From assembly GCA_003153435.1 (NCBI GenBank), contig PLYR01000076.1, positions 1-33,906 of the forward strand: a stretch of 33,906 bases of DNA, read 5' to 3'. Positions 1 to 33,906 of the stretch are shown piece by piece. The notes below the pieces were generated by a model. It was not told the origin of the DNA. It made no database searches and worked only from the letters and a program-made list of their open reading frames with translations. The DNA is from Bacteroidota bacterium. GTDB taxonomy: Bacteria > Bacteroidota > Bacteroidia > Palsa-965. The position numbers and the translations under genes were made by a program. Position 1 is the first letter of the stretch; the number at the start of each line of letters is the position of its first letter.

Positions 1-1014
1 GCTAAAGAGTTTATGCCGAATGCGGTAGTAATAGGGGAAGAAGATCAATACGAGAAAGTAAAAAAAGCACTTTGGGGAGATGACATAAAAATTTATGCAG
101 GCGCAGAAGCAATCTCTCAGGTTGTACAAATGGAATCCATAGATACTGTTCTTACAGCTATAGTTGGATACGCAGGATTAGCATCTACCATTGCTGCAAT
201 TGAGGCTGGAAAGCAAATTGCTCTCGCAAATAAAGAAACCCTGGTTGTAGCCGGTGAGCTTGTTACTTCACTTGCCAAGCAAAAAGGAGTCAATATTTAT
301 CCGGTTGATTCAGAGCACTCTGCTATTTTCCAATGTCTGGCCGGAGAGTTCCACAACCGCATCGAGAAGATTTACCTTACTGCTTCTGGTGGCCCATTCC
401 GCGGAAAGAGCCTGGAATTCCTTGCGGGAGTTAAAAAAGAACAAGCTCTCAAACATCCCAACTGGGATATGGGAGCAAAGATTACCATTGATTCTTCCAC
501 ACTTATGAATAAGGGGCTTGAAGTGATCGAAGCCAAATGGTTATTTAACCTCCGCCCGGAACAAATTGATGTTATCATCCACCCTCAAAGCATTATTCAT
601 TCCATAGTACAGTTCGAAGACGGTTCCATGAAGGCCCAGATGGGCTTACCGGATATGAAGTTGCCGATACAATATGCACTTGCTTACCCAAACCGTCTCA
701 AGTCAGACTTCCCTCGGTTTGATTTCACGAAATTCCCCTCTCTTACATTCGAGAAACCTGATACACAGACATTCCGCTGCCTACCGCTCGCCTTTGAGGC
801 ATTGAGAAAAGGCGGGAATATGTCTTGCATTCTAAACGCAGCGAATGAAGTCGTAGTAAATGCATTTCTGGCAGATCGAATCACTATCAATGAAATTCCA
901 GAAATTATTGAGAAATCAATGAACAAGGTAACATTTGTTGCCAAACCAGATTATTCAGACTATGTCGAAAGCGACAGAGAGGCAAGATTATTAGCGCAGG
1001 AATTTATAAATTAA
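1..1014 (+). CDS. dxr: 1-deoxy-D-xylulose 5-phosphate reductoisomerase, 5' end missing
   Basis: This enzyme converts 1-deoxy-D-xylulose 5-phosphate to 2-C-methyl-D-erythritol 4-phosphate with NADPH, the committed step of the MEP isoprenoid pathway in the cytoplasm. The reading frame is open from the first base of the window, so the ATG at 13 is probably internal and the N-terminal NADPH-binding segment lies outside. About 337 codons are present, against roughly 385-400 residues for the family. Recognisable segments are ALANKETLVVAG, PVDSEHSAIFQCL, the flexible-loop motif TASGGPFR, WDMGAKITIDSSTLMNKGLE and the C-terminal NAANEVVVNAF. The metal and substrate residues of the SEHSA and NKGLE segments are intact. 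It precedes rseP on the same strand, a neighbourhood seen in many bacteria, although 170 bp and a probable promoter separate them. Confidence 0.97.
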   Translation, partial: AKEFMPNAVVIGEEDQYEKVKKALWGDDIKIYAGAEAISQVVQMESIDTVLTAIVGYAGLASTIAAIEAGKQIALANKETLVVAGELVTSLAKQKGVNIYPVDSEHSAIFQCLAGEFHNRIEKIYLTASGGPFRGKSLEFLAGVKKEQALKHPNWDMGAKITIDSSTLMNKGLEVIEAKWLFNLRPEQIDVIIHPQSIIHSIVQFEDGSMKAQMGLPDMKLPIQYALAYPNRLKSDFPRFDFTKFPSLTFEKPDTQTFRCLPLAFEALRKGGNMSCILNAANEVVVNAFLADRITINEIPEIIEKSMNKVTFVAKPDYSDYVESDREARLLAQEFIN

Positions 1015-1132
1015 CTTACCTTCTTAGGAGCCCCCTTCTAAAATTCTGATCATTGGTTTTGAATAAACCATGACGCCAGCTAGAAAAGCACTGATTTTAA
1101 ATAACATTCATGTTTTTGGCCTGATCCTTGCC

Positions 1133-1163
1133 TTTCAACCTTCGTTTAAAATGATTAACTTCG
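1133..1163 (+). promoter_or_regulatory. probable rseP promoter
   Basis: TTTC at 1133-1136 is followed after 19 bp by TAACTTCG at 1156-1163. This fits the Bacteroidota -33/-7 pattern (TTTG and TAnnTTTG) with one mismatch in each box. It would start transcription about 15-20 nt upstream of the rseP ATG at 1185. This is a consensus match only. Confidence 0.45.
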
Positions 1164-1184
1164 CACCTTTATAAACTCATCCGA

Positions 1185-2504
1185 ATGAACCTTCTCATAC
1201 AGATTGGCCAGCTTGTTCTCAGCCTCTCTTTACTCATAATTCTTCACGAAGCAGGTCACTTTATTCCTGCCCGCTTATTTAAGATAAGAGTTGAAAAATT
1301 CTACCTTTTCTTCGATCCCTGGTTTTCCCTCTTTAAAATGAAAAAAGGAGAAACTGAATATGGTATCGGATGGCTGCCACTTGGTGGTTATGTGAAAATT
1401 GCAGGGATGGTTGATGAGTCTATGGACAAGGAGCAAATGAAACTTCCTCCCAAAGACTGGGAATTCCGTTCCAAACCAGCCTGGCAGAGATTAATTGTCA
1501 TGCTAGGAGGTGTTACCGTGAATATTCTTCTTGGCTTCCTGATTTATATAATGATTGCCTTTGTTTGGGGTGATACTTCCCTGCCAATTGCAAATGCGAA
1601 ATATGGAATCATGTGCGATTCCACTGCTCTTAATATTGGTCTAAAAAACGGAGATAAAATTCTTTCCGTTGGAGGAGAGAAGGTCACCGAGTTCCAGGAT
1701 GTGACCAGCATGCTTCTGCTTGACCAACCTAAAACTATTGAGGTTAATAGAAACGGTGAAAACATAACCATTCAGGTGCCTGATGACTTTGTTAAAAAAG
1801 TGTTATCGAAGGAGGTCAAAGGTTTTATAAGCCCAAGAGGGCTCTTTGCCATTGCCGATTTTCTCCCTCAATCTGGAGCTTTGAAAGCTGGAATTAAAAA
1901 GGCAGACTTTATTGTGTCTCTCAATGGAGAAAAGTTGCTCTTCTATGATGAGTATGCTCCGCGACTAGCTAAATTGAAAAATCAGACTGCCAAAATCGGA
2001 TACATCCGGGCCGGAAAATACAATGAAACGGATGTGCAGATAGACGAGAAAGGCATGATGGGTGTTGCAGCATTGTCTCCGATTGCATTTCTGGATGTTG
2101 TCACTACCCATTACAGTTTTATCGAATCCATTCCAAAAGGAATCTCCCTGGGTATAAACACTCTAAGCAAATACATTAAACAGTTCAGGTTATTATTCAC
2201 ACGTGAAGGAGCCCAGCAAATAGGCGGTTTTGGAACATTTGCCAAACTTTTTGGAACTACCTGGGATTGGGAATCCTTCTGGAGGCTCACGGCCTTTATC
2301 TCTATCATTCTTGCAGTAATGAACATTCTGCCCATTCCGGCACTGGATGGAGGACATGTGATGTTCCTGCTCTATGAAATTATTACACGCCGCAAACCAA
2401 ATCAAAAGGCAATGGAATATGCACAAATGGTTGGAATGATATTGCTTCTGGCACTCTTCTTATTTGCTAATGGGAACGATATATTCAGACATTTCAGGCA
2501 CTAA
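1185..2504 (+). CDS. rseP: RIP zinc metalloprotease RseP (site-2 protease)
   Basis: This is an inner-membrane intramembrane protease of the S2P family, which cleaves membrane anchors such as anti-sigma factors and remnant signal peptides. The zinc motif HEAGH is at residues 21-25 within the first membrane helix. The third-ligand segment NILPIPALDGGH lies near residue 388. PDZ-like material lies between them, with two glycine-rich stretches (around DSTALNIGLKNGDKI and LPQSGALKAGIKKADFI) suggesting tandem PDZ domains. The length of 439 residues is normal. The start at 1185 directly precedes the first hydrophobic helix. It lies downstream of dxr and 9 bp upstream of an unknown exported protein that it may be co-transcribed with. 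The substrate is unknown. The membrane protein encoded with the ECF sigma factor near 21.8 kb is a conceivable but untested target. Confidence 0.96.
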   Translation: MNLLIQIGQLVLSLSLLIILHEAGHFIPARLFKIRVEKFYLFFDPWFSLFKMKKGETEYGIGWLPLGGYVKIAGMVDESMDKEQMKLPPKDWEFRSKPAWQRLIVMLGGVTVNILLGFLIYIMIAFVWGDTSLPIANAKYGIMCDSTALNIGLKNGDKILSVGGEKVTEFQDVTSMLLLDQPKTIEVNRNGENITIQVPDDFVKKVLSKEVKGFISPRGLFAIADFLPQSGALKAGIKKADFIVSLNGEKLLFYDEYAPRLAKLKNQTAKIGYIRAGKYNETDVQIDEKGMMGVAALSPIAFLDVVTTHYSFIESIPKGISLGINTLSKYIKQFRLLFTREGAQQIGGFGTFAKLFGTTWDWESFWRLTAFISIILAVMNILPIPALDGGHVMFLLYEIITRRKPNQKAMEYAQMVGMILLLALFLFANGNDIFRHFRH

Positions 2505-2513
2505 AATCATATA

Positions 2514-3320
2514 ATGCAATCTCGGGAAATCAAGCCATTGTTCAGATACGTTGGGTTGCTTTTACTTGCATTCAGCTTTTCTCAAGGGAATGCCCAAGAT
2601 GATACACGGGGTAAGAATGAGAAAGAATCCCTTACTAAGACCGGAGTTACTAAACAGAAAGTACTGATCATCCCTTTTGACCCGAAAATGTATATGTCTG
2701 ACATAGACAGAAGCATTAACAGGGAAACAAAAATGACATTTCCTGAGATCAGGAGCACCTTTCGGTCAGGAATAGACAATCAGCTGGTTTCAATTTTTAA
2801 GACGAAGTATTCAGTTATCTCTCTCCTGAGAGACTCTGTGAAGTCACGGGCTGACCTGCAGTTTATTTATCACTCCATTGGGTATAAATATACAGTTGCA
2901 AAAGGCGCGGAAAAAACTGTGGATCAGAAGGCCATAACCAATGGTCAACTGACTGTTCCAATAAAAGATGAAGAGGAACGATACATGCAAATAGTGATTA
3001 ATCAGCCTGGACTTTTACAGGCCATGAATAAGAAATATGGGGCAGAAATATTTGTGTTTGTCACTGAAATTGATTTGAAGGGTGCTGCCTCAACTGATCA
3101 GAACCCCATGCGTGAAGCCTGGGTCCATTTCACGACTTTTAATCTGGAAGGAAAACAGCTAGGTACTGGATTAGCCAAAGCAAGGTTCGAATCCGATCTG
3201 AATGATCCCAAACGCATTGTGAGCCGAGCATTTTCTCAAACCGCGAACCAGATCTTTACGAGGTCAACCCCCCCCCCCCCGGCACCAAAGACAACGGTTA
3301 CCCCTGAGAAAAAGAAGTAA
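2514..3320 (+). CDS. exported protein of unknown function with a C13 tract near its 3' end
   Basis: I do not recognise a characterised family. The 268-residue product begins with a signal peptide (hydrophobic core GLLLLAFSFS, probable signal peptidase I site after GNA, before QDD), so it is probably periplasmic or outer-membrane associated. The mature part contains VLIIPFDPKMYMSDIDR and a mixed alpha/beta region with LLQAMNKKYGAEIFVFVTEI. It ends in a low-complexity tail, TPPPPAPKTTVTPEKKK. It starts 9 bp after rseP and is probably in the same transcript. The proline run is encoded by 13 consecutive C at 3268-3280, so a one-base length change would alter only the last 15 or so residues. The folded part would be unaffected. 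Confidence 0.8.
   Translation: MQSREIKPLFRYVGLLLLAFSFSQGNAQDDTRGKNEKESLTKTGVTKQKVLIIPFDPKMYMSDIDRSINRETKMTFPEIRSTFRSGIDNQLVSIFKTKYSVISLLRDSVKSRADLQFIYHSIGYKYTVAKGAEKTVDQKAITNGQLTVPIKDEEERYMQIVINQPGLLQAMNKKYGAEIFVFVTEIDLKGAASTDQNPMREAWVHFTTFNLEGKQLGTGLAKARFESDLNDPKRIVSRAFSQTANQIFTRSTPPPPAPKTTVTPEKKK
3268..3280 (+). repeat. mononucleotide run of 13 C inside a coding region
   Basis: Thirteen consecutive C encode part of a proline run in the exported protein at 2514-3320. Adding one C would give the ending GTKDNGYP and a stop. Deleting one C would give a longer, strongly basic tail that ends at the stop codon at 3358-3360. Runs of this length are prone to slippage in the cell and to error in sequencing. 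Confidence 0.9.
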
Positions 3321-3405
3321 GCCCAAGCCAGGGCTATCTACTGCTTTTATGCCCTCCTAAGCGCCGAAATGCTGATTTTTCAGGGTCCGATTGACTGAAA
3401 TTCCC

Positions 3406-3413
3406 TAATTTTA
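3406..3413 (+). promoter_or_regulatory. -7 box of the aldehyde dehydrogenase gene
   Basis: TAATTTTA matches the Bacteroidota TAnnTTTG element except at the last base. It sits 18 nt before the ATG at 3432. No convincing -33 element was found at the usual distance. Confidence 0.35.
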
Positions 3414-3431
3414 CGGACCTCATTTAAACTC

Positions 3432-4997
3432 ATGAAAATGGCAACAAGTACACTCTCAAAGGACGCATTCGGAACAGCAGAAGTCCTTAAACAATTAGGA
3501 ATCGGAACACAGAATTATGGAGCTTCTACAGGACTGAAACATTACCAGACCAAAGGACCTAAAATTGATTCCTTCTCTCCTGTTAACGGGCAATTGATTG
3601 GAAGCGTAAATACAGCTACTGCAGAAGATTATGAGGCTACCTTGAAAACAGCAGAAGCTGCTTTTAAGATCTGGCGTGATGTGCCTGCTCCCAAGAGGGG
3701 AGAGATCGTCCGTCAGATGGGGGATCAGTTCCGCAAATTCAAAGACCCTCTCGGAAAGCTTGTTTCCTTTGAAATGGGTAAAAGCCTTCAGGAGGGCTTA
3801 GGGGAAGTTCAAGAGATGATAGATATCTGTGATTTTGCTGTCGGGCTTTCCCGTCAGCTTTATGGGCTTACCATGCACAGTGAACGCCCCCAGCACCGCA
3901 TGTATGAACAATACCATCCTCTGGGCATAGTTGGTATTATCTCAGCTTTTAATTTTCCTGTTGCAGTCTGGAGCTGGAATGCAGCATTAGCATGGGTTTG
4001 TGGAGATGTGTGTGTCTGGAAGCCAAGTTCAAAGACTCCTTTATGCGCCATAGCTTGTCAGAATATTATTGTGGATGTCCTTAAGAAGAATGATGTTCCG
4101 GAAGGAGTGAGCTGCGTGCTCATCGGAAACCCTGTAGGTGATTTGATGAATAACGACAAACGTGTTCCTATGGTATCCTTTACTGGATCAACACGTATTG
4201 GCAGGATTGTTTCTTCAAGTGTCGCTCAGCGTTTTGGAAAAACTATCCTGGAGCTTGGTGGAAATAATGCGATCATCGTTTCTGAACATGCTGACCTGAA
4301 TATGGTGTTGGTAGGTTCAGTGTTCGGGGCGGTAGGAACCGCTGGTCAGCGTTGCACCTCTACTCGCCGATTGATTATTCATGAAAGTATCTATGATAAA
4401 ACACTCAATGTTCTTAAAAGTGCTTACAGCCAGCTAAAGATTGGAAACCCTCTGGATTCAAACAATCACGTTGGGCCACTGATCGATAAAAAAGCTGTTG
4501 ACGATTATCTTACAGCAATTGTAAGGGCAAAGGAAGAAGGAGGAAAGATAGTTGTCGACGGCGGCGTTGTTACCGGGGAAGGATATGAAAGCTGCTGTTA
4601 TGTAAAACCATGTATTATTGAAGCTAAGAATGAATTTCATATTGTTCAGGAAGAAACCTTTGCACCAATTTTGTACGTCATGAAGTACAAAACTGTGGAA
4701 GAAGCTATTGCCATGCAGAACGGTGTCCCTCAAGGACTCTCTTCTTCGATTTTTACCGGAAATATGCGCGAAATGGAAATGTTCCTGTCAGCATCAGGGT
4801 CCGATTGTGGAATTGCAAATGTAAACATTGGTACATCTGGCGCTGAGATTGGCGGTGCTTTTGGAGGAGAAAAAGAAACTGGCGGTGGACGCGAGTCTGG
4901 ATCCGATGCATGGAAAGCCTATATGCGTCGTCAGACAAATACGATTAACTATGGGACGAAGCTCCCTCTGGCTCAGGGAATTAATTTTAATATATAA
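3432..4997 (+). CDS. ALDH7-family aldehyde dehydrogenase (antiquitin-like; probable L-aminoadipate-semialdehyde / piperideine-6-carboxylate dehydrogenase)
   Basis: This is an NAD-dependent aldehyde dehydrogenase of 521 residues. The family signature is specific for ALDH7 (antiquitin): GTAGQRCTSTRRLIIHES holds the catalytic cysteine at about residue 308. The general-base glutamate is in LELGGNN at about residue 274. The C-terminal segments NIGTSGAEIGGAFGGEK, GGGRESGSDAWKAYMRR and LPLAQGINF are characteristic of antiquitins. ALDH7 enzymes oxidise alpha-aminoadipate semialdehyde in lysine breakdown and also detoxify other aldehydes. No other lysine-degradation gene is beside it, so the physiological substrate is inferred from the family. 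ATG codons at 3432 and 3438 are both possible starts, and the difference is two residues. Confidence 0.92.
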   Translation: MKMATSTLSKDAFGTAEVLKQLGIGTQNYGASTGLKHYQTKGPKIDSFSPVNGQLIGSVNTATAEDYEATLKTAEAAFKIWRDVPAPKRGEIVRQMGDQFRKFKDPLGKLVSFEMGKSLQEGLGEVQEMIDICDFAVGLSRQLYGLTMHSERPQHRMYEQYHPLGIVGIISAFNFPVAVWSWNAALAWVCGDVCVWKPSSKTPLCAIACQNIIVDVLKKNDVPEGVSCVLIGNPVGDLMNNDKRVPMVSFTGSTRIGRIVSSSVAQRFGKTILELGGNNAIIVSEHADLNMVLVGSVFGAVGTAGQRCTSTRRLIIHESIYDKTLNVLKSAYSQLKIGNPLDSNNHVGPLIDKKAVDDYLTAIVRAKEEGGKIVVDGGVVTGEGYESCCYVKPCIIEAKNEFHIVQEETFAPILYVMKYKTVEEAIAMQNGVPQGLSSSIFTGNMREMEMFLSASGSDCGIANVNIGTSGAEIGGAFGGEKETGGGRESGSDAWKAYMRRQTNTINYGTKLPLAQGINFNI

Positions 4998-5012
4998 GCA
5001 TTGAATCTCGAC

Positions 5013-5063
5013 AGAGGCACAGAGAGCAAAGAGAAGCAATTTCTCCAGGCTCTCTGTGCCTCT
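5013..5063. repeat. intergenic hairpin with perfect 15-bp inverted repeat
   Basis: Bases 5013-5027 (AGAGGCACAGAGAGC) are the exact reverse complement of 5049-5063. The 21-nt loop contains a second small inverted repeat (AGAGAA/TTTCTC), so the whole element can fold as one long hairpin. It lies between the convergently unrelated end of the aldehyde dehydrogenase gene and the promoter of the TlpA-like gene. It is not directly followed by a T-run and is not a classic terminator. Its CACAGAGA-rich sequence suggests a dispersed intergenic repeat, but only one copy is in this window. Confidence 0.75.
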
Positions 5064-5077
5064 ATGGCTATTAAGTT

Positions 5078-5111
5078 TTTGTTCCCGCGAAGACCAATTT
5101 TTTTAATTTAG
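5078..5111 (+). promoter_or_regulatory. probable promoter of the TlpA-like gene
   Basis: TTTG at 5078-5081 is followed after 22 bp by TAATTTAG at 5104-5111, one mismatch from TAnnTTTG. Only 4 nt separate the -7 box from the ATG at 5116, so a transcript from here would have almost no 5' leader. Confidence 0.4.
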
Positions 5112-5115
5112 TGAT

Positions 5116-6360
5116 ATGAACCAGAGATTTTCAATTTTTTTTTCTGTCTTCCTTCTTTTTACTTCCATAGCCTGTGCACAAAAAACGTCTTCTTTGAAAT
5201 CAGGAGTATGGCAAGGCGAATTGCAACTGAATGGAACAGCTAGATTGCCTTTTTATTTTGAACTCAAAAAAACGAAGACAAAGACTACGATCGAGATTAT
5301 GAATGCAGAAGAACGAATTGTGGTGGATGAGATTATAGAAACAGGCGATTCAATAAGATTTAGAACCCCGCTTTATGATTCGGAATTTATCTGTGAGATA
5401 AAGTCAGGTGGGAAGGAGCTCGATGGAGAGTGGGTTAACCACGCTAAGAAAGAAAACAACGAAATCCCTTTCAAAGCGTGGTATGGAAGAGAATACAATT
5501 GCGATAAATCTCTTCCTGCTTTTAAAGTCCTTCAAAATTCAAAATGGGAAGTAACGTTTAGCCCTAACACCCCTCAAAGTTCCAAAGCCATTGGGTTGTT
5601 TCAGTTTAACCCTTCTGAACATAAACTTACAGGTACATTTCTTACTGAAAGCGGAGATTACCGCTATTTATCAGGGTATGCCTGTACAGACTGGGCTTAC
5701 TTATCCTGTTTTGATGGTAGTCACGCATACTTTTTCCGATGGAAAGTTCTATCGGATAATTCGCTTGCAGGTGATTTTTACTCAGGAAGTTCAGGGTATG
5801 AAAAATGGGTCGCTGTTCTCAACCCCCAATTCGAGCTCCATAACCCGGATTCACTTACATTTCTGAAAAAGGGCTATGAAACCATCGATTTTAAATATAA
5901 AAATACGGAGGGCCAGGAAGTATCTATGACAGATGAGAAATTTAAAAATAAAGTTCTCATTGTTCAGATAATGGGTAGTTGGTGTCCAAATTGTATGGAT
6001 GAAATTCGCTATTATTCTGAGGTCTACCCAAAGTACAAGCAAAAAGGACTTGAAGTCGTGGCACTCGCATTCGAAAAATCAGCCGATCCTTTAACTGCAA
6101 AGGCTAATATAAAGCGAGTGAAGGAACGTTTCAATATCGGATATGATATCCTGATAACAGGGCTCACTGGATCGGAAGGAGCTTCCAAAGCCTTGCCCAT
6201 GTTAAATGCAATTCTTGCTTTTCCAACAACAATTTATATTGATAAGAAAGGAAGGGTCCGAAAAATCTATACTGGTTTCAATGGCCCGGGAACAGGAGCC
6301 TATTACGAAAAATATAAAGAAGAAAATCAACTCTTTCTCGAAAAATTACTTGCTGAGTAA
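5116..6360 (+). CDS. exported TlpA/ResA-like thioredoxin-fold protein
   Basis: This is a 414-residue exported thiol-disulfide oxidoreductase-like protein. The N-terminus is a signal peptide (FFSVFLLFTSIAC). It could be cut by signal peptidase I after ACA, or lipidated at the cysteine of SIAC, and the sequence does not decide. Residues of about 25-250 form a beta-rich domain without an obvious family, as is common in Bacteroidota TlpA proteins. The C-terminal thioredoxin domain holds WCPNC at about residues 289-293, with the cis-proline region AFPTTIYIDKKGRV. It probably acts in the periplasm in disulfide reduction or redox stress. It stands alone with its own promoter, and no cytochrome maturation genes lie nearby. 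Confidence 0.87.
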   Translation: MNQRFSIFFSVFLLFTSIACAQKTSSLKSGVWQGELQLNGTARLPFYFELKKTKTKTTIEIMNAEERIVVDEIIETGDSIRFRTPLYDSEFICEIKSGGKELDGEWVNHAKKENNEIPFKAWYGREYNCDKSLPAFKVLQNSKWEVTFSPNTPQSSKAIGLFQFNPSEHKLTGTFLTESGDYRYLSGYACTDWAYLSCFDGSHAYFFRWKVLSDNSLAGDFYSGSSGYEKWVAVLNPQFELHNPDSLTFLKKGYETIDFKYKNTEGQEVSMTDEKFKNKVLIVQIMGSWCPNCMDEIRYYSEVYPKYKQKGLEVVALAFEKSADPLTAKANIKRVKERFNIGYDILITGLTGSEGASKALPMLNAILAFPTTIYIDKKGRVRKIYTGFNGPGTGAYYEKYKEENQLFLEKLLAE

Positions 6361-6402
6361 CGGCCAAATTAATTGCATAACAGCCGACTGCAATTGAATC
6401 TA

Positions 6403-6410
6403 TATATTTG
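6403..6410 (+). promoter_or_regulatory. -7 promoter box of lysS
   Basis: TATATTTG is an exact match to the Bacteroidota -7 element TAnnTTTG and is followed by C, the favoured next base. It lies 15 nt before the lysS ATG. No clear TTG is found 19 or so bp upstream. Confidence 0.55.
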
Positions 6411-6425
6411 CACAAATAATTTCAT

Positions 6426-7937
6426 ATGCACCAAGAACTATCAGAACAAGAAGTCATCCGTCGTGAGAAATCCGAAGAACTCCGGTCTCTCGGTATTGAT
6501 CCCTATCCCGCGGCCTTATTTGAAATTAATGTCAGCGCTGCTGATATTAAGGAGAATTATGAGCGTGATAAGACGAACTACAAGAACATCAGCATTGCAG
6601 GCCGCATTATGAGTGTTCGTGATATGGGTAAAGCTTGTTTTGCTGTTCTTCAGGATAGTACCGGCCGCATTCAGCTCTACGTGAGAAGAGATGATATTTG
6701 CTCCGGAGAAGATAAATCGCTTTATGATATCGTTTTCAAAAAGCTGCTTGACTTAGGAGATATAATCGGGGTAAAGGGTTTTGTATTTACTACGAAAACC
6801 GGAGAAATTTCGATTCATGTAACCACCCTGACTCTTCTCAGCAAAGCCATCAGGCCTTTGCCTGTTGTAAGAACAGATTCCGAAGGGGTAGCCCATGATG
6901 TTGTAACAGATCCGGATTTTATTTATCGTCAACGTTATGTGGACCTGATTATCAATCCGGAAGTACGTGAAAGATTTAAAAAAAGGACTCAGATCGTACA
7001 ATCACTAAGAGAGTTGTTCAATAGCAGGGGATATCTCGAAGTGGAAACACCAATTCTACAGCCTATCCCTGGTGGGGCTACGGCTCGACCATTTATAACG
7101 CATCATAATGCTCTCGATACCCAATTATATCTTCGGATTGCGAATGAGCTTTATCTGAAACGTCTCATTGTTGGTGGCTTCGATGGAGTATACGAATTTG
7201 CCAAAGATTTCAGAAATGAGGGAATGGACAGGACCCACAATCCGGAATTCACAATCATGGAAATTTATGTCGCATACAAGGATTATAACTGGATGATGGA
7301 TTTTACAGAGGAGATGCTTGAGAAGGTTGCAATGGATCTGCATGGGGATACCAAAGTGGAACTCGGAGATAAGGTTATCGATTTTCAGCGACCCTTCAAA
7401 CGGATCTCGATGTATGATTCGATACAGGAACATACTGGAATTGACATTTCCAAAATGGATGAAACCCAGCTCCGTGAAACATGCAAGAAGCTGGGTATTC
7501 ATGTCGAACCATCTATGGGAAAAGGAAAACTGATTGATGAAATTTTCGGATCTAAGTGTGAACATACGTACATTCAACCAACTTTTATCACAGACTACCC
7601 GGTTGAAATGTCACCTCTCTGCAAAAAGCATAGAAGCAAAGAAGGCCTTGTAGAACGGTTTGAACTCATGATTAACGGAAAGGAACTTTGTAATGCATAT
7701 TCTGAGCTGAACGACCCGCTTGATCAACGTGCTCGTTTTGAAGAGCAGGTTAAGCTAATGGAACGAGGTGATAATGAAGCAATGTATATTGATTATGATT
7801 TCCTTCGAGCACTCGAATACGGGATGCCGCCTACTTCGGGTATGGGAATTGGTATAGACCGACTTGCGATGATCATGACTAATGTGCCAAGCATCCAGGA
7901 TGTACTGTTCTTTCCTCAAATGAGGCCCGAAGCGTAA
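6426..7937 (+). CDS. lysS: lysyl-tRNA synthetase, class II
   Basis: This enzyme charges tRNA-Lys with lysine in the cytoplasm. The 503-residue length is normal for bacterial LysS. An N-terminal OB-fold anticodon-binding domain covers about residues 50-160 ([20 protein letters not shown]). The class II core follows, with motif 2 [14 protein letters not shown] starting at residue 262 and motif 3 [11 protein letters not shown] around residues 473-482. The start at 6426 follows a perfect -7 box and gives the expected N-terminus. gpsA follows after 9 bp on the same strand. lysS and gpsA are also neighbours in Bacteroides, so this is probably an operon. Confidence 0.98.
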
Positions 7938-7946
7938 AAAGAAAAA

Positions 7947-8945
7947 ATGAGAGAGAATCCAAGGATAGCAGTTATTGGGGGGGGGAGCTGGCCTACGGCC
8001 ATCGTGAAAATGCTCTGTAACAATATGAACCAGATTTGTTGGTGGGTTAGGAGCGTGGATACGATTAAGCATATCCAGGAATATCATCATAATCCGAATT
8101 ATATCAGTTCGGTTGAATTTGATCCCGGAAAATTGAAAATGTTCTCTGATATTTCTCAAATTGTTGCTGAAGCAGATTTCATCATCGTTGCCGTTCCGTC
8201 CGCGTTCCTTCATGAAACATTCAAACAATTGGATAAAAAAGCTCTTGAAGGAAAGACTGTCTTTTCGGCTATCAAAGGAATTGTTCCAGAGCATAATCTC
8301 ATTGTTGGCGAATACTTCAACCAGATTTTCGAAGTCCCTTTCTCCCATATCGGGGTGATTACCGGCCCTTGTCATGCCGAAGAAGTAGCTCTTGAAAAAT
8401 TATCCTATCTAACCATTGCATCTCAGAATACGCAAAGCGCTTCTATTGTGGCAACAAGTCTCCGATGTCGTTATATAAAAGCAACAGTATCTGATGATAT
8501 TTATGGAACCGAATATTCTGCCGTAATGAAAAATGTTTTCGCAATTGCGAGTGGGATGTATCATGGCCTGGGTTATGGGGATAATTTCCAGGCAGTATTA
8601 ATCTCTAACGCTATCCAGGAAATCAAACGTTTCGTTGATAAAGTACATCCGATAGACAGAGACATAATGGATTCAGCTTATCTGGGAGATCTTCTCGTCA
8701 CCGCCTATTCTCAATTCAGCCGTAACCGCACTTTCGGGGCAATGATTGGGAAAGGATATTCTGTAAAAAACGCACAGCTTGAAATGAGTATGATTGCTGA
8801 AGGATATTATGGCGTAAAATGTATTTATGAAATTAACACTAAATACAAGGTAAATATGCCAATAACCGAAGCTGTTTATCATGTACTGTACGAAAAACGA
8901 TCGCCTGTGGCAGAGTTAAGGTTGCTGACTGAAAAACTCTCCTAA
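7947..8945 (+). CDS. gpsA: NAD(P)H-dependent glycerol-3-phosphate dehydrogenase
   Basis: This enzyme reduces dihydroxyacetone phosphate to sn-glycerol 3-phosphate, the backbone precursor of phospholipids, in the cytoplasm. The 332-residue protein has an N-terminal dinucleotide-binding motif, IAVIGGGSWPTAI, in which proline stands where glycine or alanine is usual. Further family segments are ADFIIVAVPSAFL, FSAIKGIVPE, GPCHAEEVALEK, the catalytic-lysine segment YSAVMKNVFAIASGM and the C-terminal DLLVTAYSQFSRNRTFG. The glycine loop is encoded by nine consecutive G (7977-7985). It follows lysS by 9 bp, and the SGNH hydrolase gene follows 23 bp after its stop. Confidence 0.96.
   Translation: MRENPRIAVIGGGSWPTAIVKMLCNNMNQICWWVRSVDTIKHIQEYHHNPNYISSVEFDPGKLKMFSDISQIVAEADFIIVAVPSAFLHETFKQLDKKALEGKTVFSAIKGIVPEHNLIVGEYFNQIFEVPFSHIGVITGPCHAEEVALEKLSYLTIASQNTQSASIVATSLRCRYIKATVSDDIYGTEYSAVMKNVFAIASGMYHGLGYGDNFQAVLISNAIQEIKRFVDKVHPIDRDIMDSAYLGDLLVTAYSQFSRNRTFGAMIGKGYSVKNAQLEMSMIAEGYYGVKCIYEINTKYKVNMPITEAVYHVLYEKRSPVAELRLLTEKLS
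7977..7985 (+). repeat. run of 9 G in the start of gpsA
   Basis: Nine consecutive G encode the three glycines of the nucleotide-binding loop, at about codons 11-13. A change of one base would shift the frame and remove essentially the whole enzyme. Confidence 0.85.
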
Positions 8946-8968
8946 ATCTCCTTAAAGATCCGACTGAT

Positions 8969-9667
8969 ATGAAGCTCAGCCTGAGAAAACTCTGCTCGAT
9001 ACTCTTTATTCTTGCGGCGGTCATTTTTTTCTCTCTATCTGCTTATCGACGTTATAAAGTTAGGAAGGTAATTGACTCCACTTTAGCTTCGGAACACTGG
9101 CAAGAAAGATTCAAGGAATTTAAAAGCCAGCCACGGACTACTGGGAGAGTGATTTTTCTCGGTAATAGTCTTACGGAATTATTCGATCTTGGAATTCTTG
9201 GGGATTCTACAATCATTAACCGAGGTATTACCGGTGATTTCACAGAAGGTGTCCTCAAGCGTCTGGATGAAGTCACTTCCCTTAAGCCATCCAAATTGTT
9301 TCTTGAGATTGGAATTAATGACCTCGTTGAACATGTGTCGATAAAAGAAGTGACCAAAAACTATAGGCTTATTGTAAAAGAAATCCGGAAAAGAAGTCCC
9401 GCTACGAAAATTTATTTTCAAAGCCTTCTCCCTGTTAATATGATTTCTACACTTGTGACTTCTACCCAAGATGTGAATGAAGAAGTGAAAGAGCAAAACA
9501 AGGCGTTAAAAGAGCTTGCTAAAGAGCAACAAGTGACTTTTATTGACCTTTATGATAATTATGTAATAGATGGTGGTTTGAACCCTCGGCTTACCTGGGA
9601 CGGAATCCATCTTGTAGATGAAGGCTATACAATCTGGAAGAATCTATTAATTCCTTACTTGAAATAA
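8969..9667 (+). CDS. membrane-anchored SGNH/GDSL-family hydrolase
   Basis: This is a 232-residue SGNH-fold esterase or lipase-type hydrolase. Block I is FLGNSLTE with the nucleophile Ser67. The oxyanion glycine of block II is in RGITGD. Block III is GIND with Asn117. Block V is DGIH, with catalytic Asp211 and His214. Residues 8-25 are hydrophobic, so the enzyme is anchored in the inner membrane or exported with its active domain outside. The substrate is unknown. Relatives act on acetylated sugars, lysophospholipids or thioesters. It is the last gene of the lysS-gpsA direction and converges on the minus-strand gene at 9682 with 14 bp between stop codons. Confidence 0.88.
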   Translation: MKLSLRKLCSILFILAAVIFFSLSAYRRYKVRKVIDSTLASEHWQERFKEFKSQPRTTGRVIFLGNSLTELFDLGILGDSTIINRGITGDFTEGVLKRLDEVTSLKPSKLFLEIGINDLVEHVSIKEVTKNYRLIVKEIRKRSPATKIYFQSLLPVNMISTLVTSTQDVNEEVKEQNKALKELAKEQQVTFIDLYDNYVIDGGLNPRLTWDGIHLVDEGYTIWKNLLIPYLK

Positions 9668-9681
9668 TAATTTAAGTACTC

Positions 9682-11796
9682 TTATTCTCCAGGAGTTACT
9701 GTAATCTTTACATCATCAAAGTAAACTTCTTTTTTGAGGTTGTAATAGAGGTAAAAATTAACAGTTTTTTCCTTGTAGTCAATAGGAATGATTCCTTTGC
9801 AGGTTATTTGTTCCCAGCCATTCTCTGTTGCAATTATGGCTTCTCCTCCCAAATAGAACTTGGTGTTGTCTTTCGCTGAGAGAACAATTCCTCCTGAATG
9901 GTCTGAAGACTTTCTCCAAATGGTAGCTTCCACAAAATCCCCGGGTTTTACCTCAAATTCAAGATCAAGCCCATACTGGTTGGCATTATTCAGCTGAATT
10001 GAATTGGTTCCTGAGTGGTGTTCTGACTGTGACACTTGATTTGCTTTCTTAAATGTCTGAAGGGAATCGTTAGATAGGAAAGCAGAATGGTCCGCATTCG
10101 TTTTTTCAAGGTCGCTATAATAAACTGCCCTTGCTACCGGGAGTCTGGCGAGTTGTACAGAGTCTCCTTCCATGAGGTAAACCCTCTCCGCCGACTCTTT
10201 GTTTTCATAAATTATTTTATACTTGGCCAAGGTCAAACCTTTTGGAGACTGAGTGAACTCCTTCATTAGGTTATTCTCGAAGATAGGATCATGGTCAATG
10301 AAATAAACTAAAGCATTCCGTCGCTTTTTGAGTATATCAGTTAATAGCACACCTTCATCCCAATGAATAATTTCCTTGGTATCCAGATGATAAGCGAACC
10401 AGTTTTGGTAATACTCTTTAATGAAATGAAAATATTCACTTCGCATATCTCCAGAATACATTATTCCAAACCAGATGGAAGGAGCGATAAATGCACTGTG
10501 ATCATCACTGATAGTTATTGCAGCCATTCCAGGTTTTGAATCCAGGAAATGAACCGTATTCTGTATTGGGTTTTTGTGATCCCGAAAAAGAAAGATACTC
10601 TTCCCTTCCCTGTAAAAATAGAAGACGATTACCAGGCAGAAAAGAGTATATGGAACTATCTGGGGATAACGTTTGTATAACCCTATGTTTTTTATTCCAA
10701 CAAATACACGGAAGGACAAAACAATACTTAAGGGAAAAAAGGTCATGCCCGCAATCAGGTAATGAATAGAGAAATGCTTGGCTACCATCAGGATCAGGAC
10801 CGAAATTGAAAGCCATAAGCCTGCAATAAATCTTGTCAATACATGGTCAGAAACTTTTTTTCTCAATAGTCGGATAACGGACACAACTAGGGCTGCAGTG
10901 AGCAATATCCATGTTCCAGTAAAAACAACATCGGTGGTGAATATTTTTTTGAGATTAGTAACAAACTCATGGGAATTAATGATTTGTTCTTTTCCGTGAC
11001 CGTAGATTCCATCATGGTTGAGGAGATCCTGCATCCATTGCCATATTATCATGTATTTTGGAATGGCTGGAAGAATAAACAAGAGGAACGAAAGAGAAAG
11101 TGAAATACAAAACAGGAAAAATTGCTTCCAAGTGCGACATAGGAAAAACAAAATCAACACAAACGGAGCGCAGATAATTTTAGTAGCAATGAGTAAGCCC
11201 AGGAATAAGGAGGATAAAATAATTGTACTGGGTTTAAGTCCTTGCTCGGGATTATACTGAGGACCAAATACACTTACATAAAGGAATGCAGCAAAATACC
11301 CACCGGTTATGACAATAAAAGATTCCGGTTTAAAAAGAATAGCATGCTCAATCATGATCGGACCAAGCAATGGAAAAAGCTGAAAGAAAATGGCTAGGGA
11401 GAGGTTCCCTGTTTTTCGGTAAACTAAAGAACCAGTACAGAATAGAACAAATCCAAGAAGGAGGATGAGTGCTGCACTTAGCATATGAAGATAGCTTTCC
11501 GGATTACGGAGCACCTCCTGATAAGCAGGCAAGTGACCGGAGACGAGGTGGCGAAGGAAGATGAGCACACCTCCGAAACATTCCACCGGGGTGCCCGGGT
11601 GTTCGATAAGTCCAAGCTCCATATAACCGGATGCCAGATTGGCGGCATTGATAAGGTATGGATATACCGGATCGTGGCCGCTCATATAAAAATTAGAGAT
11701 ATTAAGATAGCAGGAGATACAAAGAAAAACGACTAACAATGGAAGTAGCAGCAAGGGTGCGCGGCTTCTCATAAAAGATGCGGAAAGATTATTCAT
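9682..11796 (-). CDS. polytopic membrane protein, glycosyltransferase-like, with C-terminal beta-sandwich
   Basis: I do not recognise a precise family. The 704-residue product has about ten or more hydrophobic helices in its first 410 residues (for example APLLLLPLLVVFLCISCYL and FLLFILPAIPKYMIIWQW). An early loop carries SGHDPVYPYLINAANLASG. This layout resembles GT-C fold lipid-linked sugar transferases, where an acidic first loop is catalytic, but the assignment is inferred. Residues of about 560-704 are non-membrane and beta-rich (HSGTNSIQLNNANQYGLDL, then FVEATIWRKSS), like a carbohydrate-binding jelly roll. The gene starts 5 bp after the rnr stop and is very likely co-transcribed with rnr. 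Confidence 0.72.
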   Translation of the reverse strand: MNNLSASFMRSRAPLLLLPLLVVFLCISCYLNISNFYMSGHDPVYPYLINAANLASGYMELGLIEHPGTPVECFGGVLIFLRHLVSGHLPAYQEVLRNPESYLHMLSAALILLLGFVLFCTGSLVYRKTGNLSLAIFFQLFPLLGPIMIEHAILFKPESFIVITGGYFAAFLYVSVFGPQYNPEQGLKPSTIILSSLFLGLLIATKIICAPFVLILFFLCRTWKQFFLFCISLSLSFLLFILPAIPKYMIIWQWMQDLLNHDGIYGHGKEQIINSHEFVTNLKKIFTTDVVFTGTWILLTAALVVSVIRLLRKKVSDHVLTRFIAGLWLSISVLILMVAKHFSIHYLIAGMTFFPLSIVLSFRVFVGIKNIGLYKRYPQIVPYTLFCLVIVFYFYREGKSIFLFRDHKNPIQNTVHFLDSKPGMAAITISDDHSAFIAPSIWFGIMYSGDMRSEYFHFIKEYYQNWFAYHLDTKEIIHWDEGVLLTDILKKRRNALVYFIDHDPIFENNLMKEFTQSPKGLTLAKYKIIYENKESAERVYLMEGDSVQLARLPVARAVYYSDLEKTNADHSAFLSNDSLQTFKKANQVSQSEHHSGTNSIQLNNANQYGLDLEFEVKPGDFVEATIWRKSSDHSGGIVLSAKDNTKFYLGGEAIIATENGWEQITCKGIIPIDYKEKTVNFYLYYNLKKEVYFDDVKITVTPGE

Positions 11797-11801
11797 AATA
11801 C

Positions 11802-14120
11802 TCAGATTTCAAACCCCCATTCTTCACTGAAATTTTCGGGTTTCTCCGGTGGAGTTTCTTTTTCTGTTTTTATTGTTTTACCTGGCAGGGGAAGTTTTGA
11901 AGTTTCTTTCTTCGTTTCTGTACGTTTTACAAGAATAAAATCCAGCTGCTTTTTTGCAAGATCAGCACCCTTGACTTCAATTCTAACTGCATCACCGAGC
12001 GTATACACATTGCTTGCTTTTCGCCCTCGCAGACAGTAATTATCCTCATCAAAGAAATATGTGTCATCCTTCATTTCCCGGATCCGGACCATGCCCTCAC
12101 AATGGTTTTCTGTAATTTCAACAAATAGACCCCATTCAGTAACTCCAGAAACAATACCATCAAATTCAACCCCTATTTTATCTTTCAGGTATTGAACCTG
12201 TTTGTATTTGATAGAAGCCCGCTCTGCATCAGCCGCAAGCTTTTCTCTTTCAGAAGAATGCTTGCATTCGGCTTCGAGCTCTTCTTCAGTGAGGTATGCC
12301 TTGGAATCAATTCCGGCATCGAGGTCGAGGTAATGCTGGAGGAGCCGGTGTGCGAGTATATCAGGATAACGCCTGATCGGTGATGTGAAATGCGAGTAAT
12401 AGTCAAAGCCTAGTCCGTAGTGGCCAATATTGTTAGTTGTATAAACCGCTTTTGACATACATCTTACTGCCAGGGTTTCGATCATTCCTGATTCTGGTTT
12501 TCCGTGAACTTCCTTAAGCATCGTGTTCATGCTTTCCGCTATTGCTTTGTCTGAATTTGTTTTAAGTCGATAGCCAAAGCGAGTGACGAAAGTACTGAGT
12601 AATTCCAATTTATCCTCGTTCGGAGTATCATGGACTCTATATACAAAGAAGCGTGAATTATGTTTTTTCTTATCGAGGCCTTCTTTGTTTTTATCCTTTC
12701 CTTTTTCGTTACGTGGCTTACCTACATATTCAGCCACTTTTCTATTGGCTAGCAGCATGAAGTCTTCGATTAGTTTGTTGGAATCCTTCATCTCTTTAAA
12801 GTACACACCAGTTGGGTTGGCGTTTTCATCCAAATGAAATTTAACTTCCAGTTTGTCGAATGCAATGGAGCCTTTTTTAAATCGTTCCGCTCTTAGCTTT
12901 TTGGCAAGCTTGTCAAGGGTCATTATTTCATCGTGGTAATCGCCTTTTCCGTTTTCAATAACAGCTTGCACTTCCTCGTAGCTGAAACGCCGGTCAGAAT
13001 AAATGATTGTTCGGCCAAACCACTCATTTAGGACCACGGCTTCATCGGTCATTTCGAATACGGCTGAAAAACAAAGTTTTTCCTCATTCGGACGGAGAGA
13101 ACAGATATTGTTTGAAAGAATTTCAGGAAGCATCGGCACAACTCTGTCTACAAGATAAACCGAAGTAGCCCGGTCGAGTGCTTCTTTGTCTAAAATATTT
13201 CCTGGTTTAACATAGTGGGAAACATCGGCAATGTGCACTCCAATTTCCCAATTGCCATTTTCCATTTTTCGGATAGAAAGAGCATCGTCAAAATCTTTGG
13301 CATCATGAGGGTCGATGGTGAAGGTTGTAATTTCCCTAAAGTCTCTTCTCTTTGCCCTTTCTGAATCAGAAATTTTTACAGGGAGCAGATCTGCGAATTT
13401 TTCAACATCCTTTGGAAATTCGTATGGCAGGCCAAACTCAGCTAGGATAGCATGAATTTCTGTTTCATGTTCTCCTGCGTTGCCCAGCACACGTGTTACT
13501 TCTCCGATAGGGTTGTGCCCTCTCGTTGCCCAATCAGTTACATGTGCGATAACTTTTTGGCCGTTTTTAGCAGTTCCGATCTTGTCGAGAGGGATATAAA
13601 TGTCAGTTCCAGTTTTGGAATTATCAGGTACCAGAAAAGCAAAGTTGGCAGACACTTGAAGTGTACCAACAAATTCTTCTTTAGCTCTGGTAACAATTTC
13701 AACGATCTCTCCTTCAGGCCTTCGGCTTCCGTCTTGCGGATAAACTAATACACGAACCATATCTCCGTTATAAGCGTTCAGCGTTTTTCTGTTCGACACA
13801 AAAATATCTTTCTCAGACTCAGTGGAGATAATGAATGCCGAGCCAGACTGGGTCATATCAACTTTGCCGGTAATGGTGGTTCCGCTCTTCGTAGCTTGAT
13901 ATTTACCCCGCTCAACTTCCTTTACCAGATTTTGTTCAGTTAGCTTGGAAAGTATTGCATTTAGAAGCTGTTTTTCAGCATGGTCCTCAATGTGAAGGAG
14001 AGATGCAATTTGTTTATAATTATAAGCCCTGGACGGGTTATTGTTCAATGCCTTTAATACATCTTCGAAAAGATATTTGGAAGGTTTGGTTTGCTTGGAT
14101 TTCTTAAATTTCTTGGACAT
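11802..14120 (-). CDS. rnr: ribonuclease R
   Basis: This is a processive 3'-5' exoribonuclease of the RNase II/R family, which degrades structured RNA and takes part in RNA quality control. The 772-residue protein has an N-terminal helix-turn-helix-like segment (about 15-75). Cold-shock type OB domains (about 80-230) follow. The RNB catalytic domain carries the magnesium-binding motif DPHDAKDFDDAL near residue 275 and HYGLGFDYYSHFTSPIRRYP further on. An S1 domain lies at about 640-725 (EFDGIVSGVTEWGLFVEI). A lysine-rich N-terminus and a charged C-terminal tail are usual for RNase R. The start at 14120 gives the lysine-rich leader MSKKFKKSKQTK. No clean promoter was seen in the 93 bp upstream. 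Confidence 0.97.
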   Translation of the reverse strand: MSKKFKKSKQTKPSKYLFEDVLKALNNNPSRAYNYKQIASLLHIEDHAEKQLLNAILSKLTEQNLVKEVERGKYQATKSGTTITGKVDMTQSGSAFIISTESEKDIFVSNRKTLNAYNGDMVRVLVYPQDGSRRPEGEIVEIVTRAKEEFVGTLQVSANFAFLVPDNSKTGTDIYIPLDKIGTAKNGQKVIAHVTDWATRGHNPIGEVTRVLGNAGEHETEIHAILAEFGLPYEFPKDVEKFADLLPVKISDSERAKRRDFREITTFTIDPHDAKDFDDALSIRKMENGNWEIGVHIADVSHYVKPGNILDKEALDRATSVYLVDRVVPMLPEILSNNICSLRPNEEKLCFSAVFEMTDEAVVLNEWFGRTIIYSDRRFSYEEVQAVIENGKGDYHDEIMTLDKLAKKLRAERFKKGSIAFDKLEVKFHLDENANPTGVYFKEMKDSNKLIEDFMLLANRKVAEYVGKPRNEKGKDKNKEGLDKKKHNSRFFVYRVHDTPNEDKLELLSTFVTRFGYRLKTNSDKAIAESMNTMLKEVHGKPESGMIETLAVRCMSKAVYTTNNIGHYGLGFDYYSHFTSPIRRYPDILAHRLLQHYLDLDAGIDSKAYLTEEELEAECKHSSEREKLAADAERASIKYKQVQYLKDKIGVEFDGIVSGVTEWGLFVEITENHCEGMVRIREMKDDTYFFDEDNYCLRGRKASNVYTLGDAVRIEVKGADLAKKQLDFILVKRTETKKETSKLPLPGKTIKTEKETPPEKPENFSEEWGFEI

Positions 14121-14154
14121 AAATTGTTTTTAATCAATAGTTCCACGAAGGAAC

Positions 14155-14181
14155 AAAAAAAACTCCCGGTCAACCGGGAGT
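14155..14181 (-). terminator. intrinsic terminator of the YwqK-like gene
   Basis: Read on the minus strand, ACTCCCGGT and ACCGGGAGT (14181-14173 and 14170-14162) form a GC-rich 9-bp stem. It is followed at once by eight T (14162-14155). It lies just past the stop codon of the gene at 14214-14762 and would stop its transcription before rnr. This is a textbook rho-independent terminator. Confidence 0.92.
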
Positions 14182-14213
14182 AGACATTTTTTTAGGAAAG
14201 GAAGGGAGAAGAA

Positions 14214-14762
14214 TTAATGAACAACTCCGTTGACATAATTTTGCTGACCGATTAGTTGTCCTTTATCATCCCAGAACTTCCAGGTTCCTGTTTTTTTACC
14301 ATTCTGATCATAGGCACCTTCCGTATTCTTTTGGCCATTGGAATGCCATGCAATCCAGGCTCCGGTTGGAAGTCCGTCTCCGGTAACCATTCCTGAACTT
14401 TGTTTCTGTCCGTTTTCGAACCAGTAAGTTGCTGTCATTGCCTGAAGATCTACAAGAGATTCAGGTTTTCCGTTGGCATACCAGGATTTCTGAATACCAG
14501 TGCGGCTACCTTCCGTATAGTTTTCTTCAGCTCTTAGTTGTCCATTTTCAAACCAGTATTGCCATTTTCCAACTTTAACCATCTGGCTATATGCCTTCTG
14601 AAGGTCTGCTTTGCTGGCGTTTGCGATTACCGGAACATCAAATTTCAGGTTTCCAGAAGATTTGAGTTGTCCGTTTGCCCATTTTTCAATTTTCGGTGTC
14701 TGAGCCGTGAGAAATCCTGCAAATAGCAAGAGCGCAAATGTGATAAGGGTTCCTTTTTGCAT
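14214..14762 (-). CDS. exported YwqK/MORN-like repeat protein
   Basis: This is a 182-residue exported protein. The signal peptide is GTLITFALLLFAGFLTA with cleavage before QTPK. The mature protein consists of about six repeats of the form W-[YF]-x-N-G-Q with aromatic and glycine positions (KWANGQL, YWFENGQL, SWYANGKP, YWFENGQK, AWHSNGQK, FWDDKGQL). These match the antitoxin-component YwqK / MORN-variant repeat. Such proteins are abundant in Bacteroidota and have no established biochemical role there. The toxin-antitoxin name is historical, and no toxin partner is present. A strong terminator follows the gene. Confidence 0.85.
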   Translation of the reverse strand: MQKGTLITFALLLFAGFLTAQTPKIEKWANGQLKSSGNLKFDVPVIANASKADLQKAYSQMVKVGKWQYWFENGQLRAEENYTEGSRTGIQKSWYANGKPESLVDLQAMTATYWFENGQKQSSGMVTGDGLPTGAWIAWHSNGQKNTEGAYDQNGKKTGTWKFWDDKGQLIGQQNYVNGVVH

Positions 14763-14908
14763 TGTTTTATCTTTTACCTGCTTAGTAAATTTGACGGAAG
14801 ATCTGCATATTGAGAGGCAATTTACGATAAAAAAACGAGAAAGAAGGCAGAAATCGCTCTTTTTCGATTGAAGAGGGGAAACCAGAATGGTTAAGAATCT
14901 TAAGGGTT

Positions 14909-15607
14909 CTATTGGATCAGCAATTTTTTTCTACCAATTCGTCCATCAGAGAATTTTACTTCCAAAAGCCAACAGCCTTTGGGTAGGCTGGCGATATCGA
15001 GTACTCTTTGTTTTTTATATACGGTAAGTGTATTTCCAAGTAAGTCATAAACCTTGACCTCCTCAATATTCTCCTCTCCAGAATCGGGACTTATTATGGT
15101 TACCTGTGACTGGGCAGGATTGGGGTAAATATTAAAGGAAGCCTCGGTGTAATAATTTTGTATTCCATTTGCCCAAAGAACATTAACAGTGTCCCGGATA
15201 CTGTCCTTAAAGGTGAAATTGGCTGCAGTGATTGAAGGCCAGATTACGACCACATTAATTCCAGTATTGAATGGCCCGGGTGGGCTCGTGTTAGCGGTAC
15301 TGTATTTTCGGTTTAGCTGAAAAAACTTGGTGGAACCAGCAGCTAAGGCTGAGACGTTGTATCCACTTGAATCCACGAATATTTTTGAAACGCCGGCACT
15401 ATCCTTACCGTTATTAAAAGTTATATAACCACTGAAAGAAGCAGGGCCATGATTGATAACCTGAATACTATCTCTGACAGTGTCTCCCTGTACAACCACG
15501 TTTTTAAACCCAACGATGGTATGAACATTAAAAGAAAGGACACTTTGCGCCCGTGCTAAGAAAGACACAGACAGAATCAGGAGAAAAAGAAGACCAGATT
15601 TTTTCAT
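14909..15607 (-). CDS. secreted protein with T9SS type A C-terminal sorting domain
   Basis: This is a 232-residue secreted protein. The N-terminal signal peptide (SGLLFLLILSVSFLARA) is followed by an Ig-like or CARDB-like beta domain at about residues 25-150 (DTVRDSIQVINHGPASFSGY). The last 75 residues form a por-secretion-type sorting domain: FNIYPNPAQSQVTI, then VKVYDLLGNTL, LPKGCWLLEV and the terminal GRKKLLIQ. This domain directs export by the type IX secretion system and usually surface attachment. The ligand or function of the short mature domain is unknown. It is divergent from the gene at 15693 and shares an 85-bp promoter region with it. Confidence 0.88.
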   Translation of the reverse strand: MKKSGLLFLLILSVSFLARAQSVLSFNVHTIVGFKNVVVQGDTVRDSIQVINHGPASFSGYITFNNGKDSAGVSKIFVDSSGYNVSALAAGSTKFFQLNRKYSTANTSPPGPFNTGINVVVIWPSITAANFTFKDSIRDTVNVLWANGIQNYYTEASFNIYPNPAQSQVTIISPDSGEENIEEVKVYDLLGNTLTVYKKQRVLDIASLPKGCWLLEVKFSDGRIGRKKLLIQ

Positions 15608-15629
15608 TATGTTCCTTATTGAATCTGAA

Positions 15630-15637
15630 CAAAGTTA
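15630..15637 (-). promoter_or_regulatory. -7 box of the T9SS cargo gene
   Basis: On the minus strand TAACTTTG is an exact match to TAnnTTTG. It lies 22 nt before the start codon at 15607. No clear -33 TTG was seen. Confidence 0.5.
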
Positions 15638-15662
15638 CACCAAGAATACGAATTAAAATACC

Positions 15663-15670
15663 TAATTTTG
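15663..15670 (+). promoter_or_regulatory. -7 box of the helical-protein gene
   Basis: TAATTTTG is an exact match to the Bacteroidota -7 element and lies 22 nt before the ATG at 15693. It is paired back to back with the minus-strand box at 15630-15637, so the two divergent genes share one short control region. Confidence 0.5.
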
Positions 15671-15692
15671 AATTAATCTTACTTACTCAGAT

Positions 15693-17156
15693 ATGAATAT
15701 ACTTCAGCAAATGATAGGTTTTATGAACAAGGAAGAGCTTCGGCACTTCAAATTGTACGCGAAACGGACCCAAGCCTCCTTGGAGCGAAAAGATTTGCAG
15801 TTGTTCGATTATATCCGGCATTCCTTCCCAGATTACGAGGAGGACAAAATTCAGAAAAAGCTATATGGAACGGGAGATAAGAACACCCTCTATCGGCTTA
15901 AAAATCGACTCCTAGATGATGTAAGCAGGAGCCTGGCGCTGCAATATTTTGAAACAACAGACTACAACCTTTTACTGAATCACCTTGCCCTGGCCCGCCT
16001 TTTTCATGCCCGGAACCAAAGTGAAATAGCGATCCATTTTCTTACGCGAGCTGAAAAAAAGGCGTTTGAACTCGAAATCTTCGAACTGCTTGATTTAATC
16101 TATAATGAATTGATCCGTCTTTCTCAGGAAACACTCCAGATAAATCCTCAGGTGTATATTCCAAAGAGAAAATCGAACAGACTTAAAATGAATCTCTTGC
16201 AAGAAATTGACGATATCCTTGCAGAAGTGGTTTATAAAATAAAGACCTCTCAGAATTTCTCCGGTAATGATTATGTTAGTCTGGTTGAGCTGGAAAAAAA
16301 GGTCAAAGCCTTTACGCGGGATAAAGCCTTCAGGAATAGCACGCAATTACGCTTCAAAGTGTATCAAAGTGTCAGCCGAATAATGCTTCAGAAGCAGGAT
16401 TTTCGTTCTCTTGAAAAATATCTGCGAAAGACATTTATTGCGTTTGAAAAGGAAAAGCTCTTCAATAAGAGCAATCATGAGGTAAAACTTCAGATGCTGA
16501 CTTATCTTATCAATTCATTGTTTAAAAACGGAAAGACAACTCTTTCTCTTGAATACACGGAGAGGTTGAAAGGGGCGATGAAGGAATTTAATGCTATGAT
16601 GCACGATAAATACCTTTTTTATTATTACAATTCGCTTGTGATTAATTATTCACAAACTGATTTGAAGAAGGCCATTGAAATTCTTCATGAAGCGCGGGAA
16701 AACCCTGTTATTCGTAAGCTTCCATCTTATATAGTTTTTATTTACATCAATCTGGCAACACTCAATTTTGATTTGGGAGATTTTAAACAGGCTATCCGCA
16801 ATCTGGTTAAACTTTGCCTAGAACCCGGTTTTAAGAATCTGGATGTTGGCTTGAGGTTTAAAGTTCATGTTGCAGAACTGATCATTCGGTATGAGCTTGG
16901 TGATTTCGATTTTGTAGATCATAAGTTGGAACAATTGAAAAAGGATTTCAATACAGAGCTGAAGAGTCCGGAGTATGTCCGGCAACAAAAAATAATGGAG
17001 ATAATCCACGGAATGATTCTAAGCCACTCCTTGAAAGATGATAAAGAGCTAATGGTTCTTATAAATGCTCTTCTGTATGGGAAGAATTCGAAAGAACATG
17101 CTCAAAATGATCTTTTAAACTATAATGAGTGGCTCAAAACAAAGTTGACTAAATAA
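15693..17156 (+). CDS. unknown all-helical cytoplasmic protein, possibly TPR-like
   Basis: I do not recognise the family. The 487-residue product has no signal peptide or membrane segment, is rich in Lys, Leu and Phe, and looks almost wholly alpha-helical. Stretches such as LALARLFHARNQSEIAIHFL, the leucine-rich LINSLFKNGKTTLSLEYTER and YINLATLNFDLGDFKQAIRN have the helix-turn-helix spacing and small-residue pattern of tetratricopeptide repeats. A scaffold or protein-protein interaction role is therefore plausible but not shown. Its 3' end overlaps the 3' end of the convergent asd gene by 8 bp. The start follows a perfect -7 box. Confidence 0.8.
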   Translation: MNILQQMIGFMNKEELRHFKLYAKRTQASLERKDLQLFDYIRHSFPDYEEDKIQKKLYGTGDKNTLYRLKNRLLDDVSRSLALQYFETTDYNLLLNHLALARLFHARNQSEIAIHFLTRAEKKAFELEIFELLDLIYNELIRLSQETLQINPQVYIPKRKSNRLKMNLLQEIDDILAEVVYKIKTSQNFSGNDYVSLVELEKKVKAFTRDKAFRNSTQLRFKVYQSVSRIMLQKQDFRSLEKYLRKTFIAFEKEKLFNKSNHEVKLQMLTYLINSLFKNGKTTLSLEYTERLKGAMKEFNAMMHDKYLFYYYNSLVINYSQTDLKKAIEILHEARENPVIRKLPSYIVFIYINLATLNFDLGDFKQAIRNLVKLCLEPGFKNLDVGLRFKVHVAELIIRYELGDFDFVDHKLEQLKKDFNTELKSPEYVRQQKIMEIIHGMILSHSLKDDKELMVLINALLYGKNSKEHAQNDLLNYNEWLKTKLTK

Positions 17157-18138
17157 GGTTCTTTCCAAGCAGATACTCCGCAATTTGAATGGCGTTTGTA
17201 GCAGCGCCTTTCCTTAGGTTGTCAGAAACAATCCACATCTGTAGGGTCTTTGGTTGAGTCTCATCTCTACGTAGGCGACCAACAAATACTTCGTCTTTAT
17301 TATGCGCGTCTTTTGGCATAGGATAATGAAGTTTCTTGATGTCATCCACGAGGATGACTCCCGGGGCTGAAGCCAGGGTCTTGCGCACCTCCTCCAGTTC
17401 GAATTCATGCTCAAACTCAACATTCACAGATTCACTATGTCCCCCCATAACTGGTATTCTAACCGCTGTAGCAGTAACACGGATGTTTTTATCCCCCATT
17501 ATTTTCACGGTCTCATGAACCATTTTCATTTCTTCCTTGGTATAACCATTATCGGTAAAAACATCGATCTGGGGGATGACGTTGAGATCTATCGGGTAGG
17601 CATAAGCCATCTCCCCGGATGTTCCATTCCGTTCGTTCATGAGCTGGGTCACCGCCTTAACCCCTGTACCAGTTACTGACTGATATGTTGATACGACTAC
17701 TCTTTTGACTTTGTATTTCAGATGTAAAGGATTCAGGGCTATAACCATCTGAATGGTTGAACAATTTGGATTAGCGATGATCTTGTCATCTTTTCCAAGT
17801 TCTTTCGCATTGATTTCAGGCACGATAAGTTTTCTGCCGGGGTCCATTCTCCAAGCCGAGGAATTATCGATCACTGTTATTCCTGCTTCAGCAAACTTAG
17901 GAGCCCATTCCAGAGAGGTTCCGCCTCCTGCTGAGAAGAGGGCTACTGCAGGTTTCATGCTAATAGCTGTTTGCAAGGAAACAACTTTGTATTTCTTCCC
18001 TTTAAATGAAATGTCCTTCCCTACCGATTTCTCAGAGGCTACTGGAATAAACTCCGTAACCGGGAAATTTCGTTCTTCTAGGACCTGAATCATTTTTGTA
18101 CCTACCAGTCCTGTAGCGCCCACAACTGCAACTTTCAT
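17149..18138 (-). CDS. asd: aspartate-semialdehyde dehydrogenase
   Basis: This enzyme reduces L-aspartyl-4-phosphate to L-aspartate 4-semialdehyde with NADPH. It is the branch-point step towards lysine and diaminopimelate, threonine, methionine and isoleucine. The 329-residue protein starts with the nucleotide-binding motif VAVVGATGLVGTKM. The catalytic cysteine is Cys126 in ANPNCSTIQMV. The catalytic-histidine segment is RIPVMGGHSESVNVEF. The length is normal. The 5' region is unusual: a short leader ORF and a terminator-like hairpin precede the gene on the same strand (18170-18289), suggesting attenuation. The 3' end overlaps the convergent gene by 8 bp, leaving no room for a terminator between the two stop codons. 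Confidence 0.97.
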   Translation of the reverse strand: MKVAVVGATGLVGTKMIQVLEERNFPVTEFIPVASEKSVGKDISFKGKKYKVVSLQTAISMKPAVALFSAGGGTSLEWAPKFAEAGITVIDNSSAWRMDPGRKLIVPEINAKELGKDDKIIANPNCSTIQMVIALNPLHLKYKVKRVVVSTYQSVTGTGVKAVTQLMNERNGTSGEMAYAYPIDLNVIPQIDVFTDNGYTKEEMKMVHETVKIMGDKNIRVTATAVRIPVMGGHSESVNVEFEHEFELEEVRKTLASAPGVILVDDIKKLHYPMPKDAHNKDEVFVGRLRRDETQPKTLQMWIVSDNLRKGAATNAIQIAEYLLGKNLI

Positions 18139-18169
18139 ATGCTTGTTTTTTTCGTTTACAATACTTAAA

Positions 18170-18195
18170 CAAAAAGCCTTTCCGGTGGAAAGGCT
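18170..18195 (-). terminator. intrinsic terminator in the asd leader
   Basis: On the minus strand AGCCTTTCC (18195-18187), loop ACC and GGAAAGGCT (18183-18175) form a perfect 9-bp hairpin followed by T residues (TTTTG). It lies upstream of the asd start (18138) and downstream of a short ORF, with no full gene on that strand to terminate. A role in attenuation is therefore the simplest reading. Confidence 0.7.
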
Positions 18196-18237
18196 CTGCT
18201 TTTATTTCAGGATGTATAAAACATCAGAGGCCATTCC
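18175..18237 (-). promoter_or_regulatory. candidate antiterminator/terminator switch before asd
   Basis: On the minus strand GGAATGGCCTCTG (18237-18225) can pair with CAGAGCCTTTCC (18198-18187). This gives 11 base pairs, one U-U mismatch and one bulged C. The second strand is also the 5' arm of the terminator at 18175-18195, so the two structures exclude each other. The first strand lies over the last codons of the leader ORF. A ribosome finishing the ORF would mask it and allow termination, while a ribosome stalled earlier would leave it free to form the antiterminator. Confidence 0.5.
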
Positions 18238-18289
18238 GCTTGGATGAAGGTTTCTTATACTTCAGACATGTGATGGTCATCCTGTTCAT
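18224..18289 (-). CDS. candidate leader peptide of asd (21 aa)
   Basis: The ORF encodes MNRMTITCLKYKKP and then SSKRNGL; an internal ATG at 18280 would give 18 residues. It holds two Thr codons around an Ile (TIT) and four Lys codons, three of them close together. Those amino acids are end products of the pathway that asd feeds. The stop codon is 29 nt before the terminator hairpin. GATCTTTG at 18301-18294 on the minus strand is one mismatch from TAnnTTTG and would start transcription almost at the first ATG. It is too short for coding statistics, so the call rests on its position and the RNA structures. Confidence 0.4.
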   Translation of the reverse strand: MNRMTITCLKYKKPSSKRNGL

Positions 18290-18383
18290 GAAGCAAAGAT
18301 CATACTTTTTGGAATACGGCTGCATTTTTTCTAAAAGAATCTTTCAGAGCTTTCTGATTAGAAGCAGAATGTCTTATTCTGCC

Positions 18384-18416
18384 ATTGACTTTACCCCCTT
18401 AAGCGATGTACATTTC
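18384..18416 (+). promoter_or_regulatory. probable promoter of the lamin-tail protein gene
   Basis: ATTG at 18384-18387 is followed after 21 bp by TACATTTC at 18409-18416, one mismatch from TAnnTTTG. Transcription would begin about 15 nt before the GTG start at 18437. Confidence 0.45.
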
Positions 18417-18436
18417 GGTCGTCAAAATGAAACGTT

Positions 18437-21034
18437 GTGAAACACCTTTTAATAATCCTTTCGATTATAAGCTTCCAGATGGAAGGGCAAGTCATAACCG
18501 ATGATTTTTCCGATGGAGATTTCACACACAATCCGGTCTGGGCAGGAGACAGTTCTCATTTTATTGTAAACGGGTCGGCTGAGCTTCAACTGCAGGATAC
18601 CGGGCCTAACCAAAGTTATTTATCAACAGCAAGCCCCGGAACTTTACTGAGAAACAACGAATGGAGGTTTTGGGCGCGGGAAAATTTTTCCCCTTCTGCC
18701 AATAATTATGGTCGGGTATATCTTGTATCAGACAGTCAGAATCTAAAGGATAGCCTAAACGGATATTACCTTCAATTTGGTGAAGCGGGAAATAACGATG
18801 CGGTGGAGTTATTCAGGCAAAATGGGCTGACTGTTTTTTCCGTTTGTCGGGGAAAAGACGGAGAAATTGCATATCCTTTCCAGATTGGAGTAAAAGTAAC
18901 CCGTGATTCCTTGGGGGAGTGGAGCCTGCTCATAGACCCTCAAGGCGGGGTTGACTATATATTTGAAAATAAGGGAGTTGACACTCTTCAAACAACTACA
19001 CTTTTCTTCGGTGTATTAGCTACATATACCAAAACTGACGATACGAAATTCTACTGGACAGATTTTTATGCAGGACCTATATACATTAACCATACTCTTC
19101 CTGCAATTCTTGAATCGCACACGATATCCGCAACAAAACTGGATGTGCAGTTTAACGAGAGACTGGACTCTGTTCAATCTGTTTTAACATTTAATTATAT
19201 TGTAAATAAAGGAATTGGAAGCCCGACCCAAGTATTGCAGGACTCTGTTAGTGCAGGGCTTATACATCTTTCATTTGCAAATCAATTTTTAGTTGATACA
19301 GGGTATACAATAAAAGTAAAAGATTTGAAGAACGAAAACGGAGACCTCATGAAACCGGATTCAACCTTGTTCTGGCGTTTTGTACCCCGATCTTTCGACG
19401 TTGTAATTAATGAGGTGATGGCCAATCCGAAGCCACCCCAGAATCTTCCTCCTTATGAATATATCGAGCTCTATAACAGGACGAAAATCCCAATACCGCT
19501 GGATAACTGGAAGATTTGTATTGGACTGAAAGAACATTTAATAGGTTCGGTTACAATACTCCCTGATAGCTTTGTTGTACTTTGTTCAAATACAGCAAGT
19601 CTTACTTTTAACTCTTCCCTTCCTGTTGTCGGTGTTGCAGGTTTTCCTGCCCTTAACAATTCCGGAGCCGAACTGACTTTGAAAACAGACTCTGGACGAG
19701 TGATGTCTTGCATAACGTATTCCGATACCTGGTATGGGAATTCAAACAAAAAAAATGGAGGTTGGTCACTAGAACAAATTGACCCTGATAATCCATGTGC
19801 TGGTTCTGAGAATTGGAGAGCATCCGTAAACCCCGATGGTGGAAGTCCAGGCAAACGAAATTCAATCAAAGGCTCAAACCCGGATCATTCTTTTCCAGAG
19901 GTACTCCATGTTGTAGTGATTTCTCCGGATACACTTTGTGTTATTTTCTCAAAACCACTTGATAGTGCTTCCATGATTAATCCGGCCCTCTATGCCTCAA
20001 TTCCTCCGATACAGCTTAAATCTATCCAGGCAGTTGGCAATGATTATCAACGAATCTTTCTTTTTCTCTCTTTCCCGCTTCAGGCAGGAATTATATATGA
20101 ATTGAAAATGAATTCCGGCATAAAAGACTGTGTTGGTAATCCTTTGCTGTCAAATGAAAGTATCCGCTTTGCTTCGCCACAAAACCCTGTTTATCAAGAC
20201 ATTGTCATCAATGAGATGCTTTCTGACCCCAGGAGTGGAGGGGTGAAATATGTAGAGCTTTACAATCGATCCTTGAAGGTAATTGACCTAAAATCATTAA
20301 ATCTGGCCTCAGGAGATTCAATCATCGGAGTCATTTCAGATATAAAGGAAATAACATCAATCGGATACTTGCTCTTTCCTGGTGATTATGTTGTATTGAG
20401 TACAGATGGAGCAATAGTTAAAAACCAATATTTCTCGTTGGACCCAAAGGCGTTCACGGATTTGCCCACCATGCCAAAAATGGACATTGGTGGAGGACTG
20501 ATAGCATTATCTACTACTTCTGGATTGATCATTGATCAAGTAATTTATTCTTCCTCTTGGCAGTTTCCGCTTCTTAACACAACGAAAGGTGTATCACTCG
20601 AAAGAATTGATTTTGAGAAGCCGTCCCAGGATCCAAATAACTGGCATTCTGCGGCTGAAACAGTGGGTTTTGGAACACCCGGGTACAGGAACTCTGAGTA
20701 CATGGGTAAGTCATCTGTCTCGGAAGTCAGTCTGGGGTACGAACTATTTTCTCCAGATGAAGACGGATACCACGACGTGCTTCCTATCAACTACTGGTTT
20801 GACGCTCCTGGAAGCCTTGCTATCGTCAAGATCTATGATTCCCGGGGTAGACTTATCAGGAATTTGGAGAGGAATATTCTGTTAGGTTCTTCAGGAAGTA
20901 TTAATTGGGATGGATTAGGGGACCGTCAGGAAAAAGCTCCAATCGGGAGATATATCATCTATTTTCAAGTCTTTCATGTAAATGGGAAAGAGCAATCCTA
21001 CAAGTTAGTCTGCACACTGGCTTCTAAACTTTGA
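18437..21034 (+). CDS. large secreted protein with two lamin-tail domains and FlgD-like C-terminus
   Basis: This is an 865-residue exported protein. The GTG start gives a signal peptide (KHLLIILSIISFQMEG, then QVITDD). Domains, in order, are as follows. A jelly-roll-like region lies at about 20-210. An SbsA-like Ig domain follows at about 215-315. Lamin-tail domain 1 (about 318-440) is marked by VVINEVMANP and YEYIELYNRT. A second Ig-like domain covers about 485-580. Lamin-tail domain 2 (about 590-750) is marked by IVINEMLSDP and VKYVELYNRS. A C-terminal region with SPDEDGYHDVLPI, VKIYDSRGRLIRNL and INWDGLGDRQEKAPIGRYII resembles FlgD-like or gliding-motility C-terminal modules and could serve as a T9SS sorting region. 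It is probably on the cell surface. The function is unknown. Confidence 0.87.
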   Translation: MKHLLIILSIISFQMEGQVITDDFSDGDFTHNPVWAGDSSHFIVNGSAELQLQDTGPNQSYLSTASPGTLLRNNEWRFWARENFSPSANNYGRVYLVSDSQNLKDSLNGYYLQFGEAGNNDAVELFRQNGLTVFSVCRGKDGEIAYPFQIGVKVTRDSLGEWSLLIDPQGGVDYIFENKGVDTLQTTTLFFGVLATYTKTDDTKFYWTDFYAGPIYINHTLPAILESHTISATKLDVQFNERLDSVQSVLTFNYIVNKGIGSPTQVLQDSVSAGLIHLSFANQFLVDTGYTIKVKDLKNENGDLMKPDSTLFWRFVPRSFDVVINEVMANPKPPQNLPPYEYIELYNRTKIPIPLDNWKICIGLKEHLIGSVTILPDSFVVLCSNTASLTFNSSLPVVGVAGFPALNNSGAELTLKTDSGRVMSCITYSDTWYGNSNKKNGGWSLEQIDPDNPCAGSENWRASVNPDGGSPGKRNSIKGSNPDHSFPEVLHVVVISPDTLCVIFSKPLDSASMINPALYASIPPIQLKSIQAVGNDYQRIFLFLSFPLQAGIIYELKMNSGIKDCVGNPLLSNESIRFASPQNPVYQDIVINEMLSDPRSGGVKYVELYNRSLKVIDLKSLNLASGDSIIGVISDIKEITSIGYLLFPGDYVVLSTDGAIVKNQYFSLDPKAFTDLPTMPKMDIGGGLIALSTTSGLIIDQVIYSSSWQFPLLNTTKGVSLERIDFEKPSQDPNNWHSAAETVGFGTPGYRNSEYMGKSSVSEVSLGYELFSPDEDGYHDVLPINYWFDAPGSLAIVKIYDSRGRLIRNLERNILLGSSGSINWDGLGDRQEKAPIGRYIIYFQVFHVNGKEQSYKLVCTLASKL

Positions 21035-21104
21035 AAAACATTTATCCGCACACTTATTCATTCCATGAATATGGCGCTAATTGACTAGTTTATAGCCATT
21101 TCGA

Positions 21105-21135
21105 TTTGTTTTTTAATGAAACTTCATTAACTTTA
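21105..21135 (+). promoter_or_regulatory. promoter of the ECF sigma gene, with embedded inverted repeat
   Basis: TTTG at 21105-21108 and TAACTTTA at 21128-21135 are 19 bp apart, a near-ideal Bacteroidota -33/-7 pair. Between them and overlapping the -7 box is a perfect 8-bp inverted repeat: TTAATGAA at 21113-21120 and TTCATTAA at 21123-21130, with a 2-bp centre. This is placed like an operator. Confidence 0.6.
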
Positions 21136-21155
21136 CAAATAAGATAGGCAACCCA

Positions 21156-21770
21156 ATGAATAATCATTCGTCTTCTTCTGTAGGAGTACATGAGAAACCA
21201 AGCAGCCAGATGACTGAAGAAGAGTTGATTCATGGATGTTTAAGACATGACAAGATCTGTCAGAAACAGCTCTACGATAGGTTTTACGGGAAAATGATGG
21301 GAGTCTGTATGCGTTACGCTAAGAACAGAGATGAGGCTAAAGACATACTGAACGAGGGGTTTATGAAGGTTTTTACAAACCTCAGGAATTATAATCATAC
21401 AGGCTCTTTTGAAGGTTGGTTGAGACGAATTGTCGTGAATACAGCAATCGACCATCTTCGCAAGAATAGACACGAATATCTCATTGTAAATACAGTTTAC
21501 GCCGATCAGGCAGGGCTGAAAAAAGCTGAAGAAATAGAAGATGACGATATTTTCAGAAACATCCATCAGGAAGATATAATCAAAGCGATTCAAGAACTTT
21601 CACCTGCGTACCGTACTGTATTTAACCTCTATGTAATGGAGGAATTTACACATAAAGAAATAGCCGAAAAGTTGGATATCAGTGAGGGTACAAGTAAGTC
21701 TAACCTCAGCAAAGCTAAGTTTAACCTGAAAAAAAATCTTGCACATTTTATAAGCAATACTCCAAAATGA
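21156..21770 (+). CDS. RNA polymerase ECF-type sigma-70 factor
   Basis: This is a 204-residue sigma factor with only regions 2 and 4, as in the ECF group. Region 2 covers about residues 36-105 (LYDRFYGKMMGVCMRYAKNR, DEAKDILNEGFMKVF, GSFEGWLRRIVVNTAIDHLR). Region 4 lies at about 145-200, with the helix-turn-helix HKEIAEKLDISEGTSKSNLS. It directs RNA polymerase to an unknown set of promoters. Its stop overlaps the start of the next gene by 4 bp (ATGA), so the two are translationally coupled. The ATG at 21156 is preceded by a good promoter. The N-terminal 18 or so residues before MTEEELIHGCL are extra compared with many ECF factors. Confidence 0.93.
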   Translation: MNNHSSSSVGVHEKPSSQMTEEELIHGCLRHDKICQKQLYDRFYGKMMGVCMRYAKNRDEAKDILNEGFMKVFTNLRNYNHTGSFEGWLRRIVVNTAIDHLRKNRHEYLIVNTVYADQAGLKKAEEIEDDDIFRNIHQEDIIKAIQELSPAYRTVFNLYVMEEFTHKEIAEKLDISEGTSKSNLSKAKFNLKKNLAHFISNTPK

Positions 21771-22732
21771 TAACGAACGCCAACAACGATTTTGAACGCA
21801 GAATCAAATCTTCTCTGGAAGGATTTGAAGCTTCGTACACTCCTGGCGATTGGGAGGATTTGGATGTAAAACTGAATACCCTCCCCAAACATACCCCCTC
21901 CTTTAATTTCGACCTCAAGAAATTCAGTTTCAAGTGGAAATTCTCAACAAATATTTACATTGCTCTTATAGCTTGTGCAGCATTTTTCCTCCTCATGTAC
22001 AAACTCGGAGGAGTCTCCGGCTCATCCAAAGCCAGTATAGTAAATGATGGTGCGAAGAAAACTCCGGTGGTGAATGCTTCTGAAATAAAAACACCGCTTG
22101 CAAATGTTCCTGTAAAAACAGCCCCTCTACCACAAGCTGTTCTAACAAAGAAAGACAGTGCATCTTACGAAGAGCCAGCGGGACCTGAACTCTCTTCTGC
22201 AGACGCTGTGGCAGGAGACAAGTTGAATGATAATTCAGGTAATACGTCACAAAGTAAAACTGCTGAGAAAGATAAACCAGCAGTTTTAGCATCGCAGACA
22301 ACGACTTCCCAGGCTGTTCCAGAAACGCCTAAAGTAGTAGTGTTTGGAGATATGATAGACCCGAAGCATGGACTTATGTATAATACCAAGGAGAAAGTAA
22401 GCACCACCCCAACTCAAACAAAGGTAAATGTAGGTTGGAATGATTACGTGATCTATGATCCTGGAAAGTCCAAGGCTATAGATTCAACTAAGACAGCAGT
22501 CGTGCCAGCCACAGAATCTGGATCGACTTCTGAAACGAAGAAATCCGGACGTAAGAAAAAAGGGCTCGATAAAGCAATTAGCTCTGATTCTCCAGGGACC
22601 ATGCTCGGAGCTCCAACAGTAACCGGGGATTCTAATTCCGGTAATCCTGCAGAAGCATCAGACAGCACGCGAAAAGCAAAGGTGAAAAATCCTAAGCTTA
22701 AATCTGATCTGACCCCCAACGACCCTTATTGA
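21767..22732 (+). CDS. single-pass membrane protein coupled to the ECF sigma factor, possible regulator
   Basis: I do not recognise a named family. The 321-residue product has a cytoplasmic-type N-terminus of about 60 residues (FERRIKSSLEGFEASYTPGD and WEDLDVKLN). One membrane helix follows (about 64-84, NIYIALIACAAFFLLMYKLG). The rest is a long low-complexity periplasmic-type part rich in Lys, Ser, Thr, Pro and Asp. The ATG overlaps the sigma-factor stop. This topology and coupling are what one expects of an anti-sigma factor, but no zinc-binding ZAS motif or FecR domain is visible, so that role is inferred. A terminator follows at 22758-22789. Confidence 0.78.
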   Translation: MITNANNDFERRIKSSLEGFEASYTPGDWEDLDVKLNTLPKHTPSFNFDLKKFSFKWKFSTNIYIALIACAAFFLLMYKLGGVSGSSKASIVNDGAKKTPVVNASEIKTPLANVPVKTAPLPQAVLTKKDSASYEEPAGPELSSADAVAGDKLNDNSGNTSQSKTAEKDKPAVLASQTTTSQAVPETPKVVVFGDMIDPKHGLMYNTKEKVSTTPTQTKVNVGWNDYVIYDPGKSKAIDSTKTAVVPATESGSTSETKKSGRKKKGLDKAISSDSPGTMLGAPTVTGDSNSGNPAEASDSTRKAKVKNPKLKSDLTPNDPY

Positions 22733-22757
22733 TTATTTTGGAAGGCAACCTTAACTG

Positions 22758-22789
22758 AAAGAGCACGTCTTTATAGAAAGTGCTTTTTT
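22758..22789 (+). terminator. intrinsic terminator of the sigma-factor operon
   Basis: AAAGAGCAC (22758-22766) pairs with GTGCTTTTT (22780-22788), with one G-U pair. The hairpin runs straight into a T-run ending at 22789. It lies 25 bp after the stop of the membrane-protein gene and separates the two-gene sigma operon from the PorP/SprF gene. Confidence 0.8.
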
Positions 22790-22812
22790 ATTTAACGGTA
22801 AGAAACTTCCAA

Positions 22813-23781
22813 ATGAATAAAACACTCCTCTCTACATCAGCCTTGTTAAGCCTTCTGCTCCTAACCAGCAGATTGTTTGCACAAGACCCACAGTTCACAC
22901 AGTTTTATGCAAACCCTTTATACCTCAATCCTGCTCTGGCAGGAAGTAAACTTTGCCCCAGGGTTTGTCTGAACTACCGAAATGAGTGGCCAAATATTTC
23001 AGGCACCTATGTAACCACGAGTGCATCTTTTGATAAAATGGTCGATGCAATTCATGGAGGAATTGGTGTAATTGCAACCAACGATGAAGCAGGGCAGAGC
23101 ACCATACGCACTACCACAGTGAGCGGCATTTATTCTTATCATCAGCCCATCAGCAGGAAGCTCTCCGTTAATGCTGCTATGGAGGCTACATATTCAAATA
23201 AAGCCGTAGACTGGAGCAAACTGAATTTCGGAGATCAGATCAATCCATCACGTGGTTTTGTAAATCCAACGGCCGAAACTCCTGGCCTGAATTCAAAATC
23301 CAATCTTGATTTATCGGCAGGTGTGGTGGGATATGGAGAACATTTTTTTATAGGTTTCGCAGCCCATCACTTAACCCAACCTAATGAGTCGATGTACGAA
23401 GGTGAAACCAGTATTCTTCCAATTAAATACACTTTTCATGCAGGAGGAAATATCATCCTTGGCCCCGATAAGCATGATCCTGATCTGGTCGTTTCCCCTA
23501 ACATCATTTGGCAGAAGCAGCAGGATTTTGAAGAACTGAACATTGGCCTCTACCTCAAAAAAAATGCTATTGTTGGAGGACTCTGGTACCGAAACAGGGA
23601 TGCGATGATTATGCTCATTGGGATTGAAAAAGGCCCATTTAAGATTGGGTATAGTTATGATGTCACTTTGTCGAGGCTCACAAATGCAACGGCCGGCTCT
23701 CATGAATTATCTTTTTCCATGGGATTTGCTTGTAAAAAACGTAAACCACATTACCGCACTGTGATATGTCCCAGTTTCTGA
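22813..23781 (+). CDS. PorP/SprF-family type IX secretion membrane protein
   Basis: This is a 322-residue outer-membrane beta-barrel protein of the PorP/SprF family. Members work with the type IX secretion system in secretion or in surface attachment of adhesins. The signal peptide (TLLSTSALLSLLLLTSRLFA) is followed by the hallmark QDPQFTQFYANPLYLNPALA, then NYRNEWPNISGTYVTTSASF and IHGGIGVIATNDEAGQS. An open frame extends upstream to 22780, but the ATG at 22813 sits right at the signal peptide and is preferred. It follows the sigma-factor operon after a terminator. This could mean related function, but it argues against one shared transcript. Confidence 0.93.
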   Translation: MNKTLLSTSALLSLLLLTSRLFAQDPQFTQFYANPLYLNPALAGSKLCPRVCLNYRNEWPNISGTYVTTSASFDKMVDAIHGGIGVIATNDEAGQSTIRTTTVSGIYSYHQPISRKLSVNAAMEATYSNKAVDWSKLNFGDQINPSRGFVNPTAETPGLNSKSNLDLSAGVVGYGEHFFIGFAAHHLTQPNESMYEGETSILPIKYTFHAGGNIILGPDKHDPDLVVSPNIIWQKQQDFEELNIGLYLKKNAIVGGLWYRNRDAMIMLIGIEKGPFKIGYSYDVTLSRLTNATAGSHELSFSMGFACKKRKPHYRTVICPSF

Positions 23782-23792
23782 AGAAATAGGAT

Positions 23793-23800
23793 TAATTTTG
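23793..23800 (+). promoter_or_regulatory. -7 box of uvrC, very close to the start codon
   Basis: TAATTTTG exactly matches the Bacteroidota -7 element and ends 7 nt before the uvrC ATG at 23808. Transcription from it would give a leader of only a few nucleotides at most. Confidence 0.5.
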
Positions 23801-23807
23801 TGGCGCC

Positions 23808-25637
23808 ATGCCACAGAGCCCCTCTCCTCAGGAAAAGATTCAGAACCTACTAAAGACTATCCCAGAAGATCCTGGTGTATATCAGTATTTTGATGCTGAA
23901 GGAAAAATCCTCTATGTTGGAAAAGCGAAGAATCTACGTAAAAGGGTAATCTCCTATTTTGTCAAACACCACGACCGGGCAAAGACAGCCATGCTTGTCC
24001 GCCGGATAGCAGACATCAAATACATTATTGTAGATACGGAACTTGATGCGCTCCTTCTTGAGAATAATCTCATCAAGAAGTACCAGCCCCGTTATAATAT
24101 TGCACTGAAGGATGATAAAACCTTCCCGTTTATTTGCATTAAGAATGAGCATTTCCCGCGCGTGTTTCATACCCGGAAGGTGGTAAAAGATGGATCCCAT
24201 TACTTTGGTCCATATGCCAATGTTAAAATGATGTACTCCTTGCTCGAGCTCATCCATAAACTCTTCCCTACCAGAAACTGCAACCTCAACCTAAATCAGG
24301 AAAGCATCCTGAAAAGGAAATACAAAGTCTGCCTGGAGTATCATATTGGAAATTGCCGTGGCCCTTGTGAAGGCCTCCAGACAGAATCAGAATACGACAA
24401 ATCGATTACCCAGATTGAGGAAATAATCAAAGGAAATTTCGGTACGGTTCTTAAGTTCCTCAAGCAGCTTATGCAAGAGTATTCAGGTAAGATGGAGTAT
24501 GAAAAAGCAGAACTGATCCGACAGCGGGTGGAATCCCTTGAGAATTATCAAAGCAAATCAACGGTTGTAAGTCCGGTAATCTCGAATGTGGATGTGTATA
24601 CAATTGCTGCTGATGAAGAATCTGCATTCGTAAATTTTTTCAAAGTCATGAATGGGGCCATTGTACAAGGGCATACGATTGAGATAAAGAAACGGCTTGA
24701 AGAAAGTAAAGAAGAGTTGCTTCAAATGGCTATTGCAGAATTCAGACAAAGATTTCACAGTGATTCCCGGGAAATTATCGTCCAGTTTATGCCTGAAATT
24801 GACATGCCAGGAATTGAGTTTACTGTGCCTCAGAGGGGAGATAAAAAAAAACTACTCGAGCTTAGCGAACGCAATGTTGAATATTATAGAAAGGAAAAGG
24901 AAAGGCAACAAAGCCTCATCGATCCGGAGAGACATACGAAAAGGGTACTGGCAACAATGATGAAAGACCTGAGACTGAGTGAAGAGCCCCGTCACATCGA
25001 ATGCTTTGACAACTCCAATATCCAAGGGGCTTACCCGGTAGCTGCAATGACTGTTTTTAAGAACACACGACCAAGCAAGAAAGATTACCGCCATTTCAAC
25101 ATCAAAACAGTAGAAGGACCGGATGATTTTGCTTCGATGGAAGAAGTCATCTATCGCCGTTACAAAAGGATGCTGGATGAAAAGCAAGAACTTCCTCAGC
25201 TCATTGTCATAGATGGGGGCAAGGGGCAGCTCAGTGCAGCCCTCTCCAGCCTTGAAAAACTTGGGCTGAGGGGAAAAATAGGAATCATCGGGATAGCCAA
25301 AAGACTGGAAGAGATCTATTACCCGGGCGATTCTATGCCTATGTATCTGGATAAGAAATCCGAAACATTGCGTATTATCCAGCAGATCAGGGATGAAGCC
25401 CACAGATTCGGAATAACTCACCATAGGAAAAGAAGAGAAAAGGGCACCATTAAAACCGAACTTACGGAGATTCAGGGCATCAGTGAGGTTTCCGCTCAAA
25501 CTCTGTTGAGGAAATTCAAATCGGTTAAGAAAATAAGGGAAAGTACAGAAGAAGAGCTGGCTGAAAGCATAGGGAAAGCGAAAGCTAAGCTGGTTTTTGC
25601 TCATTTTCATCCCCCTCAGACAGAAAAGAAAACCTGA
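23808..25637 (+). CDS. uvrC: UvrABC system protein C (excinuclease subunit)
   Basis: This subunit makes both incisions in nucleotide excision repair after UvrA and UvrB have found the lesion. The 609-residue length is normal. The N-terminal GIY-YIG nuclease domain is marked by PGVYQYFDAEGKILYVGKAK at about residues 22-41. A cysteine-containing region (NCNLNLNQES, CLEYHIGNCRGPC) is next. The UVR domain lies at about 205-235 (YEKAELIRQRVESL). The C-terminal RNase H-like endonuclease domain contains ECFDNSNIQGAYPVA and LIVIDGGKGQLSAAL. The protein ends in a helix-hairpin-helix region (IQGISEVSAQTLLRKFKSVK). It is probably transcribed on its own from the box at 23793. Confidence 0.97.
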   Translation: MPQSPSPQEKIQNLLKTIPEDPGVYQYFDAEGKILYVGKAKNLRKRVISYFVKHHDRAKTAMLVRRIADIKYIIVDTELDALLLENNLIKKYQPRYNIALKDDKTFPFICIKNEHFPRVFHTRKVVKDGSHYFGPYANVKMMYSLLELIHKLFPTRNCNLNLNQESILKRKYKVCLEYHIGNCRGPCEGLQTESEYDKSITQIEEIIKGNFGTVLKFLKQLMQEYSGKMEYEKAELIRQRVESLENYQSKSTVVSPVISNVDVYTIAADEESAFVNFFKVMNGAIVQGHTIEIKKRLEESKEELLQMAIAEFRQRFHSDSREIIVQFMPEIDMPGIEFTVPQRGDKKKLLELSERNVEYYRKEKERQQSLIDPERHTKRVLATMMKDLRLSEEPRHIECFDNSNIQGAYPVAAMTVFKNTRPSKKDYRHFNIKTVEGPDDFASMEEVIYRRYKRMLDEKQELPQLIVIDGGKGQLSAALSSLEKLGLRGKIGIIGIAKRLEEIYYPGDSMPMYLDKKSETLRIIQQIRDEAHRFGITHHRKRREKGTIKTELTEIQGISEVSAQTLLRKFKSVKKIRESTEEELAESIGKAKAKLVFAHFHPPQTEKKT

Positions 25638-25650
25638 ATTAATCCATTCC

Positions 25651-25658
25651 TATTTTTG
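25651..25658 (+). promoter_or_regulatory. -7 box before the sugar-phosphate isomerase gene
   Basis: TATTTTTG, followed by C, matches the Bacteroidota -7 element exactly and lies 57 nt before the ATG at 25716. Because transcription would start at about 25665, it also argues against the upstream TTG at 25656 as a start codon. Confidence 0.5.
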
Positions 25659-25715
25659 CTACCTTTACAGACTACTGAAACAAAAGCTTCAATAAAAGCT
25701 AAAAACAGGATAAGT

Positions 25716-26699
25716 ATGAAGAATCTCGTAGCTGGTTTTTCCAAGCAGTTGAAAGATGCCATTGAAATAGGAAAAAAAGCCAAACTCACCCATTCCCCTA
25801 AACCGATTCATCAGGTGCTCATATGCGGACTGGGAGGATCCGGAATCGGTGGAAATACAGTCAGTGAGCTGGTTGCCATGGAGGCCAATACCTCAATTAA
25901 TGTGAGCAAAGGATATTTCATTCCTGCTTATGTCAACGAAAATACGCTTGTTATTATCTCTTCATACAGCGGGAATACAGAAGAAACTCTGCAGTGTATG
26001 GAACAGGCCATAAAAAAGAAGGCAAAAATTGTTTGCATTACTTCCGGAGGGAAAGTTAAAGAAATAGCAACTGCTCAAAAATTTGATTTTATCATAGTCC
26101 CCGGAGGGATGCCCCCTCGTTCCTGCATGGGATATTCAATGACTCAGCTCCTGTTCGTACTTCAGTTCAATGGTATCATAGGAAATACTACTATTCTTCA
26201 GCTGGTGGCTGCTATAAAACTCATCGATACGGAGGAAGAAAATATTCGGAAAGAAGCTACGGAAGTAGGGGCTAAGCTTTTTGGAAAAATGCCTGTGATT
26301 TATGCCACTACCTACTTTGAAGGCGTCGCCATTCGCTTTCGTCAACAATTGAATGAAAATTCGAAAGTGCTGTGTTGGCATCAGATCATTCCGGAGATGA
26401 ACCACAATGAACTTGTTGGATGGAGAGAGAAAAATGAAAACCTGTCTGTCATTTTTTTTCGGGATAAGCAAGAATATGATCGAAACAATACACGGATCGA
26501 AATTAATAAAGGAGTGATCAGCAAGTATACATCACAGATTACTGAAATCTGGTCAAAAGGGAATAGCATGATTGAAAAAGCTATTTATTTAATTCATTTG
26601 GGAGATTGGATCTCCATCGACTTAGCTGAACGCAGGGGAGTGGATGCAAGTGAAATTAATGTAATCAACGAACTTAAATCAGAGCTTTCCAAACTCTGA
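25716..26699 (+). CDS. bifunctional phosphoglucose/phosphomannose isomerase (SIS domain)
   Basis: This is a 327-residue sugar-phosphate isomerase of the PGI/PMI family, interconverting fructose 6-phosphate with glucose 6-phosphate and/or mannose 6-phosphate. Two SIS subdomains are seen. GLGGSGIGGNTVSEL and ISSYSGNTEETLQCMEQA form the phosphate-binding sites of the first, and MPPRSCMGYSMTQLLFVLQ follows. The catalytic region IPEMNHNELVGW matches the PGI/PMI signature. The frame is open from 25656, but that codon is TTG inside the promoter, so the ATG at 25716 is chosen. The final RRGVDASEINVINELKSEL is also family-typical. The balance between the two activities cannot be told from the sequence. 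Confidence 0.92.
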   Translation: MKNLVAGFSKQLKDAIEIGKKAKLTHSPKPIHQVLICGLGGSGIGGNTVSELVAMEANTSINVSKGYFIPAYVNENTLVIISSYSGNTEETLQCMEQAIKKKAKIVCITSGGKVKEIATAQKFDFIIVPGGMPPRSCMGYSMTQLLFVLQFNGIIGNTTILQLVAAIKLIDTEEENIRKEATEVGAKLFGKMPVIYATTYFEGVAIRFRQQLNENSKVLCWHQIIPEMNHNELVGWREKNENLSVIFFRDKQEYDRNNTRIEINKGVISKYTSQITEIWSKGNSMIEKAIYLIHLGDWISIDLAERRGVDASEINVINELKSELSKL

Positions 26700-26735
26700 A
26701 TTTTTCCGAACCACCCTCATGCCCGATTCTCTGTA

Positions 26736-27449
26736 ATGAACAAAGTTATCTTTCAGGATCTGGGACTCACCGACTATAAAGAAGCCTGGGATCAGCAGGA
26801 AAAAATATTTTCCGAAATCGTTGCGGTGAAAGTTGCCAACCGCAGCCTTGATTCCCATTTGCAGACACCAACTCCTAACTATCTTTTCTTTTGTGAACAT
26901 CCCCATGTCTATACCCTGGGTAAGAGTGGAGAGGACAAAAATCTTCTGTTGAATGAAGCAGGACTGAAAGAAAAGTCAGCAACCTATTATAAGATCAATA
27001 GAGGAGGTGATATTACCTATCATGGACCTGGTCAGTTGGTTGGATATCCCATTCTTGATCTGGATAACTTCTTTACCGATATCCATAAATACCTTCGTTT
27101 TCTCGAAGAAATAGTGATCTTGACTATGGCTGATTATGGATTAAAAGGAGAACGCTACACTGGTTATACGGGTGTCTGGCTAGATCCGGAGAATCCGTTG
27201 CTGGCCAGGAAAATCTGCGCCATCGGAGTTAGAAGCAGCCGGTGGGTAACCATGCATGGTTTTGCGTTTAATGTATATCCGGATCTGACGTATTTCGGAA
27301 ATATTATCCCCTGCGGGATTGATGATAAAGCTGTAACTTCCATGGAGAAAGAATTGGGATTTAAGCCAGATATGGAGGATGTGAAGAGAAAATTAAAAAA
27401 GCATTTTGAGGCCCTATTTTCGTGTGAGTTAATTCAGAGCAAGGCTTGA
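26736..27449 (+). CDS. lipB: octanoyl-[acyl-carrier-protein]:protein N-octanoyltransferase
   Basis: This enzyme transfers octanoate from acyl carrier protein to lipoyl domains, the first step of endogenous lipoate synthesis in the cytoplasm. The 237-residue protein has the family motif RGGDITYHGPGQLVGYPILD. It also has KICAIGVRSSRWVTMHGFA (catalytic lysine and substrate pocket) and FGNIIPCGI with the active-site cysteine. The spacing and length are normal. It follows the isomerase gene by 36 bp and could be co-transcribed with it. No lipA is in the window. Confidence 0.96.
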   Translation: MNKVIFQDLGLTDYKEAWDQQEKIFSEIVAVKVANRSLDSHLQTPTPNYLFFCEHPHVYTLGKSGEDKNLLLNEAGLKEKSATYYKINRGGDITYHGPGQLVGYPILDLDNFFTDIHKYLRFLEEIVILTMADYGLKGERYTGYTGVWLDPENPLLARKICAIGVRSSRWVTMHGFAFNVYPDLTYFGNIIPCGIDDKAVTSMEKELGFKPDMEDVKRKLKKHFEALFSCELIQSKA

Positions 27450-27527
27450 TGAGGTCGAAAACCCTGGACACCGATATTACTCCTTAGAGAATAAAAACTG
27501 TTATTATTAAAAAATCTCGTAAAAATA

Positions 27528-28694
27528 ATGAAGACAATATTTAAAGGAATCGGTATCATCTTACTAATTGTAATTATAGGATTTAATTTGTTTATTGTCT
27601 TCACAGGAAGATATTACCTGTATGCTGGAATCGCCGATACCTATTTGCGCGGACGTCTAACACCAGCAATTGATGAATATTATCATTTCGACAACCGAAT
27701 GATTCAATGCGGGCCTAAGCAGGAATGGCCCAACGGAAAAAATTACAATGTAAGACAACTGGATTCTAAATATGATGAGAAAAATAAAAGACTGGGTACA
27801 GTAGCTTACCTGGTCATCAAAAACGACAGCGTGCGGTTTGAAAAATACTATGACCGTTTTGGCGATACATCCAGGGTTAACTCGTTTTCTATGGCTAAGA
27901 CCTTCGTGAGCATCATGATTGGTATTGCGATTAACGAAGGAAAAATTAAAAGTGTGGATCAGCCGGTCGGCGATTTCATTCCTGAATTCAAAACAGGTGA
28001 CAATGCCAAGCTTACGATCAGGCATCTTCTTACGATGAGCTCAAACATTAATTTTGATGAGGATTATAGCAACCCTCTTGCATTTCCTGCTCAGGCTTAC
28101 TATGGAACGGACCTGCTAAAACTCATTCTGAAATACAAGGTTGTTGGTGAACCGGGAAAGGTCTTCAAATATCTGAGTGGTAATACACAAATCCTCGGTA
28201 TCGTTTTGGAGAGAGCCACAGGAAAACATATCAGCGATTATACATCTGAGAAATTATGGAAACCAATGGGTGCGAAGATGCCAGCCTTCTGGAGCCTGGA
28301 TCAAAAAGATGGAGTAGAAAAAGCTTATTGCTGTTTCAACTCCAACGCAAGAGATTTTGCCAGATTTGGACAACTCTACCTGGATAGTGGACGCTGGAAA
28401 GGGCAGCAGCTGGTACCCGAAGCATATGTGAAGCAATCGGTGACTCTTGCAGGTTTAGTGGATGATGACGGAAGCAAGAACATGCGCTATGGCTATAGCT
28501 GGTGGATTATTCCCGAATATAAAGGGCATTCCATCTTCTATGCCCGAGGAATTAAAGGACAATACATCATCATTATACCCGACCAGAAAATGGTAATTGT
28601 CCGCCTTGGTCAGATGAGGGAAAAGGAAAAGAAAAACGACCATCCCGTTGATGTTTTTGATTACATAGATGCAGGGCTTGAGTTAGCTCAATAG
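27528..28694 (+). CDS. membrane-anchored serine hydrolase of the class C beta-lactamase family
   Basis: This is a 388-residue penicillin-binding-protein-like serine hydrolase. The N-terminus is a hydrophobic anchor or uncleaved signal (about 7-28, GIGIILLIVIIGFNLFIVFT). The SxxK motif is SMAK with Ser121 and Lys124. The YxN-type position is in KYLSGNTQ with Tyr215. RQLDSKYDEKNKR and RHLLTMSSNINFDEDY resemble the 6-aminohexanoate-dimer hydrolase and esterase EstB branch. Proteins of this family act as esterases, amidases or peptidases more often than as true beta-lactamases, and the substrate here is unknown. It faces the periplasm and is not obviously part of an operon. Confidence 0.88.
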   Translation: MKTIFKGIGIILLIVIIGFNLFIVFTGRYYLYAGIADTYLRGRLTPAIDEYYHFDNRMIQCGPKQEWPNGKNYNVRQLDSKYDEKNKRLGTVAYLVIKNDSVRFEKYYDRFGDTSRVNSFSMAKTFVSIMIGIAINEGKIKSVDQPVGDFIPEFKTGDNAKLTIRHLLTMSSNINFDEDYSNPLAFPAQAYYGTDLLKLILKYKVVGEPGKVFKYLSGNTQILGIVLERATGKHISDYTSEKLWKPMGAKMPAFWSLDQKDGVEKAYCCFNSNARDFARFGQLYLDSGRWKGQQLVPEAYVKQSVTLAGLVDDDGSKNMRYGYSWWIIPEYKGHSIFYARGIKGQYIIIIPDQKMVIVRLGQMREKEKKNDHPVDVFDYIDAGLELAQ

Positions 28695-28706
28695 AAAATG
28701 AAATTG

Positions 28707-28714
28707 TAATTTTG
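28707..28714 (+). promoter_or_regulatory. -7 box of the unknown protein/exonuclease pair, very close to the start
   Basis: TAATTTTG exactly matches the Bacteroidota -7 element and ends 7 nt before the ATG at 28722. The sequence and spacing are the same as at uvrC. A nearly leaderless transcript is predicted. Confidence 0.5.
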
Positions 28715-28721
28715 TTGCAGT

Positions 28722-29126
28722 ATGAGGAAAGATATTATTCCACCTGTAGTGGAAGAAGTAGGAGTAGCCATTGTAAAAGAAAAGAACAAAGAAGGGTTTG
28801 ATGAATGGAATGTATACCTACTAAACTTTAAGAAAGAACCTATAGAGGGAGTTCTCGTCACTTCCACAGGCTATGGGGAGTTGAATGGTGAGCGGAGAAA
28901 TACTTCTACCCTTCGTCACTTCCTGGATACCGTTGGCCCAGGGGAATATTCCAAAATTGAACCCATCCAGGAAGAGGTGTTCGGCTTGAGTAACGAATAT
29001 TGGGTCAGTTTTTTTCTGAACAAAACGATGTATGACAAACAGTACATCTTCCTGGCCGAAAGCATCTGTGATGCAAACCTCATTACCATTCCTCTCATGC
29101 AGAAGAAGGGTGTTCTGATAAAATAG
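28722..29126 (+). CDS. conserved-looking small protein of unknown function
   Basis: I do not recognise a characterised family. The 134-residue product has no signal peptide or membrane segment. It has a mixed alpha/beta composition with predicted strands (VGVAIVKEKN, WNVYLLNFKK, GVLVTSTGYGEL) and ends in LMQKKGVLIK. It is probably a compact cytoplasmic domain. Two bases separate its stop from the start of the exonuclease gene, so the two are very likely co-transcribed and translationally coupled. A shared process in nucleic acid metabolism is possible. Confidence 0.8.
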   Translation: MRKDIIPPVVEEVGVAIVKEKNKEGFDEWNVYLLNFKKEPIEGVLVTSTGYGELNGERRNTSTLRHFLDTVGPGEYSKIEPIQEEVFGLSNEYWVSFFLNKTMYDKQYIFLAESICDANLITIPLMQKKGVLIK

Positions 29127-29128
29127 CC

Positions 29129-29839
29129 ATGTTAAAAGATATAAAAACCGAGAATATTCTCTTCCTAGATATCGAAACGGTTCCTGCTTATCCTGATTAC
29201 AAAAGCGTGCCCGAAACATTCCGAAAGCTATGGGACCACAAAGCCAAGTTTGTTCGCAAGGAGAAGGAAACGGATAAAGCTTCCGAAATATATAAGAGTG
29301 CAGGCATCTTTGCGGAATTTGGTAAGATCATCTGTATCTCTGTAGGTTACCTTCATGGTAGCGATTTCAGGATTAAATCGTTTGCGGGACATGATGAAAA
29401 GACCTTGCTCGGAGAATTTTCTAAACTCGTTGTTAAATATTTCAATAAAAAAGATAGTCAGCTCTGTGCTCATAATGGTAAAGAGTTTGATTTCCCGTTT
29501 ATAGGAAGAAGAATGCTTGTTCATGGATTATCCATCCCTGGTATCCTTGATCTTGCCGGAAAAAAACCATGGGAAGTAAAACTGCTCGATACTATGGAAT
29601 TATGGAAATTTGGTGATTTCAAAAGCTTTACCTCCCTCTCACTCCTTTCAGCCCTCTTTGGAATTGATACACCTAAGGATGATATTGATGGCAGTATGGT
29701 TTACGAGGTTTACTACAAGGAGAAAAACCTGGACCGGATTATAAACTATTGCCAGAAAGATGTCCTGACAGTGGCACAGATATTATTGAGAATGCAAGGC
29801 CTTCCCCTAATCACGAAAGAACAGGTGGTCATTACCTGA
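29129..29839 (+). CDS. predicted 3'-5' exonuclease of the PolB exonuclease type
   Basis: This is a 236-residue DEDD-type nuclease resembling the stand-alone exonuclease domain of family B DNA polymerases (the DNA_pol_B_exo2 type). Exo I is LFLDIETVPA with Asp14 and Glu16. Exo II is in CAHNGKEFDFPFI. Exo III is YCQKDVLTVAQ, with the YxxxD tyrosine and aspartate. All four metal-binding acidic residues appear present, so it should be active. No polymerase domain is attached. It lies 2 bp after an unknown 134-residue protein. A DNA repair or proofreading-like role is inferred. Confidence 0.88.
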   Translation: MLKDIKTENILFLDIETVPAYPDYKSVPETFRKLWDHKAKFVRKEKETDKASEIYKSAGIFAEFGKIICISVGYLHGSDFRIKSFAGHDEKTLLGEFSKLVVKYFNKKDSQLCAHNGKEFDFPFIGRRMLVHGLSIPGILDLAGKKPWEVKLLDTMELWKFGDFKSFTSLSLLSALFGIDTPKDDIDGSMVYEVYYKEKNLDRIINYCQKDVLTVAQILLRMQGLPLITKEQVVIT

Positions 29840-29850
29840 CGATCTGGCTC

Positions 29851-29896
29851 AAAAAGGTGCTAATCCTTAGGAAGTTATACCTTCTCACCACCTTTT
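29851..29896 (+). terminator. weak terminator-like hairpin after the exonuclease gene
   Basis: AAAAAGGTG (29851-29859) can pair imperfectly with CACCACCTTTT (29886-29896), with an inner GAAG/CTTC pairing. It lies just downstream of the exonuclease stop and ends in four T. The pairing is interrupted, so the call is tentative. Confidence 0.35.
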
Positions 29897-29996
29897 CAGG
29901 ACACAGATAGGCGGGTTAATCTCCCAATTAATGCCAATCGTCTAAATATTGCGGATATTGCGAACATCTAATATGGTATTTTCGTATAACTAGTCT

Positions 29997-30004
29997 TATT
30001 TTTG
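29997..30004 (+). promoter_or_regulatory. -7 box of the ABC ATPase gene
   Basis: TATTTTTG, followed by C, is an exact Bacteroidota -7 match and lies 47 nt before the GTG start. No good -33 box was found at 19 or so bp. Confidence 0.5.
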
Positions 30005-30051
30005 CGACCTGTTTCTGTATAGCGAAAACAGCTCAACTAACAACCCGGTTT

Positions 30052-31872
30052 GTGATCAAAGAAGCCTTATTAGAAGTAAAGAACCTGACGACGGAATTCC
30101 GGACCGATGACGAGACTGTTACAGCCGTAAACAATATTGGTTTTATCCTTAACAAAGGAGAGACTATAGGCATAGTTGGAGAATCAGGTTCCGGGAAATC
30201 GGTGACTGCTCTTTCCATTATGAGGCTCATTTCCGAACCTCCGGGAAAGATTACTAATGGCCAGATCATTTTCCATTCCAAGACTAACACCTCCCCCGAT
30301 CTCGTTCATCTGCCTGAAAAGGAGATGCGGAAATTGAGAGGGAATGAGATTGCTATGATTTTTCAAGAACCGATGACATCCCTCAATCCGGTTTTTACCT
30401 GTGGAGACCAGGTCATGGAAGCCCTTATCCTTCATCAGAAAATGTTCAAGACTGATGCAAAAGCAAAAACCATAAAACTTTTTCATGAGGTACATCTTCC
30501 AAGACCGGAAGTAATTTTTGATTCATATCCTCACCAGCTTTCCGGAGGACAGAAACAAAGGGTTATGATAGCTATGGCCATGTCTTGCAAGCCATCTATA
30601 CTTATAGCTGATGAACCCACCACTGCACTTGATGTTACGGTGCAGGCAACGATTCTTGAACTCATGGAAAAACTCCAGAGAGAACATGATATGGGAATAC
30701 TCTTCATCACACACGATCTGGGAGTTATAGCAGAACTGGCCGATAAGGTGATTGTGATGTACAAAGGGAAGATTGTGGAACAAGGAAATGTATGGGATAT
30801 TTTCTCAAATCCTCAGCATCCTTACACCAAAGGCTTACTGGCTTGCCGCCCTCCTCTCAACAAACGCCTAAGGTGGTTACCTACAGTTTCTGACTTTATG
30901 AATACCGACAGAGACGGGAATATGACGGAGAGTGATAAATCGGTAGAGCAGGTAACAAGCAGCCTGACTGTGACAGTCGAAGAAAGAAGGAATACTCATA
31001 AAGAATTATATGAGCGTAAACCTATTCTCGAACTCCGGAATATTCATACTTACTTCCCGATTAATAAAGGGCTTTTCGGTCGTGCGAAGGGATACGTGAA
31101 AGCAGTAGATGATGTGAGCTTTGATGTTTATCCGGGTGAAACACTTGGATTAGTAGGTGAATCAGGATGTGGAAAGACAACATTAGGTCGAACCATTCTG
31201 AGACTTATTGAACCTACCAAAGGGTCCATTATCTTTAAAGCGAGAGACATTACTAATCTGAACATGAAAGATATGCGGACCCTTCGAAAGGATATCCAGA
31301 TTATCTTTCAAGATCCCTATTCTTCTCTCAACCCCCGAATCACTATAGGAGAAGCATTACTTGAACCCATGAATGTTCATGGGATTCTGGAAAATGAAAA
31401 AAAGCGTAAAGAACGGGTCATTGAACTTCTTCATCGGGTGAATATGAGTGATCAGCATTTCTATCGATACCCTCATGAATTTTCGGGCGGACAAAGACAA
31501 CGGATATGCATTGCACGAGCCCTTGCCCTGAATCCACAGTTTATCATTTGCGATGAATCTGTTTCTGCACTTGATGTGTCAGTCCAGGCTCAGGTACTGA
31601 ACCTGCTTAATGAGCTGAAAAAAGAATTCCAGTTCACCTATATTTTCATTTCTCACGACCTGAGTGTGGTGAAATTTATGAGCGATCGGATGGTAGTGAT
31701 GAACAAAGGGAAAGTGGAAGAGATGGGAGATGCAGACAGCATTTATAATAACCCTCAAACCGAGTATACCAGAAATCTCATCAATGCAATCCCGAAAGGG
31801 GACCTTAACGATATTCAGGCTTCTGTAAAAAAGAAGCTTGCCTGGAAAAAAGGCCAGCCAGCTTCAGCCTAG
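30052..31872 (+). CDS. tandem ABC transporter ATPase, peptide/nickel type (DppD-DppF or GsiA-like fusion)
   Basis: This is a 606-residue cytoplasmic ATPase with two complete nucleotide-binding domains in one chain. NBD1 has Walker A GESGSGKS (about 43-50), signature LSGGQKQR (about 163-170) and Walker B ILIADEPTTALD. NBD2 has Walker A GESGCGKT (about 369-376), signature FSGGQRQR (about 477-484) and Walker B FIICDESVSALD, with Ser in place of the usual Pro. Oligopeptide-type features follow each domain (NPQHPYTKGLL and NPQTEYTRNLI). It energises uptake of peptides or similar solutes, but no permease or binding protein is adjacent. The start is GTG. The 3' end overlaps the convergent metF by 4 bp. 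Confidence 0.94.
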   Translation: MIKEALLEVKNLTTEFRTDDETVTAVNNIGFILNKGETIGIVGESGSGKSVTALSIMRLISEPPGKITNGQIIFHSKTNTSPDLVHLPEKEMRKLRGNEIAMIFQEPMTSLNPVFTCGDQVMEALILHQKMFKTDAKAKTIKLFHEVHLPRPEVIFDSYPHQLSGGQKQRVMIAMAMSCKPSILIADEPTTALDVTVQATILELMEKLQREHDMGILFITHDLGVIAELADKVIVMYKGKIVEQGNVWDIFSNPQHPYTKGLLACRPPLNKRLRWLPTVSDFMNTDRDGNMTESDKSVEQVTSSLTVTVEERRNTHKELYERKPILELRNIHTYFPINKGLFGRAKGYVKAVDDVSFDVYPGETLGLVGESGCGKTTLGRTILRLIEPTKGSIIFKARDITNLNMKDMRTLRKDIQIIFQDPYSSLNPRITIGEALLEPMNVHGILENEKKRKERVIELLHRVNMSDQHFYRYPHEFSGGQRQRICIARALALNPQFIICDESVSALDVSVQAQVLNLLNELKKEFQFTYIFISHDLSVVKFMSDRMVVMNKGKVEEMGDADSIYNNPQTEYTRNLINAIPKGDLNDIQASVKKKLAWKKGQPASA

Positions 31873-32822
31873 AAGACCTCACTCGCAACTCGTCGGGTAG
31901 CATCAGAAACTCCCATAGTATAGAAGTGTAAACAAGGAACTCCTTGTTTGATCAGTTCTTTGCACTGCATGATAGCCCAACGAATACCCACCTCTTTTAC
32001 TTCTGCATCGGTCTTGCACTTTTCGATTTCTTCCAAGAGGGCCTGAGGCACATCAATCTTGAAGGTCTTTGGCAAAAGAACCGCCTGCTTCTTAGTGGTT
32101 AGAATTTTGATTCCGGGGATGATCGGAACATTAATCCCCATGTCCTTACACATCTTACTGAACTCCAAAAAACGGGGGTTATCGAAAAACATCTGAGTTA
32201 CTATGTAATGTGCCCCTCCATCAATCTTTGCCTTCAGGTGCTTCATATCAGCAATCATGTTGGGCGACTCAAAATGCTTCTCCGGATATCCTGCAACCCC
32301 GATACAGAAGTTGGTAGGAGCCACTTCCCTCAATTCATCTTCCAGATAATGACCTTTGTTCATTCTGACAATCTGCTTCACCAGATCAAGAGCATATGGG
32401 TGGCCATTTGGTTCAGGAACAAATGTGGGCTCTGTCTTGATAGAATCGCCACGCAAGGCGAGGACATTATCTATACCTAGGAACTGGAGGTCAATCAATG
32501 CATTTTCAGTTTCCTCGATGGAGAACCCGCCGCAGATAATATGCGGAATGGCATCAACCCTGTATTTATTCATGAGTGCGGCGCAGATACCGACAGTACC
32601 AGGCCTCTTTCGAATACTTACTTTTTCGAGGTATCCCCCATCACGTTTCTTATACAGGTATTCCTCCCGGTGATAAGTAACGTCAATAAAAGAAGGCTTA
32701 AACTCCATCAATGGGTCAATAGAGTCGAAGATAGATTGAATACTCTTTCCTTTAAGAGGGGGTAAAATCTCTATGGAGAAAAGCGTCGATTTGGCGTTCT
32801 GGAGATGGTCTGTAACTTTCAT
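31869..32822 (-). CDS. metF: 5,10-methylenetetrahydrofolate reductase
   Basis: This enzyme reduces 5,10-methylenetetrahydrofolate to 5-methyltetrahydrofolate with an FAD cofactor, supplying the methyl group for methionine synthesis. The 317-residue TIM-barrel protein has the expected segments: FSIEILPPLKG with the catalytic glutamate, FIDVTYHREE, IPHIICGGFSIEETENALID, LGIDNVLALRGDS, FCIGVAGYPEKH, GAHYIVTQMFFDN and GVPCLHFYTMG. The length matches bacterial MetF. It is divergent from lepA, with 90 bp between the start codons, and its stop overlaps the convergent ABC ATPase gene by 4 bp. The minus-strand TACATTTA at 32847-32840 may be its -7 box. Confidence 0.96.
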   Translation of the reverse strand: MKVTDHLQNAKSTLFSIEILPPLKGKSIQSIFDSIDPLMEFKPSFIDVTYHREEYLYKKRDGGYLEKVSIRKRPGTVGICAALMNKYRVDAIPHIICGGFSIEETENALIDLQFLGIDNVLALRGDSIKTEPTFVPEPNGHPYALDLVKQIVRMNKGHYLEDELREVAPTNFCIGVAGYPEKHFESPNMIADMKHLKAKIDGGAHYIVTQMFFDNPRFLEFSKMCKDMGINVPIIPGIKILTTKKQAVLLPKTFKIDVPQALLEEIEKCKTDAEVKEVGIRWAIMQCKELIKQGVPCLHFYTMGVSDATRRVASEVF

Positions 32823-32839
32823 AAACTTAAATTAAGGTG

Positions 32840-32847
32840 TAAATGTA
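32840..32847 (-). promoter_or_regulatory. possible -7 box of metF
   Basis: TACATTTA on the minus strand is one mismatch from TAnnTTTG and lies 17 nt before the metF start. No TTG is found at the usual distance. It lies next to the -33 box of lepA, so the two divergent promoters would be close or overlapping. Confidence 0.3.
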
Positions 32848-32851
32848 GTAA

Positions 32852-32881
32852 TTGATTTTCAAGGGTAAAAGAGTATCTTTA
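32852..32881 (+). promoter_or_regulatory. lepA promoter
   Basis: TTG at 32852-32854 and TATCTTTA at 32874-32881 are 19 bp apart, matching the Bacteroidota -33/-7 layout with one mismatch in the -7 box. Transcription would start about 25 nt before the ATG at 32913. Confidence 0.55.
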
Positions 32882-32912
32882 CGCTCCTTGTAAAGAGGGG
32901 TACCCGAGCTTC

Positions 32913-33906
32913 ATGAAAAACATCCGTAATTTCTGTATCATTGCCCATATCGACCATGGCAAAAGTACCCTGGCCGACCGTCTGCTGGAGTTCACCAAAA
33001 CCATTTCCAAAAGGGATATGGAAAATCAGGTTCTGGATGATATGGATCTAGAAAAGGAACGTGGCATTACCATTAAAAGCCATGCAATCCAGATGAGTTA
33101 TGACTGGAAAGGCACTTCTTATGTGCTAAACCTCATCGATACTCCCGGCCATGTTGATTTTTCCTACGAAGTTTCCCGCTCCATCGCTTCTTGTGAAGGA
33201 GCGCTGCTGATTGTTGATGCAGCCCAGGGTATCCAGGCTCAGACTATTTCCAATCTGTATCTGGCTCTGGAGCACGATTTGAAAATCATTCCTGTATTGA
33301 ATAAAATAGACCTTCCAAGTGCAGAGCCCGAAGCTGTTAAAGATCAAATCGTGGACCTGCTCGGATGTGACAGAGATGAGATTATTCATGCTTCCGGCAA
33401 AACCGGATTAGGAATTGAGGATATCCTGACAGCGATTATTGACCGTATCCCCCCTCCTCAGGGTGATCCGGCAGCCCCTTTGCAAGCTTTAGTATTTGAT
33501 TCAGTCTTCAATTCTTTCAGAGGCATTATTGCTTATTTCAAAGTAAAAAACGGCACTCTCCGTAAAGGAGATAAAGTTAAGTTCATGGCCAGTGGTCATG
33601 AATACATAGCGGAAGAGGTTGGGGTTCTAAAGCTCACTCTTTCTCCTAAGCCGGAAGTCAGTGCAGGAAATGTAGCGTACATTATTTCAGGCATTAAGGA
33701 AGCTAAAGAAGTGAAAGTAGGTGACACGATTACAACGGTGCATCACCCAGCTACAGAGGCTATTCAAGGGTTTGAAGATGTAAAACCAATGGTGTTCGCG
33801 GGCATATATCCTGTCGATACGGATGATTTTGAGGAGCTCCGGTTTTCTATGGATAAACTTCAGCTCAACGACGCTTCACTGACTTTCGAACCAGAATCTT
33901 CAGCAG
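32913..33906 (+). CDS. lepA: elongation factor 4 (LepA), 3' end missing
   Basis: This is a translational GTPase that acts on the ribosome, where it remodels stalled or mis-translocated complexes and aids 30S biogenesis. The window holds the first 331 residues of a protein of about 600, and the frame is open to the last base. The GTPase domain has the P-loop AHIDHGKST (G1), the switch I segment [10 protein letters not shown] (G2), DTPGHVDF (G3), NKIDLPSA (G4) and the following SGKTGLGI (G5). Domain II begins near residue 190 ([20 protein letters not shown]). The IDHGK and ERGITIK wording is specific for LepA rather than EF-G. It is divergent from metF. Confidence 0.97.

Follow-up and report, generated by a model that had tools for sequence, protein, structure and literature searches.

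Feedback of lysine at the RNA level is known mostly as the L box, the lysine riboswitch, which controls lysine genes in other bacteria and binds free lysine without translation. The asd RNA motif of Streptococcus lies upstream of asd, and the Bacteroidota, to which the locus studied here belongs, are largely without Shine-Dalgarno sequences. The classical ribosome-mediated attenuators, namely those of the trp, his, thr, leu, ilv and phe operons, have been modelled previously (PMC1183508). Naville and Gautheret knew of no leader-peptide attenuation outside Proteobacteria and Actinobacteria before their own case in Firmicutes (PMC2965389). In Flavobacteriaceae, structured 5' elements are reported at hisG and pheA, and Flavobacterium psychrophilum gives strong clues to leader-peptide attenuation ahead of amino-acid operons (PMC9723704).

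Below we report the analysis of a stretch of 33,906 nucleotides from a Bacteroidota bacterium (assembly GCA_003153435.1, contig PLYR01000076.1), referred to as the window. On its minus strand, the region ahead of asd is very probably a ribosome-mediated transcription attenuator which senses charged tRNA-Lys. A preliminary description of the sequence had already proposed an attenuator at this place, and the idea proves essentially correct with two corrections, which concern the signal (lysine) and the protector helix.

Layout of the asd leader

The gene asd is stand-alone in the window (17149-18138, minus strand, ATG at 18138) and encodes aspartate-semialdehyde dehydrogenase, as identified by the profile TIGR01296 asd_B with 427 bits against a cut-off of 324. 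It is flanked by two long ORFs on the plus strand (15693-17156 and 18437-21034), and the leader is located between the asd start and the divergent ORF starting at 18437. Read along the minus strand, the leader begins with a promoter -7 box of the TAnnTTTG type, GATCTTTG (18301-18294, 5 of 6 consensus matches), followed by an ORF of 21 codons, MNRMTITCLKYKKPSSKRNGL (18289-18224), with its ATG at 18289 and its TGA at 18226-18224. The ORF has four Lys codons, and the aligned leaders single out a regulatory cluster Lys-Tyr-Lys-Lys (18262-18251; Lys codons 10, 12 and 13). An intrinsic terminator hairpin formed by regions 3 and 4 (18197-18173) has 11 pairs with a perfect 9-pair core (18195-18175) and a loop of 3 nt, runs into the T-rich tail TTTTGTTT (18174-18167, from reading of the sequence), and ends 36 nt ahead of the asd ATG. 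Region 2 (18237-18225), the antiterminator strand, overlaps the last leader codons and the stop and pairs with region 3 (18198-18187) in 11 pairs at -16 kcal/mol; as this pairing uses the 5' arm of the terminator, the two structures are mutually exclusive. The ORF, the antiterminator and the terminator were thus placed correctly in the preliminary description, as was the near -7 box. In addition, there is a third helix which had been missed there, termed helix A, whose 5' arm GUAUAAGA (18260-18253) lies inside the Lys codons and whose 3' arm UUUUAUAC (18221-18214) lies 3' of the leader stop, with region 2 enclosed between them. In the window this helix is short and AU-rich.

Among 20,000 dinucleotide shuffles of the leader region, a terminator of any kind arises in just 2, and none yields a terminator together with an ORF of 12-30 codons ending 0-50 nt before it, showing that base composition does not explain the layout.

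The position of the promoter box tells where the transcript would begin. Of the 30 leaders, 28 have a TAnnTTTG box with at least 5 of 6 matches that ends 4-10 nt ahead of the leader ATG; among 742 control ATGs the share is 6.9%. Since the -7 box occupies positions -12 to -5 relative to the transcript start (PMC9723704), the transcript is predicted from this spacing to start 0-6 nt before the leader ATG, and the leader ORF would be almost leaderless. The box of the window is without the first T of the consensus, and no -33 element stands out clearly. For ilvBNC of C. glutamicum, a leader peptide is reported to be synthesised without a ribosome binding site (Morbach et al. 2000, as cited in PMC10272879).

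Conservation, covariation and gene specificity

Conservation of the ORF and of the stems in relatives had been set in advance as the test of the attenuator idea, and was found at 30 loci from several families and then in about 90 further copies. The asd upstream regions of 59 genomes and 80 named contigs were sampled, and 30 of them share the layout of a 14-22-codon ORF, a terminator and a complementary segment at the leader stop. Besides the window, the carriers come from its genus and family, from two more families and from many genomes of Chitinophagaceae type, including Flavihumibacter, Niastella, Limnovirga, Filimonas, Sediminibacterium and Parafilimonas. The element was not seen ahead of asd in the fetched loci of Pedobacter, Mucilaginibacter, Sphingobacterium, Flavobacterium, Dyadobacter, Hymenobacter and Algoriphagus. 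In the window's family, two asd upstream regions (L015 and L021) have no detected element although close relatives carry one, which would be loss or replacement; the asd match of L021 holds one in-frame stop. In another locus (L173, 1501-1620, G390) the leader is read in another frame than in its relatives, apparently through a shift of one base (MKMICKIKNTTRKVSIA), and would be a decaying or re-framed copy.

Model searches show to which genes the element belongs. With a covariance model (R1) built from 11 Chitinophagaceae-type leaders, the window excluded, the top match in the window's own genome is the window leader at 48.5 bits and the next matches are at background, two of them being a His leader (hisG) and a Cys leader (adenylylsulfate kinase gene); no Lys leader ahead of other genes of this genome is above background. 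In the class-wide search of 395 genomes, all matches above about 55 bits are at asd or dapA, the weaker ones including His leaders and plain terminators, and a second copy was found ahead of dapA (L165). In 149 genomes of the family to which the L165 genome belongs, taken as Chitinophagaceae because it contains the Limnovirga and Filimonas genomes, the element occurs in 86 genomes with 92 matches, while about 40% of the genomes have none detected by the model. Of these matches 91 were read, and 85 lie before asd (five assigned by eye, because the script had taken a start further upstream or a first residue that is a variant), 6 before dapA and none before any other gene. The dapA copies (L165 of G379, L232, L234, L236, L237 and L239) come from four Chitinophagaceae genera, and dapA identity was checked for one of them, L165, by a TIGR00674 match. 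A pattern search with TTTG-ATG-AARAAACC gave matches at chance level only.

All three helices covary. A covariance model was used because MAFFT with RNAalifold on all leaders, owing to indels, recovered the terminator only. For the helices of the termination state, the 29 aligned leaders have 81 double-change cells against 24.6 in shuffles, and a repeat on 100 sequences, mostly new, has 241 against 68.5 (0 of 500 shuffles matching the score in both), in alignments (A6 and A7) which are fitted to the model structure and with shuffle tests which relatedness inflates. Sliding the register in the 29 leaders lowers pairing from 89% to at most 58%. In the terminator 96.6-97.3% of cells are paired; in helix A all 12 pairs are changed on both sides among 29 sequences, and 0 of 500 shuffles reach the observed covariation. 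The covariation of the antiterminator is modest: its double-change cells number 11 where shuffles give 4.5, and 18 where they give 7.1 (0 of 500 each); pairing is 90% in register and falls to at most 72% when slid. At one locus (L072) regions 2, 3 and 4 are altered together, giving a CCCC-type terminator with a matching region 2.

As the alignments lean to the model structure, an alignment-free test was added, in which a leader's own arms are compared with arms swapped between species. The own arms pair better in helix A, the antiterminator and the terminator (p = 5e-5 each), and this holds for all three helices within the 21 Chitinophagaceae-type leaders. In the window's group (n = 9) the own arms are again better in helix A (p = 0.03) and in the terminator, and the difference is not significant for the antiterminator (p = 0.56), whose sequence is near-invariant there. 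The protector of the preliminary description (18284-18281 with 18228-18225, and 18276-18273 with 18234-18231) can be drawn, but the relatives do not keep it; what they keep is helix A (18260-18253 with 18221-18214).

Several leaders of other kinds were met on the way. The window's own genome has on contig C51 (L149), ahead of hisG, a His leader (MNKNLTLNHHHHLLKTVG, then a stop) with a segment matching the terminator 5' arm, and most of the relatives read have comparable His-rich leaders in front of hisG (L147, L148, L150-L152, L154, L155, L175 and L203). On contig C22 of the same genome (L159), a Cys-rich leader (MKNNLLPVLSHSSDTYKCCMGCCF, then a stop) and a terminator precede an adenylylsulfate kinase-like gene (partial TIGR00455 match), a candidate cysteine attenuator for sulfate assimilation. 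Elsewhere, a Thr/Ile-rich leader (TIIITIIITT) with a terminator lies ahead of an aspartokinase-type gene (L125, 1489-1619, G050) and scores 36.5 bits with the Rfam Thr_leader, under the cut-off of 55. In addition, a short ORF ending in MMCCMMCI with a terminator, about 350 nt before an aldo/keto-reductase-like ORF (L183, 1501-1623, G199), is possibly a Met/Cys leader.

Proposed mechanism and the amino acid sensed

The sequence hallmarks of a leader-peptide attenuator are present together, i.e. a Lys-codon ORF, an intrinsic terminator, an exclusive antiterminator, the geometry of stall and stop, and a pathway gene downstream (asd, dapA). We propose that the transcript starts at or near the leader ATG, so that a ribosome would load as soon as the RNA emerges. 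When lysine is ample, the ribosome would pass the Lys codons, reach the stop and mask region 2 (18237-18225); region 3 would then pair with region 4, and transcription would stop before asd. When lysine is short, the ribosome would stall on the KYKK codons (18262-18251) and keep helix A open, leaving region 2 free about 13 nt downstream, so that regions 2 and 3 could pair and the polymerase could read into asd. On an untranslated leader, region 2 could be held by helix A together with a small nested hairpin, which would favour termination.

The spacing fits this scheme, which is the classical one of PMC1183508. In all 30 leaders, with ORFs of 14-22 codons, region 2 begins 7-14 nt past the Lys pair, and relative to the stop it lies between -17 and +2 nt. 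Region 2 would hence stay accessible while a Lys codon occupies the A site of the ribosome, and would be hidden once the ribosome has reached the stop. In a folding model with a masked ribosome, the mean pairing of regions 2 and 3 is 0.78 at the stall against 0.04 at the stop, the latter value being largely by construction; for the window the values are 0.88 and 0, the zero coming largely from masking. For untranslated RNA of the window the antiterminator is predicted at 0.87, about equal to the stalled state, and the termination-favouring untranslated state is weakly supported there; as helix A is short and AU-rich in the window, control without translation may be leaky at this locus.

As for the signal, the preliminary description had named stalling at Thr or Lys codons, of which the Lys part stands. 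Lys makes up 26% of the leader codons and is missing from none of 115 leaders. Of the last two positions of the aligned core, -2 is Lys in 28 of 30 leaders and -1 in 26, with both AAA and AAG in use. The core peptide of Chitinophagaceae is KHTKRTKK, that of the window's family KxKxxKKP or a similar sequence. The asd step is common to the lysine and threonine branches, and dapA is the first step of the lysine branch. Because Lys is never absent, Thr is dispensable and the element also sits at dapA, the sensed signal is likely lysine rather than threonine.

An attenuator of the same build sensing threonine, or threonine and lysine together, is therefore improbable. It would agree with the service of asd to both branches, with Thr being 12% of the leader codons, with the HT and xT within the common core KHTKRTKK, with the start MNRMTIT of the window leader, and with the Thr/Ile-rich leader at the thrA-like gene of another Bacteroidia genome (L125). 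However, the Thr-Ile-Thr stretch, present in the window as had been pointed out, is peculiar to it and not kept in its relatives; Thr is missing from 11 of the 115 leaders; and ACA, the Thr codon of the core, is part of helix A, where pairing can account for it. The element moreover stands ahead of dapA, where 2 of 6 leaders are Thr-free. By eye, no Thr leader was recognised ahead of thrA in the window's own genome.

It is still less probable that the region is a constitutive terminator or a structured leader with a chance ORF, acting without translation, for example as a riboswitch. Helices A and B with the terminator are indeed the minimum-energy structure in most homologues, whereas the Lys codons at -2 and -1 are mostly unpaired and yet conserved through both synonymous codons, and the ORF and its distance from stop to region 2 are kept in 30 of 30 leaders. 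The alignments show no invariant pocket-like core, and no Rfam family reaches its threshold among the asd and dapA leader homologues. In the window the best Rfam match is Phe_leader with 21.5 bits against a cut-off of 55, Thr_leader, His_leader and Trp_leader being also below, and the lysine riboswitch RF00168 gives no match up to E = 5. Finally, hardly any credence is due to the idea that the short ORF upstream of asd raises asd translation by reinitiation instead of controlling termination, because 85 nt, including the terminator, separate its stop from the asd ATG, while reinitiation in Bacteroidetes peaks at 11-14 bp (PMC4833913).

Comparison with known systems

Taken over all genomes, the ribosome-mediated lysine attenuator probably represents a lysine-specific class across much of Bacteroidia (Chitinophagaceae and several other families), which stands in place of the L box, uses a near-leaderless ORF, and is located at asd with a second copy at dapA in some genera. 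In the open literature that was searched, no paper on a lysine leader-peptide attenuator turned up; the survey of Lopatovskaya et al. (2010, doi 10.1134/S0026893310010164) may overlap and include some of these leaders. The mechanism is known, while lysine as signal, asd and dapA as targets and the near-leaderless ORF look new. If true, this would be a lysine attenuator that works through the ribosome, and in a phylum for which there have so far been mainly hints of leader-peptide attenuation (PMC9723704). With a leader ORF that starts at, or right beside, the predicted 5' end of the transcript, the element would suit as a test system for transcription-translation coupling in bacteria largely lacking Shine-Dalgarno sequences; and as the window's own genome also has His and Cys leaders, the approach could map the set of amino-acid attenuators in Bacteroidota.

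Like the L box, the element would exert lysine feedback on lysine genes via RNA; the L box differs in that it needs no translation, and it has no Rfam match here. The asd RNA motif of Streptococcus is also upstream of asd, without an Rfam match to that motif here. The hisG leaders in Bacteroidia are alike in having a leader ORF, a stop at region 2 and a terminator 5' arm matching region 2, and differ in combining His codons with hisG instead of Lys codons with asd or dapA. With the classical attenuators the element shares the short ORF rich in codons for the end product, the alternative 2:3 and 3:4 hairpins and the stop positioned to mask region 2. It differs from them in the likely lysine signal, in its asd and dapA targets, in the leader ATG at or near the predicted transcript start, and in regulatory codons which pair with a segment past region 2.
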